Positions 1-64,000 of a stretch of DNA of 64,000 bases are shown here, in pieces (the first letter of the stretch is position 1; each line of letters starts with the position of its first letter). A program made the position numbers and the translations under genes. Origin of the DNA: Phycisphaerales bacterium (GTDB lineage: Bacteria > Planctomycetota > Phycisphaerae > Phycisphaerales > UBA1924); NCBI GenBank assembly GCA_022843045.1, contig JALHOJ010000005.1, forward strand, positions 1 through 64,000. The letters run 5' to 3'. The notes under the pieces were generated by a model. That model worked only from the letters and a program-made list of their open reading frames with translations. It was not told where the DNA came from and searched no databases.

Positions 1-22
1 CCCCAACCGGGGGGGTTTTTCT
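1..22 (+). terminator. Terminator-like hairpin at left edge
   Basis: A short C4/G4 stem with an AACC loop is followed by further G residues and a T5 run. It looks like the 3' part of an intrinsic terminator for a plus-strand gene lying to the left, cut by the window edge, so the full stem cannot be judged. Confidence 0.35.
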
Positions 23-122
23 TTACCCCAATGGCCACCGGCCCCCCCGCCCACGGGGGGCTCGACCTGTTCCCGCCCCCTTCGCGCCCCAAACTCCCAG
101 CCACCACCCCCACGTCCGCAAA

Positions 123-145
123 CCCCACCCCACCCCCAAACTCCC
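123..145 (-). other. G-quadruplex-type motif (minus strand)
   Basis: Four C-runs of four or five on the plus strand, separated by 1, 1 and 4 nt, give a canonical G4 motif on the minus strand. It lies about 100 bp before the GTG start of the first gene, on that gene's template strand. Confidence 0.4.
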
Positions 146-247
146 CACCAAAATCTCCCACTTTTCCTCGCCATTCCCCAAACCCACGCCACACTTCCCA
201 GTACACCTGATGGAGGAGCAGAGAGCGCAAGGCATGGAGACTGTGCC

Positions 248-1372
248 GTGCCCACCACCCATCTGAACTGGCTCGCCCCCACCGCCGCAACGCTGCTCAC
301 AGCGTCCGCCCTCGCCCAAGTTGACCCCGCCTCCGGCATCGACTTCGTGACCGTCGGTGCCGTCGGCAACGCCGCATACCCCGGCGACGGCACGCCCAAC
401 AACCGCGCCCAAGGTCGCGGCGGAGTCAACTACGAGTATCGCATCGGGCGCTACGAAGTCACCACCGCCCAATGGGTCGAGTTCTTCAACGCGGCCTATG
501 ACCGTCCCGCCAGCGACCGCATCCCGCACCTGCTTCCGCCGGAGTTCTGGGGCGCGGTGCCGACCACGCCCAACACGCAAGGTGGTCTGCGTTGGCGCGT
601 TCCGGCGGGCAACGAGATGCGCCCTACGGGCGACATCAGTTGGCGGATGGCCGCGATCTACTGCAACTGGTTGCACAACGACAAGGCGACGACGCGCGAA
701 GCATTCCTGAGCGGCGCGTACGACGTGAGTACGTTCGGCTACACCGGCAGCGTCTTCACCGACCAGCTCACCAAGAGCCCCGGTGCGAAGTACTGGATTC
801 CGACATGGGATGAGTGGCTCAAGGCGGCCCACTACGACCCCAACAAGGCCAACCCCGATGGCAGCGTGGGTGGCTGGTGGCGGTACTCAACCACGAGCGA
901 CACGGTGCCAATCTATGGTCCACCGGGCGTGCAGATAAATGGGACGCCCACGATGGCCAACGCAGGCTGGGATGGGCTGGACTTCCCAGGGTTCAATCCC
1001 TTCGCAGTGCCTCTGGGTGCGTACTCGAACGTAACCAGCCCGTGGGGTTTGTTTGATACGGCTGGAGGGACGCGGGAGTGGACCGAGTTGGTAAACCTAG
1101 TCGCAGGACAATTCCCGATTGGAAGAGGCTTTGAAGGGTCAGCATGGGTGTCTTCTACAGGTACGTTGGATCAGATTGGCTCTGTAGGTGGCGATTTTCC
1201 CAGCCTTTCAACATTTGATCTTGGCTTTCGAATCGCCACATCGATTCCATCACCTTCAGTTGTCGCAACTCTGATGGGCGCGTTGCCCTTCGCGCTGCGA
1301 CGTCGTCGTCTCGATGGAGGATCCCACGAGAAGGCAGTGTCGTTCCCCGTTCGTACTGATGGCCGCGTGTAG
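248..1372 (+). CDS. Secreted SUMF1/FGE-sulfatase-fold protein with PEP-CTERM-like tail
   Basis: The 374-residue protein starts at GTG, preceded by ATGGAGA about 4 nt upstream. A short hydrophobic signal (to ALAQ, about residue 24) leads into a formylglycine-generating-enzyme-like fold: YRIGRYEVTTAQW near 67, the AAIYCNWL region, a GLFDTAGGTREWTE segment and a final LGFRIA. These are the classic landmarks of the SUMF1 family, whose members are often not true FGEs; I do not see the paired catalytic cysteines, so enzymatic activity is doubtful. Near the C-terminus PSPS, a hydrophobic stretch and RRRR resemble a PEP-CTERM sorting signal, but about 20 further residues follow. Likely exported and surface-sorted; the role is unknown. 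No operon partner. Confidence 0.8.
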   Translation: MPTTHLNWLAPTAATLLTASALAQVDPASGIDFVTVGAVGNAAYPGDGTPNNRAQGRGGVNYEYRIGRYEVTTAQWVEFFNAAYDRPASDRIPHLLPPEFWGAVPTTPNTQGGLRWRVPAGNEMRPTGDISWRMAAIYCNWLHNDKATTREAFLSGAYDVSTFGYTGSVFTDQLTKSPGAKYWIPTWDEWLKAAHYDPNKANPDGSVGGWWRYSTTSDTVPIYGPPGVQINGTPTMANAGWDGLDFPGFNPFAVPLGAYSNVTSPWGLFDTAGGTREWTELVNLVAGQFPIGRGFEGSAWVSSTGTLDQIGSVGGDFPSLSTFDLGFRIATSIPSPSVVATLMGALPFALRRRRLDGGSHEKAVSFPVRTDGRV

Positions 1373-1405
1373 CGCAGTAGCGCACGCCAATGGGCAGAGG
1401 CCGGC

Positions 1406-1528
1406 GGCCTCAACCGTGCCATCAATCCCAAAGAGATTGACGCGAACGTGTTGACGCCAACGACACGGCCAGACGCTCGCATCAATCTGGCCTCAAGCCA
1501 GGCCACATTGATGGCACACGTTGACGCC
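1406..1528. repeat. Long imperfect inverted repeat between convergent genes
   Basis: Left arm 1406-1447 and right arm 1474-1528 are imperfectly complementary. Shared blocks are GGCNTCAAC, TGCCATCAAT and AGATTGANGCGA, with extra bases in the right arm. It fills the gap between the FGE-like gene and the terminator of the cyclophilin gene. It has the same architecture as the elements near 19.0, 24.1, 25.1, 33.9, 38.9 and 49.3 kb but a different arm sequence. A role in bidirectional termination is inferred. Confidence 0.55.
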
Positions 1529-1540
1529 ATCCAGCCAAGA

Positions 1541-1570
1541 AAAAACGCCGCGCTCCCAGGCGCGGCGTTT
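1541..1570 (-). terminator. Intrinsic terminator of the cyclophilin gene
   Basis: A ten-base perfect stem (AAACGCCGCG, 1543-1552, with 1561-1570) closes an 8-nt loop. Read on the minus strand it runs into a T-rich tract, TTTTTTCTT. It lies 23 bp past the stop codon of the minus-strand gene. Confidence 0.9.
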
Positions 1571-1592
1571 CTCATTGCAAGGCTCGAGCGGC

Positions 1593-2474
1593 TTACTTCT
1601 TCTCTTCCGTCTTCCCACCCTCAGGCTTCGCGGGCGCCGACTCAGGCTTGGCCTCGGGCTTCCCGCCCTCCAGCACCTTCTTCGCCTCGTCCGCCGTCAG
1701 GCGCTTGGCAAGCTTGATCTCAACCGTCTCCACCGGCACATCAGGCATGCGGGTCTTCGCATTCACGCCCGTCTGCACTTCCTTGATCGCGTCAACCACA
1801 TCCATGCCCGCGACAACCTTGCCAAACACCGCATACGCCGCGCCGTCGCGCGCGCGATCGAGCATGGCGTTGTCCACGACATTGATGTAGAACTGGCTGG
1901 TCGCGGAATCGGGCGCGCTCGTGCGGGCCATCGCGATCGTGCCGCGATTGTTCTTGAGGCCGTTCTGCCACTCGTTCTTGATCGGGGCTTCGGTGGCCTT
2001 CTGCACCATGTCACGGTTGAAGCCGCCGCCCTGGATCATGAAGTTGTTGATGACGCGATGGAACACAGTCCCGTTGTAGTGCCCCTTCTCGACGTACTTC
2101 AGGAAGTTCGCCGTCGACAGCGGAGCCTTGGTCGCGTTGAGCTCCAGCGTGATGTTCCCCTTGCTGGTTTCGAGGACCACATACTCAAACGCGATCTTCT
2201 CTTCGGCCTTGGGCGCGTCCGCGGGCTTCGCGGCAGGGGCCGCAGGAGTCGCGGGCTGTGCCGCAGGCGCGGCAGGCTGTGCAGGAGTCGCCGCCGGAGT
2301 CGCGGGCTTGCCTTCCTGCTCCATCGTCACGACGGCCCGCCACGCGGTGCGACCTGCACCCGCGTCCCACGTTTCGTACGCAACGGAGTACTGGGGCTCG
2401 GGATTCTGGAAGGGCTGCGCATGCGCGGCGTTCAGACCCACGCTCGCCACCAACATTGCAATCATCATCTTCAT
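1593..2474 (-). CDS. Periplasmic cyclophilin-type peptidyl-prolyl isomerase
   Basis: The 293-residue protein catalyses cis-trans isomerisation of X-Pro bonds in exported proteins. It has an N-terminal signal peptide ending about AHAQ (residue 20), then a Pro/Ala-rich linker (about 50-95), then a cyclophilin domain (about 98-250). Family landmarks are [10 protein letters not shown], the FMIQGGG loop, a TIAMAR segment and SQFYINV; the catalytic Arg sits in FHRVI. A Lys/Pro/Glu-rich tail follows. The start is preceded by TTGGAGCACACACG, a usable ribosome site. It is a single gene with its own terminator. Domain identity is firm; the substrates are unknown. Confidence 0.93.
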
Positions 2475-2605
2475 CGTGTGTGCTCCAAAGGCCTAGCCGA
2501 CTTGGCCCGGGCCAAACTCCAGACGCAAAAGTACCCCCGCACTACCCACCCGTCCTCACCCAGGGTTAGACACCCCACTCGGCTCCTGGCTCCCCGTTCC
2601 CGGTT

Positions 2606-2628
2606 CCCCTCTCCCCCCTCCCCCTCCC
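2606..2628 (-). other. G-quadruplex-type motif
   Basis: Four C-runs of 3 to 6 within 23 nt give a G4 motif on the minus strand. It sits just beyond the tRNA-Ala terminator and upstream of the cyclophilin gene, so a read-through minus-strand transcript would carry the G-rich strand. The function is unknown. Confidence 0.4.
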
Positions 2629-2631
2629 AAC

Positions 2632-2665
2632 AAAAAACCCCGCAGCCAATCGGCCGCGGGGGTTT
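2632..2665 (-). terminator. Intrinsic terminator of tRNA-Ala
   Basis: AACCCCGC near 2636-2643 pairs with GCGGGG(G)TT near 2655-2663 around a short spacer. On the minus strand the hairpin is followed by a TTTTTT run. It lies just past the 3' end of the tRNA. Confidence 0.8.
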
Positions 2666-2671
2666 GAGACG

Positions 2672-2746
2672 TGGAGGCAAGGGGACTCGAACCCCTGACC
2701 TCATCCATGCCATGGATGCGCTCTACCAAAACTGAGCTATGCCCCC
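2672..2746 (-). tRNA. tRNA-Ala (anticodon GGC)
   Basis: The 75-nt cloverleaf has acceptor GGGGGCA/TGCCTCC, a D-arm GCTC...GAGC, an anticodon stem CATCC/GGATG around loop ATGGCAT (anticodon GGC, reading GCC/GCU), and a T-arm AGGGG/CCCCT with TTCGAGT. The acceptor stem carries the G3:U70 wobble pair, the alanine identity element recognised by AlaRS. The terminal CCA is not encoded, so it must be added by a nucleotidyltransferase. A terminator follows directly, so it is probably transcribed alone. Confidence 0.97.
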
Positions 2747-3062
2747 ATGGAAAGTCCGTTGGGGTCCACGTTGTACCGGCAGTGCTCGCAGGGCGATTCG
2801 TGCCGGGCCCAGAGTATAGGTCGGACCCCAGGCTGCGTTCAAATCGGCGGATTCAACCCACGAATCCAAACAAAGCCCGATACTTTGCGAGAAAGCGAGA
2901 GATTCGAGCGTGCCCACCCCGTCCGCAAACCGACCTGATTGACACCAGCGGTATACTGAAATCGCTGGCGCGCGGGCGAAGCCGCCCCCGTGCAGCTCGA
3001 GTGGGCGTTTGCGCAAGCGGTGTGATCCGGTGCCAACCTTCGGGTCATCCTCATCAGGGTCG

Positions 3063-3680
3063 GTGGGTGTAGCTGTCACTACGCGCACGACGACCCAGTT
3101 GCTCGACGCCCTCCGCGACCAATCCAACCAGCCAGTCTGGAGCCAGACCTGGGCCGCAATCGATGCCCGGTATCGCCCGGTGATCGCCGCGTTGGCCCGC
3201 CGACTCGGCGCGACGGACGCCGACGCCGACGAAGTCGCCCAGCAAACGCTCAGCGAGTTCGTCAAGGGCTACGCCCAGGATCATTACGACCGCAAGAAGG
3301 GCCGCCTCTCAAGTTGGATCTTGGGGATCGCCCACCACACCACCCTGCGGATGCTCAAGGTCGCGCAGCGAGTGAAGCCCGCCAGCCATACGCACCTGGC
3401 CGAAGTCGCCGACGAATCCGCCCTGCGCTCGATCTGGACCGACGAGCGCGACCGCGCGATCCTCGCGCAGGCGATGGCCGAGCTGCGCAGTTCCTCGGGC
3501 GTGGACGAGCGCACCATCAACGCCTTCGAACTGGTCGCGCTCCGAGGCGTCCCCGCGACCGAAGTCGCCAACCAGTGCCAGATGACCGTCGATCAGGTCT
3601 ACGTCGCCAAGAGCCGCGTGACCAAGAAGCTCCGCGAACTGGTTGAAACCCTCACCAAAGCCTTCGAGGAGGACGAGTGA
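3063..3680 (+). CDS. ECF-type RNA polymerase sigma factor
   Basis: About 205 residues from the GTG at 3063; GTG 3030 or TTG 3009 would add residues that do not resemble the family. Region 2 is seen as WAAIDARYRPVIAALARRLG...ADADEVAQQTLSEFVK and the KGRLSSWILGIAHH stretch. Region 4 is the helix-turn-helix LRGVPATEVANQCQMTVDQVYVAKSRVTKKL. It would direct RNA polymerase to a dedicated set of promoters. It overlaps the kinase gene by 4 nt (GTGA), so the two are translationally coupled, and the kinase is the likely signal input. ECF factors paired with Ser/Thr kinases are a known planctomycete theme. Confidence 0.9.
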   Translation: MGVAVTTRTTTQLLDALRDQSNQPVWSQTWAAIDARYRPVIAALARRLGATDADADEVAQQTLSEFVKGYAQDHYDRKKGRLSSWILGIAHHTTLRMLKVAQRVKPASHTHLAEVADESALRSIWTDERDRAILAQAMAELRSSSGVDERTINAFELVALRGVPATEVANQCQMTVDQVYVAKSRVTKKLRELVETLTKAFEEDE

Positions 3681-6600
3681 GCCCGCAAGGCGCTTCCCCA
3701 TCGCCCCACGACACCGACACGGGCGATGCGTCGCCCTCGCCGGCGCCTGCGTCCGATGGCCGTGCCGGCGCGCAACCAGACCGCCCTCGTTCCGCCCCGA
3801 TTCCCTGCCCGCCCACCGAAGAAATCGAGCGTCTCGCCCTCGATGGCCTGGCCAGCCTCGAAGTCAGTTCCCACGTCGCCGGCTGCTCCTCCTGCACCAC
3901 ACGCCTGGAGCGGGCCCGCGACGATGCCATGTTCCTCTCGCGCGTCCGCCGCCTCGCCGATGAAGGCGCAGGCCCCGCCGGCTCGCCCCGCATCCCCGGC
4001 TATCGCGCCATGACCGTGCTCAGCAGCGGCTCGCAGGGCGTCGTGTACAAGGCCATCCAGGAAAGCACCCAGCGCACTGTCGCGATCAAAACCCTGCTCA
4101 GCGGCCGCGGCGCAAGCATGAAACAACGCCTCCGCGCCGAGCGAGAGGCCGAAATCGTCGCCAGCCTGCGCCATCCCAACATCGTCACGGTCTTCGAATC
4201 CCGCACGCTCTGGGACGGCCAGATCGCCGTCGTGATGGAGTTTGTCGATGGCGTCCCGCTGGACGAATGGCAACCCTCGGGCGTCACCCGCCCCGAAAAG
4301 CTGCGCGAGTTTCTCAAGGTCTTCGCCCAGGTCTGCCACGCCGTGCACCACGCCCACCTCAACGGCGTGATCCACCGCGACCTCAAGCCCGACAACATCC
4401 TCGTGACCAAGGACGCTCGCCCCGTGGTGCTGGACTTTGGCATCGCCAAGGCTGGCACGGTCGCGAGCCTGGCCCGAGGCGACGACGCAAGCCCCCGCAG
4501 CGGCTCGGGCCGCAGACACGCGACCATGACCGGCGACTTCGCCGGCACACCCGCGTATGCCTCGCCCGAACAAGTCTCCGGCAAGTCCGGCCAAGTCGAC
4601 GCGTTGACCGACGTCTATTCGCTGGGCGTGATGCTCTATCGCCTGCTGACCGGCTGCTTCCCCTACGAACTCGAAGGCTCGATCTTCGAAATGGCCCGCG
4701 TGATCAGCGAGCAGTCGCCCGTGCGACCCACCACGCGCGATCCGTCCATTCCCGCCGAAGTCGAGTCCATCATCCTGCATGCGATGCAGAAGGACAAGAA
4801 CCTGCGGTACCAGTCCGCCGGCGCAATGGCCCGCGACCTCGAGCGCTACCTCTCAGGCGAACCCGTCGAAGCCATGAGCACCGCAGGGTGGTACCTGGTC
4901 CGCAAGGCCCTGCACGCCAACAAAAAGCCGCTCGCCTGGGGCGCAATCGCGTTCGCGATCCTGCTCGGTGCGGGCGTCGCGGTGGCCCTGAGCGCATCCC
5001 GCGCCAGCGAGGCCGCCCGCCGCGAAGCCACCGAGCGCGCCCGAGCCCTCGAAGAAAGCTCGCGAGCCCGCGCCATCACCGAACTGCTCCGCGAAACCAT
5101 GCCCGCGCCCCGCCCGGGCGGGCCCGTGCTCGCGTCGGTCGCGGGGAGCGGTCTCGGGCGCTTGTTCTTCCGCCTCGAAACCGGCGAATTCGCCGACGAC
5201 CCGGTCATGGATCAGTCCCTCCGTCGCCTCTGGGGACAGGTCTACACGGGCTTTGGCGTGGGCCGCCCAACCGGACTGGTCGCATACTCAGAAGTCTCGC
5301 TGCGATCAGGCCTCGAGCGCCTCCGCGCCCAGCACCCAGACGGCAACCTCGAAATCGCCGAAACTCTGCACAACCTCGCCACCGTTGTGCTGCTCCGCAA
5401 GCGTGCGAGCGAAGCCGAGCCGATCGCATTGCAAGCCCTCGCCCTCCGCGAACGCCTGCTCTCAACCACCGACCCCGCGACCGCCGAGACCCGCGCCCTG
5501 CTGGCCCGAATCGCACTGACCATGGGCCGCACCAAAGAGGCCGAGTCTGAGGCCAGGCGCGTGCTCGAAATCACCGGAGCGGTCTCCGCGGGCGATTCAG
5601 ACCTGGTCTGCGCAGGCATGGAGTCGCTGCTCGCGCGCCTCGCGATGGACGCCGGCGACGTCGACAAGGCCGAGCCGCTGGTGCGCAGCGCCCTCAAGCG
5701 CCGCATCCATCGCCTGCCCGCCGACGACGCCGAACTGCTCGATTCGCTCACCGACCTCGCGCACTTCGTCGAGCAACGCCCCCAGAGCCAGCTCGCCTCG
5801 CTCGTCGCCCCCGCGTGGGCAAACGCGCAGGAGCACGGCACACCCCTCGCCCAACGCATCCGCGCCGACATCCCGGTGCTGGGCGGCTCGGACAACGGCA
5901 CCCCTTATCGCGTCATCAACACCGGACGCACCCTCGCGCTGGGGCGCATCGCCGCGCTCCAGAAGACCTTCCTTGGCAACGACGACATCACGCTGGTGCG
6001 CACGCTCATGGCCCAGATGATCGCCGCCGGCGCAGAGCGCGAGCTCCAAGTCCGCGTCGACGCCGCGCTCGAAGCAGCCCGCATCCTCGAAGTGCACAAG
6101 GGTCCCGATGATCCGTCGATCGTGGTGTGCCTCGAAGAAGCCTCGCTCAGTTCGTACTGGCTCGACGACTTCGCCCGCGCGGCGGAACTGCAGCAGCGGG
6201 CGTGCGCCATTCGCGATCGCGTGCCGGCCCACGCGCGCGACGCGATGATGTACGCCAACAGCAGGCGATTCCTCGCCTTCTTCCTCGCCGGATCAGGGCG
6301 GTTTGCCGAGGCCGACGCCGTCTACGACGAAGCAATCAAGTCCCTGATCGCCTCCGCGGGCGAAGATCATCACGTCGTGGGCCTCTGCCAGGCCATGCAC
6401 GCCTGGACGCTCATGAACCTGGGCCAGACCGACCGCGCCGACGCCCTCTCCAAGCGCGCCATGGACATCCTCGCCACCAACCCCGCCTTCTCCATCGATC
6501 AGCGCCAGCACATCCTCGCGTATCGCGCCCGCATCCTGCTGCGCCTGGGTCGCCCGGCGGACGCCGCGCCGCTCTTCATCCAGGCGTGGGACCCGACCTA

Positions 6601-6760
6601 TAAGTTCCACGCGCCCAAGGTCGCCATGCGCCGAGACTTCATCCTCGACGCCGCCCGCGCCCACGAACTGATTCGGGATACTGAACAGGGCAAGTGGTGG
6701 ATGTCGCAGCTCGACACCGATCCTGGGCTAGAACCGGTTTCGGAGAACAAGAGCAACTGA
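3677..6760 (+). CDS. Membrane Ser/Thr protein kinase with N-terminal zinc-finger motif and C-terminal TPR region
   Basis: The 1027-residue protein starts at the GTG overlapping the sigma-factor stop. Residues 66-73 form an H-x3-C-x2-C motif like that of zinc-binding anti-sigma factors. The kinase domain (about 108-392) has the glycine loop SSGSQGVVYKA, the VAIK lysine (138), HRDLKPDN (233-240), DFG (253-255) and TPAYASPEQ. A transmembrane helix lies at about 419-439. The remaining 590 residues are helical TPR-like repeats (for example TLHNLATVVLLRKRASEAEP). The predicted topology is kinase inside and TPR sensor outside. It most probably senses a signal and controls the upstream sigma factor by binding through the zinc finger, by phosphorylation, or both. 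All catalytic residues are present. Confidence 0.93.
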   Translation: MSPQGASPSPHDTDTGDASPSPAPASDGRAGAQPDRPRSAPIPCPPTEEIERLALDGLASLEVSSHVAGCSSCTTRLERARDDAMFLSRVRRLADEGAGPAGSPRIPGYRAMTVLSSGSQGVVYKAIQESTQRTVAIKTLLSGRGASMKQRLRAEREAEIVASLRHPNIVTVFESRTLWDGQIAVVMEFVDGVPLDEWQPSGVTRPEKLREFLKVFAQVCHAVHHAHLNGVIHRDLKPDNILVTKDARPVVLDFGIAKAGTVASLARGDDASPRSGSGRRHATMTGDFAGTPAYASPEQVSGKSGQVDALTDVYSLGVMLYRLLTGCFPYELEGSIFEMARVISEQSPVRPTTRDPSIPAEVESIILHAMQKDKNLRYQSAGAMARDLERYLSGEPVEAMSTAGWYLVRKALHANKKPLAWGAIAFAILLGAGVAVALSASRASEAARREATERARALEESSRARAITELLRETMPAPRPGGPVLASVAGSGLGRLFFRLETGEFADDPVMDQSLRRLWGQVYTGFGVGRPTGLVAYSEVSLRSGLERLRAQHPDGNLEIAETLHNLATVVLLRKRASEAEPIALQALALRERLLSTTDPATAETRALLARIALTMGRTKEAESEARRVLEITGAVSAGDSDLVCAGMESLLARLAMDAGDVDKAEPLVRSALKRRIHRLPADDAELLDSLTDLAHFVEQRPQSQLASLVAPAWANAQEHGTPLAQRIRADIPVLGGSDNGTPYRVINTGRTLALGRIAALQKTFLGNDDITLVRTLMAQMIAAGAERELQVRVDAALEAARILEVHKGPDDPSIVVCLEEASLSSYWLDDFARAAELQQRACAIRDRVPAHARDAMMYANSRRFLAFFLAGSGRFAEADAVYDEAIKSLIASAGEDHHVVGLCQAMHAWTLMNLGQTDRADALSKRAMDILATNPAFSIDQRQHILAYRARILLRLGRPADAAPLFIQAWDPTYKFHAPKVAMRRDFILDAARAHELIRDTEQGKWWMSQLDTDPGLEPVSENKSN

Positions 6761-6781
6761 CCCCCCAGCGCGCCCACACCC

Positions 6782-6800
6782 CCGACGCCTAAGGCGTCGG
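6782..6800. repeat. Short perfect hairpin over a stop codon
   Basis: An eight-base perfect stem (CCGACGCC with GGCGTCGG) closes a TAA loop. It contains the stop codon of the DUF4230-like minus gene and sits 22 bp past the kinase stop. It belongs to a set of similar GC-rich gene-end hairpins in this window. Confidence 0.5.
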
Positions 6801-7490
6801 CCCTGCCTCATCCTCAAACAACACCTCAACCTCAAGCCGGTCCGCCTCATCCGGATCGCCCGCCACGATCATCCGAATCAGCCGCGCCACCTGCTCGCGC
6901 GTGTCGTTCTCCACCTTCAGCCGATGCACCGGCAGCAGTTCCAACGCCCGCGCCTCCGCCGGCACTTCAAGCCGCGCCTTGTCCAATTCATCCTCCCCCG
7001 ACCACCACACGATCCGCCGCCAGTTCTTCTCCACGTCGCTCGTCTCGCCCTCCGCGAAGATCTCGACCGCCAATCGCGTGGGCCTGGGAATCCGCACCTT
7101 GATCGTCGCCCGATCCGCCGCCCGCGACACCTCAATCCCGCTCCCCCGCATCTTCGACAGATCCGTCGCGTAACTCGCGACCACCGGCACCTGCACCTTC
7201 GCCTTCCCCTCGCCAAAGAAGAAGCTATCAACCTTCTTCTCAATCCGCACCGCGGTGTTGATCTGCACCGTCACCAATTTCATCGTCCGCACCGCCCGCG
7301 CCACCGCCTCCGGATCAATCGTGTTCCGCTGCGTCATCAGCGCCGCAACCCGCTCCTCCCGCGCCCGATCCCGCGCCACCATCCACCCCAGCCCGACGAT
7401 CATCAGCAGACAGCACACCCCCGCGACCACCATCGATGGGCTGATCCGCGCCTGCCGTGCTGCTCCTGTTTCGTTCGTTTGCTCAGCCAT
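6789..7490 (-). CDS. DUF4230-like membrane-anchored protein
   Basis: 233 residues from the ATG at 7490. One N-terminal membrane segment (SMVVAGVCCLLMIVGLGWMV, about 20-39) is followed by an extracytoplasmic domain. That domain resembles DUF4230: a KLVTVQ strand, a repeated beta pattern, ASYATDLSKM and IKVRIPRPTRL. The function of that family is unknown. The gene is convergent with the kinase gene, and the last codons lie in a perfect hairpin. The family match is from pattern only, so it is moderate. Confidence 0.65.
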   Translation of the reverse strand: MAEQTNETGAARQARISPSMVVAGVCCLLMIVGLGWMVARDRAREERVAALMTQRNTIDPEAVARAVRTMKLVTVQINTAVRIEKKVDSFFFGEGKAKVQVPVVASYATDLSKMRGSGIEVSRAADRATIKVRIPRPTRLAVEIFAEGETSDVEKNWRRIVWWSGEDELDKARLEVPAEARALELLPVHRLKVENDTREQVARLIRMIVAGDPDEADRLEVEVLFEDEAGPTP

Positions 7491-7517
7491 GTTTGCTCGT
7501 TGTATTCCCTGCCGTGG

Positions 7518-7559
7518 CACGGGCATCCTGCCCGTGAGTCTCCGGGCCTTCTAGGCCCG
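7518..7559. repeat. Tandem short hairpins
   Basis: Two adjacent perfect hairpins: CACGGGC/GCCCGTG (7518-7536) and CGGGCC/GGCCCG (7543-7559), joined by AGTCTC. The sequence GTGGCACGG before the first also precedes the hairpin at 15318, and GCCCGTG-(G)AGTCTC recurs at 27317-27329 in the end of flgA. They lie in the divergent gap between the DUF4230-like gene and a small plus-strand gene. Confidence 0.5.
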
Positions 7560-7689
7560 CGCGTTCACACGCCTCGCCCCCTCACTGTCGGCGACTCATA
7601 CGCTCCGCCATGAGCCCCCGTTCCGGGCTTTCTGTTGTTCGCCTCGCCGCCGAGCCGCGTCCACATCCTCCGCGCCTGCCAAGTGCCCC

Positions 7690-8016
7690 ATGAGCGACGC
7701 CGACTTCCAACCCGCCCCCGACCCCGCCGACGCCCCAATCTCCGTCGTCCGCCTCCGCGCCCTCTCCGGCCGCCCGCTCGCAGACGCCAAACTCTGCGCC
7801 ATGGTCGTCTCCAGCGCCCAGGCCCTCGCCGAGCGCAACGCCCTCCCCATCGCCCGCATCGAAACCGCCCCCGACGCCATCACCCTCTGGATCGCCGCAG
7901 ACAAGCTCGCCTGCATGGGCTTCCTGATGGAACTCCGCCGCAACACCAACGCCTGGTACGAAAGCAAGTACCAGGTCGGCCCGCTCTGGGGCACGCCGGC
8001 GGGGCCGGAGGACTGA
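7690..8016 (+). CDS. Small hypothetical protein
   Basis: A 108-residue protein with no family I recognise. It reads as a plausible soluble alpha/beta protein: an IARIETAPDAITLWIAADKLACMGFLMELRRN core and an aromatic end (WYESKYQVGPLWG). There is no signal peptide or membrane segment. The ribosome site before the ATG is weak. The start lies just downstream of the tandem hairpins, and the gene is followed 100 bp later by the MgtC-like gene on the same strand. Competing frames here look compositional, so this is the best candidate. Confidence 0.55.
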   Translation: MSDADFQPAPDPADAPISVVRLRALSGRPLADAKLCAMVVSSAQALAERNALPIARIETAPDAITLWIAADKLACMGFLMELRRNTNAWYESKYQVGPLWGTPAGPED

Positions 8017-8118
8017 ACCACCTCAACGTGGAGCACTCCACTTGGAGCTTGGATTCCCAGCGACTTCCTCGCTTTGCGCAATCTTCAAGCACACGCGGCA
8101 ACGTGTACCCTTGCCCCC

Positions 8119-8640
8119 ATGGACCCGCTTTCCATCACAGAGATCGCCCTGCGCCTCGGCACCGCCCTGGGTCTGGGCGCCCTGCTCGGCCTTGAGCGCG
8201 AACGCAAGAATCGGCCCGCCGGGTTCCGCACCATGATCCTCATCAGCCTCGGCTCCGCCGGCTTCATGCTCGCGGGTCAGGAAGCCATCACGCAGTTTGC
8301 GACCGAAAACGGCAACGCCCACAACCTCACCGGCGCAGATATCAGCCGCGTCCTCCAAGGCCTCATGGGCGGCGTCGGCTTCCTCGGCGCAGGCGCCGTC
8401 ATCCAAAACAAACGAGCCGTCCGAGGCCTCACCACCGCCGCGGCGGTCTGGGTCACAGCCTGCGTCGGCGCCGCATGCGGCATGGGCCTGATCAAACTCG
8501 CCGCCGTCCTCGCCGCCTTCGCCCTCTTCACTCTGATCGTGCTGGAACTGGTGGAGAACCGCTACTTCCCGGAGCCGGAGGATCAGAAGGGGAAAGGCGA
8601 AGAGAAGAAGATGGTGGATTCGGAGCGGATTGTGGATTGA
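8119..8640 (+). CDS. MgtC/SapB-family membrane protein
   Basis: 173 residues from ATG 8119. The N-terminal MgtC signature is clear: LGTALGLGALLGLERERKNRPAG then TMILISLGSAGFML, followed by GGVGFLGAGAVIQNKR and VRGLTTAAAVWVTACVG, then a last hydrophobic helix. Four or five transmembrane helices are predicted. MgtC-family proteins are linked to Mg2+ limitation and F-ATPase control in some bacteria, while many members have no known role. The charged C-terminal tail (KGKGEEKK) is cytoplasmic. It lacks the separate C-terminal domain of longer MgtC proteins. Confidence 0.9.
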   Translation: MDPLSITEIALRLGTALGLGALLGLERERKNRPAGFRTMILISLGSAGFMLAGQEAITQFATENGNAHNLTGADISRVLQGLMGGVGFLGAGAVIQNKRAVRGLTTAAAVWVTACVGAACGMGLIKLAAVLAAFALFTLIVLELVENRYFPEPEDQKGKGEEKKMVDSERIVD

Positions 8641-8695
8641 GAGGTTGCGACGCCCGCTCTCCCGCCGCCCGCGGCGACAACCGCCACGCCACGAT

Positions 8696-8953
8696 TCAAG
8701 CCACCACCGATCCCAGCAGCAACGCCAACATCGCAACTGCATACCTGTCAAAGAGCCGCCTGGGATCATGAGGCCCGGTGTACGGCGTCGCGGTGATCCA
8801 ACCCCAATACGCAGCCATATACGCGCAGTAGACCGCCGCGAGCAGAAACAAAAAGCCCAACGAGATCAGTGCAATCCGCATCGCGCGGCGGGATGGACAG
8901 CGTGCGATAGTCATGGTCGAGCCAGTGTTGTTGGCAGCCACATCACACTCCAA
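8696..8953 (-). CDS. Small two-helix membrane protein
   Basis: An 85-residue hypothetical protein. The first ATG (8953) has TTGGAG 4 nt upstream, which favours it over internal methionines at 8914 and 8881. Two hydrophobic segments (about 26-50 and 71-85) flank a short polar loop containing PHDPRRLFDRY. No family recognised. Confidence 0.5.
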   Translation of the reverse strand: MECDVAANNTGSTMTIARCPSRRAMRIALISLGFLFLLAAVYCAYMAAYWGWITATPYTGPHDPRRLFDRYAVAMLALLLGSVVA

Positions 8954-8978
8954 TTGCGAGCTCGCGTCTGGCGAGGGT

Positions 8979-9911
8979 TCAATAGTTCGCCGCCCAGTGT
9001 CGATTGGGAGGATCGAAGCTGGTGCGAATGAATGTCAGACTCGCGAAATACCGAGGGTCAAGATCAAAGCCGAGCGGAGTGGTAGTCCGTGTGCGTTCGT
9101 ATGACGTCTGTGGATTCTGAATCCAGCGTGCCGTGCGAAGGAGTTCGTAGAAGACGTACTCCGCGTGGGCGAGCGGCTGAGAAGATTCAAGGAAGCTCAA
9201 AAGCGTCGTCCTGCCAAAGACAATTTCCCCTCCGCGAGCTTTCGCCAAACCGCTACGCACGGCGTCCGCCGAGCGCCGCTCGACAGCAAGAACCAGCGCA
9301 GGAGGAGTGGGCACGGAGCCTAAGTGGCCGCTCGGGCGACGCAACGCGATGGTGTGCGTCAGACCATGCACGCGAGTGCGCCATGCATAGATCTCGGCGA
9401 TCTTTGTTTGCCGACGCAGTTCACTTTGAGGTCTCAGTACCCGGTCGGCCCAAAGCCGGTCCCATCCGATCTCTCGTGCCTGCTCTGGAGTGATGCAGTC
9501 AATGGCATTGTGTTCGAGATTGTGCCATGCTGCGGTGTGCTTTGGCACATTCAGAGCCCAAAGCAGTAAGCCAATCGGCACACATCGATACGAAGCGCTC
9601 CACGCGCGCCAGGGCGAGAGCCTCCCGAGAGAGGTCTTGATGACCGTTCTCTCCTTTCTCGAAAAGTGACGCTTCAGCCTCCGACACGACAACGCCGCTT
9701 TGCTTAGCTCATCCAGTTCCCTGGGCGAAAGTTGAGTCCGCAGCGGCAGGGGCACGTCGATCCGCTGACGCTTGGCCTCGGCGAACCCGCGAAGCAAGTA
9801 CGCGTAGTGACACGCGGCTCGAATGGCAACCAACTCTGAGTCGCGGGCGCGCGTCGAAGGCATGGCAAACGGTACGTTAAAGTCCGCTCGTTCGAGTCTG
9901 GTAGCCGTCAC
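8979..9911 (-). CDS. DUF4272-like protein
   Basis: 310 residues from a GTG at 9911; ATG 9863 is an alternative, and neither has a convincing ribosome site. The middle resembles DUF4272: LSPRELDELSKAAL, a WR-like block before CVPIGLLLWALNVP, ITPEQAREIGWDRLWADRVL, and an IYAWRTRV helix. The C-terminal part has no match I can name. By eye the coding sequence is less GC-biased than neighbouring genes, which may indicate later acquisition. The biochemical role of DUF4272 is unknown. Confidence 0.65.
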   Translation of the reverse strand: MTATRLERADFNVPFAMPSTRARDSELVAIRAACHYAYLLRGFAEAKRQRIDVPLPLRTQLSPRELDELSKAALSCRRLKRHFSRKERTVIKTSLGRLSPWRAWSASYRCVPIGLLLWALNVPKHTAAWHNLEHNAIDCITPEQAREIGWDRLWADRVLRPQSELRRQTKIAEIYAWRTRVHGLTHTIALRRPSGHLGSVPTPPALVLAVERRSADAVRSGLAKARGGEIVFGRTTLLSFLESSQPLAHAEYVFYELLRTARWIQNPQTSYERTRTTTPLGFDLDPRYFASLTFIRTSFDPPNRHWAANY

Positions 9912-9936
9912 TCTGCCCGCGGAGACACGTGCTCAG

Positions 9937-11451
<1,515 letters not shown>

Positions 11452-11582
11452 ACGGAATCTCCTTGGATAGCCGCGATTCTAGGGAAGAACCCAACCGCAC
11501 AAGCGGTCGGTTGGCCATCCCCGCAGCAGTGAAGTCGGCACGCGTTGCCCGACCAGCCGGATCCCTGCGTCCTGAGATCCCA

Positions 11583-11611
11583 AAGAAAAACCCCCGTCAT
11601 GCGACGGGGGT
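11583..11611 (-). terminator. Intrinsic terminator of the dockerin gene
   Basis: A nine-base perfect stem (ACCCCCGTC, 11590-11598, with 11603-11611) closes a 4-nt loop and, on the minus strand, is followed by TTTTTCTTT. It lies 30 bp past the stop codon. Confidence 0.92.
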
Positions 11612-11640
11612 CTCTCGGGAGGGAGGAAAAGGAAGTTCGC

Positions 11641-13914
11641 TTACTGCCCGCACAGCGTGCAGGGCCCTTCGCTGAACACCAGCAGGAACGAATCAATGTC
11701 GCACGGATCAAACAGCGCGCCGTCGTTGTTGAAGTCGACGTCGTTGCAGAAGTTCTCTTCAGGGATGCACGGCCCTTCGCTGAAGACCGACAGGAACGCG
11801 TCGATGTCGGTGGGATCAAACGACGAGAAGTCGTTGTTCACGTCAATCGAGTCGCAGATCACCGGGCAGGTGGGCCGCTCCACGATGTAGTTCACTTCGT
11901 CGCTGGTCGCGCCGCCGCAGGGGCTGATGAACTGGCAGCGCAGGACGTAGTCGCTCTGGCTGCCCGTGCGGCTGGGCGTCATGCCCAGGAACTGTCCGCT
12001 GCTGCCAAAGACGCTCAGCGTGCGCCCGTCGGGCATCACGTTGTCGCCATCGGTCAGCGCGATCCACGCGCCCGGCGCCGACGCCAGCCGAATCTCCCAC
12101 TGGCTCGACAGGTCCGCCGAGTTGCTCACCGCCACGGCGAACGTGCTGCCAAACGTGCTCGGGCATCCTTCCACATCCACCGGCTGCTGCGTGATGACGG
12201 TGCCCTGCTGGAAGATCACTTCCGCCGCCTGGCTCGTCACCGTGCCGCACGAGTTCGTGATGATGCAGCGATAGTTGCCATCGCGCCCGCTGCCGCAGTT
12301 GGCCTGGCCCACGCGCAGCTGGCTCTTGCTCGTGCCTTCATAGTCCCACTCGCCTCCGTACGGGAAGCCCGAGCACGACTCGGCGAGATCAACCCACTGG
12401 CCGGGATTGAACGGATCCTCGCGCTGCCACTGATACGTCATGGGCCACGTGCCGCTCGCGAAGACGTTGAGCGAAACGCCAAAGGGCGTGTACTGAATCG
12501 AAACGTTGTCCTGCGGATCCAGCGCGATGCTGGGAGGGCTGCACGCGATGCCCGTGCCGTTCAGATACAGCACGCCGTGATTGCCGGTGAACAAGCCCAG
12601 TTCCTGCGGCGTGCAGGTGGTGCGAGAATCCTGCACGCTCACTGAAAGCGCATTGCCGTCCGCGCTGATGCCCCGGCCCGCCGTCAGCGTGAAGCCCTGC
12701 TGCACGATCGGGCTGCCTGGCGCGATCTGCTCGATGTACATGCCCAGATCCATCGGCACGCCGCCGTTGATCGACGGGTTCCAGATGAAGGCCCGGCTGA
12801 TGCGATCGAAGAAGCTCGTGCCATAGCTGGCCGAGCCGATGATCGTATTGCCGTCATCGCTGATGGCGCTCGCGCTCATCCCCAACAGCGGCTTGGTCTC
12901 GACGCCATCGAAGAAGTCGGCAAGCAGGCCCAGAGCCGCAGGCGTCCACGAGTTGTCGGGCTGACGCGTCCAGCGGACGAGCTGGAACGAGCTGATGCCA
13001 AACGTCGCCTGGTTGAACGCAGGATCAGTCAGGCCCGCGATCGTCGTGCCAGAGCCGTTCACCGGGAATTGATCAAACGAGGGCGAAACGGTGTTCAGAA
13101 TCGTCTGCACGCCGTTGACCCACACGCAGGTGCGCCGCCCGGTGTACGGGCCAAACTCCGGATCAACGATCTCGCCCAGGTCATAGCCGGTGATCACCGT
13201 GCCGTCGTTGTTGATGAAGTCCGCGCGGGACGTGGTCGTGCCCGGCTGCACGGGCAGGGGCGTCACGGTGCCAAGCTGGCGATCCGCGATGAACGCGTAG
13301 AAGTCGCCGCACTGACCGGAAGCCGGTCCGCCGCCAAATCCAGTCAGGCCCGTCCACCACGCGCCGCCCACCATGTACCGCCCGTTGCCGGAAAGGTCAT
13401 TGACCGAGTTGATGTTCGAATCGCAGCGCGTGCCGCCGAAGAAGCGGTTCGTGCCCGGATCCAGCGTCCGCGCCAGCGACCCCGCATTCACCCAGCCGCC
13501 CGCGCTCGTCCAGCTGTGCGCGATCGTCGGGATCATGCACGGAATCGGCGCAGGCAGCGGCTCGCCCGGCGTGCACTCACCAAACGTGCAGTAGCCCGCG
13601 AAGCAATTCAGATCGCCCCAGTTCGCGTCGTTGTTCTTGCCCGTCGCCAGCACGCTCATGTCGGTGCTCGCGCGGATCGGCTCGATCGAAAGGCCCGTGC
13701 CCGGAATCCGCGTGTACCCCGTCGCGCGATCCCACGTGAAGATCGCATACTGCTCGATACTGGCGTCGAAGAACAAACCAGTCGTTTTCGTGCCGTCGGC
13801 GCTGATGTCGTCGGGCAAGCCGTTGATGATGAGCACCGGCTGGGCAAACGCCCCAGCGGCGAGCGCAAAGCCGGCAACCGCGGCGAGACGACAGGCAAGG
13901 GAACGAGCAAGCAT
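11641..13914 (-). CDS. Secreted protein with C-terminal GC-type dockerin
   Basis: 757 residues from ATG 13914, chosen because CAGGAG lies 7-8 nt upstream and a signal peptide (LACRLAAVAGFALAAGAFAQ) begins there. The first 450 residues look like repeated beta elements of an HAF/propeller kind (ISDDGNTIIGSASYG, ISADGNALSV). Two Ig-like segments with IALDPQDN and TYQW follow. The last 70 residues carry two Ca-loop-like repeats, each DxNxD...FDPxDID.FL.VFSEGPC, and end in CTLC. This is the GC-type dockerin tail seen on many secreted Phycisphaerae proteins, thought to be a sorting or anchoring module. The protein's own function is unknown. Confidence 0.88.
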   Translation of the reverse strand: MLARSLACRLAAVAGFALAAGAFAQPVLIINGLPDDISADGTKTTGLFFDASIEQYAIFTWDRATGYTRIPGTGLSIEPIRASTDMSVLATGKNNDANWGDLNCFAGYCTFGECTPGEPLPAPIPCMIPTIAHSWTSAGGWVNAGSLARTLDPGTNRFFGGTRCDSNINSVNDLSGNGRYMVGGAWWTGLTGFGGGPASGQCGDFYAFIADRQLGTVTPLPVQPGTTTSRADFINNDGTVITGYDLGEIVDPEFGPYTGRRTCVWVNGVQTILNTVSPSFDQFPVNGSGTTIAGLTDPAFNQATFGISSFQLVRWTRQPDNSWTPAALGLLADFFDGVETKPLLGMSASAISDDGNTIIGSASYGTSFFDRISRAFIWNPSINGGVPMDLGMYIEQIAPGSPIVQQGFTLTAGRGISADGNALSVSVQDSRTTCTPQELGLFTGNHGVLYLNGTGIACSPPSIALDPQDNVSIQYTPFGVSLNVFASGTWPMTYQWQREDPFNPGQWVDLAESCSGFPYGGEWDYEGTSKSQLRVGQANCGSGRDGNYRCIITNSCGTVTSQAAEVIFQQGTVITQQPVDVEGCPSTFGSTFAVAVSNSADLSSQWEIRLASAPGAWIALTDGDNVMPDGRTLSVFGSSGQFLGMTPSRTGSQSDYVLRCQFISPCGGATSDEVNYIVERPTCPVICDSIDVNNDFSSFDPTDIDAFLSVFSEGPCIPEENFCNDVDFNNDGALFDPCDIDSFLLVFSEGPCTLCGQ

Positions 13915-13970
13915 CGAAGGACTCCTGATCTGAGGTGGTGAGACGAAGCGCGGAATAAGGGAACACCTAG

Positions 13971-13998
13971 ATCGTACCATTTCACGGACTGTTTGCAA
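13971..13998 (-). promoter_or_regulatory. Candidate sigma70-type promoter of the dockerin gene
   Basis: On the minus strand TTGCAA (13998-13993), a 16-nt spacer and TACGAT (13976-13971) lie about 57 bp before the start codon. Each box matches consensus at four or more positions. Inferred from sequence only. Confidence 0.4.
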
Positions 13999-14106
13999 AG
14001 ACAAATTGAATGAAAGAGCAAAAAACGTGTCCGGGCGGCGTGCATTACCGCTATTGCACTGTAGAATGACAGGCACTGGGGTCTGTCAGGAGGCACAGGA
14101 CCGTTC

Positions 14107-15312
14107 ATGAGCCTAACAGAACCAATCCAATTGGTCGAAGAGAGCCGGTTTGCGTTGCAATCCCTCCGCCGCGCGCTGATCGAGATGTACGACTCGGTGG
14201 GGGCCGACCCCAGCGTGCCGCAGGACGTCTCGCGGCGGTTTGATCTCAATCGCAATCTGACATGGAAGCTCGCGCGCGTGATCGGCGCGCCCGATCCACT
14301 CGCCGCGCTCAATCACCTTCCGGGTCAGGCGGGGATGGAACTCGCGATCGAAGCGTTCGAGCGAGCGGGGGCGCCGCCAGCGATCACCGAGAGCGTGCGG
14401 AGCGCGATGAGCGAGTTTGCCGCGGTCGTGAAGGAACACGCCGGCGACCGCGAGCAGCTCGAACTGACGCTCGAGAGCATGGGGATGATCGAGGCCGACG
14501 CCGCGACCATCAGCGGGCGCGAACTCGCGTTCCGCGGCAACAGCAGCGTGTGGGGCGTGCAGGCGCGCACGCGTCTGACGACGATGATGGTCGCGCCGGG
14601 CAAGCCGGGCACGCACGACTACATCATGTTGTCGGGGTTGGTCGGCTTGCGGCGTTTGCGCCCCAGTGTCGAGTGGCGATTGGTGCGGGCACAGGTCTAC
14701 ACCGACGCGAGCGCGCTGATGAATGACGGTCCGGGAATGGACCAGATCGAGCGCAAACAGGCGGGAGACTTGCCCTTGGTCGTCAAGGAGTTCTGCTCGC
14801 CCAACATGCCCGCGCTGCTCGCCAAGCCTGGGCCAGATGGCATCGAGATTTGTCTGCCGGGCGGGCAAGTGGGCAACCGCGGGGCGTTTGACTGTTACTT
14901 CGGGTACATCTATCGCGGAATTCCCTGCACGCCTTCGCCGGACAACCTGCACGGTTCGGCCGCTGCGCCGGTGACGCTGCCAGTCGAGTCGCTGGTGTTT
15001 GATCTGATCGTGCATAAGGGCGTGAAGATGCCCAACATGCCAGAGGTCGCGATGTACGGCTTCCCGCAAGGCGGGCCCGATGGCCCAGCGGCCCAAACCG
15101 AGAGCAATCGCCTGCCGCTGCAGGAACGGCTGGTGGAGCTCGCCGGGTCTCCGCCTGCTCTGGCGACGCAAGCGGTGCCGGGATTGTCGAAGATGGGCAA
15201 CGCGCTGTACGCGCGGATGGGCTGGAATCCTGCGGACTTCCGCGGGCTTCGGCTGGTGGTGAAGCATCCGCCCATGGGGTCGCGGGTGGTGATGAAGTGG
15301 CCCTTGGTGTGA
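14107..15312 (+). CDS. Conserved-looking protein of unknown function
   Basis: A 401-residue soluble protein I do not recognise. The N-terminal 120 residues are helical with an HTH-like stretch (NLTWKLARVIGAPDPLAAL) and a helical pair (ESVRSAMSEFAAVVKEHAG), reminiscent of regulators. The remainder is a mixed alpha/beta domain with LAFRGNSSVWGVQARTR, LPLVVKEFCSPNMP and a beta-rich end (GLRLVVKHPPMGSRVVMKWPLV). There is no signal peptide or membrane helix. AGGAGG lies 12 nt before the ATG. It is divergent from the dockerin gene, and a 9-bp perfect hairpin follows the stop by 5 nt. Confidence 0.75.
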   Translation: MSLTEPIQLVEESRFALQSLRRALIEMYDSVGADPSVPQDVSRRFDLNRNLTWKLARVIGAPDPLAALNHLPGQAGMELAIEAFERAGAPPAITESVRSAMSEFAAVVKEHAGDREQLELTLESMGMIEADAATISGRELAFRGNSSVWGVQARTRLTTMMVAPGKPGTHDYIMLSGLVGLRRLRPSVEWRLVRAQVYTDASALMNDGPGMDQIERKQAGDLPLVVKEFCSPNMPALLAKPGPDGIEICLPGGQVGNRGAFDCYFGYIYRGIPCTPSPDNLHGSAAAPVTLPVESLVFDLIVHKGVKMPNMPEVAMYGFPQGGPDGPAAQTESNRLPLQERLVELAGSPPALATQAVPGLSKMGNALYARMGWNPADFRGLRLVVKHPPMGSRVVMKWPLV

Positions 15313-15317
15313 AGTGG

Positions 15318-15341
15318 CACGGACCTGTCCTCAGGTCCGTG
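15318..15341 (+). terminator. Nine-base perfect hairpin after a stop codon
   Basis: CACGGACCT (15318-15326) pairs perfectly with AGGTCCGTG (15333-15341) around a 6-nt loop. There is no T-tract, so it may stabilise the 3' end rather than terminate alone. It shares GTGGCACGG with the hairpin at 7518. Confidence 0.5.
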
Positions 15342-15704
15342 GGATGATCGCAAGAGCAACACCCCGACAGTGTCCGGCAAGAAACGCGACCATAAGGGAG
15401 CGTCGAACGTCGTGGCGCACGGGCGCACTCGGACTGCGACGCTTCCTGGCGGGCGAAGAGACGCAAAGCGTGCGATTGTGTTCACCGCCGCGGCAACCTT
15501 GCAGTTGCTTCGGTGGGAGTTGGCCTTTGGCAATGGACCCTTCGGGCATTGACTTGGGCAGTTCGCGTCCTTCCGAAACACTTCGACCGTATCTCCTAGC
15601 ACACTTTGCGTTGCGGCCTGAAGGATCTGGCGGGGTTTGGCGAGTTCGCGAAGCGCGTGCCGGCGAGCAAAACCAGCGACCGAATGCCCGACTTCCTAAA
15701 TGCA

Positions 15705-15727
15705 ACAAGCCGCGCTGCGGCGCGGCT
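15705..15727 (-). terminator. Probable terminator of the PepSY gene
   Basis: AGCCGCGC (15708-15715) pairs with GCGCGGCT (15720-15727) around TGCG. On the minus strand it is followed by TTGTTGCATTT, a weak T-rich tract, about 60 bp past the stop codon. Confidence 0.5.
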
Positions 15728-15788
15728 CATTGCTTGGGGAGGGGGGACTGTTGCGTGACGCCGGGTGCGTGTCACACCGAGCAGCGGA

Positions 15789-16910
15789 TCACAGGATCAC
15801 GCCGGTCACGGCGTGGACCTTGATGCTGCGGGTGCGGGCGCCCAGCGTGACCTTCACTTCGTACATGGGCTGGCCGCCCTGCATGCCGATCTCGATGGCG
15901 CTGACGTCGCCACGAGCGACGGTCAGGGCGCGGGCCATGGCGTCGGCGTGGGTAAGGGGCGTGCTTGTGCCAAGAGCGGTGCGGAACGCAGCGACCAGCG
16001 CGGCGTCGCCTGCGTCAAGGCCTTCGCTTTCGGAGCGGATGATCGCCCCGGTGCCGGGGTTGGCGCGGAACTCGATGGCGTTGGCGGCGTCGGGAGCAAT
16101 GGTCTTGACTTCAAGGCGAGCGCCGCGTTCACGCTTGAGGTCGGCTTCGACCACGAGCGTGCCGGCGGGTTGGTTGGCCAGCGCGTTGGCGATGGCATTG
16201 CTGATGGCGCGAGCGCCGTTGCCCAAGGCTGCGGGCACGGGGTTGTTGCTGCCGCCGTTGCCGCCACTGTTCCCGCCACCGTTGCCTCCGCTGTTGCCGC
16301 CACCATTCCCGCCGCTTGCGCCGCCGTTGTTATCGACGGAGGTGCTGAGCACCGCGCCGGTGACGGGATTGATGCGGACTTCGGCCTTGGTTGCGCCGTT
16401 CAGGACGGTGACCTTGTACGTGAGGCCGCGGCTGGTGCCGTCGACGCGGACGTCGGTGGCTTGGCCCGCGCCGCGGCTTTGCACAGCGATCTGCGCTGCC
16501 TGCGAGAAGTTGACGGTAAACGTGTTCATCGCCTGGCCGATGGTGGCCGCGTCGCGGGCTTCGCGCACGTTGATGGTCTGGCTGCGGCTGCGGAGGATCG
16601 CGCCGGTGATGGGGTTGATGTCCTGGCGAACGCGGGCGCGACGCATCGGATGCACGCCCTCGGTGCGATAGACGATCTGGCCGTTCTCGAGTTCAAACTT
16701 GACGCGGGTGATCACTGCGCCGGGGAAGGTGCCCGTCGTGGTGCTGGCGGCGGCCTGGAAGCCGATCACCTGATCCGCGGCGGGAAGCACGGTGCCGGGC
16801 GGAAAGTCATCAGAGCCGCTGGCGATGGCCACCGGCGCGAGGCCGGCCAGGCCGACGAGCGCGGCGAGCGTGAGCAGGCGGGCGGAAGAACGAATGTGCG
16901 TGCGGGTCAT
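15789..16910 (-). CDS. Secreted PepSY-repeat protein with glycine-rich linker
   Basis: 373 residues from ATG 16910, which has AAGGAG 5 nt upstream; longer readings lack a signal. The signal peptide is about RLLTLAALVGLAGLAPVAIA. PepSY-like beta-hairpin units follow: VKFELENGQIVYRTEGV with NPITGAILRSRS, then YKVTVLNGATKAEVRINPVTGAVL, and at the C-terminus YEVKVTLGARTRSIKVHAVTGVIL. A Gly/Asn/Ser-rich linker, encoded by short in-frame tandem repeats at about 16237-16325, separates the halves. PepSY domains are often protease-inhibitory or act as periplasmic redox or peptide modules; the role here is unknown. No operon partner. Confidence 0.85.
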   Translation of the reverse strand: MTRTHIRSSARLLTLAALVGLAGLAPVAIASGSDDFPPGTVLPAADQVIGFQAAASTTTGTFPGAVITRVKFELENGQIVYRTEGVHPMRRARVRQDINPITGAILRSRSQTINVREARDAATIGQAMNTFTVNFSQAAQIAVQSRGAGQATDVRVDGTSRGLTYKVTVLNGATKAEVRINPVTGAVLSTSVDNNGGASGGNGGGNSGGNGGGNSGGNGGSNNPVPAALGNGARAISNAIANALANQPAGTLVVEADLKRERGARLEVKTIAPDAANAIEFRANPGTGAIIRSESEGLDAGDAALVAAFRTALGTSTPLTHADAMARALTVARGDVSAIEIGMQGGQPMYEVKVTLGARTRSIKVHAVTGVIL

Positions 16911-17073
16911 GGGGGCTCCTTGAAACATACTGCGAGGGTAATTGTTCGATTGCTCAGACTCCATGCGGCGTCTTGTGCCAGAGACTCGCACGAAATCAGG
17001 AGAATTCCCCTTAGCGCAACCGATGCGACCGGAAGTTCCGAGAACCACGCACCATGCCCACGGGAAGCCGCTG

Positions 17074-17886
17074 ATGCAGGCTGTTGACTCAAGTCCTTCT
17101 CTCGCAGGACGGCAATGCATTCATTGCGGCTACCGATTGGACGGGCTGCATGCTGCCGGTATCTGTCCTGAGTGCGGACGGCTGATTGAGGACTCGCTCC
17201 AGGGTCTGTTGCTTCGATTTGCCTCGCCAGAGTACCTCCGGGAGGTCCTGTCCGGGCTCTCGCTGTACCTGAACGGCATCTTGGCGATGGTGGCGGTCAT
17301 GGCACTCGGGTTCGCTGGCAATATGTACTCGCCAAACAACGCCACCATCGGCGCGGCCATCACGGCGTTGGGACTGATTCCCAGCGTGATGATGATCCTG
17401 GGATTCTGGAAGTTCACGGCGCCGGATCCGGGGTATGTGGGCCAAGAAACCCCGGACGACGCGAGACGGATCGCTCGAATCTCGCTGGTCGTGAACGCAG
17501 CGATGACGGCGATTGGCGCAGTGTTTGAGTTTCTGGGCTATGCCGGCAAGCCGACGAACCTGCTGGGTGGCGGTATGCCCCTCTGGGTGCTGCTCATTGG
17601 CGCGATTCTGATCTTGGTGGGATTGGTGACGTGGGTGGCCCAGTTCTTTGCTGGCTTGAAGTACACGTCGTGGATGATGAGCCGCATCCCCGACGAGGAG
17701 TTGGTCAAGCGGTGCAAGAAGTACATGTGGCTCTTGCCGCTGGTGTTTGTGCTTGGGTTGGCGTGCGCCGGCTTGGGGCCGTTGATCGCTCTGGTGATGT
17801 ACTGGAACCACCTCGACAAGCTTCGCAAATACCTGCAAACACTGGACATACCGGCGGAATCAAGCCCCTACGCCGTGCCCCGGTGA
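17074..17886 (+). CDS. Zinc-ribbon multi-pass membrane protein
   Basis: About 270 residues from ATG 17074, preceded by GGGAAG. Near the N-terminus is a four-cysteine ribbon, CIHCGYRLDGL...CPECG, a form common in planctomycete membrane proteins. Five or six hydrophobic segments follow, including LYLNGILAMVAVMALGFAG, a TALGLIPSVMMILGFW block, PLWVLLIGAILILVGLV and LLPLVFVLGLACAGLG. There is no enzymatic motif. The ribbon is probably cytosolic and the function is unknown. The same type of ribbon occurs at the C-termini of the tandem proteins at 56664 and 57521. Confidence 0.8.
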   Translation: MQAVDSSPSLAGRQCIHCGYRLDGLHAAGICPECGRLIEDSLQGLLLRFASPEYLREVLSGLSLYLNGILAMVAVMALGFAGNMYSPNNATIGAAITALGLIPSVMMILGFWKFTAPDPGYVGQETPDDARRIARISLVVNAAMTAIGAVFEFLGYAGKPTNLLGGGMPLWVLLIGAILILVGLVTWVAQFFAGLKYTSWMMSRIPDEELVKRCKKYMWLLPLVFVLGLACAGLGPLIALVMYWNHLDKLRKYLQTLDIPAESSPYAVPR

Positions 17887-17999
17887 TCGTGCGAGCGGCG
17901 GTGTTGCTTGTAGTTGAGAGTCCCTACCCTCCGCCCAGTTTGCACCACGCTTCCCGCGCCTGGAGTGTTCCGGCGTTGGGCGGTGTCGGAGTCTGATTC

Positions 18000-18875
18000 A
18001 TGCGCACGTCGTTCGTCAATGTCCTGGCCGCTTCGCTGCTTGCTTGCGCGGGCGCCGCCATTCCGCAGTCCTGGGCTCAGGAAAACCCGCAGCCCGCCAA
18101 GGATGGCACGCCTGCCCCGGCTGAGAACTCCGCCACGACGCCCGAGCAGGTCGCGGATCAGTTTGCCAAGGCCGCGATCGAAGCCGCCAAGCCGAAGGGA
18201 ATTCCCGTGCCCGATATGCCCGTTGTCGCCACGTCCGAAGTTGAAGGCATCAAGATCGAAGACATGAAGATCGGCGACGGCGCCGAGATCAAGAAGGGCG
18301 CGATGGTCCTCGCCCACTACCACGGCACGCTCGTGGACGGTGGCACGCCCTTTGACTCCTCCTTCGAGCGGGGCGAGCCGATCGCGTTCCCCCTCTCGGG
18401 CGTCATTCAGGGTTGGCAGTTGGGCGTGCCGGGCATGAAGGTCGGCGGGATCCGCCGCCTCACGATCCCGGCGGACAAGGCGTACGGCTCGCAAGGCGCG
18501 GGCAACGTGATTCCGCCCGATGCGGCCCTGACGTTCATCATTCAGATGGTCGGCACGGTCGAAGTCGTCGACGACAAAGTCGGCGAGGGCGAGGCGGCGG
18601 GCGCGATGTGTGTGGCGGTGACGTCGTACACGATGAAGGACGAAGCCGGGAAGGTCGTTGAGAGCCGCACGAAGGAAAACCCCTACATCTGGCTGCCCGG
18701 CGAGTTCCAAGCCGTGAACGCGGCGCTCGAGGGCATGAAGGTGGGCGGCAAGCGCACGATCAAGATCCCCAAGGAGTTCAACAAGCCCAACCCGATGGGC
18801 CCGCCCAGCACCCGCCCGACCGACGTGGCGCTCACGGTGGAAGTGGAACTGACCTCGGTTCGCAACCTGCAGTAG
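18000..18875 (+). CDS. Exported FKBP-type peptidyl-prolyl isomerase, two domains
   Basis: The 291-residue protein has a signal peptide ending about SWAQ (26). The first FKBP domain (about 82-180) is canonical: VLAHYHGTLVDGGTPFDSSF, GVIQGWQLGVPGMKVGGIRRL, IPADKAYG and IPPDAALTFIIQM. The second (about 185-290) is degenerate, retaining EFQAVNAALEGMKVGGKRTIKIP but lacking the FDSS core, so it is probably a binding or dimerisation unit. It assists folding in the periplasm. With the cyclophilin at 1593 this makes two exported PPIases in the window. A strong terminator follows. Confidence 0.92.
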   Translation: MRTSFVNVLAASLLACAGAAIPQSWAQENPQPAKDGTPAPAENSATTPEQVADQFAKAAIEAAKPKGIPVPDMPVVATSEVEGIKIEDMKIGDGAEIKKGAMVLAHYHGTLVDGGTPFDSSFERGEPIAFPLSGVIQGWQLGVPGMKVGGIRRLTIPADKAYGSQGAGNVIPPDAALTFIIQMVGTVEVVDDKVGEGEAAGAMCVAVTSYTMKDEAGKVVESRTKENPYIWLPGEFQAVNAALEGMKVGGKRTIKIPKEFNKPNPMGPPSTRPTDVALTVEVELTSVRNLQ

Positions 18876-18907
18876 TTCTGTTCGCTTGACCTGATTCGCT
18901 ATGAAGG

Positions 18908-18934
18908 GCCGCGGACAACTGTCCGCGGCTTTTT
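18908..18934 (+). terminator. Intrinsic terminator of the FKBP gene
   Basis: GCCGCGGAC (18908-18916) pairs perfectly with GTCCGCGGC (18921-18929) around AACT, and is followed by TTTTTC. It lies 33 bp past the stop. Confidence 0.95.
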
Positions 18935-18962
18935 CTTGGGTATGGTGCACTGGGAAGATGGG

Positions 18963-19118
18963 TTCACCGCAGAGAACGCGGAGAGCGCGCGAGGGAGAAG
19001 AGTCGCCGAGAACTAGCGGGGATGGTCGCGGATTTCAAACCAGGACTTTGTCTTGATCCGCGTCTATCCGCGAGAATCCGCGGCGCCTCTTCTCTTCTTC
19101 CGTGATCTCCGTGGTGAA
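18963..19118. repeat. Long imperfect inverted repeat, CACNGAGA-type arms
   Basis: Left arm 18963-19002 (TTCACCGCAGAGAACGCGGA onwards) is imperfectly complementary to right arm 19084-19118 (ending CTCCGTGGTGAA). A nested module of ATCCGCG-type repeats lies at 19050-19083. The arms consist of short degenerate GAGA/CGGAG units. The element occupies most of the 300-bp gap between the FKBP terminator and the methyltransferase start; nothing else is seen in that gap. Confidence 0.7.
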
Positions 19119-19176
19119 CTCGAGTGTCAGTGACGTCCGCCGCTCCCCGACGCTCGCGTTTCTTGATGAGGTTTCC

Positions 19177-19923
19177 ATGACCAACGACTTTTACTCCTTC
19201 GTGGGCCACAAGCAACTGGCGTTCATGAACCCGATGCCCGAATCGGTCTACGAGCATGTCATGGGCGTGCTCAACCTGCCTCGCGGCGGGACAGTCGCCG
19301 ACTTTGGCAGCGGGTTCGGCGAGCTTTCACTCCGCCTGATCGAGCGATTCGGCGTGCATGCGGATTGCGTCGAGCTGTCGCCCCTGATGGCGGGCGTCGC
19401 GCGCGAGCGCGCCGCGGCGCGAGTGCCGACGGAACTCATACGCATCCACGAAGGCGACGCCGGCGCGTTCAAGGCCACGATCCCGGCGGAATCGTTTGAT
19501 CTCACAATCTGCATCGGCTCGTCGCACGCGCTGGGCGGGTATGGGCAGATGCTGCAGGTGCTGTCGCGCCTCACACGCGCGGGCGGACATGTGCTGGTGG
19601 GCGAAGGGTATTGGAAGTCGCCCCCGGCACGCGGCTATCTCGACGCAACGGGCATCCTGATCGATGAGTTCGGCACCTTCGCAGACCTGATCGATCACGG
19701 CGCGAGCCTCAACCTCGCCTGCCAGTTCGCGACTTCGGCAAGCGCGGAAGACTTTGATCGCTACGAATGGGCCCACGCACGATCACTCGAGGCACACGCG
19801 CGACAGCACTTGGGCGATCCCGTCGCGAAGGCGATGCTGGCGCGCTCGCGCGCGTGGCGCGACGCATACGTCCGCTGGGGACGCGAGTGCCTTGGGTTCG
19901 GGCTGGTGCTGTTCAGGAAGTAG
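19177..19923 (+). CDS. SAM-dependent class I methyltransferase
   Basis: 248 residues from ATG 19177, with GAGG 6 nt upstream. The Rossmann-fold motifs are present: motif I VADFGSGFGELSLRL, an acidic residue ending strand 2 (ADCVELS), motif II-like FDLTICIGSSHALGG, and LTRAGGHVLVGEGYW. It transfers a methyl group from S-adenosylmethionine to an unidentified substrate, probably a small molecule given the lack of RNA- or protein-binding domains. An internal ILIDEFGTFADLIDHGASL and a basic C-terminal helix complete the domain. It is convergent with gltX, with six bases between the stops. Confidence 0.88.
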   Translation: MTNDFYSFVGHKQLAFMNPMPESVYEHVMGVLNLPRGGTVADFGSGFGELSLRLIERFGVHADCVELSPLMAGVARERAAARVPTELIRIHEGDAGAFKATIPAESFDLTICIGSSHALGGYGQMLQVLSRLTRAGGHVLVGEGYWKSPPARGYLDATGILIDEFGTFADLIDHGASLNLACQFATSASAEDFDRYEWAHARSLEAHARQHLGDPVAKAMLARSRAWRDAYVRWGRECLGFGLVLFRK

Positions 19924-19929
19924 ACCCGC

Positions 19930-21648
19930 TTACGCGCTCGCCGCGTCCATGCGCCGAAAGGCCTCATCCCGGCCCAACACCGCAAGAGTTTCGCCAATAC
20001 CAGGCGTCACGGGCACGCCCGCCACGGCGACCCGCACAGCCTGGGCGATGGGGCCAGGATTCGCAAAGCCCTTGTCCTTGGCAAGTTGCTCAATCACATC
20101 ATGGATCGGCTTGGGCTCGAACGCGGGCAGCAACGCGAGGCGCTGGCGATACTCACGCAGCAACCCGCGGCCCTGGCTGCTGTCGGCGTCCAGGTGCTTG
20201 GCGGCAACTTCAGGCGCAATGGTCACGCTATCGAGCAGCACAAACCCGCACGCCTTCACGCCATCGCGGAACGTCTTGGCGCGGGGCTTGATGGCCTTGG
20301 CAAGCCAGAGCCAGCGCTGGCCGCTGGCTGGCGACGCCGCGTCCCACTGGCGCGCCTTCGCCGCGAGCGCGGGCTCGTTGTCTTCGCACCACGCAAACCA
20401 CTGCTGCGCGAACTGCTCGTCGCTCATCGCGCCCAGCGCGTCGGCGTTGAACGAAAGCAGTTTGGCACGGTCGAACTTGCTGTTGGTCTTGCCGATGCGG
20501 TCGATCGAGAAGTGCTGCGCGAGGAACGCAGTGTCGAACTTCTCGAGGTCCTTGCCGTCGGGCAGTTTCATGCCCGGATTCCAGCCCAGGAGCGCGAGAA
20601 AGTTGTTGATGGCCTGCGGGGTGTAGCCGGCATCGCGGAAGTCGGCGACTTCGATTTCCGGGAGCGCGACTTTGTAGTGACGCGCAATCGCTTCGGCCAC
20701 GGCAAGACTGTCGTTCTCGGCCGCAATGAAGTCGGCGAGTTCCTTGGCGTCAACCTTCATGGCGGGCGCGACGTCCGCGGCCTGCTTCTTCTCCTTCGCG
20801 AGCGCGTCCTTGAGCGCCTTGCGCGCAGTCTTCGCCTTGTCGCGCTTGCTCATCTTGGTGCCATCCATATTGAAAATGAGCGGCATGTGGCCGAAGCTGG
20901 GTGGCGCGAAGCCGAACGCGCGATACAGCGCAAGTTGCCGCGGCGTGTTGCTCAGGTGTTCCTGAGCCCGCATGACATGCGTGATGCCCATCGCGTGGTC
21001 ATCAACGACCACAGCGAAGTTGTACATCGGAAAGCCATCACGCCGACGGATGATGAAGTCATCGATCTCGCCCGGAGCGATCTTGACGTCGCCCAGCACC
21101 TCGTCCGTGAACGCGACTTCTTCGTGGGGAGAGAAGAAGCGAATCACGTGCGGCTCGCCGCGTTCGATGATGCGGATGCGGTCCTTGATGTCGGGGACTT
21201 TTTCAAGGCTCGCCCGGCTATAGCGGTAGTTTCGCTTCGCCTGCTCCGCGGCCTTCTTCTCCGCCGCAAGCGTGGCCTCATCTTCGAACGCGGGGTATGC
21301 CTTGCCCTGCTCGACGAGGCGCATGATGTGGGCGTTGTAGATCTCAAGGCGGCGGGCTTGAAAGAAGGGGCCGACCTTGCGCGGGTCGCCGCCCACGACC
21401 GCGTCTTTGGTCTTCAGTTCCGGACCCTCGTCCCAGTGAATGCCCAGCCACGCAAGGTCTTCCATGATGCCCTTGGCGGACTCGTCGCTGCTGCGGGCGG
21501 CGTCGGTGTCTTCGATGCGAAGGAGGAAGTGCCCACCGTGACGCTTGGCAAAGGCCCAGCAGAAGAGCGCGGTGCGTGCGCCGCCGACGTGGAGGTGGCC
21601 GGTGGGGCTGGGGGCGAAGCGGGTGATGACGGGGGGCGAACTGGCCAT
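19930..21648 (-). CDS. gltX: Glutamyl-tRNA synthetase
   Basis: The 572-residue class Ic enzyme activates glutamate onto tRNA(Glu). The HIGH-type signature is RFAPSPTGHLHVGGARTAL and the KMSKS-type is TKMSKRDKAKTARKA. At 572 residues it is longer than typical bacterial enzymes of about 470-500. The extra length includes a lysine-rich insert after KMSKR (ALAKEKKQAADVAPAMKVDA). With gatCA present and no glnS seen here, it may be non-discriminating and also make Glu-tRNA(Gln); that is inference. It is divergent from the EF-G-like gene. Confidence 0.95.
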   Translation of the reverse strand: MASSPPVITRFAPSPTGHLHVGGARTALFCWAFAKRHGGHFLLRIEDTDAARSSDESAKGIMEDLAWLGIHWDEGPELKTKDAVVGGDPRKVGPFFQARRLEIYNAHIMRLVEQGKAYPAFEDEATLAAEKKAAEQAKRNYRYSRASLEKVPDIKDRIRIIERGEPHVIRFFSPHEEVAFTDEVLGDVKIAPGEIDDFIIRRRDGFPMYNFAVVVDDHAMGITHVMRAQEHLSNTPRQLALYRAFGFAPPSFGHMPLIFNMDGTKMSKRDKAKTARKALKDALAKEKKQAADVAPAMKVDAKELADFIAAENDSLAVAEAIARHYKVALPEIEVADFRDAGYTPQAINNFLALLGWNPGMKLPDGKDLEKFDTAFLAQHFSIDRIGKTNSKFDRAKLLSFNADALGAMSDEQFAQQWFAWCEDNEPALAAKARQWDAASPASGQRWLWLAKAIKPRAKTFRDGVKACGFVLLDSVTIAPEVAAKHLDADSSQGRGLLREYRQRLALLPAFEPKPIHDVIEQLAKDKGFANPGPIAQAVRVAVAGVPVTPGIGETLAVLGRDEAFRRMDAASA

Positions 21649-21825
21649 GGGGAGCGAGGGTAGTGGAGGCGTGAGCGTGACGCGTGGACTGACATGGCCG
21701 GTCCGGGCGTTCCTGCTACAAACAGGCTGCGAACTGTGCCACGATCAGGGCAGGTGTGCCACGACCTGAGCGGCGTGAGTTTGCACCAGGTTTCCACAAC
21801 CCGTACAGAATCGCGCGGATTGGCT

Positions 21826-21853
21826 TTCAAACTATGCGGTTTTGGTTTAGACT
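21826..21853 (+). promoter_or_regulatory. Weak candidate promoter of the EF-G-like gene
   Basis: TTCAAA, a 16-nt spacer and TAGACT lie in a locally AT-rich patch. If real it gives a leader of about 150 nt. Inferred only. Confidence 0.3.
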
Positions 21854-21923
21854 GATTGCATGAGAAGTCCACGAGAACTCAGATTGGATGTGCCGGGAGT
21901 TGTACCGCTTGGCACCTGAGGTG

Positions 21924-21960
21924 GCGGGCCTGCTTCGCACTCGTGACGAAGCCGGCCCGC
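21924..21960 (+). promoter_or_regulatory. Leader hairpin before the EF-G-like gene
   Basis: Two 14-base arms (21924-21937 and 21947-21960) pair with one mismatch around a 9-nt loop. CACTCGTGAC occurs in the loop and again directly after the stem. There is no T-tract and the start codon is 48 nt away, so a structured 5' leader is more likely than a terminator. Confidence 0.45.
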
Positions 21961-22007
21961 ACTCGTGACCCTGCCTTGACAGGCTCAGTTTGGAAAGGAA
22001 ACAACCT

Positions 22008-24098
22008 ATGCCCACCCGCACTGTCGCCCCCTCCGATGTTCGCAACGTCCTTTTGTGTGGCACAGGCGCGGGCGGGAAGACCACGCTCGTCGAGCGGCTG
22101 CTCTTCATGAGCAAGGCTGTGGCGAAGATGGGGTCGGTCAACGACGGCACGACCGTCAGCGACTTCACCGACGAGGAAAAGCACCACAAGCACAGCCTGC
22201 AGCCGGGGTTCACGCACCTGGAGTACGAGGGGCACACCGTCAACATCATCGACACGCCCGGGCTGGGCGACTTCCTCGGACACGCCATCGCGTGCATGCC
22301 GGCGGTGGAGACGGTCGCGATCGTGGTCGACGCGCTCAAGGGCATCGACAGCACGACGCGCCGGCTCATGCAGATCGCGGGTGAACGGAAGATTCCGCGG
22401 CTGATCATCGTGAACAAGATCGACGAAAGCCATGCCGACGTCGAGTCGCTGCTCCTGAGCATCCGCGAGACGTTTGGCAATGTGTGCCTGCCCATCAACC
22501 TGCCGACCAAGAGCGCGACGGACGTGATCAACGTCTTCGAGCACGATGGCAACGACGCGAAGGGCGACCAGACCGACTTCTCGAGCGTGCACGAATCCCA
22601 CAAGCAGATCGTGGAGCAGGTGATCGAGGTTGATGACGAACTCACGATGCAGTACCTCGAAAAGGGCGAGGGGTTTGACCCCGCCAAGCTGCACGCGGCC
22701 TTCGAAAAGTGCCTGGAGGACTCGCATCTGGTGCCGATTTGCTTTGCGAGCGGCAAGACCGGCGCCGGGTGCGACGACCTGCTGCACATCTTCGCGAGCC
22801 TGTGCCCCAGCCCCGTCGAAGTGAATCCGCCCGAGTTCCTCAAGCGCGACATGACGCCCGACGGCGGCGCAGGCGAAGAGCATGAGTGGAACACCACGCC
22901 CGATCCCAACGGAAAAGTGCTGGCCCATGTCTTCCGCGTCGTGAACGACCCGTTCCTGGGCAAGATCGCGGTCTTCCGCGTGCACCAGGGGACGATTCGC
23001 GCCAAGGCGGAGCTCTTCGTGGGCGACGGCAAAAAGCCGGTGCGGGTCGGCCACTTGTTCTACCTGCAGGGCAAGGAACATGTCGAGACGCACGAAGTCG
23101 GCCCAGGCGGGATCGCGGCGGTCGCGAAGCTCGACGAACTCGTCTTCAACAGCGTGCTCCACGACAGCCACGAGCATGACTATGTGCGGCTGAATCCGCT
23201 GCCGATTCCCAAGCCCATGTTTGGGTTGGCGATCGAACTCAAGAACCACGCCGATGAGACCAAGTTCAGCGCGCTCGTGCACAAGCTGATGGCCGAGGAT
23301 CCCTGCCTCAAGATCGAACGGATCGCGGCGACCAAGCAGACGGTGATGCGCGGGCTGGGTGAGTTGCACCTGCGGGTGATTCTGGAGCGTCTGAAGAAGG
23401 CGGGGATCGAAGTGACGACCAGCACGCCCAGGGTCGCCTACAAAGAGACGGTCATGAGCCGCAGCGACGGGCACCATCGCCACAAGAAGCAGACCGGCGG
23501 CGCGGGACAGTTTGGCGAGGTGTTCCTGAGGATCGAGCCGCTGCCCAACGACCATGCGGAAGGGTTTGAGTTCCACAACGACACAGTGGGGGGGACAATT
23601 CCCCGCCAGTTCATGCCCGCGGTCGAAAAGGGCGTGCGGATGGCGTTCCAAGACGGCGCAATCGCGGGCTATCCGATGACGGGCATCGCGGTGCGCGTGA
23701 CGGATGGCAAGTACCACGACGTGGACAGCAAGGAAATCGCGTTCATCACGGCGGGAAAAAAGGCGTTTATCGACGCCGTGCAGAAGGCCAAGCCCGTGCT
23801 GATGGAGCCCTATGTGTCGCTCGAAATCACGGCCCCCGCGCGATACATGGGCGACATCGCGGGCCACGTCTCAACCAAGCGCGGACGCGTGGTTTCCAGC
23901 GACGTGCTTTCCGGCGATGTATGCGTCGTGAAGGCGACCGCGCCGCTGGGCGAAGTGCAGAATTACTCCAACGAGCTCAAGAGCATGACCGGCGGGGCGG
24001 GCACGTACACGATGGAGTACAGCCACGACGAACGCACGCCCGCGCACATTCAACAGGCGGTGGTGGCGGCGTACAAGCCGCATCCTGACGAGGAATAG
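22008..24098 (+). CDS. EF-G-like translational GTPase (EF-G2/FusA2 type)
   Basis: 696 residues from ATG 22008, preceded by GGAAAGGAA. The five-domain layout of EF-G is visible. The G domain has P-loop GTGAGGKT, G3 DTPG and G4 NKID; domain II begins about PNGKVLAHVFRV; domains III to V include IAATKQTVMRGLGELHLRV, the GGAGQFGEV motif, and a last domain with EPYVSLEITAPARYMGDIAGHVSTKRGRV. The switch I segment (DEEKHHKHSLQPG) lacks the canonical RGITI threonine. That marks the EF-G-like paralogue group rather than the housekeeping factor. Ribosome binding is likely; true translocase activity is uncertain. The gene has a structured leader. Confidence 0.9.
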   Translation: MPTRTVAPSDVRNVLLCGTGAGGKTTLVERLLFMSKAVAKMGSVNDGTTVSDFTDEEKHHKHSLQPGFTHLEYEGHTVNIIDTPGLGDFLGHAIACMPAVETVAIVVDALKGIDSTTRRLMQIAGERKIPRLIIVNKIDESHADVESLLLSIRETFGNVCLPINLPTKSATDVINVFEHDGNDAKGDQTDFSSVHESHKQIVEQVIEVDDELTMQYLEKGEGFDPAKLHAAFEKCLEDSHLVPICFASGKTGAGCDDLLHIFASLCPSPVEVNPPEFLKRDMTPDGGAGEEHEWNTTPDPNGKVLAHVFRVVNDPFLGKIAVFRVHQGTIRAKAELFVGDGKKPVRVGHLFYLQGKEHVETHEVGPGGIAAVAKLDELVFNSVLHDSHEHDYVRLNPLPIPKPMFGLAIELKNHADETKFSALVHKLMAEDPCLKIERIAATKQTVMRGLGELHLRVILERLKKAGIEVTTSTPRVAYKETVMSRSDGHHRHKKQTGGAGQFGEVFLRIEPLPNDHAEGFEFHNDTVGGTIPRQFMPAVEKGVRMAFQDGAIAGYPMTGIAVRVTDGKYHDVDSKEIAFITAGKKAFIDAVQKAKPVLMEPYVSLEITAPARYMGDIAGHVSTKRGRVVSSDVLSGDVCVVKATAPLGEVQNYSNELKSMTGGAGTYTMEYSHDERTPAHIQQAVVAAYKPHPDEE

Positions 24099-24102
24099 AA
24101 GA

Positions 24103-24217
24103 TCACCACAAAGACACGAAGTGCACGAAGGGGAAAGAGCGCAGGGTTGGATCGTCGCGCGGCGACCGATCTCGACCTCTGCCCCTCTTCTTTGTGTCCT
24201 TTGTGTCTTTGTGGTGA
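24103..24217. repeat. Long inverted repeat between convergent genes
   Basis: Left arm 24103-24143 begins TCACCACAAAGACACGAAG; right arm 24177-24217 ends TTTGTGTCTTTGTGGTGA. The outer 15 bases pair perfectly and the rest is degenerate. Arms are made of ACACAAAG-like units. It starts 4 bp after the EF-G-like stop and abuts the flgF stop, so it fills the convergent gap and could terminate both transcripts. Confidence 0.8.
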
Positions 24218-24219
24218 CA

Positions 24220-24999
24220 CTACCCGATCGGCCTGCCCAGCGCCGTAATCGCGCGGTCCATCAGGCGATCATGCGCTCGCATCGCGTCGACGTTGGCGTC
24301 GACTTCGCGCGAAGCGCTGGTGACGTTCATCAAGGCTCGCAGTTCGTCCACGGCGGACTCTTCCAGCATCTGCTGGCGAAGGTTGCCGAGCGGTCGCAGG
24401 TTGCTGCTGAAGACCTCGGGCGGCGCGAACATCATGCTGTGCCCGGCTTTGCGGAGCTGCGTGCCCTCGGGCACATCGATGAACTTCATCCGCGCAACCG
24501 TGCGGTTATTGACAGAGATCGTGCCGTCGCCATCGATGCGAAGTTCGCCTGTGGCGGGAATCGTGATCCGCTGGTTGTTGGTGTCGAGCACAGGCAGGCC
24601 GCTTCCGGCCATCACCAGTTCGCCCGCGGGGTTGCGGAGCAGGCGGCCGTCGCGCGTCAAGCGCTGCGGATTGGTGGAGTCGGAGGGATCCTCAACGACG
24701 AGGAAGCCCCTGCCTTCGACGGCGACGTCGAGCATGACGCCGGTGCGTCGCAGCGAGCCTTGTTCAAGGTTGATGCGGTTGGGCCGCAGGAACGTGCCAC
24801 CGCCGAGCTTTTCGAGCAGGGCGTTGCTGGGCAGGTGACCCACGCCGTCTTCGGTGCGGACGTCAGGGCGAGCCTGGATGCTGGGGAGGTCGGCCTTGAA
24901 GCCGATGGTGTCGAGGTTCGCGAGGTTGTTCGCGAAGACGTCCTGGCGATAGAGGGCGGTCATGACGCCGGAAGCGGAGATTTGGAGGCCGTAGGACAC
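24220..24999 (-). CDS. flgF: Flagellar basal-body rod protein FlgF
   Basis: The 259-residue proximal-rod protein is of the FlgE/F/G family. The N-terminal rod signature is SYGLQISASGVMTALYRQDVFANNLANLDTIGFK, the central part includes VAVEGRGFLVVED, and the C-terminal helix SSNLRPLGNLRQQMLEESAVDELRALMNVT...AHDRLMDRAITALG completes the coiled-coil pair. Length fits FlgF. It is exported by the flagellar type III machinery and so has no Sec signal. Unusually it is transcribed away from flgG rather than in front of it. FlgF versus a second FlgG is judged from the degenerate C-terminal motif. Confidence 0.88.
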   Translation of the reverse strand: MSYGLQISASGVMTALYRQDVFANNLANLDTIGFKADLPSIQARPDVRTEDGVGHLPSNALLEKLGGGTFLRPNRINLEQGSLRRTGVMLDVAVEGRGFLVVEDPSDSTNPQRLTRDGRLLRNPAGELVMAGSGLPVLDTNNQRITIPATGELRIDGDGTISVNNRTVARMKFIDVPEGTQLRKAGHSMMFAPPEVFSSNLRPLGNLRQQMLEESAVDELRALMNVTSASREVDANVDAMRAHDRLMDRAITALGRPIG

Positions 25000-25041
25000 G
25001 GGGGATGTACAGCAAGTGCGGTGCCGGGGCGGGGGGACGAC

Positions 25042-25162
25042 AGCGATACATCGATAAAGCGATACAGCGATACATAGCTGCGGAACGCGTACGGCGTCTT
25101 CGCCCCTACGAGTCGAGCTACGGGCCTTCTGTATCGCTGTATCGCTTTATCGATGTATCGCT
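25042..25162. repeat. Perfect 33-bp inverted repeat in the flgF/flgG divergent gap
   Basis: Bases 25042-25074 are the exact reverse complement of 25130-25162, with a 55-bp spacer. Each arm contains AGCGATACA twice-over (units of about 9-12 bp: AGCGATACATCGATAA then AGCGATACAGCGATACA). It lies between two divergent start codons, where a terminator role is unlikely. A degenerate solo arm occurs at 30236-30262. Confidence 0.9.
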
Positions 25163-25211
25163 TTCCGCTGGCACGCCCTTCGCGTCCACTCCAGTCCCGG
25201 AGGACCTTCTC

Positions 25212-26021
25212 ATGGCCATCAATGCGCTCCAATCCGCGTCTTCTGCGCTCTCGGCGCTCAACACTGCGCTAGACGTCACGGCGAACAACCTGGCGAACAT
25301 CAACACCGACGGGTTCAAGACCAGCCGGACGAACTTTCAGGACTTGCTCTATATCGAGAAGGCCCAGCCTGGAACGCTCAATGCGAATCAGGATCAGCGG
25401 CCCATCGGGACGTACGTGGGCCTGGGCGTCCGCGTGTCGGGGACGCATCTGGACTTCACGCAGGGCGCGCCGCGCTTCACGGGCAAGCCGCTGGACATCA
25501 TGATCGAAGGTGAAGGATTCTTTGAGGTTGCGGTGGAGGATCAGTTGGGGCCGGGCGGGCTGGCATACACGCGGGCGGGAAACTTGTCACTCAATTCCGA
25601 GGGCGAATTGGTCCTTGCGAACGATCAGGGGCGACGGGTGCAACCGGTGCTGACGGTGCCCCCCGAAGCAACCAGTATCTCCGTGAGTAAGGACGGCGTG
25701 GTCAGAGCGTCGATCCCGGGCGAGACCGAGCCACAGGAAATCGGCCAGCTCAACACGAGCACGTTCATCAACCCGGCGGGCCTGAAGCAAGTCGGTGAGA
25801 ACCTCTACGTCGAGACGTCTGCCAGCGGCGCACCAAACAGCGGCGTGCCAGGCACCGACGGCCGCGGCACCGTGAGCAGCGGATTTCTCGAAAGCAGTAA
25901 CGTTGATCCGACGCGCGAACTGATCGACCTGATCAGGACGCAGCGGGCCTTTGAATTCAACAGCCAGTCGATCCGGGCGGCGGACGAGAGCTTGCGGGCG
26001 GTGGCGCAGCTGCGCCGGTAA
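25212..26021 (+). CDS. flgG: Flagellar distal rod protein FlgG
   Basis: 269 residues from ATG 25212, preceded by GGAGG 8 nt upstream. It has the N-terminal motif ALNTALDVTANNLANINTDGFK, the central LDIMIEGEGFFEV, and a C-terminal FLESSNVDPTRELIDLIRTQRAFEFNSQSIRAADESL, matching FlgG closely. It forms the distal rod passing through the P and L rings, and is substrate of the flagellar export apparatus. First gene of flgG-flgA-flgH, which probably form one transcript. Confidence 0.94.
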   Translation: MAINALQSASSALSALNTALDVTANNLANINTDGFKTSRTNFQDLLYIEKAQPGTLNANQDQRPIGTYVGLGVRVSGTHLDFTQGAPRFTGKPLDIMIEGEGFFEVAVEDQLGPGGLAYTRAGNLSLNSEGELVLANDQGRRVQPVLTVPPEATSISVSKDGVVRASIPGETEPQEIGQLNTSTFINPAGLKQVGENLYVETSASGAPNSGVPGTDGRGTVSSGFLESSNVDPTRELIDLIRTQRAFEFNSQSIRAADESLRAVAQLRR

Positions 26022-26056
26022 GCGCGGCTTGATTCGAGTTGGCAAGGCACGGCATC

Positions 26057-27346
26057 ATGAACATCGCACGAGTTATCCTGGCTTGGGGCGCAATGCTGAT
26101 CTGCGGCGCTGGCCATGCGCTTGCACAGGAGACGAGCCAGCCGCCGCTCCAACCTTCACTTTCATCATCGATTCAGCTCCGCGCCAGCGCGGCGACCGAG
26201 ACGCTCGACGCGATCACGCTGGGCGATGTTGCGGCTATCGAGGGCGCAGGGGCAGAGTCGCTTGCGAAGATCGCGATTCCAGAAGTGGCCTGGTTTGCCG
26301 GCGCGAATGGAGGACGCACGCTCGACATCGCTGCGGTGCGAAGACTGCTGAGCGAGACGAAGGGCGTGAACCTCGGTCGCATCGCGCTGTCGGGGCAACG
26401 GGTGGAGTGGCGACAGAAGGTCGCGCAGCCGCCGCCTGCGCCGCCAACACCATCCTTGCAAGGCATAGACGCTGGCGGAGTTCGCGTGCGAGACTTGCTG
26501 CATGACCGCGTGGCGACGGCGCTGGGGGTTGCGCCGACGGACCTTCGCGTCTCGCTGGACGAGGGCGATGCTGAGATTCTGAACACGTCGGTCGAGGGGC
26601 GCACCGTGACGATCACGCCGATGGGCGAGTCGGATCGCCCGCCGCTCGCCGTGCGGGTGTATGAAGGAGATCGGCTGATCGCCGCGCGTTCCACGCGCGT
26701 CGGCGTGCTGCTGAGGCGGCAGGTTGTGCTCGCGGCCCGCGACATTCGGCGCGGCGAACTGCTTGATCCCTCGCTGCTGCTGACGGAAGAACGCTGGCTC
26801 GCGCCCAGTATCGACGCGGCGACGTTCGAAGACGCGGCGGGCAAGTCGGCTCGGGGCGCAATCGAAGCGGGCGCCATCATCACCAATCGCGACGCCGAAG
26901 AGCCGATCGTCGTGCGCAAGGGCGAGCGCATCGTGGTGGACTGCATGGTGAACGGCGTGCTTGTCCGCAACACAATGCGGGCGGGCGGCCAGGCAAGAAT
27001 TGGCGACGTGATCGTCGTCGAATCGCTGACGAGCGATCGCGGCGAACGCCGCGGCGAAGCGACGCAGAAGCCCAGCACAGTCTTCGCACGCGTCAGCGCA
27101 GCCGGACAAGCCGTGGTGACAACTTCGCAACCAACCACTCGACCTGCAAGTCAAGAAACACTGCTCGAACGCGTGAATCGTCCTCGGCCATTGAACCAGA
27201 ACGACTCAGGAACACCGTCGTCCGCCCGCGCGACAACCGCACGCGCAATGCCCCCCCAGCCCGCACCCTTCACCGTGCGTCGTGGCGGGATTGAAGTGAC
27301 CCGCGCGGGCGCAACGCCCGTGGAGTCTCGAAAGGAAGCACCATGA
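26057..27346 (+). CDS. flgA: Flagellar P-ring assembly chaperone FlgA
   Basis: 429 residues from ATG 26057, with a signal peptide to about HALAQ. The C-terminal half holds the SAF-type FlgA domain: VGVLLRRQVVLAARDIRRGELLDPSLLLTEERWL then GAIITNRDAEEPIVVRKGERIVVDCMVNGVLV. It is a periplasmic chaperone for the FlgI P-ring protein. It is longer than usual (about 220-240 for enteric forms): an N-terminal beta-rich region and a 100-residue Thr/Pro-rich tail are additions. Its last codons contain a GGGCG-CAA-CGCCC hairpin related to that at 7518. The stop overlaps the flgH start (ATGA). Confidence 0.88.
   Translation: MNIARVILAWGAMLICGAGHALAQETSQPPLQPSLSSSIQLRASAATETLDAITLGDVAAIEGAGAESLAKIAIPEVAWFAGANGGRTLDIAAVRRLLSETKGVNLGRIALSGQRVEWRQKVAQPPPAPPTPSLQGIDAGGVRVRDLLHDRVATALGVAPTDLRVSLDEGDAEILNTSVEGRTVTITPMGESDRPPLAVRVYEGDRLIAARSTRVGVLLRRQVVLAARDIRRGELLDPSLLLTEERWLAPSIDAATFEDAAGKSARGAIEAGAIITNRDAEEPIVVRKGERIVVDCMVNGVLVRNTMRAGGQARIGDVIVVESLTSDRGERRGEATQKPSTVFARVSAAGQAVVTTSQPTTRPASQETLLERVNRPRPLNQNDSGTPSSARATTARAMPPQPAPFTVRRGGIEVTRAGATPVESRKEAP
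27306..27330 (+). repeat. Short hairpin inside the 3' end of flgA
   Basis: CGGGCG (27306-27311) pairs with CGCCCG (27315-27320) around CAA, followed by TGGAGTCTC. The GCCCGTG-(G)AGTCTC part matches the intergenic hairpin at 7530-7541. It sits between the flgA body and the flgH start, and could tune translation of flgH. Confidence 0.45.
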
Positions 27347-28080
27347 ACTGCAAGATGCTCTCGCCGATCGTCGCTGTTTGTGCGCTTCTCGTGCAGAGCT
27401 CACTCGCGCAGAGCCTGTTCCGCGAACAGCCCGCGCCGCCCAAGGAGGAAGGGGTCATTACGACCGGCACGTCGCAGACAAGCGGCACGCAAGCCGCGGC
27501 AACGCAGCCCGATGCGCAGGAGCAACTCCGCGCGACGAGCCTGACGATGGTCGAAGCGCCCAAGCCGCGCGACTTCCAGATTCATGACACGGTGTCGATC
27601 ATCATCCAGGAAACCAGCCGCCAGAGCAGCACCGCGAAGCTCGACACCAAGAAGGACGCGAGCATCAAGGGCAAGATCAACAAGCTGCCGGAGTTGACGG
27701 ACCTGCTCGAACTGATGCTCGACACGACCGACACCGCGCCTTTGGTTGAAGTGGGAGCCGACGGCGCGCTCAAGTTCAAGGGCGATGGCAAGTACGAACG
27801 CAGCGAGCGCCTGAGTGACCGAATCCAGGCGACGATCATCGATGTCAAGCCCAACGGCACGCTCGTGCTCGAAGCTCGACGCAGCATCGGGAAGGACCAG
27901 GAAGTGCAGACGCTGGTGCTTTCGGGCGTGGCCCGGCGGGAAGACGTCACCAATGCGAACTCGGTGCTGTCGTCGCAGCTCGCGGAGCTGACGATCAAGG
28001 TGCAGAGCGAGGGTGAGGTCAAGGACACGGCCAGCAAGGGCTTCTTCACTCGGCTCTTTGAAGCGGTGTTCAACTTCTAG
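27343..28080 (+). CDS. flgH: Flagellar L-ring protein FlgH
   Basis: The 245-residue outer-membrane ring subunit overlaps flgA by 4 nt. Its core matches FlgH: IHDTVSIIIQETSRQSSTAKLDT, DGKYERSERLSDRIQATIIDVKPNGTLVLEARR, and LSGVARREDVTNANSVLSSQLAELTIKVQSEG. The N-terminus has a cleavable-looking signal (SPIVAVCALLVQSSLAQ). No consensus lipobox cysteine is seen, whereas enteric FlgH is a lipoprotein. The expected flgI does not follow. The L-ring implies an outer membrane. Confidence 0.93.
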   Translation: MNCKMLSPIVAVCALLVQSSLAQSLFREQPAPPKEEGVITTGTSQTSGTQAAATQPDAQEQLRATSLTMVEAPKPRDFQIHDTVSIIIQETSRQSSTAKLDTKKDASIKGKINKLPELTDLLELMLDTTDTAPLVEVGADGALKFKGDGKYERSERLSDRIQATIIDVKPNGTLVLEARRSIGKDQEVQTLVLSGVARREDVTNANSVLSSQLAELTIKVQSEGEVKDTASKGFFTRLFEAVFNF

Positions 28081-28552
28081 GCCCGACGACTTCCGCCGCG
28101 ATGCGCCGGATGTGGCCCGCAAAGGACTCGTCTTCGCCGATCAGCAGCTCGGGCAGCGCGGCTTTGAAGTCGGGCCTCTTGCACCAGTCGCGCATGTAGT
28201 CTTCCCAGCTTTGCCAGAGGCGGGCGGTCTGCGGGTCCATCTGGTCTTCGTAGACGAGCAGGTACGCGCGTTCGAACAGCGCGATCAGGATGCTGAAGAG
28301 CGCGAACTGGCGCTCGGTCTGTTCGGTCGTGAGGTTGAGCGTCTCGCCGGGCGGGCGGAGCAGGCGCAGGTCGGCGTTGTCGAGCACGATCTTCATGAAC
28401 TTGGTGTACTCGTCGCTGAGGCGCTGGTAGATCTCCTCCTGATTGATCTGGCGCTCCTTGCGCTGCTCCCAGATGAAGACGCCAATGGCGAAGGGCAGGC
28501 CGATCACGGTCACGATCGCCGAGGCGGTCTGCCAGAACTCGTAGGTGGACAT
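28070..28552 (-). CDS. Single-pass membrane protein of unknown function
   Basis: 160 residues from ATG 28552 (ATG 28561 is equally possible). An N-terminal transmembrane helix (WQTASAIVTVIGLPFAIGVF) is followed by a basic WEQRKERQINQEEIYQRL segment and a helical cytosolic domain with LFERAYLLVYEDQMDP and WEDYMRDWCKRPDFKAALPELL. The pattern is shared by many uncharacterised bacterial membrane proteins. It is convergent with flgH and overlaps its 3' end by 11 bp. Confidence 0.75.
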   Translation of the reverse strand: MSTYEFWQTASAIVTVIGLPFAIGVFIWEQRKERQINQEEIYQRLSDEYTKFMKIVLDNADLRLLRPPGETLNLTTEQTERQFALFSILIALFERAYLLVYEDQMDPQTARLWQSWEDYMRDWCKRPDFKAALPELLIGEDESFAGHIRRIAAEVVGPRS

Positions 28553-28800
28553 CGCGAGCATCGGCGGATGGTAAAGCTGGTGTCGTGGCGGCGGCGTGGG
28601 GGCGTGCACTTGGCGCGAAGTTGGCTTGTCTGTCCGGGAGAGGTCGCGTCCGCAAACACGATGCGAACGCGGCTGGGACCACCGGCTCATCCTCGCGTCC
28701 GGCATAGTTGACATTCCCACGACGGTTGCGTGAATCGGCGCGTCCGGCCCGCCGATGCGCGCCGTGTTCGATGTGCTCACCCCATTCGCGGAGCTTTCGC

Positions 28801-29019
28801 ATGGACTTTGGCAATCCCTGGGCCCTCTTCTCCAGCCTCCTGATTGGTCTGATCGGCATGGCTTTCTTCATGCACGGCAAGAAGGCGGGCAACTTCAAGA
28901 CGTTGGGGGCGGGCGTGGTCTTCTGCGTGTATCCGTACTTTGTCACTGGTCTGCTCGCGTTGTGGGGGATCTTCGCGCTGGGCGTCGCGGGGTTGTTCTG
29001 GTGGCTGCGGCAGGACTAA
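28801..29019 (+). CDS. Small membrane protein
   Basis: 72 residues from ATG 28801, with GGAG 7-9 nt upstream. Two hydrophobic helices (SSLLIGLIGMAFFM and a GVVFCVYPYFVTGLLALWGIF block) are separated by HGKKAGNFKTLG, and a further helix precedes the WWLRQD end. A compact, probably inner-membrane, protein of unknown role. It lies 12 bp before the GH5 gene on the same strand and could be cotranscribed. Confidence 0.7.
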   Translation: MDFGNPWALFSSLLIGLIGMAFFMHGKKAGNFKTLGAGVVFCVYPYFVTGLLALWGIFALGVAGLFWWLRQD

Positions 29020-29031
29020 CTACAGTCCAGC

Positions 29032-30222
29032 ATGCAACGAAGAGACTTGCTTGCGGCCGCGGCGTCTTCTGCCGCGTTGGCGATGGTGCCCGGGTTGGCT
29101 CGCGCCTCGCAAGTTGCGCCGCCCAAAGCCGAGCCGCCTGCGAAGCCGTTGGCGCGAGCGAACGGGCTGCTCAAGCGGGGCGTGAATCTCTCGCATTGGT
29201 TGTGGCTGCCGCATGAGCAGGAGGCCGCGAAGCGATGGTCGTTTATCACGCGAGAGGAGTTGTCGCGATTGCGTGATGCGGGGTTGTCGCATGTGCGGCT
29301 GCCGGTTGATCCGGCGGCGCTGTGGGATCAGGAGGCGAAGCGAGTACGCGCGGGAGCGTGGGGCGAGGCGGTGCGGGCGGTGGAGACGTGCCTTGAGGCG
29401 GGGCTGGGCGTGATTGTCGATGTGCATCCGCTGAGCGGGCGCTCGGGGTGGATCATGCCTGGGAAGGATGGAGCGACGCCGCATCTTGAGGGGCTGTGGC
29501 GCGAGCTTGCGCCGCTTTGCAAGGTCTGGAGCCATGACGAGATCGTGCTGGAAATCATGAACGAGCCGCACGAGATTGAGAAGCCTGAATTCTGGCATGC
29601 GGCCCAGCGGCGTGTGCACAAGATCATTCGCGAGGCGTGTCCGCAGCACACGATTCTCGCGACGGGGGATCAATGGGGCGGCGTCGATGGCCTGTTGGCA
29701 CTGCCTGCGCTCGATGATGCGAATGTGGTGTACTCGTTCCACTTCTACGACCCCATGACGTTCACTCATCAGGGGGCGACGTGGGGATGGGAGGGGTGGA
29801 AGGACTTGAAGGATGTCGAGTATCCGCTGGCGTGCGGGCGGGCGCGCGAGCTCGCGAAGAAGTTCGCGGGCTCGCAAGGGGCCAAGGGCTTGATCGGCGA
29901 GCATTGCAACGGCGAAGAGGCTGTCAAGCATGGCGGCTGGAACAGCCAGCGGATCGCGGCACGGATCGATCGGGCCGTTGCGTGGGCGAAGACCAACGCG
30001 CGAAGCGGCGTGCCCTTGCCTTTGTACTGCGGGGAGTTTGGCGTGTACCGCGCGTTTGCTCCCGCGCCTTCGCGGGCGAATTGGATTCGTGATGTGCGGC
30101 TGGTTCTTGAGGAGCGGGGGATCGGGTGGGCGATGTGGGACTATGTGGGCGGGTTCGCGCTAGCCAAGGAGGGCACGCGCGAAACCGATCCTGCGATTGC
30201 GCAGGCGCTGGGGATGCGGTGA
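29032..30222 (+). CDS. Exported glycoside hydrolase family 5 (cellulase-like)
   Basis: The 396-residue protein has a twin-arginine-like signal (QRRDLLAAAASSAALA). The TIM-barrel landmarks of GH5 are GVNLSHWLW, LSHVRLPV, LGVIVDVHP, the acid/base Glu178 in IMNEPH, the YSFHFYDP strand, and the nucleophile Glu335 in LYCGEFGVYR, then WAMWDYVGGF. It would hydrolyse beta-1,4-linked glucans or mannans; the exact substrate cannot be read from the sequence. There is no carbohydrate-binding or dockerin module. All catalytic residues are present. Confidence 0.93.
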   Translation: MQRRDLLAAAASSAALAMVPGLARASQVAPPKAEPPAKPLARANGLLKRGVNLSHWLWLPHEQEAAKRWSFITREELSRLRDAGLSHVRLPVDPAALWDQEAKRVRAGAWGEAVRAVETCLEAGLGVIVDVHPLSGRSGWIMPGKDGATPHLEGLWRELAPLCKVWSHDEIVLEIMNEPHEIEKPEFWHAAQRRVHKIIREACPQHTILATGDQWGGVDGLLALPALDDANVVYSFHFYDPMTFTHQGATWGWEGWKDLKDVEYPLACGRARELAKKFAGSQGAKGLIGEHCNGEEAVKHGGWNSQRIAARIDRAVAWAKTNARSGVPLPLYCGEFGVYRAFAPAPSRANWIRDVRLVLEERGIGWAMWDYVGGFALAKEGTRETDPAIAQALGMR

Positions 30223-30235
30223 GGTGCCAAAGAAC

Positions 30236-30262
30236 AGCGATGCTTCGATAGGGCGATACGCA
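30236..30262. repeat. Solo arm related to the flgF/flgG inverted repeat
   Basis: The first 24 bases match the AGCGATACATCGATAAAGCG type with several substitutions and no complementary partner nearby. It lies directly after the GH5 gene. Confidence 0.45.
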
Positions 30263-30338
30263 TCAGGTGAGCACGAGCGTCTCGGCCAGGGTGGGGCTGC
30301 ATAGCGGTTACCCGGCCCGTTGCTTGCGCTCGGGGGTC

Positions 30339-31313
30339 TCAGTGCACCGTGGCTTTCTCCAGCGCGGCCTGCCCGATCACTTCTTCCGCGTACTCGTTCA
30401 TCGCGTCGCGGAGCTGCTCGAAGCTCTCGAGTACGTAGTAAATCGGCTGGTAGTGGTCGATGTCGAAGTCGGTGTTGCAGACGCGCTCGAGATCAAACTC
30501 GCGCCATTCGGGCACGTCGCGGGTGCTCTTCTCGATCGCGGGGCTTGCGCCCTTGCCTTCCCACTTGCCGGTGAGGCTGTACCTGCTCTCGGCGTGGCTT
30601 GAGACCAGCCCGGCGCCGTACACCTTCACTTCGCCGTTCTCGCGAATGAGGCCGAACTCGACAGTGAACCAGAAGAGCCGGCCCAGCCGCAGGATGTGCT
30701 GGGGATCGTTGCAGAGCAAGGCGGCCTTGCCGTAGGTCTGGAGGAAGTCGGCGAAGACCTTGAGCGTGTGGAGGGGCACGTGGCCGAAGACGTCGTGGAA
30801 GATGTCCGGTTCGGGCAAGTAGTCCATCACCTCGCGCGGGCGCACGAGGACGGTGGTCGGGAACTCGCGCTGCGCGAGGCAGGCGAAGAAGGCCTTGTTG
30901 GGCAGGTAGCCCGGCACGCCATAGCTGCTCCATTGGCTCTGGGCCTTGAGAAACTGGTTGATGCCATCGAGCTTGGTGCCCTTGGCAACCTTGACGCCGC
31001 CGGCGATTTCGATGTCGCGGTCGAGGACGAGGTCGTCGAGCAGGGGGATGCGATCGCGCGTGAGGCGGAGGATCTTCATGCCATCGATGAAGATGCGCGA
31101 GACCTGTGTCTCAAGCACGGTCCAGCGACGGTCGTACAGATCGCGCCAGACGTCGTGGTTTTCGCGGGTGTACTTGTGGTAGTGCTGGGTGATGTAGAAC
31201 TTGTCGGCGTTGATGTCGTCGTTGTCCATCATCGGGGCCTTGTCGGCCCAGGCCTGGGCCTGGCGGGCTTCTTCGCCGTCGATGATGTTGTTGTACTTGA
31301 TGTCTGCTCGCAT
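30339..31313 (-). CDS. phhA: Phenylalanine 4-monooxygenase (aromatic amino acid hydroxylase)
   Basis: 324 residues from ATG 31313, with GGAGG 5 nt upstream. It converts L-Phe to L-Tyr using tetrahydropterin, O2 and non-haem iron. The iron-binding HDVFGH motif is in YLPEPDIFHDVFGHVPLHTL, and the distal glutamate is in FGLIRENGEVKVYGAGLVSS. A VRPREVMDYL segment contributes the pterin pocket. Length is slightly above that of short bacterial PhhA, with an N-terminal extension and no ACT domain. It is a stand-alone gene; a G4 motif overlaps the leader region on the template strand. Confidence 0.93.
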   Translation of the reverse strand: MRADIKYNNIIDGEEARQAQAWADKAPMMDNDDINADKFYITQHYHKYTRENHDVWRDLYDRRWTVLETQVSRIFIDGMKILRLTRDRIPLLDDLVLDRDIEIAGGVKVAKGTKLDGINQFLKAQSQWSSYGVPGYLPNKAFFACLAQREFPTTVLVRPREVMDYLPEPDIFHDVFGHVPLHTLKVFADFLQTYGKAALLCNDPQHILRLGRLFWFTVEFGLIRENGEVKVYGAGLVSSHAESRYSLTGKWEGKGASPAIEKSTRDVPEWREFDLERVCNTDFDIDHYQPIYYVLESFEQLRDAMNEYAEEVIGQAALEKATVH

Positions 31314-31328
31314 GGAGTCCTCCCTGGT

Positions 31329-31346
31329 GGGTGGGGCGGGGCGGGG
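31329..31346 (+). other. G-quadruplex-type motif upstream of phhA
   Basis: G-runs of 3, 4, 4 and 4 are separated by single bases. The motif is on the template strand for phhA, 16 bp before its ATG. Confidence 0.55.
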
Positions 31347-31402
31347 TAATGGCAAATAGTAACCCGCGGGGCGGGGCTGATTCGCGGGGACGTGAGCACA
31401 AC

Positions 31403-32266
31403 TCATGGGGGAACGGTTTGAACGGCCTCGATTGTCCAGCCGAGGCGGAGCCTGGAGAGGGTGAAGAGGAGTGTGGCGGCGCGGGCCGGAGTCGTGACTG
31501 TGTAGGCCTGTTGGAAGCGTTCGGCGGTGGACAGAGTGGGTGTGTGCGGAGTCGTTTTGGCCTGACTGGTGAGCAAGGCGAGGTCTTGGAAGTCTGGATC
31601 GTGGGCGAACTGGGCGAGTATGTCCTGGAAGCAAGCGAGCACCTGGGTGTCATTGATCCGGGTTTTGCGATGGAAGAAGGCGCTGAGGGTGGCGCGGGAC
31701 TGGAGGATGGAGCCTGACTTCTCGGTGATGAGATGGAGGAGCGTCGCGAGGGTTTGGTCGGCGGGGCGGGTGGGGTTGGGACGAGCGAGGACGAAGGATT
31801 GGGTGATGGGGTCGGGCGCGGGCTGGGCACCGTTCTCGACGGCGGCGTGCGGCTGGTGTAGTCGTGAGCGTGGGGAGGACCGCGATGATGGAGGGGCGGG
31901 CGGGCGGTTTGCGGGATCGGCGTCGCGGAGGAGGCGGGTTGCGGCGCGGCGTTGTTCGATGGGATCGGGACTGCTGGTGCAGATGGACTCAAGGGCTTTG
32001 AGGGCGAGTTCGCGGCGGCGCTGGGCGGCGCGCATCTCGAAGTGGGCCAACCACGCGGCGGCGGCGGGGTCGGCGAGCATGAAGAGCAGATCAAAGACGT
32101 CTTGGTTGCGTTCGTCGGCGAGGGCGTGCGCGTCGAAGCTCAGGGCGACGAAGCGGGAGAGGAGGGCGCGGAGTTCTGCCGAGAGCGCGGGCAGGGGCGA
32201 GGAGGGCAGGGGTGGCGGCGGGGGCGCGGTTGCCTCGAGGGGTTCTGGCTGGGCGATTGCGATCAT
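31403..32266 (-). CDS. Hypothetical protein, unknown family
   Basis: 287 residues from ATG 32266. The N-terminal half is helical (LPALSAELRALLSRFVALSF, NQDVFDLLFMLADP, ERRRELALKALESI). A proline/arginine-rich linker (about 128-150) leads to a second helical half with PADQTLATLLHLITEKSG and FFHRKTRINDTQVLACFQDILAQF. I recognise no domain; the layout is compatible with a DNA- or protein-binding adaptor. Upstream of its start is a 31-bp tandem repeat that may be an operator. Competing plus-strand frames look compositional. Confidence 0.6.
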   Translation of the reverse strand: MIAIAQPEPLEATAPPPPPLPSSPLPALSAELRALLSRFVALSFDAHALADERNQDVFDLLFMLADPAAAAWLAHFEMRAAQRRRELALKALESICTSSPDPIEQRRAATRLLRDADPANRPPAPPSSRSSPRSRLHQPHAAVENGAQPAPDPITQSFVLARPNPTRPADQTLATLLHLITEKSGSILQSRATLSAFFHRKTRINDTQVLACFQDILAQFAHDPDFQDLALLTSQAKTTPHTPTLSTAERFQQAYTVTTPARAATLLFTLSRLRLGWTIEAVQTVPP

Positions 32267-32318
32267 GGGGAGATCATGATCGATGTCGAGCGCGGATGCA
32301 AGCGGAAAGACCGGAACC

Positions 32319-32380
32319 GGCGCAGAAGCGCGCACAAGCGTGGTCGATTGGCGCGAAAGCGCGCACAAAGTTGGTTGATG
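32319..32380 (-). promoter_or_regulatory. Tandem 31-bp direct repeat upstream of the unknown gene
   Basis: Two adjoining units, 32319-32349 and 32350-32380, agree at 24 of 31 positions and share AAGCGCGCACAA. The 31-bp period is close to three helical turns, as expected for a repeated operator. It lies 53-114 bp upstream of the minus-strand gene starting at 32266. Confidence 0.45.
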
Positions 32381-32453
32381 CTGCGTGGGAGGGGAGACGC
32401 AGAAGACGGCACGCGGCAAGAGGCATCGGGGCATCGAGGGGCGACGTGCGAGG

Positions 32454-33812
32454 CTAGACGGGCGCGAACGCGGCTCTCGCCTGCGAGTCGGAGATTGACT
32501 GTTGGGGCGCGATGGGCTGTGATGGCGGGCCGCCTGGGGTGGTGGCGGTGCGCTTGCGATGCACAGCCGCGACGAGGCTGTCTTCGGCATTCGCTCGCAC
32601 GATCGGCACGTCGCTGCCGAAGAGCAGCGTCTTGCCCGGCACAAGCCCGGCGTCGAGCAGATCGCGCCAGGGCATGACGCGATGGAGGCGGTGGGGGAGT
32701 TGCTTGTGCAGGACTTCGATGTCGTAGAGCAGGTGGCAGGGCTGCACGCTCGCGATGGTGCCCAGTTTCGCGAAGCGCGGCACATCGCGCTCGTCGATCA
32801 ACTCGCAATGCTCAATCCGCACGTGCGGCAGTCCGCCTCGGGCCAACGGGCCGTTCGCGCGAGCAAGGGCGGTCGCCAGAGATCCGAGGTTCGCGGCGGA
32901 CTTCTTCGACGACATTTCGCGCGACATGATTTCCGTCGCATCGAGCATCGCGCGCACCGCGCCGTCTCCGATTGCGTGCGCTGCCAGCCCGACGCCGCAC
33001 GCGTCGCAGGTTCGCAGCGCGTCGACGATCTGGGAAACGCTCATCAGGGGTGTGCCGCATGGGTGTCCCGGCATCGGATCGGCGAAGGGCTCGAGCATCC
33101 ACGCCGTGCGTGCGTTCAGGGTGCCATCGACGAAGATCTTGCCGCCCAGCAGTTCGACATTGCCTGGCCGCGTGTAGGTGCGGGCTGCGATGACTTGCTC
33201 GCGCACGATTTCGACGAGCGGATAGATGCCAACGCGCACGCGGAGGTCGCCCGCGTCGTGCATCTGCGCGAGCAGGGGCCCGAGCCACGAGGGGGCGAGC
33301 ATGTCGTGGACTTCGGTGAAACCGAGTTGTTCGAGCGAAGCGAGGGCGAGGCCGATTGATTCCCGACGTTCGGCGGGCGAGAGTTCGGGCACGCTCTCGC
33401 GGATGCGCCGGCACATTCCTTCGAGCAAGAGGCCGGTGGGAAGGCCCGCGCGATCGCGGACGATGACGCCAAAGTCGGCGGGCGGATCGGGGTCGTTGTC
33501 GCGAATCTCCGCGGCGGCGAAGGCGGCGCGGTTGGCGACGACGGAGTGATAGTCGAAACTGAGCGCGAAGGCGGGACGATTGCCCGTGATAGCGTCGAGT
33601 TCATCGCGCGTGGGCCAGCGGGCGTCTTGAAAACTCTCGACCCGCATGCCTTGGGCGAGCAGCCAGCGCTGGCGGGCGGGATCTTCGCGATCGAGTTGTG
33701 CCGCCCGCGCCCGCAGCGCATCCAGCACTGCGTCGACACTTGTGCACGAACCCAAGTCCACCATCGACAGGGCCCGGCCCAGCAGCGGCAGGTGAACATG
33801 GGCCTCGCGCAT
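32454..33812 (-). CDS. YtcJ-like amidohydrolase (amidohydrolase 3 family)
   Basis: The 452-residue protein resembles YtcJ/amidohydrolase 3. The N-terminal metal motif is EAHVHL at the very start, then VDLGSCTSVDAVLDAL, an IFVDGTLNARTAWM region, LAAHAIGDGAVRAML, VRIEHCELIDERDVPRF, and LLFGSDVPI. Full-length relatives are about 530-560 residues and open with a beta-sandwich; that segment is absent here. The ATG has GAGG upstream, so the truncation seems real. It probably hydrolyses a C-N bond of a small amide or cyclic substrate; the substrate is not identifiable. Confidence 0.85.
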   Translation of the reverse strand: MREAHVHLPLLGRALSMVDLGSCTSVDAVLDALRARAAQLDREDPARQRWLLAQGMRVESFQDARWPTRDELDAITGNRPAFALSFDYHSVVANRAAFAAAEIRDNDPDPPADFGVIVRDRAGLPTGLLLEGMCRRIRESVPELSPAERRESIGLALASLEQLGFTEVHDMLAPSWLGPLLAQMHDAGDLRVRVGIYPLVEIVREQVIAARTYTRPGNVELLGGKIFVDGTLNARTAWMLEPFADPMPGHPCGTPLMSVSQIVDALRTCDACGVGLAAHAIGDGAVRAMLDATEIMSREMSSKKSAANLGSLATALARANGPLARGGLPHVRIEHCELIDERDVPRFAKLGTIASVQPCHLLYDIEVLHKQLPHRLHRVMPWRDLLDAGLVPGKTLLFGSDVPIVRANAEDSLVAAVHRKRTATTPGGPPSQPIAPQQSISDSQARAAFAPV

Positions 33813-33845
33813 GGTCGAATCCTCAAATCGGTTGGGTCACTGGTT

Positions 33846-34000
33846 GTTCGATTTCAGCACAGAGACACAGAGATGAGGAGGAAGAGGAGAGAGTCGGTGG
33901 GGATGGTGAGCAGACAAGCAATGCGGCTTGTCAACAACCTTCCAGTCCCTGTCTTTCTCTTTTTTCTCCTGATCCCTGTGTCGCTGTGCTGAAATCGAAC
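33846..34000. repeat. Long inverted repeat, TTTCAGCACAGAGAC type
   Basis: Left arm 33846-33895 begins GTTCGATTTCAGCACAG; right arm 33951-34000 ends CTGTGCTGAAATCGAAC. The outer 17 bases pair perfectly, and the inner parts, rich in GAGGA units, are degenerate. It lies between the aminotransferase stop and the amidohydrolase start, both minus strand. Bases 33852-33890 agree with 41146-41184 at 38 of 39 positions. Confidence 0.85.
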
Positions 34001-34032
34001 GACTCATCGCGCCCGACAATCATGCCGGCCGC

Positions 34033-35217
34033 TCAGGCTCGGTACGCCTCCGCCACGCGGTGGAGCGCTTCGCCCACGATGCGGATGTGGTCATCGGTCA
34101 GGTCGTGGTGCATGGGCAGGGCCATCACCTTGTGGGCCAGCGCGTCGGCGACGGGCGTGTCGTGCTTGCTCAGGTGCTCGAAGGCGGGCTGGTTGGGCAG
34201 GCTGCGGGGGTAGTGGACGGCGGTGGGCACGCCTTCGGCCTTGAGAGCCGCGGCGAATTCGTCGCGGGTGCAGGTGAAGCGCGTCGGGTCCATCTGGATC
34301 ACGTAGAGGTGATAGACGGGCACGCCATCGGGGGTCGTCACGGGAACGGAAAGTCCGTCGATGGCCTTGATCAGGCGGTCGTACTTCGCCGCGTTGCGCT
34401 GGCGGGCGGCGGTCTGGTCGGCGAGGCGGTTGAGACGCGAGCAGCCGAGGGCGCCGGCCATGTCGTTGAGACGGTAGTTGTACCCGACTTGTTCGTGGAG
34501 GTACTTCTCGGTTTCGCCGTGGCTGCGGAGGAGGCCGATTTCGCGGGCGAGGCTTTCTTCGTTGCAGGTGATGAGGCCGCCTTCGCCGGTCGCGAGGTTC
34601 TTGGTGGCGTACAGCGAGTAGGTCACGGCGTCGCCAAACTCGCCCAGGCCCTTGCCCTGGTAGGTTGCGAGGTGGGCCTGGGCCGCGTCGTAGATCACGG
34701 CGAGGTTGTGCTTGTCGGCGACGGTTTCGACCGCGTCGATGTCGACGGGGCAGCCGTACAGGTGGGTCGCGGCGATGGCGGTGGTGTTGCGCGTCACCTT
34801 GCGTGCGGCGTCTTCCATGTCGATCTGGTAGGTGTCGGGCAGGGCGTCGACGAAGATGGGGTTGCCGCCGCGAGCCACGACCATGCTGACGGTCGCGATG
34901 TAGCTCCAGGCGGGGACGAGCACGTCGTCGCCGGGCTGGATCAGGGGCTCGTATGCGAGCTGGAGGGCGCAGGTGCCGTTGGCGCAGGTCATGGCGTGTG
35001 CCGCGCCCGTCATCTGGGCCCAGCGCTGCTCGAGTTCTTCACACTTCTTGGCGGCCCGGAGCATGCCGCTGTCGAGGACGGCGATCACAGCGTCCTTGTC
35101 TTCCTGGGTGAGGGCCGTGGACATGAAGGGCACGGCGGTCGCGGAGATCGGTTTGCCACCAAACGCGGCGAGTTCCTTGAGCATCATTTCGCGACGGGCG
35201 GAGCGGACAGGCGTCAT
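34033..35217 (-). CDS. DegT/DnrJ/EryC1/StrS family PLP aminotransferase
   Basis: 394 residues from ATG 35217; an in-frame GTG at 35226 has a better-spaced AAGGA and may be used. The fold-type I aminotransferase pattern is ANGTCALQLAY, PGDDVLVPAWSYIATVSMV, VIYDAAQAHLATYQG and the PLP-lysine region YATKNLATGEGG, followed by NYRLNDMAGALGCSRL. Such enzymes usually aminate keto-sugars for lipopolysaccharide or secondary metabolites; no partner nucleotide-sugar genes are adjacent, so the product is unknown. A G4 motif overlaps the upstream region. Confidence 0.93.
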   Translation of the reverse strand: MTPVRSARREMMLKELAAFGGKPISATAVPFMSTALTQEDKDAVIAVLDSGMLRAAKKCEELEQRWAQMTGAAHAMTCANGTCALQLAYEPLIQPGDDVLVPAWSYIATVSMVVARGGNPIFVDALPDTYQIDMEDAARKVTRNTTAIAATHLYGCPVDIDAVETVADKHNLAVIYDAAQAHLATYQGKGLGEFGDAVTYSLYATKNLATGEGGLITCNEESLAREIGLLRSHGETEKYLHEQVGYNYRLNDMAGALGCSRLNRLADQTAARQRNAAKYDRLIKAIDGLSVPVTTPDGVPVYHLYVIQMDPTRFTCTRDEFAAALKAEGVPTAVHYPRSLPNQPAFEHLSKHDTPVADALAHKVMALPMHHDLTDDHIRIVGEALHRVAEAYRA

Positions 35218-35264
35218 GGTGGGCACTGGGAGTTCCTTCTCTGGCCGGTACGGCACGTGCGACC

Positions 35265-35287
35265 GGGGCGGGGGAGGGGTGGCGGGG
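35265..35287 (+). other. G-quadruplex-type motif upstream of the aminotransferase
   Basis: G-runs of 4, 5, 4 and 4 are separated by 1, 1 and 4 nt. It is on the template strand for the minus-strand gene, about 48 bp before its ATG. Confidence 0.5.
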
Positions 35288-35340
35288 CCACTTGAACCCT
35301 GAGGATAGCGAGTTGCGGGGCTTGAATCCCGCGCCGGGAG

Positions 35341-35417
35341 CATGTTTGCATCATGTTTGGTGTGCTTCTGGGGTGATGGGTTCATCAATAGAACCGTCGG
35401 GGAACAGTCGGGGAACA
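35341..35417. repeat. Two pairs of 11-bp-period direct repeats
   Basis: CATGTTTG occurs at 35341 and 35352. GTCGGGGAACA occurs at 35396 and 35407 directly in tandem. Both spacings are 11 bp, one helical turn. They lie in the control region shared by the divergent genes. Confidence 0.4.
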
Positions 35418-35685
35418 GCCGGACCCATCGCGTGCGTATATTGATGGCAAGCGAGAGACGCCGGCGGCGTGTCGCGCGGCGAGCGCGGGCCGACCAGCCC
35501 GTTCTTTCCAGCGCGAGCAGGGGACCGGCAATACGAAGTACAATCCGCTCCAGGCACACGCTTGGAACCCCGGCGCAGGGGGCATTAGTCCCGTCGCCAC
35601 ATGGATTTGCGATGGGTGCTGGGGGGATGGGCGAGGCTGGTTGGATTCGAACGAGATCACGCGGGGCGTGAACAAGAGGATGCGC

Positions 35686-36729
35686 ATGCGGCACGTGGCT
35701 GGGTGGCGGCGAAACTCGAAGTTGGTGGCGGCGGTGGGCCTTGCGTTGGGCGTGGCGTGCGGCGCGATGCCGGACGTCGTCAGCGCGGCTCAAACCGCAA
35801 CGGCGGCAACACCAACGTCGAGCCTGACGCCAGGACTGGATGAGCGGCAGTGGGAGACGCTGCTGGGCGCTTTTGGCGGAAGCAAAGGGGTGTCGCGCCC
35901 AAGCCAGGACGCGGTCATGGGCTTTTCCTTGCCCAGCAGCGTGCAGGCGACGACCGTCAAGGAGATCGTGAAGCGGGGCGGGATGGAAGTGAAGGCTGGC
36001 GAGACGATCGTCAAGGGTGATGACGCAGAGGATCGCATCCTGCTGAAGTTGCAGGAAGAGCGCGTCGCCAAGCCGCTCGCGGTGGATCGGGCGAAGGCTG
36101 CGATGGAACTGTCGGAAGTTGAATACAACCGCGTGCGGGATGCGTTTGAGCGGGGCGGCTCGGGCACGCAGGAAGTGGATCGGGCGCGGCTGCAGGCTCA
36201 GGTTTCTCGCATCGACTGGGAACTGGCGGTCAGCAACGACTTGCAGGAGAAGATCCAGCTCGAGCGCCTGCAAGAGCGGGTGGTGCGGTACAACATCGTC
36301 GCGCCGTTTGATGGCACGGTGGACCTGGTGAACGCGGACATCGGGCTGGTGGTGGGGGGGAATGAAAAGGTCGTGCGTGTGGTTGATGTCGATCCGTTGT
36401 GGGTCGATGTGCCCGTGCCGACCGCCGATCGCGCGACGTGGGAGCTCTCGGTGGGGGCGAAGGCGTGGGCACTGGCGAGCGTCGCGGGAGTGCCGCGGAT
36501 CGTCGAGGGGAAGGTGATCGAAGTCGCACCGACGGCAGACCCCGCAAGCCGCACGCGTCGCATTCGCGTGGAAGTGCCCAATCCGCCCTCCACGAGCGCG
36601 GCGGTTCCGCGTCTGCTCGCGGGTGAGGCGTTGTGGGTTCGCTTTACGCAGCCCGACGCGGCCCAATTGCCCGGCCTTGCGTCCGCGGATGCATCGAAGA
36701 AGGTTGCCGCGACGGAGGGCGCGAAGTGA
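35686..36729 (+). CDS. HlyD/RND-type periplasmic adaptor protein
   Basis: About 347 residues from ATG 35686 (35680 is possible). A long N-terminal signal or anchor ends near GAMPDVVSA. The rest is a membrane-fusion protein: the first lipoyl half with VKEIVKRGGMEVKAGETIV, a coiled-coil hairpin (LLKLQEERVAKPLAVDRAKAA...LQEKIQLERLQERVV), the second half RYNIVAPFDGTVDLVNADIGLVV and a beta-barrel segment. It would bridge inner- and outer-membrane parts of a transporter. It overlaps the next gene by 4 nt (GTGA), first of a four-gene export cluster. No ABC or RND pump is adjacent. Confidence 0.87.
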   Translation: MRHVAGWRRNSKLVAAVGLALGVACGAMPDVVSAAQTATAATPTSSLTPGLDERQWETLLGAFGGSKGVSRPSQDAVMGFSLPSSVQATTVKEIVKRGGMEVKAGETIVKGDDAEDRILLKLQEERVAKPLAVDRAKAAMELSEVEYNRVRDAFERGGSGTQEVDRARLQAQVSRIDWELAVSNDLQEKIQLERLQERVVRYNIVAPFDGTVDLVNADIGLVVGGNEKVVRVVDVDPLWVDVPVPTADRATWELSVGAKAWALASVAGVPRIVEGKVIEVAPTADPASRTRRIRVEVPNPPSTSAAVPRLLAGEALWVRFTQPDAAQLPGLASADASKKVAATEGAK

Positions 36730-38831
36730 TCGACGTCACCAACATCAAGAGTCCCGGGTGGCACCGCGTCGTTGCGGAGTTGTCTCAGCCGCTCCCGGAT
36801 GATCGAGTCTTCCTGCTGCGTCTGCTCTCGACGCTGGGCCTGGTCAGCAACGCCCGTCAGGGCGTGTTGTTCAGCGTGAGCGGTTCGCAGGAGCAGTCGT
36901 CGGTGGAAGTGAAGGCGGCGCAGGTCTGGCCGTTTGCCGCGGATGTGATCGATCCGACGGGCAAGCCGCTGCGCCCGCTTGAAGATCTGGTCGATCCGTC
37001 CAAGCTGGACGCGACCACGATCGAGCGCACCAAGGACGTGCATGGCGCGGCGCGCACGGTCGCGGTATCGCGGCAACTCCAGGTCTTCTCGCTCGATGAG
37101 GAGCAGATGTACACGGGCACGCAGTCACGCGGTTTTGTGATCGCGGCTCCGATCCCCAACGGGCTCTCGCACGAAACCTCGACGCGGCCGATCCAGCATG
37201 TGATCACACTGGTGGGCGAAACCACTTCGCGCCAGGCGCTGCAAAGCACGCTGGCGATGGTCGAGTTGCTGATCGGCTATGTGTTCACGCACGAGGCCCA
37301 GCAGGCGCTGCGCCGGACGCGACAGGGGACCGCCGCGCTTGATCTCGCGGGGCGCTTGATCGCATCCATCAACGCCACGGCGGGCTCGCAGCAGGGTTTC
37401 AGGGCCGCGGGGTTCCAACTCGTGAACGATCTGTGCCGCCAGTTGTCGCTGGATCGCGCCGGCCTGGGCTGGGTGCCTGGTTCTCCGGCCCGCTGGCCCG
37501 GGCGCGGGCGCAGCGAGGAGCAACAGGCCGTGGGCTCGCGCCGCGAGGCCTACAGCGTGCACCTCAAGGCCATCAGCGACACTGAGCACATCGATCGCCG
37601 CCTGGAAATGTGCCGGAAGATCGAAGCGGCGATGGAAGAGTGCCTGGATCAGGAACAGCCGGTGCTGTTCCCGGCTCCGCCCGCGACCGGGCAAGGCGCG
37701 GATCCCGCCCTGGCCCAGAGTGTGACACATGCGCATCGCGACCTCGCGCGGAACGATGCGCACCTGAAGGTCGCGAGCATTCCGCTCCGCGTGGTGGATG
37801 CGCGGGGCGAACGGATCGCCGGTGTGCTTCTGGTGGAAGCTGGCCAGAACGCCAAGCTCGACCCGGCGCTGGTGGAGTTGATTCAGGCGACGATGGACTT
37901 GGTCTCGCCCGTGCTCGCTGTGCGTGCCAGCGACGACCGCAACCTCGCCCTGCGGGCGTGGGACAGCTCCCTGCGAGCCGCGGCGTGGGTCGTGGGCCCC
38001 AAGCACACCGTCTGGAAGGTTGCGGGCATCGCCGCGATGATTGCGACGGCGGTGCTCTTCTTCGGCACGACCACGTATCGCGTGGGCGCGCCGATGAGCC
38101 TCAAGGCCCAGCAGCATCGGTTGCTCGCTTCGCCCGTGGCGGGCGTGCTCGAGAGCATCCCCGAAGAGATCAAGTCGGGCACGCGGGTGCAGAAGGGCCA
38201 AGTCCTCGCGCAGCTGGACGCCAAGGAGTTCCAACTGCAGGAGCTTGAGGCGCGGGCCCAGTTCGCTCAGTATGACAAGCAGGCCGATGACGCTTTGCGC
38301 AAGGGGGACAACGCCTCGGCGTCTCAGTCTCGTGCCCGCGCGGATCAAGCCCGCGCCCGCATGGAGCTCGCCGCGTTGAATGTGGATCGCGCGACGATTC
38401 GGTCGCCCATTGACGGCACGATCGTGAGCCCGGACATCCGCGAGCGCGTGGGATCGATGCTGAAGGCGGGCGATCCGATGATGGAAGTCGCGGACCTTGG
38501 CACGATGAAGATCGTCGCCAAAGTGGATGATCGCGACATCGGATACATCCAAGTCGGCCAGACCGGCGAGATCAGCCCCAAGGCCGATCCGAGCAAGACG
38601 GTCGCGTTCGTGGTCGATCAGATCGTGCCCTTGAGCCAGGCTGAGCAGGGCGTGAACGCGTTTGAGGTGCGAGCCTCTTTCGTCGCGCCGGAGCAGTTGT
38701 CTGACCATGAGAAGCGCTGGCTGCTGCCGGGCCTTGAGGGCCAAGCCAAGTTCAACACTGAACGTCGTAGCTTCGCGTGGATCCTGTCACGCCGCATCGT
38801 GGATCAGATGCGGGTGTGGCTCTGGTGGTAG
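36726..38831 (+). CDS. GAF-domain/HlyD-like membrane fusion protein
   Basis: 701 residues from the GTG that overlaps the previous stop. The N-terminal 410 residues are cytosolic and GAF-like in their second part (FQLVNDLCRQLSLDRAGLGWVPG and LKVASIPLRVVDARGERIAGVLLVE). One transmembrane helix (about 430-452, VAGIAAMIATAVLFFGTTTY) follows. A periplasmic HlyD domain then has SPVAGVLESIPEEIKSGTRVQKGQVLAQLD, a short coiled coil, and ATIRSPIDGTIVSPDIRERVG. It couples a cytosolic sensor domain to a periplasmic adaptor, which suggests regulated export. This is an unusual fusion. It is translationally coupled to its neighbour. Confidence 0.85.
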   Translation: MIDVTNIKSPGWHRVVAELSQPLPDDRVFLLRLLSTLGLVSNARQGVLFSVSGSQEQSSVEVKAAQVWPFAADVIDPTGKPLRPLEDLVDPSKLDATTIERTKDVHGAARTVAVSRQLQVFSLDEEQMYTGTQSRGFVIAAPIPNGLSHETSTRPIQHVITLVGETTSRQALQSTLAMVELLIGYVFTHEAQQALRRTRQGTAALDLAGRLIASINATAGSQQGFRAAGFQLVNDLCRQLSLDRAGLGWVPGSPARWPGRGRSEEQQAVGSRREAYSVHLKAISDTEHIDRRLEMCRKIEAAMEECLDQEQPVLFPAPPATGQGADPALAQSVTHAHRDLARNDAHLKVASIPLRVVDARGERIAGVLLVEAGQNAKLDPALVELIQATMDLVSPVLAVRASDDRNLALRAWDSSLRAAAWVVGPKHTVWKVAGIAAMIATAVLFFGTTTYRVGAPMSLKAQQHRLLASPVAGVLESIPEEIKSGTRVQKGQVLAQLDAKEFQLQELEARAQFAQYDKQADDALRKGDNASASQSRARADQARARMELAALNVDRATIRSPIDGTIVSPDIRERVGSMLKAGDPMMEVADLGTMKIVAKVDDRDIGYIQVGQTGEISPKADPSKTVAFVVDQIVPLSQAEQGVNAFEVRASFVAPEQLSDHEKRWLLPGLEGQAKFNTERRSFAWILSRRIVDQMRVWLWW

Positions 38832-38951
38832 GAAGCAGGGACGGAGTGACGAAGCGACGCAGAGACGAAGTGCGTCAGAGTCGAATCTCCCGAAGTTCAT
38901 GATTCCAACCCGCTTCGTCTCTCTGTCTGTTCGTTTCTTCGTCTCTTCCCC
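38831..38951. repeat. Inverted repeat, GACGAAG-type arms, before the M50 gene
   Basis: Left arm 38831-38874 (units such as GACGAAGCGACGCAGAGACG) is imperfectly complementary to 38911-38951 (units such as TTCGTCTC). It starts at the stop codon of the GAF/HlyD gene and ends at the base before the next ATG, so the ribosome site of the downstream gene lies within it. Inside a tandem gene pair it may modulate, rather than end, transcription. Confidence 0.65.
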
Positions 38952-41129
38952 ATGTCCGAACGCCACACATTCTCGCCCTTCTGGCATCGCGTGCGGGCCC
39001 TCAAGCCGCGATTGCGGCCGCACGTGCAGATCACCCGGCAGCGATTCCAGGGCGGACGCTGGCACGTGGCGCACGATCCGTCGTCTAACGCGTTTTATCG
39101 TCTCTCGCCCGTGCAGCATGAGTTTGTCGGCCTGCTCGACGGCTCTCGCACCGTGGACGAAGTCTGGCAGCTCAACCTGGCGCGATATGGCGACGATGCG
39201 CTCACGCAGAACGATGTCATTCAGGTCTTGAGCCAGCTGTACGGCGGCAACCTGCTGCAGGCCGACGTCACGCCCGAGACTGACCAACTGCTCACCCGCG
39301 GGCGTGAACGCTTCAAGAAGAAGGCGCTGGGCCAGGCCATCGGCCTGATGTACTTCCGTGTGCCCTTGTTCAATCCGGATCGGATGCTCGCCGCGACCGA
39401 GCCGATCCTCCGCCCCGTGCTCAACCGCTACGGGCTAATCATGTGGCTCGTCTTGGTGTTCGCCGCGCTCACGGCGCTGATCCCGCATTGGAAGGCTCTG
39501 ACGGGCACCTTCGAGGCCGCGATCGCTCCCAGCAACTGGATCTTCATCGGGATCTCGTTCGTCGTGCTCAAGCTTTGGCACGAGTTCGGGCACGGCGTAC
39601 TCACCAAGCGATTTGGCGGGCAAGTCCCCGTCTTTGGCGCGATGATGCTGGTGATGCTGCCCTCGCCGTTCGTCGACTGCACCAGCGCGTGGAGCTTCCG
39701 CAGCAAGTGGCAGCGCGTGCTGGTCGCCTCGGGCGGGATGATGTTCGAACTCTTCGCGGCGGCGATCGCGGCGTTTGTGTGGATCGCCACCCGAGACAAC
39801 CCGGGCGTGGTACACCAGCTCGCGTACAACGCGATGCTCACGGCGAGCGTGAGCACTGTGATCTTCAATGCCAATCCGCTCATGCGGTTTGACGGGTACT
39901 TCATACTGAGCGACATCATCGGCGTGCCCAACTTGATGCAGCGTTCGATGAACATGCTCAAGTTCCTGTTCCAGAAGCACGTCTATCGCATCGACCAGCC
40001 GCAGCCGCCCACGGGCGATGCGCGCGAGGCGTTGATCCTGCTGGTGTACGGGATTCTGGCTCTCGCCTATCGCGTCTTCATCTTCATCACGATCACGCTG
40101 TATGTGCTGGGCAAGTTCTTTGGGCTTGGGCTGGTTCTGGCGGTGTGGACCGGCGCGATGTGGTTTATTCTGCCCATCGGCCAACTCGTCCACTGGCTCG
40201 CGACGCACGGCCAACTCACGCACAAGCGCGGCAAAGCCGTCTTTGCAACTCTGGCGATGGCGGCGATCGGCCTGCTGGTGCTGGGCGCGGTGCGGTTCCC
40301 TGATCATCGCCGGGCGACGGGCGTGGTCGAAAGCCAGAAGTCGGCCCAGTTGTACGCGGGCGTGCCAGGATTCATCGATCAGGTACACGTCCGCCCGGGC
40401 CAGCGGGTCCGGGCCGGACAGCCGGTGGTCACGCTCCAGAACCTGGAACTGCAAGCTCAGCTCAAGTTGTCGCAGGGCCAGCTTGACGAAGCCATCGCCC
40501 GCGAGCTGCAAGCGGCGTCGCGCTCGCCCGCGGAGGAGATCATCGCCCGCGAGTTCGTCACGACCATGCGCAAGTCGCGGGACGTTGCCCAGGAGAAGGT
40601 TGACAAGCTGGTCGTGAAGGCACCCTTCGACGGCGTGGTGGTGCTGGGCAGCGCGCTCGACCGCGTGGGCGCGTTGGTGCCAGACAGCACGCCCCTGTGC
40701 GAAGTGATCGACGATCGCGACCTCCGCGTCTCGGCGTCGCTGTCGCAGACCGAGGCGGACTGGCTCGCGTCGATGTCTCCCGAGCGGTACAAGGTCGAGA
40801 TGCGCCGTGCGTCACGCGTCCACGACGTGATCGAAGGTGCGCCGACTCGCATCCCGGTCATCGCGCGCAAGGACGTTCCGCACGATGCGCTGCTGTTCCA
40901 GGGCGGCGGGACCATCGCCAGCCAGCAGGGAGCGGACGGCCGACCGGAGCCGACCAATCGCGTCTTCAACGCGCACTTTGTCGCAAAGGCTGACGAGGGC
41001 GAAGCGGTTCGCGTGGTGGGCCTGCCGGGCGAGCGCGTGATGCTGCGATTCACACTGCCCAGCCGGCCGCTGCTGTCGCAGTGGTTGGATCGGCTGGAGA
41101 AGGCGCTGCAGGGACGAGCGAAGGTGTAA
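38952..41129 (+). CDS. PqqD-like/site-2 protease (M50)/HlyD fusion protein
   Basis: The 725-residue protein has three parts. Residues about 25-105 resemble the PqqD/RiPP recognition fold (VQITRQRFQGGRWHVAHDP, FYRLSPVQHEFVGLLDGSRT). A multi-pass M50 metalloprotease follows, with zinc ligands H210 and H214 in HEFGH and D314 in NPLMRFDGYF; further helices run to about residue 440. The last 280 residues are a HlyD-like adaptor (GVPGFIDQVHVRPGQRVRAGQPV, APFDGVVVL). All three active-site elements are intact. It may recognise, cleave and pass on a leader-bearing peptide or protein. The substrate is not in the window. Confidence 0.88.
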   Translation: MSERHTFSPFWHRVRALKPRLRPHVQITRQRFQGGRWHVAHDPSSNAFYRLSPVQHEFVGLLDGSRTVDEVWQLNLARYGDDALTQNDVIQVLSQLYGGNLLQADVTPETDQLLTRGRERFKKKALGQAIGLMYFRVPLFNPDRMLAATEPILRPVLNRYGLIMWLVLVFAALTALIPHWKALTGTFEAAIAPSNWIFIGISFVVLKLWHEFGHGVLTKRFGGQVPVFGAMMLVMLPSPFVDCTSAWSFRSKWQRVLVASGGMMFELFAAAIAAFVWIATRDNPGVVHQLAYNAMLTASVSTVIFNANPLMRFDGYFILSDIIGVPNLMQRSMNMLKFLFQKHVYRIDQPQPPTGDAREALILLVYGILALAYRVFIFITITLYVLGKFFGLGLVLAVWTGAMWFILPIGQLVHWLATHGQLTHKRGKAVFATLAMAAIGLLVLGAVRFPDHRRATGVVESQKSAQLYAGVPGFIDQVHVRPGQRVRAGQPVVTLQNLELQAQLKLSQGQLDEAIARELQAASRSPAEEIIAREFVTTMRKSRDVAQEKVDKLVVKAPFDGVVVLGSALDRVGALVPDSTPLCEVIDDRDLRVSASLSQTEADWLASMSPERYKVEMRRASRVHDVIEGAPTRIPVIARKDVPHDALLFQGGGTIASQQGADGRPEPTNRVFNAHFVAKADEGEAVRVVGLPGERVMLRFTLPSRPLLSQWLDRLEKALQGRAKV

Positions 41130-41142
41130 ACGCAAGGAAGCT

Positions 41143-41192
41143 CGGTTTCAGCACAGAGACACAGAGATCAGGAGGAAGAGGAGAAGAGAGAA
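41143..41192. repeat. Solo arm of the TTTCAGCACAGAGAC repeat
   Basis: 41146-41184 agrees with the left arm at 33852-33890 at 38 of 39 positions. The right side of the gap instead has a TTTTCG-based pyrimidine repeat (41280-41307) just before the next ATG. It looks like a mixed or half element. Confidence 0.7.
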
Positions 41193-41309
41193 CGGCGGGC
41201 GGAGAGAAGCTTCAACGTTGGCCTCACAACGAACGCCTGGGCCCCACCTGCCCGCACGATCCTCCAAGTCCTATTTGATGCTTTTCGTTTTTCGCTTTTC
41301 GTTTTTCCC

Positions 41310-43352
41310 ATGTCCGCATACCCGATCACCAACTACGCCGCCCTCTACGAGTCCTTGCGGACGCGTCGGCTCAAGCCGATTGCGCCCAAGAACCTCGACA
41401 CGGTGGCGGTGCGGGCCCGCGTCACGCTGGATCGCGCGCGGCTGCGGTCCAAGGACCTGTTCGTGCGGGCCCACACGATCGCCGATCGCAACAAGCAGAC
41501 CAAGTCGATGTCCGACGCGGTGCTCAACCAGGCGGTGGATGACATCCGCGAGGTCTTCGTCCGGCGGCGGCAACAGCGCGAGCATGTGGATCAGGCTCTC
41601 GCCCTGATCCGCGAGGTCGCGCGGCGTGAAACCGGTGAAGAACCGTTCCCTGTGCAGCTCATGGGCGCGCTGGCGATGTACCACGGGCGCGTGATTGAGA
41701 TGTTGACGGGCGAGGGCAAGACGCTGACTGCGAGTATCGCCGCGCCGCTGATCGCGTGGCACCATCGCAAGGTTCACGTGCTCACGGTGAACGACTACCT
41801 CGCACAGCGCGACGCCCAAAGCCGCGAGTGCATCTACAAGCGCTGCGGCGTGCGCGTCGGCGCGATCGTGCAGGAGACGCAGACCGACGATCGGTTCCAG
41901 ATCTACGCCCGCGAGATCGTGTACGGCACGCCCAAGCAGATCGTCGCCGATTGGCTGCGGGATCAGATTCGCCTGGGCCAGGCAAAGACGCCCTGGGTCG
42001 CGAGGACAATGCAGCAGTCGCTCGAAGCCGCGGGCGGCGTGCGATTTGGCGAAGGCCGGGGCATCCTGCCCATGGTCCCGGGCCTGCACGCGTGCATCGT
42101 CGACGAAGCCGACGCGGTGCTCATCGACGAAGGCGTCGTGCCCCTCATCATCGCTCGGGCGCGGCGCGAGGACGACATGGCGAGCGTGTACGCCGAGGCG
42201 TGCGAACTCGCCAAGAAGCTCGACGAGGGCAACGACTACGAGATGGACCTGGTGCTGCGCAAGGCGACTCTCAAGTTCCGTGGACAGCAGCGGCTTCGCC
42301 AGTTGTTTGCCGAGCATCTTGCGAGGGGCGGCCAGCCGCTGTTCAAGGCCACCCAGCGGGCCGAGGAACTGATCCGACAGGCCCTGGTCGCCAAGCACTG
42401 CTACATCCGAGGTCAACAGTACGAAATCGTCGATGGCAAGGTCATGATCGTGGACGAGTACACAGGCCGCTTCCTTGCTGACCGCAATTGGGAGCATGGC
42501 CTGCACCAGTCCGTCGAGGCCAAGGAAGGGGTCGAAGTCACCGCGGACCGCGAAACCCTCGCGCGCCTGAGCTTCCAGCGGTACTTTCGCAGCTATCCGT
42601 TCCTCTGCGGCATGACCGGCACCGCCGCTGACGCGACGGGCGAGATCGAAAGCACCTACAGCCGCCCGGTGATGGTGATTCCCACCAATCGTCCCTGCGT
42701 CCGTCAGGAGCTGCCCACCCGCGTCTTCCGCACCGCGCGCGACAAGTGGGCCGCCATCGCCGACGACATCGCCACCCGCAACGCCAAGGGCCAACCCGTC
42801 ATCGTCGGCTCTCGCTCCATCACCAGCAGCGAGCACGTCGCCCGCATGCTCACGCAGCGCGGCATCCCGCACCAGGTCCTCAACGCCAACTTCGACAAGG
42901 ACGAGGCCAACCTGATTGCGCAGGCCGGGCATGGCGGCACCAGCACCCGCTCCGCGAGCGTCACCGTCGCGACCAACATGGCAGGACGAGGCACCGACAT
43001 CAAGATTGACGAAGCCGCGCGTGCTGCGGGGGGGCTGCATGTGATGCTCACCGAGATGCACGGCGCCAAGCGGATCGACCGTCAGTTCATCGGGCGGGCC
43101 GGGCGCCAGGGCGACCCGGGCAGTTGCCAGATGTTTGTAAGCCTCGAGGATGAACTGATTCGCAAGTTCGCGAAGTGGGCCGGACGCATCGCGCGGGAGC
43201 GTTCGAGCGGCCCCGAAGTCTCGGGTGCACCTGGGGTGTTGGCCCTGTTCCGCTGGGCCCAGTCGCGCAACGAGGCGCACGATCGGCGCAACCGCAGCAG
43301 CGTGCTGCGCCAGGACGACTGGATCGACAAACACTTGCCGGGCATGGGATAA
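41310..43352 (+). CDS. SecA-like motor ATPase lacking the C-terminal domains
   Basis: The 680-residue protein is clearly SecA-related. NBD1 has Walker A TGEGKT (133-138), HVLTVNDYLAQRDAQ and Walker B-like IVDEADAVLIDE; the preprotein-binding region is short. NBD2 has YEIVDGKVMIVDEYTGR, GMTGTAADATGEIESTY, VATNMAGRGTDIKI and the IDRQFIGRAGRQGDPGS arginine finger. It ends within the scaffold helix (RNEAHDRRNRSSVLRQDD), so the helical wing, two-helix finger and C-terminal zinc linker of canonical SecA (about 840-900 residues) are missing. It is probably a paralogue devoted to the upstream export cluster. There is no obvious ribosome site; a T/C-rich tract precedes the ATG. Confidence 0.93.
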   Translation: MSAYPITNYAALYESLRTRRLKPIAPKNLDTVAVRARVTLDRARLRSKDLFVRAHTIADRNKQTKSMSDAVLNQAVDDIREVFVRRRQQREHVDQALALIREVARRETGEEPFPVQLMGALAMYHGRVIEMLTGEGKTLTASIAAPLIAWHHRKVHVLTVNDYLAQRDAQSRECIYKRCGVRVGAIVQETQTDDRFQIYAREIVYGTPKQIVADWLRDQIRLGQAKTPWVARTMQQSLEAAGGVRFGEGRGILPMVPGLHACIVDEADAVLIDEGVVPLIIARARREDDMASVYAEACELAKKLDEGNDYEMDLVLRKATLKFRGQQRLRQLFAEHLARGGQPLFKATQRAEELIRQALVAKHCYIRGQQYEIVDGKVMIVDEYTGRFLADRNWEHGLHQSVEAKEGVEVTADRETLARLSFQRYFRSYPFLCGMTGTAADATGEIESTYSRPVMVIPTNRPCVRQELPTRVFRTARDKWAAIADDIATRNAKGQPVIVGSRSITSSEHVARMLTQRGIPHQVLNANFDKDEANLIAQAGHGGTSTRSASVTVATNMAGRGTDIKIDEAARAAGGLHVMLTEMHGAKRIDRQFIGRAGRQGDPGSCQMFVSLEDELIRKFAKWAGRIARERSSGPEVSGAPGVLALFRWAQSRNEAHDRRNRSSVLRQDDWIDKHLPGMG

Positions 43353-43567
43353 CGGTTCATTGCAGCGAAGGATCGCGTGCACTTCGCGCCTCCAGCCCGA
43401 ACACCTTAACACAACTTTCACTTTCTGTTCGCCCAAACGCTGTGTAAAGCGGTTAAGATGCCGCCAAGATTGTGTTCAGAAGCCTCGTTTTACCGAGTTT
43501 CATGGACACGCTGGTGCTGGCTCTCGTTCTCCGCCGCGCGTTGCGGCTTGCGCACAGGACGCTTCTC

Positions 43568-44749
43568 ATGCAGCAACACTCCCTCGTCGGTCTGGTCGCC
43601 CTCATCACCCTCGCCGGCACCGCGCTGGCCCAGCAGCCCGAGCCCGCTCCCGCGGTCGCGGCTCCTGAAGCTTCGCTTGCCCTGGGCAGCGCGGGCAAGG
43701 ACGCCAAAGGCTTTTACCTGAAGGGCGGCGACTCGAGCCTGTACATCGGCGGCTTCATCCAGACCCGCTTCAGCCTCAACAGCCGCAACGACGTGGCGGA
43801 TCAGGACGAACTCACGACCGGCTTCTCGACCCGCCGGGCCCGGTTGGGCGCTCAGGGCGATCTCAACAAGCAACTGAGTTTCAAGGTTGAGGGTGACTTC
43901 ATTCCGGATGGCTTCAAGTTGCTGGATAGCTTCGGGCGCTGGACGTTCAGCGATACAACCCGCATGCGCTTCGGCCAGTTCAAGACCCCGCTGATGAAGG
44001 AAGACCTCATCAGTGACACGCAGCAACTCCTCGTCGAGCGCTCCGTGGGGACTTCGACGTTCCTGCAGGATCGCTCGCAGGGCATCGATCTGCAGTACGC
44101 CGACGGCAACCTCCGCCTCACCGGCGCGTTCACCGACGGCCTCAAGACCCTCAACACCAACTTCGACAGCTCGTCTGAAGCTGACTTTGGCCTGACGGGC
44201 CGGGCCGAGTGGAAGTGGGCGGGCGAGTGGAAGAACTTCGACGGATTCACCAGCTTCCAGGGCGGCAAGTACGCCGGGTATCTGGGCGGTGCGGTGCACT
44301 ACCAGGACGGCGGCGAAACTGGCGGCACCGCCGACCAGTCGGTGCTGCAGTACACCTTGGACAGCATGGCCAAGGGCGACGGCTGGAACCTGTTTGGCGC
44401 ATTCGTGGGTCGGCGGACTGAGCCGACGACGGGCGAATTTGATGACTTTGGCTTCCTGGTGCAGGGCGGATACATGGTCGCGGCCCAGTGGGAGCTCGCG
44501 GCCCGCTACAGCCTGACGATGCCCGACGACACCCGCGTGGATGGCGATGACTTCAGCGAAGTGACGCTGGGCGTGAACCACTTCATCCTGCCCGAGAGCC
44601 ACGCCGTGAAGCTGTCGATGGACGTGACCTACTGCATCGACGATCAGGCCGGCAGCAACAGCATCGTTCGCCCGAGCGCCGCCAACGCGTTCCTCGCGGC
44701 GCCCGACGATCAGATTTACGCCCGCATCCAGTTCCAGATCGTGTATTGA
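43568..44749 (+). CDS. OprO/OprP-like outer-membrane porin
   Basis: 393 residues from ATG 43568, chosen for ACAGGA upstream and for the signal peptide (SLVGLVALITLAGTALAQ). The mature part is a beta-barrel of the phosphate-selective porin O/P type: LYIGGFIQTRFSLNSRND, FSTRRARLGAQGDL, FKVEGDF, RFGQFKTPLMKEDLISD, RSQGIDLQYADG, and a terminal aromatic strand ending FQIVY. It has many alternating strands and few cysteines. It forms a trimeric channel in family relatives; anion selectivity cannot be asserted. It is 215 bp behind the SecA-like gene and could be separately transcribed. A strong terminator follows. Confidence 0.9.
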   Translation: MQQHSLVGLVALITLAGTALAQQPEPAPAVAAPEASLALGSAGKDAKGFYLKGGDSSLYIGGFIQTRFSLNSRNDVADQDELTTGFSTRRARLGAQGDLNKQLSFKVEGDFIPDGFKLLDSFGRWTFSDTTRMRFGQFKTPLMKEDLISDTQQLLVERSVGTSTFLQDRSQGIDLQYADGNLRLTGAFTDGLKTLNTNFDSSSEADFGLTGRAEWKWAGEWKNFDGFTSFQGGKYAGYLGGAVHYQDGGETGGTADQSVLQYTLDSMAKGDGWNLFGAFVGRRTEPTTGEFDDFGFLVQGGYMVAAQWELAARYSLTMPDDTRVDGDDFSEVTLGVNHFILPESHAVKLSMDVTYCIDDQAGSNSIVRPSAANAFLAAPDDQIYARIQFQIVY

Positions 44750-44780
44750 GCGACGCTCGGACACGACAACTCGACGCAAA

Positions 44781-44819
44781 CACGCACCGTGGCGACCAGT
44801 CCGGTGCGTGTGTTTTTTT
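44781..44819 (+). terminator. Intrinsic terminator of the porin gene
   Basis: CACGCACC (44781-44788) pairs with GGTGCGTG (44803-44810) around 14 nt, followed by TGTTTTTTT. It lies 31 bp past the stop. Confidence 0.85.
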
Positions 44820-44850
44820 GGGGTCTCCGCCCGCATCGATACGATTCGGC

Positions 44851-45402
44851 GTGACGCCCTTCGACCAGCCCGACACGCCCGTTCTCTGCGCTGTGGCGCT
44901 GGGAGCAAACCTCCCCTCGCGCGCGGGCTCGCCCGAGCAGACGGTCCGGGGTGCGCTTGAGCGACTGGCCGTCCTGCCGCTCACGCAACTGGTCGCCACT
45001 TCCGCACTGCGCACCACCACCCCCCAAGGCCCCGGCACGCAAGGCCAGCCGCCCTACGTCAATGCCTGTGCGGCTCTGCGTTCGCTGCTGACGCCCCGCG
45101 GGCTGCTCGCGATGCTGCTGGACATCGAGCGGGAGTTCGGGCGCATCCGCTCATCGGACCAACGCAACGCTCCGCGCACCCTTGATCTCGATCTGCTGGT
45201 GTTCGGGGATAGGGTCATCGACGACCGCGGGTCCGAACCCGCCCTTATCTTGCCTCATCCGCGCCTCGCCGAACGGCGGTTCGTGCTCGAGCCACTTGCG
45301 GAGATTCTGCCCGACCTCGTCGTACCACCTGCGGGGGTCAACGAGACGGGCATGAGCGTGCGAACGCTTCTGGAGCGCCTGCCGCCCGTTTCCGCACCAT
45401 AA
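44851..45402 (+). CDS. folK: 2-amino-4-hydroxy-6-hydroxymethyldihydropteridine pyrophosphokinase
   Basis: 183 residues from GTG 44851. It transfers pyrophosphate from ATP to 6-hydroxymethyl-7,8-dihydropterin in folate synthesis. Signatures are VALGANLPS, TSALRTTTPQGPGTQGQPPYVNA (the substrate loop is longer than in E. coli) and DIEREFGRIRSSD...APRTLDLDLLVFGDRVIDD, with HPRLAERRFVLEPLAEILP near the end. Length is normal. The next gene starts 8 bp later, so they may be cotranscribed. No folB or folP is adjacent. Confidence 0.94.
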   Translation: MTPFDQPDTPVLCAVALGANLPSRAGSPEQTVRGALERLAVLPLTQLVATSALRTTTPQGPGTQGQPPYVNACAALRSLLTPRGLLAMLLDIEREFGRIRSSDQRNAPRTLDLDLLVFGDRVIDDRGSEPALILPHPRLAERRFVLEPLAEILPDLVVPPAGVNETGMSVRTLLERLPPVSAP

Positions 45403-45410
45403 ACTCCAGC

Positions 45411-46823
45411 ATGGAACGAGGAGGATTGATCGGCTGGGGATGTGTCGCCCGCGTGTGCGTCATGGGTTGTGCGCTGGCGTCGTTCGCGCACGATGGTTTC
45501 GCGCAGTCCCGCGCTGCCATGGGGCTCGCGCGGCATCTGAACACGCACGCGGAAGCCGCCTCCGCCGGGCCGGTCCAGCCCGCGGCCACTCCCGCGGAGT
45601 GGATCGATCGCATGACTGCGGCGTATCGCTCCGGACCGATCGTCGAGCACATCGAGTTCGAAGGTGTCATCCCCGCGGGGCAGCGTGCCGACGCGTGGCT
45701 GCGCGTGGACGCCGGAAGCGACGATGACGCCTCGCCTCGCGTGGCCCGCCTGCGGCTGGACGCGAGCCGCGCGATCATCTGGGCCCAGGGCGATCGCGTG
45801 GTGTTTGCCCACGCCGACAACCCCGTCGCATTCGCGGAGAGGGTTGTTGCGGGCGGTTTCGGTGGCGGCCTGATTCGCGAAGTGCCCCAGTCGCCCTTGC
45901 CTCAACTTGGCCTTGCGCTGACCGACACATCCGGCGCGCCGCGCTGGGACCCCCGCCGCGTGCGTTGGAACAGCGCGAGCACGCAGAACGACTTTGTCAC
46001 GCTGGAGGGCATGCTCGATCAGCAGCGCGTGGCGCTCAACCTCGACGCGGCAACCGCGCGACTGGTGTCGTTTGAACTGACAGTCGCACAGGACCAGACG
46101 CTCAAGGCGACTGTGACGCGGCTTGCCGCGGAGGATCCTCAGACGTGGCCTATTGCGCTGACGGGCCGTACCAAGGTCGCCAGCCCCGCCGAGCTCCGCG
46201 CCCTGCCCCGTCCCATTGAGCCCGGGCAAGCCGCGCCGCCGCTGGGGCTCATGACTCGCGACTTGTCGGGCTGGAGTCTGGTCGAGAATCTCGCGCAGGC
46301 GGCGAAGGCTGGTCGTGGCCAGTCTGGAGCGATCGGCGCGCTGGTGCTGGTCGGCGGGTCGAGCGATCCCGCCCAGGTCGGCCTTTCCCTGCGCGCGGCC
46401 CGCGGCGCGGCGCGGCTCGCACGCGAGCTAGACGCCCAGCTCGCGCAGGGTCTGCCCCAGACGCCCAAGCTGCTGGTGCGCATGGTGGGCGTGCTCGAGC
46501 TTGCCGAGGTGTCGCGCGAACGCATCGCCGCTCTCGAGGCCCAGTGGCGAGCCGCCAACCCCATCAAGGGAGAAGCGGGCAAAGACGCCATGCCCGAATT
46601 GCTCTGGACCAGCGGCGGGATCGAAACCCTGCGGCAACTCGCGCCCGCGCAGTCCGTCGCGCTGGTGCTTATCGACGATCGCCAGGTGCTGCGAGGCGTG
46701 TTGACGCTGGAAGGCAGGCTGCTCGATGAGGCTGCGATTGCGGAGGAGTTGCGAACGATGCTTCGCGAGCCGGTGGCGACGCCTGGAGAAAAGCCGGCGC
46801 TGAACAAGGCGGGTGAGAAGTAG
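45411..46823 (+). CDS. Exported protein of unknown function
   Basis: The 470-residue protein has a signal peptide (about residues 10-32). The middle resembles LolA/DUF2092-like outer-membrane lipid-associated domains (EHIEFEGVIPAGQRADAWLRVD, LDQQRVALNLDAATARLVSFEL). From about 255, GQAAPPLGLMTRDLSGWSL and SGAIGALVLVGGSSDPAQ read like the start of a thioredoxin-like fold without the CxxC pair. The identification is low confidence. It follows folK by 8 bp and converges on rsmE. A hairpin at 46863 could end both. Confidence 0.65.
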   Translation: MERGGLIGWGCVARVCVMGCALASFAHDGFAQSRAAMGLARHLNTHAEAASAGPVQPAATPAEWIDRMTAAYRSGPIVEHIEFEGVIPAGQRADAWLRVDAGSDDDASPRVARLRLDASRAIIWAQGDRVVFAHADNPVAFAERVVAGGFGGGLIREVPQSPLPQLGLALTDTSGAPRWDPRRVRWNSASTQNDFVTLEGMLDQQRVALNLDAATARLVSFELTVAQDQTLKATVTRLAAEDPQTWPIALTGRTKVASPAELRALPRPIEPGQAAPPLGLMTRDLSGWSLVENLAQAAKAGRGQSGAIGALVLVGGSSDPAQVGLSLRAARGAARLARELDAQLAQGLPQTPKLLVRMVGVLELAEVSRERIAALEAQWRAANPIKGEAGKDAMPELLWTSGGIETLRQLAPAQSVALVLIDDRQVLRGVLTLEGRLLDEAAIAEELRTMLREPVATPGEKPALNKAGEK

Positions 46824-46862
46824 GGCTGGTCACTCGCGACTCTGCTGCTGCTGTGCGTTGAC

Positions 46863-46890
46863 CCGGGTCTTCGCAAGGCCTCAGACCCGG
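46863..46890. terminator. Hairpin between convergent genes
   Basis: CCGGGTCT (46863-46870) pairs with AGACCCGG (46883-46890) around a 12-nt loop, followed by CGTTTG. It sits in the 94-bp gap between the secreted-protein gene and rsmE. A weak bidirectional terminator is possible. Confidence 0.5.
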
Positions 46891-46917
46891 CGTTTGATTG
46901 TGGGCGTCATCCGCGCT

Positions 46918-47652
46918 TCATGACGAAGTTCGCATCATTGCACACGCACCCGCGATGACCGCTGCGGTTTCGATCCGCATCGCATGGGGACCGAACTTCG
47001 TGACGACGGCGCCTGCGCTTCGCGCCCGCGCGAGCTCTTCGTCGGTGAAGCCACCCTCCGGCCCCACCAGCACGCGCACCACGCTCACGCCCACGATCGC
47101 AGGCGCACACGCATCCCACGCTTCGCCCGATTGGTCCGCGATGGTCACTCGCGTGCCGGGCACCGCTCGCAGCGCATCGTCCAGCTCGATCATCGTTCCG
47201 ACTTCCATCAACCACGCCCGCCCGCACTGCTTGAGCGATTCCTCGCAGACGCGCTCGAGCCGCTCCAGCTTGCCCGAGCGCGGCTCCACGACTGTCCGCG
47301 CCGTGCGAAGCGGGAACCACGCCGCCACGCCCGTCTGCGACAGTCCATCAATCATCGCAGAAAGATGATCGCCCTTGGGCGGACTCGTACACATCTCCAC
47401 TCGCGGCACCGGCGGCGGAGCGACCGTCACGTCGGTGACTTCAACCACCATCTGCCAATCGCCCCGTCCTGACTTATTGATCGCACCGACGCGCCCCTCC
47501 GCCAGCAACCCTCGCCCATTGCGAAGGCCGATCCGATCGCCCGTTTCGCACCGCTTCACCCGCACAGCATGGTGGGCCTCTGGTCCGAGAATGGGCACCT
47601 TTTCGCCCGCTTGTGCGGTCTGGAGATCGGGTAGATAGACGACGTGGGCCAT
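46918..47652 (-). CDS. rsmE: 16S rRNA (uracil-1498-N3)-methyltransferase
   Basis: The 244-residue SPOUT-class enzyme methylates U1498 of 16S rRNA using SAM. N-terminal PUA-like domain (HHAVRVKRCETGDRIGLRNGRG); C-terminal trefoil-knot domain with KGDHLSAMIDGLSQTGVA, VGPEGGFTDEELARA and the final GPHAMRIETAAVIAGACAMM. Length and motifs are normal. It is divergent from the acidic membrane protein, 101 bp away. Confidence 0.95.
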   Translation of the reverse strand: MAHVVYLPDLQTAQAGEKVPILGPEAHHAVRVKRCETGDRIGLRNGRGLLAEGRVGAINKSGRGDWQMVVEVTDVTVAPPPVPRVEMCTSPPKGDHLSAMIDGLSQTGVAAWFPLRTARTVVEPRSGKLERLERVCEESLKQCGRAWLMEVGTMIELDDALRAVPGTRVTIADQSGEAWDACAPAIVGVSVVRVLVGPEGGFTDEELARARSAGAVVTKFGPHAMRIETAAVIAGACAMMRTSS

Positions 47653-47753
47653 CGGTTCGGTGTCCGTTGCAGCAGGCCCCGCCTGCGTCCGATGAACGCG
47701 GCGTGAGCGCGGACGCTCGCGCTCGCTTCGCCGCGCTCATTGTATCGACCCAC

Positions 47754-49325
47754 ATGGCTGCCCAGACTTCCGACACGCCGACCAAGCCCGACAAGAGTGC
47801 GCCCGCCGGCGCGCCGGGTGGTGCCGCGCCGAGCACCGATCCGGTGGACGCGGCGGCCTCGCTGGATCAGCAGGTCAGCAATCTGCTCGCGGAAATCGAG
47901 TCCACGCAGCAGAAGGTCGAGCAGGCGATGCAGGACCCGCCCGTTGAGGCGCAGGTCGACCTTGCGGCGCTCGAGGCCGCGGTGCTGCAGGCCAGCGCGC
48001 CCGCCGAGCCCGACCTTGAACTCACGGACGATCTCGTCACGTCATCGGAAGAGCCTGGATCTTCTGCTGAGGCGGGGCTCGAGGACATCGTGAGCGATCT
48101 GGTCGCCGACTCGCCCGTGCGAGCGACAGAGCAGGAGTCGACGACGCAGGATGAACCGACGACAGAACCTGCGGACGAAGCTCCGCCCGCGCTCGATGAC
48201 GAGCATGCCGCCAGCGACCTGATCGGCGAGGCCGAGGGTCAACTGGCCGACGAGGGGGCCGACGAAGAGGCCGATGAAGAGGCCGACGACGCTGTCGACG
48301 AACTCGCAGATGTCGAGAGCGGGCCTCAGGACGAAGTGGAGACCCATCTTGAGGCGGACGAGAACTACGTCGAAGAGTCTGCGGGAGCGGTCGACGAAAA
48401 TGGTGATGAGCAATTCCTGGACGAAGCCGCGCAGCAAGAGGCCGAGGTAGAAGAAGCTCTCGCCAACGACCTCAATGATCTCCTCGACGATCTCCCGCCC
48501 AATCCCGCCGGCGACGCGTCCGTCGCGGGCGAGCAGGCCGCGGAGTTCTTCCAAGCCGAGCCCGCGACACAGGCCGACGCGGCGCACGCCCAGCAACCTG
48601 CCCCGGCTGCGTCGCAACGTCCTCCCGCCGTCGCTGTGCCGCCCGCCGGGGCCGACGGTGCGTTGGCCGATCTCGATCGCGCAATCGCTCAGACGGCGAC
48701 GGAACTGATCAAGGCAGAAGCGCCGGTCGTCCCGGTGGTTGCGGCCACGGCTGCGCCAACGCCAGCGCCCGCCGCACCAGCACCCGCGCCTGCGTCCGCC
48801 GCCGCTCCCCTTGTCACGCCCGCCCCGGCGAAGGCCAAGGCCGCCGGCTCCTGGCTTTGGTCGCGTCTTGAGCCCAAACTCCACGACAGCGTTGCGCTGC
48901 TCAACAAGCCGCTGGAGAAGAGGCCGGCCGCGACGCGTCACGCGCTTGGCTTGGTGGGCGTCTACACGCTCATCACCGCCGCGGCGTGCTGGGGCTGGGC
49001 GATGTTCCTCCGCCCCGACACCGCCGCGAGCGCTGCCATTGAGCCCTTCGACTTCCAGAAGTCCGGCCTGCCCGCGCCCGAGCACCAGGAAGCACACGAC
49101 GATCACGCCGGGGCGTCTCATGAACCAAAGGACGCTGGCGGGCACGGCGGCAGCAGTGGGGGCGGCGGACACGGCGAGGCCAGCAAGGATGGCAAGAAAA
49201 AGCCGCTGCTCGACGCAGGCGACGGCAAGTCCGTGATCAACAAGACCATGGACGAACGAGCCAAGAAGGCCAGGGAATCCGCGAAGGCCGGCAAGGGCGA
49301 AGCGAAGAAGAGCGGCGGGCACTGA
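47754..49325 (+). CDS. Acidic, disordered single-pass membrane protein
   Basis: 523 residues from ATG 47754. The first 320 residues are extremely acidic and low-complexity (for example DEEADEEADDAVDEL). A Pro/Ala-rich stretch (about 325-362) precedes a basic juxtamembrane part and one transmembrane helix (about 402-422, VGVYTLITAAACWGWAMFL). The C-terminal 100 residues are His/Gly/Lys-rich (HDDHAGASHEP, GGHGGSSGGGGHG), a possible metal-binding tail, probably outside. I recognise no family, and no function is proposed. Confidence 0.7.
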   Translation: MAAQTSDTPTKPDKSAPAGAPGGAAPSTDPVDAAASLDQQVSNLLAEIESTQQKVEQAMQDPPVEAQVDLAALEAAVLQASAPAEPDLELTDDLVTSSEEPGSSAEAGLEDIVSDLVADSPVRATEQESTTQDEPTTEPADEAPPALDDEHAASDLIGEAEGQLADEGADEEADEEADDAVDELADVESGPQDEVETHLEADENYVEESAGAVDENGDEQFLDEAAQQEAEVEEALANDLNDLLDDLPPNPAGDASVAGEQAAEFFQAEPATQADAAHAQQPAPAASQRPPAVAVPPAGADGALADLDRAIAQTATELIKAEAPVVPVVAATAAPTPAPAAPAPAPASAAAPLVTPAPAKAKAAGSWLWSRLEPKLHDSVALLNKPLEKRPAATRHALGLVGVYTLITAAACWGWAMFLRPDTAASAAIEPFDFQKSGLPAPEHQEAHDDHAGASHEPKDAGGHGGSSGGGGHGEASKDGKKKPLLDAGDGKSVINKTMDERAKKARESAKAGKGEAKKSGGH

Positions 49326-49326
49326 G

Positions 49327-49406
49327 CGACACGATGATGGGATGACGAGACGGCGCGACGATGTGATTCACATCATCTCTTCATCGCATCACCTCTTCAT
49401 CGCGGC
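49327..49406. repeat. Compact inverted repeat between convergent genes
   Basis: Arms 49327-49366 and 49368-49406, of GATGA/GACGA-type units, meet at a GATGTGATTCACATC centre. It fills most of the gap between the acidic membrane protein and the lysS stop, so it may act as a bidirectional terminator. Confidence 0.65.
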
Positions 49407-49419
49407 GACACTGTTGCTC

Positions 49420-50991
49420 TCACGCCTCCGGCCGCATCAAGGGGAACAGCACCACATCTCGAATCGTGCGCTGGTTCGTGAGGATCATCGTGAGGCGATC
49501 AATCCCCATGCCCATCCCGCCCGCGGGAGGCATGCCCACCTTGAGGGCGCGCAGGAAGTCGTGATCCATCGTGCGGAAGGTGTTCTCTTCGGCGTTCTTG
49601 TCGGCGTCGATGCCCTTGAGCTGCTCGCGGAACTTTGCCTCCTGCACATCAGGATCGTTGAGCTCGGTGTAATGCGGCGCGATCTCCATGCCGGCGATGA
49701 ACAGATCGGCGCGATCCGCGATCTTCGGGTTTTCGCGGTTGGGACGCGTGAGCGGGCTGATCGCGGCGGGGTAGTGCGTGATGAACGTCGGCACGCTGGG
49801 GTCCAGCTGGGCCTCGCCACCCTTCTGCTTGTCTTCGAAGAGCTCGTTGATCACCAGCACATCGTCCATGCCTTCCACTGCCTTGCGCCACTCTGCCCCG
49901 CCGTGCGGCTTCTCGGCGATGAGCACTTCGCGGGCCTGCGCAACGTTGGACATCGGGAAGCCATACGCCTGCTGGAAGAGATCGGCATAGGAGCGGCGCG
50001 CGAAGGGCTTGGTGTAGTTGATCGACCAATCGCCGAAGGGAAGGCTCACGTCGCCCGTCTTGCCCTGCGACGCGAACACCATCTCCGCCGCCGCTCGGAT
50101 CGCGCTCTCCGTCAGTTCCATCACCGTTTCCATGTCGCCGAAGGCGTGATACGCCTCCATCATGGTGAATTCGGGGTTGTGCTGCTTGTCGAGGCCCTCG
50201 TTGCGGAAGTTGCGGTTGATCTCAAAGACCTTGGGAAACCCGCCCACGAGCAGGCGCTTGAGGTAGAGCTCGGGCGCGATTCGCATGAACAGGTTGATGT
50301 CCAGAGCGTTCATCTTCGTGACAAACGGCCGGGCCGCCGCGCCGCCCGCGAGCGACTGGAGCATGGGCGTCTCGACCTCGAGATAGCCACGATCTTCCAT
50401 GAACTTGCGGATCGTCGACACGATCTTGCTGCGCATGGCGAGGACGTGCAGCGTCTCGGGATTGACCCACAGGTCCAGATATCGCTGGCGGTACCGCACT
50501 TCGACGTCTTCGAGCCCCTCGTGCTTGGCAGGCGGCACGACCAGGCACTTCGCGCCCGGGTGCACCGCGTCGGCCCACACCGTGATCTCGCCCGTGCGGG
50601 TCTTCATGAGACGGCCCGACGCCACCAGCACGTCGCCCAGATCGGTGGCCTTGGCGAGCGAGAATGATCGTTCGTTCACGTCCTTCTGCGACACCGCGAC
50701 CTGCACGTCGCCCGAGTGGTCGCGAATGCTCAGCCAGATCAGCTTGCCATTGTCGCGCAGCAGCATGATCCGCCCCGCGATCGTCACACGCGGCCGGCCA
50801 TCGACGAATCCCGGCTCCTTCGCTCGTGCGGCGTGGTCCTTGTCCGCCGCTTCGTCATACGCCGACCGCGCCCGCTCGACCGCCACGATCTCGTCTGTGG
50901 AGGCATCGCGCACGCCGTAGGGCTCTAGCCCAAGCGCCCGCACCTTCTCCCGATTCGCCCTTCGCTGCAGTTCATACTCCGACGCGGACAT
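49420..50991 (-). CDS. lysS: Lysyl-tRNA synthetase, class II
   Basis: 523 residues from ATG 50991, preceded by GGAG. The N-terminal OB-fold (VTIAGRIMLLRDNGKLIWLSIRD) is followed by the class II core. Motif 2 is FEINRNFRNEGLDKQHNPEFTMMEAY, the region of motif 1 has SKIVSTIRKFMEDRGYLEVETPML, and motif 3 is GMGMGIDRLTMILTNQRTIRDV. Length is normal and the binding residues look intact. It charges tRNA(Lys). The Rrf2 gene lies 116 bp upstream on the same strand. Confidence 0.96.
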   Translation of the reverse strand: MSASEYELQRRANREKVRALGLEPYGVRDASTDEIVAVERARSAYDEAADKDHAARAKEPGFVDGRPRVTIAGRIMLLRDNGKLIWLSIRDHSGDVQVAVSQKDVNERSFSLAKATDLGDVLVASGRLMKTRTGEITVWADAVHPGAKCLVVPPAKHEGLEDVEVRYRQRYLDLWVNPETLHVLAMRSKIVSTIRKFMEDRGYLEVETPMLQSLAGGAAARPFVTKMNALDINLFMRIAPELYLKRLLVGGFPKVFEINRNFRNEGLDKQHNPEFTMMEAYHAFGDMETVMELTESAIRAAAEMVFASQGKTGDVSLPFGDWSINYTKPFARRSYADLFQQAYGFPMSNVAQAREVLIAEKPHGGAEWRKAVEGMDDVLVINELFEDKQKGGEAQLDPSVPTFITHYPAAISPLTRPNRENPKIADRADLFIAGMEIAPHYTELNDPDVQEAKFREQLKGIDADKNAEENTFRTMDHDFLRALKVGMPPAGGMGMGIDRLTMILTNQRTIRDVVLFPLMRPEA

Positions 50992-51107
50992 GGCTTGGTC
51001 TCCAGGACTGGAAAACCCAACACTACGCACCAAAAACACAGCCGCAATCGGCGTTTCGCGCGATCGCGGCTGGAATGAGGGTCTTGATTGACGGAACAGG
51101 TGATCGC

Positions 51108-51611
51108 TCAGCGATGGTGGCCGTTGGTGCCCGCAGGAGCCGGCCGCACGCGGATCGAGCCGGAGATGGTCACGTCCTGCGTGGCGCGGGCGTCGCACAA
51201 CGGCTTGTTGACGCTGCCTGGCGTGTCGATCAGGTTCTTGAGCGTCACGCCATCAAGCAGCTTGATCATGGTCGCGGCGGCTTCGTCCATCTTGCGGTGC
51301 AGGGGGCACAGATTGGGGCCGTGGTTGGCCAAGCCGAGCGGGCAGGTGGTGATGCGCTGCAGACTGCCCACGGTGTTGACGACTTCGAGCAGATTGATGC
51401 TGTCGGCGGGACGCGCGAGCTTGTAGCCCCCGCCGACGCCGCGACGTCCCGTGATCAGATTCGCCGCCGCAAGCTGCTGCAGCACCTTCGCGAGGTAGTT
51501 GGTTGGCACCTTGGTCATCGCCGCCAGCGTGGTCGTCGGCACCAACTGCTCGGGCGCAAGAGCGAGGCAAGACATTGCACGCAGGGCATACTCGGTCGTT
51601 TGCGAGAACAC
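51108..51611 (-). CDS. Rrf2-family transcriptional regulator
   Basis: 167 residues from GTG 51611, with AAGGAG 6 nt upstream. The winged helix matches Rrf2: VFSQTTEYALRAMSCLA, VPTNYLAKVLQQLAAANLITGRRGVGGGYKLARPADSINLLEVV. In the loop that holds an Fe-S cluster in IscR/NsrR-type members are two cysteines (TTCPLGLANHGPNLCPLH, C-x10-C); a third occurs near the end. A redox- or NO-responsive cluster is possible but not shown. A perfect dyad lies 73 bp upstream of the start and may be its operator. The target genes are unknown. Confidence 0.9.
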   Translation of the reverse strand: MFSQTTEYALRAMSCLALAPEQLVPTTTLAAMTKVPTNYLAKVLQQLAAANLITGRRGVGGGYKLARPADSINLLEVVNTVGSLQRITTCPLGLANHGPNLCPLHRKMDEAAATMIKLLDGVTLKNLIDTPGSVNKPLCDARATQDVTISGSIRVRPAPAGTNGHHR

Positions 51612-51683
51612 GGCTGGCTCCTTTGCTCGCCGAGGGCGGGCCCTCGGCATCGACTCTTCCGACCATCGCCCATCCTGGCGATT

Positions 51684-51699
51684 CCAAGGTTTTCCTTGG
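51684..51699. promoter_or_regulatory. Perfect dyad, candidate Rrf2 operator
   Basis: CCAAGG (51684-51689) and CCTTGG (51694-51699) flank TTTT. It lies 73-88 bp before the regulator's start codon. On the minus strand a TAAAAT sequence just upstream of it could be a -10 box, which would place the dyad near the transcription start. Autoregulation is inferred. Confidence 0.45.
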
Positions 51700-51862
51700 G
51701 GATTTTACCATTGAATCGGCTCTTCAGGTCCGTTGAAAAGTCGAATTGATGCAATCAATCTCCCCGGGGTTCGCCCTGCTGGGAGGCCATGGGTTCCTTG
51801 GTTTGCGGATTTTCTTGTAGTCTTGCGTGCAATTGTGCGCAAGACCTTATTTTACAGCACTT

Positions 51863-53944
51863 TCACGCTGCTGCGACGTGTGGGCCTGCTTCCCCGAATC
51901 GCCGCGAGTCAACCCGCACGATCGTATCTGACGTCCGAGAATTCACTTCGAACCAGAGCAGTCGAAGTGAGTTGAGCACCACCAGAACGGTTCCGCCCTC
52001 GTGCGCGAGCACACCAATTGCCAGCGGCACAGGCCGAAGCAGCCACGAGCCGACGAGCGTGGCAATTGCCATCAGAATGATGACCGAAAGCGCGAGTGTG
52101 AGGTTTGCCCGCACCGTTTGCCGAGCCCTTCGGGCCAATCGCACCGACCAGGGGACCGTCGCCAGAGTGTCAGAGAGCAGCACGACATCGGCCGACTCCA
52201 GCGCCGCGGCGGTGCCGATGGTGCCGATGGCCATGCCGACGGTCGCGGTGGCAAGCGCGGGGGCGTCGTTGACGCCATCGCCAATGAGCGCGACGCCGCG
52301 CTTGCGAAGGGCTTGTTCCTGCTTCATCTCGTTCACGATGCGGAGCTTGTCTTCCGGCAGGAGCTCCGCGTCGAATGCGTCCAGGTTCAGGCCCCTCGCC
52401 ACGCGCTCCGCCGTCGCGCGATTGTCGCCCGTGAGCATTCGCAGGGGCCTGATATCCAACGCGTGCAACTGCTCAACGAGCGAGTCTGCGCCGGGCCGCA
52501 CGGCATCAGCCATGATGAGCACTGCGACCTGACCGCCCTCGGGCATCTGTGCGTCCTGCTTCGCGATGACCACCGCGATGTGCCCGCGCGACTGGATCCG
52601 CGAGAGCAGTTCCTTCGTGCGGTTGCGAAAGCAGACGGGGATGATCTCTTCCACGAACGCGTAGCGGCCCAGTCGCACCGTCGCGCCCTGGTGCCTGCCT
52701 TGCAAGCCTCGCGCGACGATGTTGTCGAGATTCTCAATCGGCTCGGGGACAACGCCCCGTTCCTTCGCGGCATCGCGGATCGCGCTGGCGATTGGGTGCG
52801 TGGAATCCGCCTCAAGCCCCGCGGCGACACCCAGCAGCTGATTCGCGTCCGACCAGGCGACGGGGTGAACTTCGTACAAGCGAGGCCGTCCAAAGGTCAG
52901 TGTGCCGGTCTTGTCAAAGCAGACAGCACCAACCGTGGCAAGCCGAGCCATCGCGCTGCCGCCCTTGAACAGCACGCCGCCCTTGGCCGCCCGCGCAATC
53001 GCAGCGAGCGTCGCCGTGGGCGTGGCGATGACCAGCGCACAAGGCGAGCAGACGATCAGCAGCGTGATGGCGGTCATCAGGGCGCCCGTGCCGCGGGTTT
53101 CGTCCGGGCCGAGGATCGGTCGATCCAGCACCAGCCACCAGACCAAGAACACGATCAGCGACAGCACCATCACGCCGATGGAGTACACCTGTCCGACCTT
53201 GTCGATCACCTGCTGCACTGGCTCGCGCTGCTCGCGGGCCTGAGTGACCAGGTTCATGATCTTCTGCAGGCTGCTCTCTCGTGCGGGCCGCAGCACCACC
53301 GCCTCGATCGGATTGTCGACGTTGACCGTACCAGCGTAAATCTCCTCGCCAGCCGCAACATCCCGCGGCACCGACTCCCCCGTGATCGTCGATTGATCGA
53401 TGCTCGTCGCGCCTTCACTCACGCGCGCGTCGACCGGCACGCGCTCCCCGCCGCGAATCTTGACACGCTCCCCCGTCTCCAACGTCTGCGCATCCGCCTC
53501 GACCCACACCCCGCCCCTCCACACCAGCGCCTCCTTGGGCATGAGCGCGTGCAACGCCTCCACCTCGCGCTGCGTGCGCTCCATCGCGAGGTCCTCGAGC
53601 GCGCCCGCGAGCGTGAAGAGGAACAGAAGCAGCGCACCCTCCTCTGGGTGGCCGACGGCCGCGGCTAGCAACGCGGCGATCACCATCAGCACATCGATGT
53701 CAAACTTGCCCTCGCGCAGCACGCCCCACGCCGCGTGTGAGCCAAAGAGCAGACCAATCGCCAGGCTCACCCAATGCAGCGACGCTGTCCCAGGGAGGCC
53801 CTGCCAGTTGTGCAGCGCATAGCCCAGCCCCAGCAGCACGCCCGCCACGATCGCCCCGCGAAGCCGTGTTTGCGGCGCGAACACGCTCTGCCAGAAGGAC
53901 CTGGCGTGCCCCGCCTGCTTTGATGTACTTTCGTCACTTGCCAT
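51863..53944 (-). CDS. P1B-type metal-transporting ATPase (P1B-4 features)
   Basis: The 693-residue P-type ATPase has about eight membrane helices, a TGES dephosphorylation loop (DQSTITGESVP), the SPC ion motif in the sixth-helix region (IVCSPCALVIATP), the phosphorylation site DKTGTLTFG, HP locus DSTHPIAS and hinge GDGVNDAPAL. The final helix carries HEGGT. SPC plus HEGGT is the P1B-4 pattern, linked to Co2+, Fe2+ or Zn2+ export. There is no N-terminal heavy-metal-associated domain. The divergent DUF2231-like gene starts 83 bp away and may be coregulated. Confidence 0.93.
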   Translation of the reverse strand: MASDESTSKQAGHARSFWQSVFAPQTRLRGAIVAGVLLGLGYALHNWQGLPGTASLHWVSLAIGLLFGSHAAWGVLREGKFDIDVLMVIAALLAAAVGHPEEGALLLFLFTLAGALEDLAMERTQREVEALHALMPKEALVWRGGVWVEADAQTLETGERVKIRGGERVPVDARVSEGATSIDQSTITGESVPRDVAAGEEIYAGTVNVDNPIEAVVLRPARESSLQKIMNLVTQAREQREPVQQVIDKVGQVYSIGVMVLSLIVFLVWWLVLDRPILGPDETRGTGALMTAITLLIVCSPCALVIATPTATLAAIARAAKGGVLFKGGSAMARLATVGAVCFDKTGTLTFGRPRLYEVHPVAWSDANQLLGVAAGLEADSTHPIASAIRDAAKERGVVPEPIENLDNIVARGLQGRHQGATVRLGRYAFVEEIIPVCFRNRTKELLSRIQSRGHIAVVIAKQDAQMPEGGQVAVLIMADAVRPGADSLVEQLHALDIRPLRMLTGDNRATAERVARGLNLDAFDAELLPEDKLRIVNEMKQEQALRKRGVALIGDGVNDAPALATATVGMAIGTIGTAAALESADVVLLSDTLATVPWSVRLARRARQTVRANLTLALSVIILMAIATLVGSWLLRPVPLAIGVLAHEGGTVLVVLNSLRLLWFEVNSRTSDTIVRVDSRRFGEAGPHVAAA

Positions 53945-54027
53945 CGCATCTTCACCGATGCTGGAAACACCGACACGTTTCTCCCGAATGATAGGTGGAG
54001 ACCGGGCTCGCTCAGCTGGAGATCGTC

Positions 54028-54576
54028 ATGAACCCGCTGCAACTTCCGTCGATTCCTTCGTGGGAGACCGCGCATCCTGCTGTTGTGCACTTTCCCGTCG
54101 CTTTGCTGATGATCGCGGGCGTGCCGTTGCTGCTTGCGGTCTTCTGGGGTTCCAAGCGCGTCGCGCTGCTGCTGTTCGCTTCGGGACTGCTGCTCGCGGG
54201 CGTGATCGGCGCGTTCGTCGCGACCTCCACAGGCGAGGCGGGCGAGGACGTCGCGCTCAACATGACTGACGCGGCCCATCGCGTCCTGCACGATCACGAG
54301 GAACTCGCCGAACTGGCTCGCAACCTCTTCATTGGCGTGCTGGTTTTTGCCGCTGGCGCGGCGGTGGTCGCATGGAAGACCGCGTCCAGCACCAAGAAGG
54401 TCTTCGCGCTCGCCAGCGCGGTCGTGGTGCTGCTCGCTCACGGCGCGTCGTCGCTCGTGCTCGCCAACGCGGCGCACCAGGGCGGCAGACTTGTGCACGA
54501 GTTTGGCGTCCGCGCCCCATTGGGGGTTGGAAGCAGCGGCCCGGCAGTGCCAAGCCAAATCACCGATCCCGACTGA
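54028..54576 (+). CDS. DUF2231-like four-helix membrane protein
   Basis: 182 residues from ATG 54028, with GGAG 7 nt upstream. HPAVVHFPVALLMIAGVPLL opens a four-helix bundle with ATSTGEAGED between helices 2 and 3 and AHQGGRLVHEFGV near the end. This is the DUF2231 pattern, where conserved histidines may bind haem or metal. There are four transmembrane segments. It is divergent from the P1B-4 ATPase; a shared role in metal or redox homeostasis is only inferred. Confidence 0.85.
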   Translation: MNPLQLPSIPSWETAHPAVVHFPVALLMIAGVPLLLAVFWGSKRVALLLFASGLLLAGVIGAFVATSTGEAGEDVALNMTDAAHRVLHDHEELAELARNLFIGVLVFAAGAAVVAWKTASSTKKVFALASAVVVLLAHGASSLVLANAAHQGGRLVHEFGVRAPLGVGSSGPAVPSQITDPD

Positions 54577-54641
54577 CTGGATGCCGCGTGCCTTGCGGCT
54601 TTCTTGTTGTCGACGAAATGAAGGCGCCAAGCCATGAGGCA

Positions 54642-56282
54642 TCACGGCATCGAGTGTCGCTCCAACATGCGAGCGATGCGCAGCATCAGGCTCTCTTCAA
54701 ACGCCGGCGCGATGACCTGCACGCCATAGGGCAGCTTCACGCCGCCTTCGTCGATTGATCCTGCGGGCATGCTCATCGCGGGCAAGCCCGCGAGATTCAC
54801 GGCGACCGTGTACACGTCTTCGAGATACATCGCGAGCGGGTCGCTGGTCTTCTCGCCAATCTTGAACGCGGGGCCGGGCGTCGTGGGCATGAGAATCGCG
54901 TGGCACGCCGGCGCATGCTTGCCCGCGAAGACATCGACGAACTCGTCATGAATCCGCCGGCGCACCTTGAGGGCTGTGTTGTAGTATGCGTCGTAGTACC
55001 CGCTGCTCAGCACGTGCGTGCCCAGCAGTATCCGTCGCTGCACTTCCTTGCCGAATCCCTCGCTGCGGCTCTTGCAGTACAGGTCAAACAGGTCTTCGCC
55101 TGGCGCCAGCGTCGCGCGGTGGCCATAGCGGATGCCGTCAAACCGCGCGAGGTTGCTGCTCGCTTCTGCCGTCGCCACGATGTAGTACGCGGGGACCGAC
55201 GCGTCGAGCATGGGCATGTCCACATCGACGATCTTCGCGCCCATTTCCTGGTACGACCGCTGCACATGCTCGAAAGCCGCCGCCGCGCTCGCGTGCGCGA
55301 GTTGGCGAGCCTGCCTGGGCACGCCCAGCGTCAGGCCCTGCACGGGCAGCTCCAAATCGCGCGAAAACTCCGTGTCGGGCCGATCCGCACTCGTTGCGTC
55401 AAACTCATCGCGCCCGCACAACACCTCCAACGCAAGCGCGGCGTCCACGACGCTGGTCGCCATCGGCCCGATCTGGTCCAGACTGCTGGCATACGCGACC
55501 AAGCCATATCGCGACACACGGCCGTACGTGGGCTTCACGCCCACCAGCCCGCAGAACGCCGCGGGCTGGCGAATGCTGCCGCCCGTGTCGCTGCCCAGGG
55601 CCATCGGCACGACATTGCCCGCGACCAACGCCGCGCTGCCGCCCGAGCTGCCCCCGGGGACGCGCGACAGGTCGTGCGGATTGCGCGTCGCTCCGAAGCA
55701 ACTGTTCTCGCTCGACGAGCCCATCGCGAACTCGTCCATGTTGGCCTTGGCGATGATGATCGCGCCGGCGTCGATCAACCGCTGCGCCGCCGTCGCGGTG
55801 TAGGGCGAGCGATACTCGCGCAGCATCCCGCTGGCGCAGGTCGTGCGACCGCCATACCCCAAATGATCATGCTCGGCGGGCTGACCATGCACTACATGCT
55901 GAGACAGGCTTGGGCCCAGGCAGATGTTGTCCTTGATGACCACCGGCACGCCCGCGAGCGGCAATCGCTTCGCCCCGTTCGCGTCGTTGCGAGCCTCTCC
56001 CCGCGCCACCATCGCGTCCACGCGCCGGGCGTGCAGCAACGCCTTCTCATGAAACGTATCGACCGCCGCGTTCAACGCCGGATTCGCCCGATCCAGCCGC
56101 GCGAGTGCCGCCTTGACCACATCCTCCGCACGCCGCTCGCCCGACCGCACCTGCCGAGCGATGCTACCGGCGTCATGCCCCGCTTCCCGCGACAAGACCA
56201 TCGCGCCCGTCGCGCCCTGGCCCGCTGGCCCGCCGGCCCGCTGACCCGCTTCGCTGCCTCGCACTTCGTCGCGCTCGCTCAC
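54642..56282 (-). CDS. gatA: Asp/Glu-tRNA amidotransferase subunit A
   Basis: The 546-residue amidase subunit of GatCAB releases ammonia from glutamine to convert Glu-tRNA(Gln) (and in some bacteria Asp-tRNA(Asn)). Amidase signature residues are Lys117 in VVIKDNIC, the SerSerGly region in RVPGGSSGGSAALVAG, and GSDTGGSIRQPAAFCGLVG. Compared with usual GatA it has a 30-residue N-terminal extension and about 20 extra residues (122-146) between DNIC and TTCAS. It overlaps gatC by 4 nt. gatB is not in the window. Confidence 0.95.
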   Translation of the reverse strand: MSERDEVRGSEAGQRAGGPAGQGATGAMVLSREAGHDAGSIARQVRSGERRAEDVVKAALARLDRANPALNAAVDTFHEKALLHARRVDAMVARGEARNDANGAKRLPLAGVPVVIKDNICLGPSLSQHVVHGQPAEHDHLGYGGRTTCASGMLREYRSPYTATAAQRLIDAGAIIIAKANMDEFAMGSSSENSCFGATRNPHDLSRVPGGSSGGSAALVAGNVVPMALGSDTGGSIRQPAAFCGLVGVKPTYGRVSRYGLVAYASSLDQIGPMATSVVDAALALEVLCGRDEFDATSADRPDTEFSRDLELPVQGLTLGVPRQARQLAHASAAAAFEHVQRSYQEMGAKIVDVDMPMLDASVPAYYIVATAEASSNLARFDGIRYGHRATLAPGEDLFDLYCKSRSEGFGKEVQRRILLGTHVLSSGYYDAYYNTALKVRRRIHDEFVDVFAGKHAPACHAILMPTTPGPAFKIGEKTSDPLAMYLEDVYTVAVNLAGLPAMSMPAGSIDEGGVKLPYGVQVIAPAFEESLMLRIARMLERHSMP

Positions 56283-56632
56283 GCCCCACCCCCGGCCGCA
56301 CCGTCGCCCCGGGCCCCGCCATCCTTCTTGATCACCTTCGGAATCCGCACGAACACATCGGTCCCCTCCGGCGTTGTTTCCTCATGCGTCGCCGGCGCAA
56401 TCGCCCCAAGCTGCTCCCGCGGCATCGCCGCCCGGGCCACATCCGCGTCCAGCCGATTGAACGCATCGCCCACATGGGCTAGCGGCTCCACACCCTTCAA
56501 ATTGAGCTTCTGCAACTGCTCGACATACGCGACGACTGCCTGAAGCTTGTCCCGCGTCGCGGCGAGCTCATCCGCCCGCAACCGCAGCCGCGCAAGCATC
56601 GCGATACGCTGAATGTCGGCGTCGGAAAGCAT
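56279..56632 (-). CDS. gatC: Asp/Glu-tRNA amidotransferase subunit C
   Basis: The 117-residue small subunit stabilises GatA-GatB. It has the family helix AMLARLRLRADELAATRDKLQAVVAYVEQL and LKGVEPLAHVGDAFNRLDADV. The C-terminal part includes VFVRIPKVIKKD and a glycine/alanine-rich end. It is longer than typical GatC of about 95 residues. It is first in the gatCA unit, overlapping gatA (ATGA). It is divergent from the zinc-ribbon paralogue pair. Confidence 0.93.
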   Translation of the reverse strand: MLSDADIQRIAMLARLRLRADELAATRDKLQAVVAYVEQLQKLNLKGVEPLAHVGDAFNRLDADVARAAMPREQLGAIAPATHEETTPEGTDVFVRIPKVIKKDGGARGDGAAGGGA

Positions 56633-56663
56633 CGGAGCATGGTACCCGATCGGAGCACTCTTG

Positions 56664-57524
56664 ATGGCCGCTGAGTTGCCAGCTCGTCCCTCTTGGCGAG
56701 ATCGGTGTTGGATGCTCGGTCACCCTCTGGTGCTCGTTGGGTGGCTTGTGGTGCTGGCGTTCCTCGCAAATGAACTGTGGAAGGTCCGAGCGACTTCGAT
56801 GCTTGGTCGCGCCTTGCATCGACTGCTGGAGAAGCCTCAACCGGCGTTGTCGTCCTATACCGAGAGAAACATCAACCCATTGGGCAACCCATTTCCTGAC
56901 GTTTGGGTACCGACCGACGGGGATGCGTTTGTAACCTCAAGCGACCAAAGCGCGGACGTTTTTCTGGAGCAGTACAACGGTCGCGGCGGCGAGCTTTGGC
57001 AAGTGTCGGTCGAAACCACCCGCCTGAACGATCCTGTGCTCTTCATCTGGCGCACGCGCGTGGTCCAGACTTGGGAGGTCAGGCGAATTTCCTCGGTTCA
57101 GCACTTTCCGGACGAAGCGGCTATCCGTCGGCGTGTCATAGAAGCGATCATCAAGCGCCGGGCCAATGACTCCTGGGCGCCGCTCGCCTGGCGAACTGGC
57201 ATCATCGAGTCCCCGACGACTACGACGAGCTATATCAGGTACGACTATCGCGGCATCGGCCTCAACATCGTTGGACTGATCAATGTTTTTGGATTGGTTG
57301 CGTGGTGCGTCTGCGTGCCGGCGTGGCATCGCCGAGCGCGCCTCCGCCGCGCGGCCTGTTGCCTCGTTCGGGGTTTCTGTCCCGTGTGCCATTACGACAT
57401 AGCCGCCTGTGCGGCAACTGGCCTCGCATTTCGCTGCCCCGAATGCGGCACCCTCAACCCCCGAGCCACCGACCCGCTGCTGTCCGCACCAGAGCCTACC
57501 GCTGAGTCCACCCCCCGCCCATGA
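56664..57524 (+). CDS. Membrane protein with C-terminal zinc ribbon, copy 1
   Basis: 286 residues from ATG 56664, with GGAG 9 nt upstream. Two membrane helices (about 16-34, and about 200-220, VGLINVFGLVAWCVCVPAW) flank an extracytoplasmic beta domain containing ELWQVSVETTRLNDPVLFIW. The C-terminus carries CPVCHYDI...FRCPECGTLNP, a four-cysteine ribbon. No function is known. It overlaps the next paralogue by 4 nt (ATGA), so the pair is coupled. By eye it is less GC-rich than the flanking genes. Confidence 0.75.
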   Translation: MAAELPARPSWRDRCWMLGHPLVLVGWLVVLAFLANELWKVRATSMLGRALHRLLEKPQPALSSYTERNINPLGNPFPDVWVPTDGDAFVTSSDQSADVFLEQYNGRGGELWQVSVETTRLNDPVLFIWRTRVVQTWEVRRISSVQHFPDEAAIRRRVIEAIIKRRANDSWAPLAWRTGIIESPTTTTSYIRYDYRGIGLNIVGLINVFGLVAWCVCVPAWHRRARLRRAACCLVRGFCPVCHYDIAACAATGLAFRCPECGTLNPRATDPLLSAPEPTAESTPRP

Positions 57525-58420
57525 AGCTCAAGACCGACAGTTCGGGCGTGGCGATGCCGCCGAGGGTGCGGTGGTGGTTGCTGCCGCTTCCGGTGCTCGG
57601 GCTCATCGCGTTGGCTGTCGCGGTACATCATGCGGAGCGCTTCACGAATCAGTCTTGGTTCTGGCGCTCTGGGCTGTGGTATCGAGCGAACTCAGACCAG
57701 ACTATCCACGGCGATTCACGCTTTCTGGAGCTCTTTCTCAAGTACGACGGCACGGTTCAAGTAACTTCCATGGAAGGAAGCTGGGACTCCTTCGAGCAAT
57801 ACCTCGCGAGCGTCGATGGCGAAGTCTGGTCCGTGGCAGTGATCCGATGCGACTCCTTTTGGTGTGTTTTCGTGCCTTCTTTCCGACGGTCGGAGTTTAC
57901 CATCGGCTACGAACGACTCTCGACCGGTAGGAACGTCTATGCGCTCACTAATGAGGTGCGTCGCATCACGGAGTATCTCAACGGCGAACAGTCGGGCCGA
58001 CCAGGTATCGCGATACGCAAGTTCATCGAGAGCAACCGAATCGCCCCAGGATCTCACGTGCGCTACACCATCCTCTGGGGCTACGCAGCGCTCAACGCGA
58101 CCATGCTTGCGTCGCTACTGCTCGCACCCTGGTGGGTCCAGTCTTGGTTGGGCCTCCCCGCATCGCTGCGATTTCGACGAAACTTCCCACGCTGCCGCTG
58201 TGTGTCGTGCTCGTACTCGCTCAAAGCTCTCGCATCGAGCAACTCCCCGTCCCGATGCCCGGAATGCGGCACCCTCAACCCCCCGCGCCCGAACCCGCCC
58301 CCGCCGCTGCCGAGTTCCCCGAACTCCCCGCCTGCTCCGTCATCTTCGCCAACGCCTTCTGAGCAATCAGCCCCACCACCCCCAGAACCACCAGCGACAA
58401 CACAATCCCCGCCGCGATGA
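57521..58420 (+). CDS. Membrane protein with C-terminal zinc ribbon, copy 2
   Basis: The 299-residue paralogue of the preceding gene has the same order: N-terminal helix (WWLLPLPVLGLIALAVAVHH), external beta domain, second helix (YAALNATMLASLLLAPWW), then CVSCSYSLKAL...SRCPECGTLNP. A Pro/Ser-rich tail of about 45 residues follows. That tail overlaps the 3' end of the convergent TVP38-like gene by 146 bp on the opposite strand. An alternative reading would end translation earlier, but no earlier stop exists. Confidence 0.72.
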   Translation: MKLKTDSSGVAMPPRVRWWLLPLPVLGLIALAVAVHHAERFTNQSWFWRSGLWYRANSDQTIHGDSRFLELFLKYDGTVQVTSMEGSWDSFEQYLASVDGEVWSVAVIRCDSFWCVFVPSFRRSEFTIGYERLSTGRNVYALTNEVRRITEYLNGEQSGRPGIAIRKFIESNRIAPGSHVRYTILWGYAALNATMLASLLLAPWWVQSWLGLPASLRFRRNFPRCRCVSCSYSLKALASSNSPSRCPECGTLNPPRPNPPPPLPSSPNSPPAPSSSPTPSEQSAPPPPEPPATTQSPPR

Positions 58421-59072
58421 TCCACCAGGGCCGCTGCTCCGCGACTTCGCTGGCCAGTTGGTTCTGGAGCTTCGATGCGATGAAGACCGCCACCGCCGTG
58501 CGCGGGGCCATCCCCACCAGCGTGCCAATCAGGAAAATCCACAGTGGCACCTTCACGCTCGACAAGACCAGATTCGTCAGCGCAAACGGCGAATTGGGCG
58601 GCACGCGCAGCAGCGTCACGATCCCCAACGTCTTGAGCGCGCTCCCGCCCACCAGCGCATCCCGCACTGTCTTCCACTTGGGCTTCTCCGCGATGATCTT
58701 CTCGACGCGATCTCCCGCCGTGGGCCGGCACACGGCATACGCGATCAACGCTCCGCCCAGAAACCCACAGAGTGCCGCCGGGAAACCGATCGCAAACCCA
58801 AACGCCCACCCACCGAGGATCGCGCTCGCGTACGTCGGAAGGATCGCAAGACCAGCAAGGATCGCAAACCCCGTGATGTACATCGCGATGCCTTCGTGCT
58901 CGTGCGAGCGAAGCCACTCGCCCACGGTGTTGATCTTCGCGAGCAGCAGAAATCCGCCCAAGGGCGGCAGGAACGCCGCGCCGGCGGCGAGCACCGACGC
59001 CGGGCCGAGCCGCTTGATGAACGAGAAGATGGAGTCGCCCTGCGAGGGCGCGGATGGAGAAGGCGTGGACAC
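58275..59072 (-). CDS. TVP38/TMEM64-family membrane protein
   Basis: The 265-residue protein has the VTT domain (formerly SNARE-associated). Features are YITGFAILAGLAILPTYASAILGGWAFG, GFPAALCGFLGGALIAYAVCR, and LRVPPNSPFALTNLVLSSVKVPLWIFLIGTLVGMAPRT, with further helices at both ends, about six in total. Members of the wider DedA/VTT superfamily move or scramble lipids, or transport undecaprenyl phosphate in the DedA branch; assignment to that role here is inference. Its C-terminal Gly/Ala/Ser tail is encoded opposite the zinc-ribbon paralogue. Confidence 0.88.
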   Translation of the reverse strand: MSTPSPSAPSQGDSIFSFIKRLGPASVLAAGAAFLPPLGGFLLLAKINTVGEWLRSHEHEGIAMYITGFAILAGLAILPTYASAILGGWAFGFAIGFPAALCGFLGGALIAYAVCRPTAGDRVEKIIAEKPKWKTVRDALVGGSALKTLGIVTLLRVPPNSPFALTNLVLSSVKVPLWIFLIGTLVGMAPRTAVAVFIASKLQNQLASEVAEQRPWWIIAAGIVLSLVVLGVVGLIAQKALAKMTEQAGSSGNSAAAGAGSGAGG

Positions 59073-59310
59073 GAGCCGAGGTTAGGATCGTCTGGCGTAT
59101 CCGCTCCGAAGGGGGCGACAAACGACTCACGCGTCGTCGAGTGGGGCGCGGCGTGCTCGCCCGCTGCGTCGCCGGGCCGCTCGCCCGTTCGCTCGACACC
59201 ATCACTCGCGTCCTATCCTCACTCGCGCCGCGAACGGCGCAGAGTGCCCCAAGACCACTTCCCGCGAGGGCGACAGCCCCGCGCGATTGGAAGTTTGCGG
59301 AGTCTGTTGG

Positions 59311-60312
59311 ATGCTTCCCAAGCCCCCGCCCCGTGAGAACTCGCTCGGCTTCCTGTATTGCCCGCCCTTCCGTATCTGGGGCGAGTCGATCGCAGGCGAA
59401 GCGACGTGCCTGCAGATCCCCGAGCTGGACCTGGGCTTTGACATCGGGACCTGCCCGCGCGCGATGCTGCCCAGCAAGCACCTGGCCATCACGCACGGCC
59501 ACATGGACCACATCGGCGGCCTCGCGTACTACTGCTCGCAGCGCCGCTTCCAGGGCATGGGCACGGCGAAGATCGTGTGCGATCAACGCATCGCGGGCGC
59601 GATCAAGCGCATGATGGAGGGATACGTCGAGCTCGAACGCCAGCGCACGCCCTTTGACGTCGTGCCCCTGGTCGCCGGGCAGCCCCTCGAGATCAAGAAC
59701 AACATCGTGCTCCGCGGCTTCGAAACCGAGCACACCTGCCCGAGCTTTGGCTACACCGTCAGCGAAAAACGCACCAAGCTCAAGCCCGAATACCACGAGT
59801 TTCCGCAGGAAAAGCTTCGCGAACTCAAGGAGCGAGGCGTCGAGATCACCCGCGCCTTCGAGGTGCCCCTCATCACCTTCACGGGCGACACCGCCCCGGG
59901 CCCGCATCTGCTCACCGAACCGATCCGCAAGAGCCAACTGCTCATCACCGAATGCACGTTCTTTGAGCCCGAGCACAAGGAACGCGCCAAGGTCGGCATG
60001 CACATGCACCTGGACGACGTCGCGGAATGGCTGCGCATCTGTGAATGCCAGTGGATGATCCTGACCCACGTCTCGCGCCGGACGGACATGCAGTACGCTC
60101 GCAAGCGCATCGGCGAGGTCGCGGGGCCCAAGGCCGCTGAGCGCGTCCTGTTCCTGATGGACTACAAGGCCAACAAGGCTCGCTACGACCAGCAGTTGAT
60201 CGCCGCGGGCGAGCAGCCGCTCAGCGCGCCCAAGGCCGCTCCCCCTCCGAGGACCAATCGCGCTCCCGCGGCGCGCCCTGCGGAAATGTCAAGCGATTCT
60301 GACGAAGAGTGA
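59311..60312 (+). CDS. MBL-fold hydrolase, RNase Z-like
   Basis: 333 residues from ATG 59311, with GGAG 8-11 nt upstream. The metallo-beta-lactamase motif is THGHMDHIGG (HxHxDH). The second histidine region is LRGFETEHTCPSFGYTV, followed by ITFTGDTAPGPHLL (the metal Asp), LLITECTFFEPEHKERAK, and HMHLDDVAEW then ILTHVSRR. These match ribonuclease Z-like proteins, including the extended exosite region; it may process tRNA 3' ends, though diversified relatives have other substrates. A disordered Pro/Ala-rich tail ends the protein. Confidence 0.9.
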   Translation: MLPKPPPRENSLGFLYCPPFRIWGESIAGEATCLQIPELDLGFDIGTCPRAMLPSKHLAITHGHMDHIGGLAYYCSQRRFQGMGTAKIVCDQRIAGAIKRMMEGYVELERQRTPFDVVPLVAGQPLEIKNNIVLRGFETEHTCPSFGYTVSEKRTKLKPEYHEFPQEKLRELKERGVEITRAFEVPLITFTGDTAPGPHLLTEPIRKSQLLITECTFFEPEHKERAKVGMHMHLDDVAEWLRICECQWMILTHVSRRTDMQYARKRIGEVAGPKAAERVLFLMDYKANKARYDQQLIAAGEQPLSAPKAAPPPRTNRAPAARPAEMSSDSDEE

Positions 60313-60705
60313 TCGCGAAATTTTTCGTTTCACGCGCAAGTCTTCGCACAACGGTGTGTTTGGACCAGCGCGATCGCCACACTTCGCGCGCAAAGCACTC
60401 CGCACTTCCGTGTCTGACAATTTTCTCGCGCGGAATGTTCTGTACGCGGTTGACAGGTTGCCCACCGCGCTGTATTTTCCCCTCCCGCGGCTCGCCCGTG
60501 CGTGACGCTCTCCTCGTTGATCATCCGCCGAACAAAAACGGCCGATGCCCAACGACCTGGGTGTCACGAACGGTGCGTTGAGCCGAAGGATGTGGTAGAA
60601 GTGGTTGTGGTGGATGGTGGTTGGTTCAACGTTTGACTCTTCCCCGGCGGCGCGACGCGGCGTTCTTTGAACACGCGCCCACCCCGCCGGTCACCGAGGT
60701 GGTTC
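60313..60705. other. Upstream region of dnaA
   Basis: A 393-bp interval with a strong promoter (60450-60478) and a long GT-rich leader segment (60586-60627) of repeated GG doublets. There are no clear DnaA boxes and no defensible small ORF. Confidence 0.6.
60450..60478 (+). promoter_or_regulatory. Sigma70-type promoter of dnaA
   Basis: TTGACA (60450-60455), a 17-nt spacer, and TATTTT (60473-60478). The -35 box is a perfect match, and the -10 box matches at 4 of 6 positions. It predicts a leader of about 220 nt. Confidence 0.75.
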
Positions 60706-62535
60706 GTGACAGCACGCGACACGGATATCTCCTCCTCTGAGGCGCGCGACCCCGCGCATGAAGCTTCTCATGGAGCGAATCGCGACGCCCAGCCCGGGCG
60801 CTTTGCCACGCCCCTCATTCCCAGCCCGCTTCCCGGCCCGCTTCCCGGCCCGCTCGGCGCGGCATTCCCCGCTCCCGCCAAGTCCGGCCCGGTCCGCCGC
60901 ACGCCCGCGACCGTCGCCCGCACGCCCCGCCCGGGCGAACGGCCCGCCGCGCCCCGCACTGTCATCGCCGCCAAGCGCGATCAGGACCCTTTCCAGCAGA
61001 TCTGGCAGGGCATGCGCCAGCACCTGAAGATCAACTACCCGACCTTGTGCCGCCAGTGGTTCGATGAATTGCTGCCGCTGGGCATCGGCGGCGGCGCGCT
61101 CGAGATGCGGACCCGCTCGATCCTGCATCGCGACTACCTCAGGCGGCAATGCAACGACGCATTCAACGACGCGGCTCGCACCGTGTCGGGCCGCCTGCTC
61201 TCCGTGCGGTTTCTGGGCCCAGAAGACCCCAGCGCAGTCGCCACGCAGCCTTTGCAGCCCACCGGCCAGCCCACCGGCCAGCCTGTTGTGCAACCTCCCG
61301 CGCAGCAGGTCGCAGCGCCCGCGTCGAACAACGGCCATGCCGCGCTCAATAACCACGCTGTGCGAGAAGTCGCGCCGAGGCCTGCGATCGAAGAACCGCC
61401 TGCGCCTTCCGAATCCCGACTGCCCGTCGAAGTGCTGCCTCCGCCCGCGCCGCGTCGCTCCGCTGTGACGGTGCACGAGCCTGGTCCCAAGTACGAGACG
61501 CTGGTTGTCAATCCCGATTATTCATTCGAGCACTTTGTGGTGGGTCCGCACAATCGGCTTGCGCACGCCGCGGGCAAGGCGGTTGCTGACAACCCAGGCC
61601 GCGCGTACAACCCGTTCTTCGTGCATGGGGGCGTGGGGCTGGGCAAGACGCACCTGCTCCAGGCGATCTGCCTCAAGATCGTCGAGAACAACCCCAGCGC
61701 GGTGTTGTACTACACCAGCTGCGAAGGCTTCGTGACGCAGTACCTCGAGAGCGTCGCGAACAACGAGATGGCCCAGTTCCGCCATCGCTTCCGCGACGTA
61801 GACGTGCTCATCATCGACGACATCCACTTCCTGACCAAGCGCGATCGCAGCCAGGAGGAGTTCTTCCACACGTTCAACGCTCTGTTCCAGCAGCAAAAGC
61901 AGTTGATTCTGTCTTCCGACGCGCCGCCGGAAGAAATCCCCGATCTCGAAGAGCGCCTGATCTCGCGGTTCAAGTGGGGCCTGGTTGCGCACATCGCCCA
62001 GCCCGACTACGAGACCCGCATCGAGATCTTGAAGAACAAGGCCCGCCTGCGGGGCCTCTCGATGCCCGACGATGTGCCCGCGTACATCGCCCAGAACATC
62101 GACAAGAACATCCGCGAGCTCGAAGGCGCCGTCACCAAGCTCCAACTGCTCTCGCTGGTCGAGAACGCGCCCATCTCTGTCGACATGGCCAAGCGCGCCA
62201 TTGGCGAAAAGACCAAGGTCGATCCGCAGGAGCCCACCATTCAGGCCCTGATCGCCGCGGTGACTGACTTCTATCAGATTCGCCTGTCGGACCTGCAGAG
62301 CCAGCTCCGCCAGCGCTCCATCGCGCAGCCTCGGCACATCTGCATGTACCTCGCACGCAAGTGCACCCGCCTTTCCCTCGAAGAAATCGGCGGCTTCTTT
62401 GGCGGGCGCGATCACACCACCGTGATGCACGCCGTGAAGACCGTCGAGCAGCGCATGGTGGTCGATCCGGAGTTCGTCGCCCTGATCAAGGAACTCGAGC
62501 AGCGGGCTCGTCAGACCCTGCAGCAAGGTCGATAA
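60706..62535 (+). CDS. dnaA: Chromosomal replication initiator protein DnaA
   Basis: 609 residues from GTG 60706, which has GAGGTGG upstream; an in-frame TTG at 60667 would add 13 residues. An N-terminal disordered Pro/Arg-rich segment precedes domain I-like residues (about 92-170, DPFQQIWQGMRQHLKINYPTLCRQWFDELLP). A Pro/Gln/Ala-rich linker follows. The AAA+ core has FFVHGGVGLGKTHLL (Walker A), VDVLIIDDIHF (Walker B) and RLISRFKWGLV. Domain IV ends with RHICMYLARKCTRLSLEEIGGFFGGRDHTTVMHAV, the DnaA-box binding signature. It is longer than typical DnaA of about 450 residues because of the linkers. dnaN is not adjacent. Confidence 0.97.
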   Translation: MTARDTDISSSEARDPAHEASHGANRDAQPGRFATPLIPSPLPGPLPGPLGAAFPAPAKSGPVRRTPATVARTPRPGERPAAPRTVIAAKRDQDPFQQIWQGMRQHLKINYPTLCRQWFDELLPLGIGGGALEMRTRSILHRDYLRRQCNDAFNDAARTVSGRLLSVRFLGPEDPSAVATQPLQPTGQPTGQPVVQPPAQQVAAPASNNGHAALNNHAVREVAPRPAIEEPPAPSESRLPVEVLPPPAPRRSAVTVHEPGPKYETLVVNPDYSFEHFVVGPHNRLAHAAGKAVADNPGRAYNPFFVHGGVGLGKTHLLQAICLKIVENNPSAVLYYTSCEGFVTQYLESVANNEMAQFRHRFRDVDVLIIDDIHFLTKRDRSQEEFFHTFNALFQQQKQLILSSDAPPEEIPDLEERLISRFKWGLVAHIAQPDYETRIEILKNKARLRGLSMPDDVPAYIAQNIDKNIRELEGAVTKLQLLSLVENAPISVDMAKRAIGEKTKVDPQEPTIQALIAAVTDFYQIRLSDLQSQLRQRSIAQPRHICMYLARKCTRLSLEEIGGFFGGRDHTTVMHAVKTVEQRMVVDPEFVALIKELEQRARQTLQQGR

Positions 62536-62961
62536 CGCGCGTCTGGGGTTTGCGCTTCACCCCATGCGCAACCGACAGAACCGATGTGCACAACCCGTGG
62601 ACAACTTGCCCCTCGCGCCCAAGTAGGGTGGCCCGGCACGCGCCGAATCGGCCGAGTGAGGTCCCCGCGCATCTACGGGAGTCGCCCGCCGAGCGCTTGC
62701 GCCAGCCTCGCGCCAGGTTCTTGGTGGTGCGGAGTTTCACAAATGCCGCAGTACCAAACCCCTGCGACTTGTCCACACCAGTTTTCCACACCCCGACAGG
62801 GCGTATTACGACGACTACGGATAGATTTCTAGAGAAGAGAGGAAAGGCACCAAGACCACACCTCCAGCCCACCATCGAGTCCTGCCGCCTCCCAAACACC
62901 CGTGGACGCTCGTTGTGAGTAACTCCGCGAGTCCCGCCTCTCCTCGGTACGCTCTGCTCCC
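62536..62961. other. Candidate origin region (DnaA-box-like cluster) downstream of dnaA
   Basis: This 426-bp non-coding gap contains four sequences close to the TTATNCACA consensus: TTGTGCACA (minus, 62585-62593), TTGTCCACG (minus, 62596-62604), TTGTCCACA (plus, 62769-62777) and TTTTCCACA (plus, 62782-62790). The pairs point toward each other. Gaps after dnaA often hold oriC. A clear AT-rich unwinding element was not seen, so this is a candidate only. Confidence 0.45.
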
Positions 62962-64000
62962 TTGGGCTCCAAACCCTCCCACACGCCGCGAGACTCCCAG
63001 ACGGCCCGCGAGCCGGCCCTCGACGCCGCCCGCGTCCTGACCATGCTCCTGGTCGTCCTGCTGCATGCCTGCGCGGCGTACATGCTTCGCCCGGTGCCAG
63101 GCCTGCTCTGGCCCGTGCAAGAGCCGCCCGCACCCGAGGACCGCTTTGCGTGGCTGTGCGACGGTCTGTTCCATCTTGCCCGCGTGATCGCGGTGCCGCT
63201 GGCAACCGTGGTCGCCGGCTTCGTCGCGGCCCGCGCACTCGAGCGACATTCGCGCTGGGAGTTTCTGCGCGATCGATGGAAGCGGTTGGGTCGCCCCCTC
63301 CTCATCTGCATTCCGCTCGTGCTCCTGCCCATGTACCTGATCTGGGCGTGGGGCTGGATCAAGCGCGGCTGGGCCGCGCCCGAGCACATTCTGCACGTCC
63401 GCTTCGGGCCCGCGGTGCAGCCCAATCTGTACGGCTTCGCACACCTGTGGTACTTGCAGTACATGCTGCTGTACGTGCTGTTGCTCGCGGGCGCGTGGCC
63501 CTGGATCGCGCGCGTGCGAACCTCCCGCGCGGGGCAACGCGCCATCAACATCCTGTCGCATTCGCTGGTCGCGCCGGCGTTGCTTGCCGGGCTGCTCACG
63601 CTGATCTTGTATCTGTGGCCCACGAGCGTGCTGCGATTTCACAACGGGTTTGTGCCGGAAACTGGGCAGTTCGTCAAGCACTTGCTGCTACTGTTTGCGG
63701 GCGTGCTGATGGCCATCAGCACATCAAGGATGCCCGACCAAGCCCGCGCAACGCTCGCAGATCGGACGCGTTGGTGGTGGATACTCACGCCGATTGCGCT
63801 CGTCAGTGCATGGGTCTTGCTCAGCACGCTGCATGCTGGGCTTCGCCCCGTTGATCACGATCTCCTGCTCGTCGCGGCGTCGGCCGCAGGAACCATCGCC
63901 GCGGGCGTGTGGGCGATACTGGGCCTGCTCGCGCGCGTGATGCGATTGGTAACACAAGCGACCGCATCCATCCGCTGGCTCGCCGAGTCCTCGCTGTGGG
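62962..64000 (+). CDS. Acyltransferase 3 family membrane protein (partial)
   Basis: The frame stays open to the right window edge (346 codons seen). The start is uncertain: TTG 62962 is the only early near-cognate codon before the conserved DAARVLTMLLVVLLHACAAY. The multi-helix pattern matches acyltransferase 3: PLLICIPLVLLPMYLIWAW, FAHLWYLQYMLLYVLLL, and ILSHSLVAPALLAGLLTLILYLW. Family members transfer acyl groups to sugars of exopolysaccharide, glucan or lipopolysaccharide. The C-terminus lies outside the window. It follows the possible origin region. Confidence 0.75.
   Translation, partial: MGSKPSHTPRDSQTAREPALDAARVLTMLLVVLLHACAAYMLRPVPGLLWPVQEPPAPEDRFAWLCDGLFHLARVIAVPLATVVAGFVAARALERHSRWEFLRDRWKRLGRPLLICIPLVLLPMYLIWAWGWIKRGWAAPEHILHVRFGPAVQPNLYGFAHLWYLQYMLLYVLLLAGAWPWIARVRTSRAGQRAINILSHSLVAPALLAGLLTLILYLWPTSVLRFHNGFVPETGQFVKHLLLLFAGVLMAISTSRMPDQARATLADRTRWWWILTPIALVSAWVLLSTLHAGLRPVDHDLLLVAASAAGTIAAGVWAILGLLARVMRLVTQATASIRWLAESSLW

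Follow-up and report, generated by a model that had tools for sequence, protein, structure and literature searches.

A perfect inverted repeat between the flgF and flgG genes of a Phycisphaerales bacterium is probably one copy of a dispersed extragenic octamer repeat

Results

The window, that is, the whole stretch of 64,000 nucleotides analyzed here, corresponds to positions 1 to 64,000 of contig C5 (JALHOJ010000005.1) of a Phycisphaerales bacterium (GCA_022843045.1), the draft genome of which comprises 4.08 Mb on 147 contigs. Two genes for flagellar rod proteins lie head to head in this window, with a long inverted repeat between them (Table 1). The right gene was identified as flgG by an NCBIfam equivalog model (score of 302.7 against a cut-off of 252.75), in agreement with the name given to it in an earlier, sequence-only reading of this DNA. 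The left gene encodes a member of the FlgE/F/G subfamily, for which the best specific model is flgF, with a score of 118.6 that is below the cut-off of 178.5. We call it FlgF on the basis of synteny and of its amino acid identity with relatives (51 to 59%).

Table 1. Genes, predicted promoter motifs, and parts of the inverted repeat at the flgF/flgG locus (positions in the window)
Feature	Position	Strand	Remarks
flgF-like rod protein gene	24220..24999	-	FlgE/F/G subfamily; synteny
Sigma-54-like -24/-12 motif of flgF	25011..25026	-	CGGCACCGCACTTGCT; score of 20.0 of 22.6
Left copy of the dispersed module (model R1)	25040..25081	+	54.5 bits; ATAGCTGC on the loop side
Left arm	25042..25074	+	Four 8-mers + A; exact reverse complement of the right arm; internal 8-nt repeat
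Spacer	25075..25129	.	55 nt; no promoter-like or terminator-like match
Right copy of the dispersed module (model R1)	25128..25164	-	47.1 bits
Right arm	25130..25162	-	Exact reverse complement of the left arm
Sigma-54-like -24/-12 motif of flgG	25169..25184	+	TGGCACGCCCTTCGCG; score of 20.3 of 22.6
flgG rod protein gene	25212..26021	+	NCBIfam equivalog; followed by flgA-like and flgH genes

The perfect 33-bp inverted repeat described in the sequence-only reading was reproduced at all 33 positions, and it stretches to 36 nt at 97% identity (25039-25074/25130-25165). Folding of the element as DNA gave -51 kcal/mol, as compared to -21.2 (SD of 2.7) for 200 shuffled sequences (z of -11); since this energy is 11 standard deviations below that of the shuffles, the inverted repeat is no product of chance. 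Absent from the earlier reading were the internal repetition of the arms and the multicopy nature of the element. The left arm is built of four 8-mers in the order AGCGATAC, ATCGATAA, AGCGATAC, and AGCGATAC, after which comes ATAGCTGC. The unit AGCGATAC is free of stop codons in all six frames, and the element is open in the flgG frame (window 25005-25211), so that a gene caller may extend flgG as far as 25005.

Promoters dependent on sigma-54 have the consensus TGGCACG-N4-TTGCA, and transcription starts approximately 11 nt downstream of the motif. With a simple score based on our own weights for this pattern (maximum of 22.6), a sigma-54-like motif was predicted for each of the two genes; scores of at least 20 were reached by 9 of 3,000 random 150-nt stretches. 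Both motifs are located outside the arms, the best sigma-54 score within the spacer is 15.8 of 22.6, and a sigma-54 gene is present in the genome. No sigma-70-like promoter was found in the flgF/flgG region by a consensus scan, and the region contains no intrinsic terminator with a T-tract. Sigma-54-like motifs with a score of at least 19.3 precede flgF in 11 of the 18 genomes scored, and they precede flgG in all four genomes of the genus and in 1 of the 17 genomes that have flgF and flgG together. Of the 11 genomes with the flgF motif, 8 have a distance of only 10 to 17 nt from the end of the motif to the flgF start codon; so short a distance would leave the flgF mRNA nearly leaderless. Upstream of the flgG motif in G001 (L070:5108-5267) and of the flgF motif in G002 (L068:4962-5201), there are unrelated hairpins, built of 8-mers and 7-mers, respectively, each of which ends approximately 10 nt from the sigma-54-like motif.

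As for gene order, flgF is located upstream of flgG and on the same strand in 17 of 20 fetched relatives and at 46 of 49 planctomycete loci; these 49 are the loci that were planctomycete by title among 80 returned (the other 31 were left out), and they overlap with the set of 20. The exceptions are the three same-genus genomes among the 20 relatives and L164, L243, and L233 among the 49 loci. A divergent order was found at none of the loci of these two overlapping sets. The three same-genus genomes, which are drafts, have flgF and flgG on different contigs. The genus breaks the usual flgF-flgG order (window 24220-26021; L067-L072): in the window, flgF and flgG diverge from the element that lies between their starts, and elsewhere in the genus the two genes are separated. 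No flgF neighbor shared by the four genus genomes was found within the stretches compared. In L072 (contig C180 of the draft G003), the FlgG match is limited to the first 91 residues. A scan of viral contigs for FlgG gave no confirmed relative.

The sequence-only reading had proposed a search for the arm elsewhere, and this search revealed a multicopy element. When the 212-nt region was used as a DNA query, 22 matches on 11 contigs of the same genome were obtained. A sequence-only model of the module (R1; approximately 40 nt), derived from an alignment of 14 module copies, gave 29 matches at an E value of ≤0.01; these correspond to 22 places, which include marginal matches, and the 14 arms used in model building, among them both flgF/flgG copies, match by construction. 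Both arms were found by the model within 200 nt at 10 of the 22 places, counting arms down to 15.9 bits and setting aside two matches of 7 to 8.5 bits. All 10 are plus-then-minus pairs in which the ATAGCTGC ends point inward, with gaps of 2 to 107 nt between the matched arm ends. The single minus-then-plus neighborhood (L258) has its matches 591 nt apart. The single-arm places on C25 and C79 still fold as long hairpins, and that on C3 does not. The arms are clearly imperfect in 8 of the 10 elements compared. The mean pairing of own arms was 21.1 versus 18.4 for re-paired arms (10 elements; 889 of 20,000 re-pairings were as good), and the own partner ranked first in two cases, namely, the flgF/flgG copy and the C79 copy. 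Own arms are thus only slightly better matched than re-paired ones, which gives no clear sign that the family as a whole keeps its arms precisely paired.

According to the gene calls of our script, 21 of the 22 places are intergenic and 1 is inside a gene, where a place was considered intergenic if at most 60% of it lay inside a gene, and four places touch a gene end; intergenic DNA accounts for 16.3% of a 464-kb sample of the genome that includes the window. The contexts are tandem in 11 cases, divergent in 5, convergent in 5, and intragenic in 1, and the 246 sampled gaps of at least 60 nt comprise 153 tandem, 59 divergent, and 34 convergent ones. This comparison indicates that the element is intergenic and has no clear preference for either the 5' (promoter) or the 3' gene end. 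Ten neighboring genes were tested, of which purH, ftsY, a gene for a XerC-like recombinase, and the visible part of atpA passed NCBIfam cut-offs; nuoH, truD, mlaF, and meaB were the best matches below the cut-off. Two neighbors had no NCBIfam match at 1e-20, and Pfam identified MlaD in one and CheW plus a receiver domain (CheV-like) in the other.

The occurrence of the module in relatives was assessed with the same model, under stricter filters, in 61 genomes of the family including the own genome (G002 and G003 are outside that draw). Matches range from 0 to 14 per genome, with 52 of the 60 relatives having none; G031 has 14, G083 has 5, and six others have 1 or 2 each. A 16-nt pattern with two mismatches allowed was matched in 77 of 120 genomes, in most of them at counts similar to those of the backward control. 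An excess of matches over control matches was found in seven genomes, with 34 versus 8 in the own genome (G000), 19 versus 1 in G002, 48 versus 7 in G031, 17 versus 0 in G083, 19 versus 2 in G101, 194 versus 6 in G121, and 71 versus 1 in G142. The array units differ by genome and are AGCGATAA/AGCGATAG in G002 and AGCGAGAC in G083, G121, and G142. The latter three genomes, which belong to one related genus, contain direct arrays of at least 10 AGCGAGAC-type units (L126, L121, and L116, respectively). Among 16 stretches of relatives chosen for their arrays, a plus-minus pair within 200 nt was found in three (L133 of G002, L265 of G009, and L268 of G031); the remaining ones have arrays on one strand, apart from L267, in which the arms are farther apart.

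Seven gene ends at other loci were compared in G001, G002, G003, and G005, resulting in 28 stretches, 8 of which have a conserved second neighbor (3 at purH, 1 at ftsY, 1 at mlaF, and 3 at meaB). Within these eight gaps with both neighbors conserved, a scan found no 7- to 9-mer array or inverted repeat, and the module model had no match. As a control, the scan recovered the element at 6 of the 7 loci of the own genome, missing that at ftsY, and the model recovered all 7, so that the empty-site comparison at ftsY relies on the model only. Across the 28 stretches, the model gave one match, which is partial (13.6 bits) and lies in G002 next to the xerC-like gene, and the scan found no inverted pair. 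Arrays are present in 4 of the 20 stretches without a conserved second neighbor (ftsY, nuoH, and the xerC-like gene in G002 and mlaF in G003), which may mean that some of the sites are old or are hot spots. Given that these relatives are distant, as reflected in the flgF identities, loss of the element in them is possible.

Rfam returned seven matches, all below the gathering score; six were to microRNA precursor families, which we take to be generic hairpins, and one was to the sRNA Atu_C7. The element had no match in plasmid and phage collections, and the exact two-armed pattern had none in the GTDB contigs, a collection that may omit the own genome.

Discussion

The element between flgF and flgG is probably one copy of a lineage-specific, dispersed, noncoding extragenic repeat, present as a tolerated insertion and not as a switch. 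It consists of two inverted, inward-facing octamer-array modules of approximately 40 nt around a variable spacer, and at this locus it is situated between two sigma-54-like promoters that face outward. Its copy number and the empty sites suggest that it arrived by insertion or copying as a nonautonomous unit, REPIN- or MITE-like in its behavior; no transposase, target-site duplication, or exact ends were found for this element. Since it lies upstream of both predicted promoters, it may be tolerated there, neither switching nor controlling them. The three options of the sequence-only reading had been a phase switch, a large operator, and a recent insertion, of which the last is retained in view of the multicopy family and the empty gaps at other loci. 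A finding that speaks against this explanation is that the same-genus hairpins near the flgG motif of G001 and the flgF motif of G002 exceed the expectation for purely random placement.

In invertible promoter elements, such as the fim and hin switches, exact inverted repeats are located between genes. The element resembles them in that exact inverted repeats flank a segment, here between divergent flagellar genes, but the chance that it is an invertible switch controlling flgF and flgG is minimal. Consensus scans of the 55-nt spacer identified neither a promoter nor a gene end whose orientation could matter, and the predicted sigma-54-like motifs are outside the arms. No serine or tyrosine recombinase match was found in the window or on its contig, all seven matches of the genome (two to PF00239 and five to PF00589) being on other contigs, and the module also adjoins housekeeping genes, where the arms are imperfect. 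Flagellar phase variation was a tempting reading, but it is unsupported and is now removed. An operator dedicated to the flagellar genes was rejected as well, because the module also adjoins many nonflagellar genes, such as purH, atpA, ftsY, and the xerC-like gene. A nucleoid protein or a global regulator might bind the octamer pairs as arrays, and at this locus the array would shape the DNA between the two sigma-54 promoters. This idea, by analogy with the published class 1 to 3 sites of Geobacter metallireducens, which share the architecture, is consistent with the 7- or 8-mer hairpins close upstream of a flgF or flgG sigma-54-like motif in three of the four genus genomes (the window, G001, and G002). 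We nevertheless consider it unlikely, as the genome-wide placement has no clear promoter preference, the module is missing from all eight conserved-neighbor gaps and from 52 of 60 relatives, and the unit varies between genomes.

The very stable stem and a share of convergent places (5 of 22) somewhat above the sampled one (34 of 246) would suit a bidirectional terminator or insulator that blocks read-through between neighboring transcription units. Such a role is distinctly improbable, given that the region has no T-tract terminator, that 11 of the 22 places are tandem and 5 divergent, and that the predicted starts of flgF and flgG, placed with the 11-nt offset, are not within the element and would direct transcription away from it. 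The divergent position, used before as an argument against a terminator, is a valid argument for the flgF/flgG copy. In a draft of 147 contigs, the joining of flgF to flgG, or the perfection of the arms, could stem from a misassembly at the repeat, and the divergent order is seen at none of the overlapping 20 and 49 loci of relatives. However, flgF and flgG are also on separate contigs in the three same-genus genomes, themselves drafts, and in same-genus genomes each gene has its own sigma-54-like motif, so that this origin appears very improbable.

No description of the element in Planctomycetota was found in the open-licence papers searched, and the nearest system is that of G. metallireducens (PMC2700814). 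The class 1 sites of this bacterium consist of four tandem octanucleotides GTTGCTYN, in opposite-strand pairs at variable distance; the sites of classes 1 to 3, tandem 8-mers or 7-mers with units GTTGCTYN, TCTCCGTS[Y], or MTYCTGA, are mostly paired in this way, are present in many copies, adjoin unrelated genes, and have been proposed to bind IHF/HU or an unknown regulator, which is a hypothesis in that report too (PMC2700814). The element described here is similar in having about four tandem 8-mers, opposite-strand pairs, variable spacing, and many copies, but it differs in its unit (AGCGATAC versus GTTGCTYN/TCTCCGTS) and belongs to another phylum (PMC2700814). With REP/REPIN sequences it shares the short extragenic repeats, inverted pairs, variable spacer, and lineage-specific copy number, whereas the consensus of the octamer module has no GTAG or CGTC tag (PMC3733652). 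The genome does contain two RAYT-like Y1 transposase genes (L074 and L075, on C53 and C35), flanked by a GTAG-bearing palindrome; the octamer module was not found beside these two genes, the palindrome there being a different one. The TAACTGA repeats of marine Beggiatoaceae are likewise intergenic tandem 7-mers in many copies, but they are direct repeats, with one inverted case reported, and mostly lie upstream of start codons (PMC4679880).

It is conceivable, though rather doubtful, that the octamer-array pairs of Phycisphaerales, and perhaps those of Geobacter, are an extragenic class of their own without RAYTs, in which the units turn over and the architecture stays. If this were true, it would be as if an octamer-recognizing protein had coevolved with the arrays. 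That the array design recurs with different units across genomes raises the question of which factor copies the arrays or reads them. In a genome of this kind, an inverted repeat that is long and perfect can belong to a lineage-specific family of octamer repeats.

The position of flgF, with a hairpin on either side, led us to consider the elements as rearrangement breakpoints; this idea was rejected, since four other loci (purH, ftsY, mlaF, and meaB) keep their neighbor order without the module in at least one relative. The 464-kb sample of the own genome contains 29 arrays of 7- to 9-mers with many different units, some of them genic, as compared to none in a single simulated control of equal size. 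The second hairpin next to flgF (window 24103-24217), which fills the gap separating the flgF stop codon from that of a convergent EF-G-like gene, is of another repeat type (CACAAAGACACGAAG), and similar hairpins are present in the same sample at L091:7320-7400, L092:8106-8264, and window 33846-34000.

Follow-up and report, generated by a model that had tools for sequence, protein, structure and literature searches.

Genes A–D of the window (the whole 64,000-nucleotide stretch analysed here, which is part of contig C5 in a planctomycete genome of 4.08 Mb) are a member of the conserved secondary SecA_DEAD/type-I-like locus, and the reading of the sequences that we favour, with some reserve, is that together they export large extracellular proteins bearing an N-terminal LEPR-XLL/Planc_extracel leader instead of a Sec signal. 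What is seen directly are the domains, the intact catalytic and ATPase motifs, the conserved gene order and the tendency of leader proteins to be encoded in genomes that have C. The locus itself is already known: in the passages drawn on here, Kamneva, Poudel and Ward (2015, PMC4452313) describe a secondary SecA_DEAD/type-I-related locus of Planctomycetes, Verrucomicrobia, Proteobacteria and others, in which SecA_DEAD proteins lacking the scaffold/wing domain are encoded, with high gene-neighbour scores, beside GAF/HlyD, M50/HlyD and HlyD genes and sometimes an OEP, so the combination, not known as such to the first-pass annotation, is a described system. Those passages suggest the M50 protein as a possible pore, leave the biological role and cargo open and contain no mention of a PqqD/RRE domain, whereas here leader-bearing giants are tied to the locus, a link that we propose, and a SecA-less Pseudomonas variant with an OEP is seen.

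Organisation of the locus in the window

The five open reading frames first annotated on one strand are all present at or near the positions then given. Gene A (35686..36729, forward strand), assigned from its open reading frame and Pfam HlyD_3/HlyD_D23, encodes a 347-residue HlyD-type periplasmic adaptor with a Sec-like hydrophobic stretch at the N-terminus and an alternative TTG start at 35641; A-like HlyD genes lie close to the module in many relatives. Its proposed coupling to gene B (36726..38831, forward strand, 701 aa) by a GTGA overlap is confirmed by the sequence, the GTG start of B sharing bases with the TGA of A. B is laid out as a cytosolic GAF-type region, one transmembrane helix at about residues 428–446 and an HlyD adaptor (Pfam HlyD_3/HlyD_D23). 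The GAF/HlyD identity previously given to B holds for HlyD, which is found in B itself, but GAF has no Pfam match in the window's own protein and is present by Pfam in 12 of 15 aligned homologues; in the predicted model of B, alpha/beta regions stand ahead of the membrane helix. Fold searches of B and C returned HlyD-type adaptors only as their top matches, leaving GAF and RRE undecided there, and for these domains Pfam decided.

Gene C (38952..41129, forward strand) encodes a 725-residue fusion of a PqqD-like RRE, an M50 site-2-protease-type membrane protease and HlyD, in agreement with its first annotation. Pfam detects PqqD at 26.5 bits (cut-off 23.4) and HlyD_3 at 50.3; M50, at 21.8, falls below its cut-off of 27.2, and its catalytic motifs are kept, the His and Glu residues of HExxH (here HEFGH, H210/E211/H214; 39579..39593, forward strand) and the Asp of the NxxPLxRFDG region being invariant in an alignment of 18 sequences. 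The PqqD-like domain (residues 38–101; 39063..39254, forward strand; Pfam PF05402, above cut-off) appears in the predicted model as three strands followed by three helices and was found in 14 of 18 C homologues, although the match, judged by sequence score, is modest, and weak in Pseudomonas. RRE domains are typical of RiPP enzymes, and the best NCBIfam match of C is a daptide intramembrane metalloprotease (NF041824, 164.8 bits), which would suit a RiPP-like peptide maturation or export unit whose PqqD/M50 parts handle small precursor peptides, the giant leader proteins being secondary. We consider this most improbable: the daptide match lies far under the equivalog cut-off of 300, the scanned neighbours include no RiPP modification enzyme, and what recurs beside the module is a family of large leader-bearing proteins. 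While its M50 protease is related in sequence to the Daptide/YydH-LiaK intramembrane RiPP metalloproteases, C differs from these in its C-terminal HlyD domain.

Gene D (41310..43352, forward strand, 680 aa), assigned by Pfam and alignment, encodes a short (secondary) SecA_DEAD ATPase whose SecA domains are three only: SecA_DEAD (285 bits), P-loop_SecA (175 bits) and SecA_PP_bind (79 bits). Since D aligns solely to residues 34–601 of the about 780–840 of Bacillus SecA, it was correctly described earlier as a SecA-like motor without C-terminal domains; D retains the domains for nucleotide binding and preprotein cross-linking and ends where the helical scaffold starts, and its ATPase motifs are intact. 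Like the Kamneva locus, the window combines a SecA_DEAD protein without the scaffold/wing domain with adjacent M50/HlyD, GAF/HlyD and HlyD genes and no ABC transporter, none being found among the neighbouring window genes scanned with Pfam. The module also resembles the SecA2 systems of Gram-positive bacteria in having a second, diverged SecA, putatively for selected cargo, but its SecA ends at the scaffold and sits with HlyD/M50 genes; no SecY2 was found among the neighbouring genes scanned, and SecA2 models score D at 373–462 bits against equivalog cut-offs of 725–1100. D is a distant relative of the full SecA of the same genome, the canonical protein encoded on contig C9 (G000:C9:50568-52148, in a 1396-codon frame), which has insertions, as D aligns to it in four separated pieces. 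Rearranged SecA has been reported in planctomycetes in the cited parts of PMC4452313.

Gene E (43472..44749, forward strand; Pfam Porin_O_P, 60 bits) encodes an outer-membrane porin that had been counted as part of the machine. It was rejected as a member of the unit because homologues lie near only 2 of about 120 loci (L117 and L124), and is a neighbour that probably stands outside it.

Conservation of gene order across phyla

D was searched in 294 planctomycete genomes, and 39 loci around short-SecA matches were read. Close relatives share the B-C-D order, as do several further families; family f30 has large genomes in which D is often alone and C elsewhere. When GTDB genomes were scanned with the C alignment, 80 named loci were obtained, belonging to Planctomycetota, Verrucomicrobiota, Nitrospirota, Desulfobacterota, Gammaproteobacteria, Betaproteobacteria, an alphaproteobacterium, Spirochaetales, Elusimicrobia, Omnitrophota and Fibrobacter. 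Among the cross-phylum loci testable by contig, the gene directly after C, on the same strand, is the short SecA in 59 of 64, and the one directly before C is GAF/HlyD in 59 of 62. Both co-occurrence of the core families, in planctomycetes and in other phyla, and conservation of their order, which the first-pass annotation had proposed as checks, are therefore positive, and the recurrence of gene order across phyla places the cluster far beyond chance. The gaps of 119–180 bp that separate B, C, D and E, and the failure of the porin, HPPK and the following gene to be conserved as neighbours, are what a chance cluster without joint function would allow, yet that explanation has next to no probability given the B-C-D order kept across phyla, the overlap of A and B and the gene-neighbour scores published for the same locus (PMC4452313, in the parts cited).

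Two variations on this arrangement were noted. In three genomes of the same family (G095, G002 and G034) the B-C-D module is present twice, the copies having diverged (L034/L035, L036/L037 and L038/L039), and in L143 (12176-14110) and L162 (12158-14098) the short-SecA slot is occupied by a strongly diverged SecA_DEAD protein in which P-loop_SecA and PP_bind were undetected.

A leader-bearing protein family as candidate cargo

The candidate cargo are the LEPR-XLL (NCBIfam NF012209)/Planc_extracel (Pfam PF07595) proteins, large surface proteins with an N-terminal ExLExRxLL(S/A), for which the portions of PMC8567305 used here name no exporter. The same portions trace the motif, as a presumed novel export signal, to Studholme et al. 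(2004), and report that in Tuwongella immobilis (2021) leader proteins were found in cell/surface fractions, partly in the SDS-soluble fraction only, with the motif on 8 of the 10 longest proteins. Our consensus, xExLE[PD]RxLL[SA][AG], is N-terminal and stands in place of a Sec signal. Across 69 aligned leaders, E, L, E, R, L and L are nearly invariant, followed by S/A and A/G; several of these positions are set by the regular expression that was used to gather the sequences. A hydrophobic core is missing from the leader: over 12 residues, the most hydrophobic stretch nearby has a median score of ~1.3, compared with 2.5 for the Sec signals of A and E.

In the 80 cross-phylum loci the regular expression matched 11 real proteins, against 0 reversed and 1.2 shuffled proteins, and one of the 11 (L159, FEIVDGRAAF) is unconvincing as a leader. 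PF07595 was rejected as a genome-wide marker, since only 5 of 294 genomes exceeded its cut-off and C-negative genomes yielded numerous weak matches; because of this noise we used NF012209, the LEPR-XLL model, which at 24 residues is insensitive and has a cut-off of 17 bits.

Association of leader proteins with C

A neighbouring substrate family, which the earlier annotation had suggested looking for, was found in the large leader-bearing proteins beside the module. Among planctomycete loci, the regular expression identified the leader in open reading frames beside the module in L043, L048, L050, L059, L061 and L072. NF012209 names the motif in four of eight proteins tested, over its cut-off in L048 (29.8) and L050 (18.2) and just under it in L043 (16.9) and L059 (16.1); Pfam Planc_extracel gave one weak match on the same eight. 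Giant open reading frames near L040 and L042 were considered as cargo and rejected, having no Pfam domain and no leader and being possibly spurious.

At genome level, with leader-positive defined as NF012209 over cut-off and C-positive as E<=1e-40, 37 of the 294 planctomycete genomes are leader-positive, 67 are C-positive and 34 are both (Fisher p=1.9e-22), so that C accompanies 34/37 leader-positive genomes compared with 33/257 others, with the caveat that genes of one genome can co-vary through shared lifestyle. Stratified by family, with family counts tallied by hand, the exact p is 4.7e-6 (24 observed, 16.6 expected). The remaining 33 C-positive genomes have no leader match over the strict cut-off, and three leader-positive genomes have no C match, of which G164 (an 88-codon frame) looks like chance. 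An example of the joint occurrence is G270, which is from the same family as the window and matches neither C nor NF012209. The window genome (G000) has three leader proteins, all on other contigs, and no leader gene adjoins its module: one with FG-GAP repeats at G000:C1:109846 (1034-codon frame, RLDRLEDRVLLDG), one with a PPC domain at G000:C2:51417 (2782-codon frame, SLDRLEDRVLLDG) and one with subtilase, P-domain and PPC at G000:C32:3825 (frame of at least 1346 codons, AIDNLERRELLAAD). Two score 15.2–15.7 by NF012209 (cut-off 17) and the remaining one 18.7 by PF07595 (cut-off 25.5), and because these scores are below the cut-offs the three were decided by inspection of their sequences.

For the 35 genomes behind cross-phylum loci, a leader protein exceeds the cut-off in 30. 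In 13 of the 35, module and leader gene are next to each other, with frames of up to 14,390 aa, as established by locus reading (L134, L137, L163, L173, L175, L177, L183, L187 and L189) or by coordinates (L153, L168, L192 and L193), a count that takes in L177 with a match slightly below the cut-off. As these genomes were chosen mainly for long flanks and non-planctomycete origin, the 13 of 35 is no random sample, and our own Poisson estimate of 0.6 expected is a rough guide. In the Desulforapulum bin of L138, a leader match (G298:C80:51858-51929) lies in a 17,246-codon open frame, far above usual protein size.

A Pseudomonas variant without the short SecA

In 119 genomes of Pseudomonas, the genus of G310 (the strain of L168), with C-positive set at E<=1e-20, 21 are leader-positive, 60 C-positive and 20 both (p=3.7e-6), and in 18 of the 21 leader-positive genomes no more than 30 kb separates the leader from C. 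Typical loci (L232–L237) place two HlyD genes and an M50/HlyD gene beside a leader giant, which in G330 contains DUF4347, cadherin-like and Big_9 domains, and a TolC-like OEP gene was identified in four of them (L233, L234, L235 and L237). Their M50 proteins keep HExxH, with a weak PqqD-like match in 4/6. The short SecA is absent from L232–L237, where the only SecA is canonical; it follows that M50/HlyD and HlyD form the shared core, and that the short SecA, an addition found in most other lineages, is not universal in such loci. This weakens the short SecA as a universal motor, since it is not essential everywhere, while the retention of M50/HlyD points to C as the leader-recognising protein.

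The canonical SecA of these Pseudomonas loci also bears on a different route, in which SecYEG, together with either the canonical or the short SecA, would take leader proteins across the inner membrane, and the module would act only later, with M50 as the peptidase for the leader and the HlyD parts as the conduit to the outer membrane. The SecA2 of actinobacteria and firmicutes operates with SecYEG, and the short SecA retains the preprotein cross-linking domain that such a route would employ. Discussion of SecA2 with SecYEG is also found in the parts of PMC4452313 cited here. Nevertheless, the leader is without a hydrophobic core, the short SecA is without the C-terminal regions, and without the greater part of the scaffold, that are used on SecYEG, and no SecY was found among the neighbouring window genes scanned, and we regard passage through SecYEG as rather unlikely.

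Putative export pathway

For export by the A–D module itself we put forward the following mechanism, a reading that uses every conserved part. The cytosolic N-terminus of C, with its PqqD-like domain, would bind the leader, and the short SecA would feed the unfolded chain, with ATP hydrolysis, into the membrane hub; the M50 domain of C would then remove the leader near its RxLL[SA] end, and A, B and C would span the periplasm with their HlyD parts and connect to a TolC-like outer-membrane protein whose gene lies elsewhere in the genome, with the GAF part of B possibly serving in gating or regulation. We infer all of these steps, from leader recognition to outer-membrane exit and including the choice of inner-membrane pore protein; the motor role of the short SecA is the least secure. 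The first-pass suggestion of an ABC-less export unit for leader-bearing proteins fits the conserved order and the leader association, but not in its inclusion of the porin.

The module shares with the Type I secretion system (HlyB-HlyD-TolC) its HlyD adaptors (A, B and C), a presumed TolC-like exit and giant, repeat-rich candidate cargo, and several TolC-family (OEP) genes are present on other contigs of the window genome. It differs in having no ABC transporter and in its N-terminal leader, membrane protease and SecA-like ATPase. We suggest, tentatively, that such loci could constitute a distinct secretion class over many phyla, in which an RRE-protease fusion reads a non-hydrophobic leader and a truncated SecA with three HlyD parts, and no ABC pump, carries proteins of up to ~14,000 residues across both membranes. 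Two orphan observations, the cargo-less locus (2015) and the planctomycete leader that had no exporter named for it (2004, with surface proteomics in 2021), may then be one system, which, if true, would explain how planctomycetes and some other bacteria place their largest surface proteins outside and would provide a rule for predicting cargo from sequence.

Other features of the window

Downstream of the porin, two genes (45411-46823 and 47739-49325) have no convincing Pfam family. A 95 nt tRNA-Gly call at 26614-26708, which may be spurious, lies inside a long open reading frame (26039-27346).
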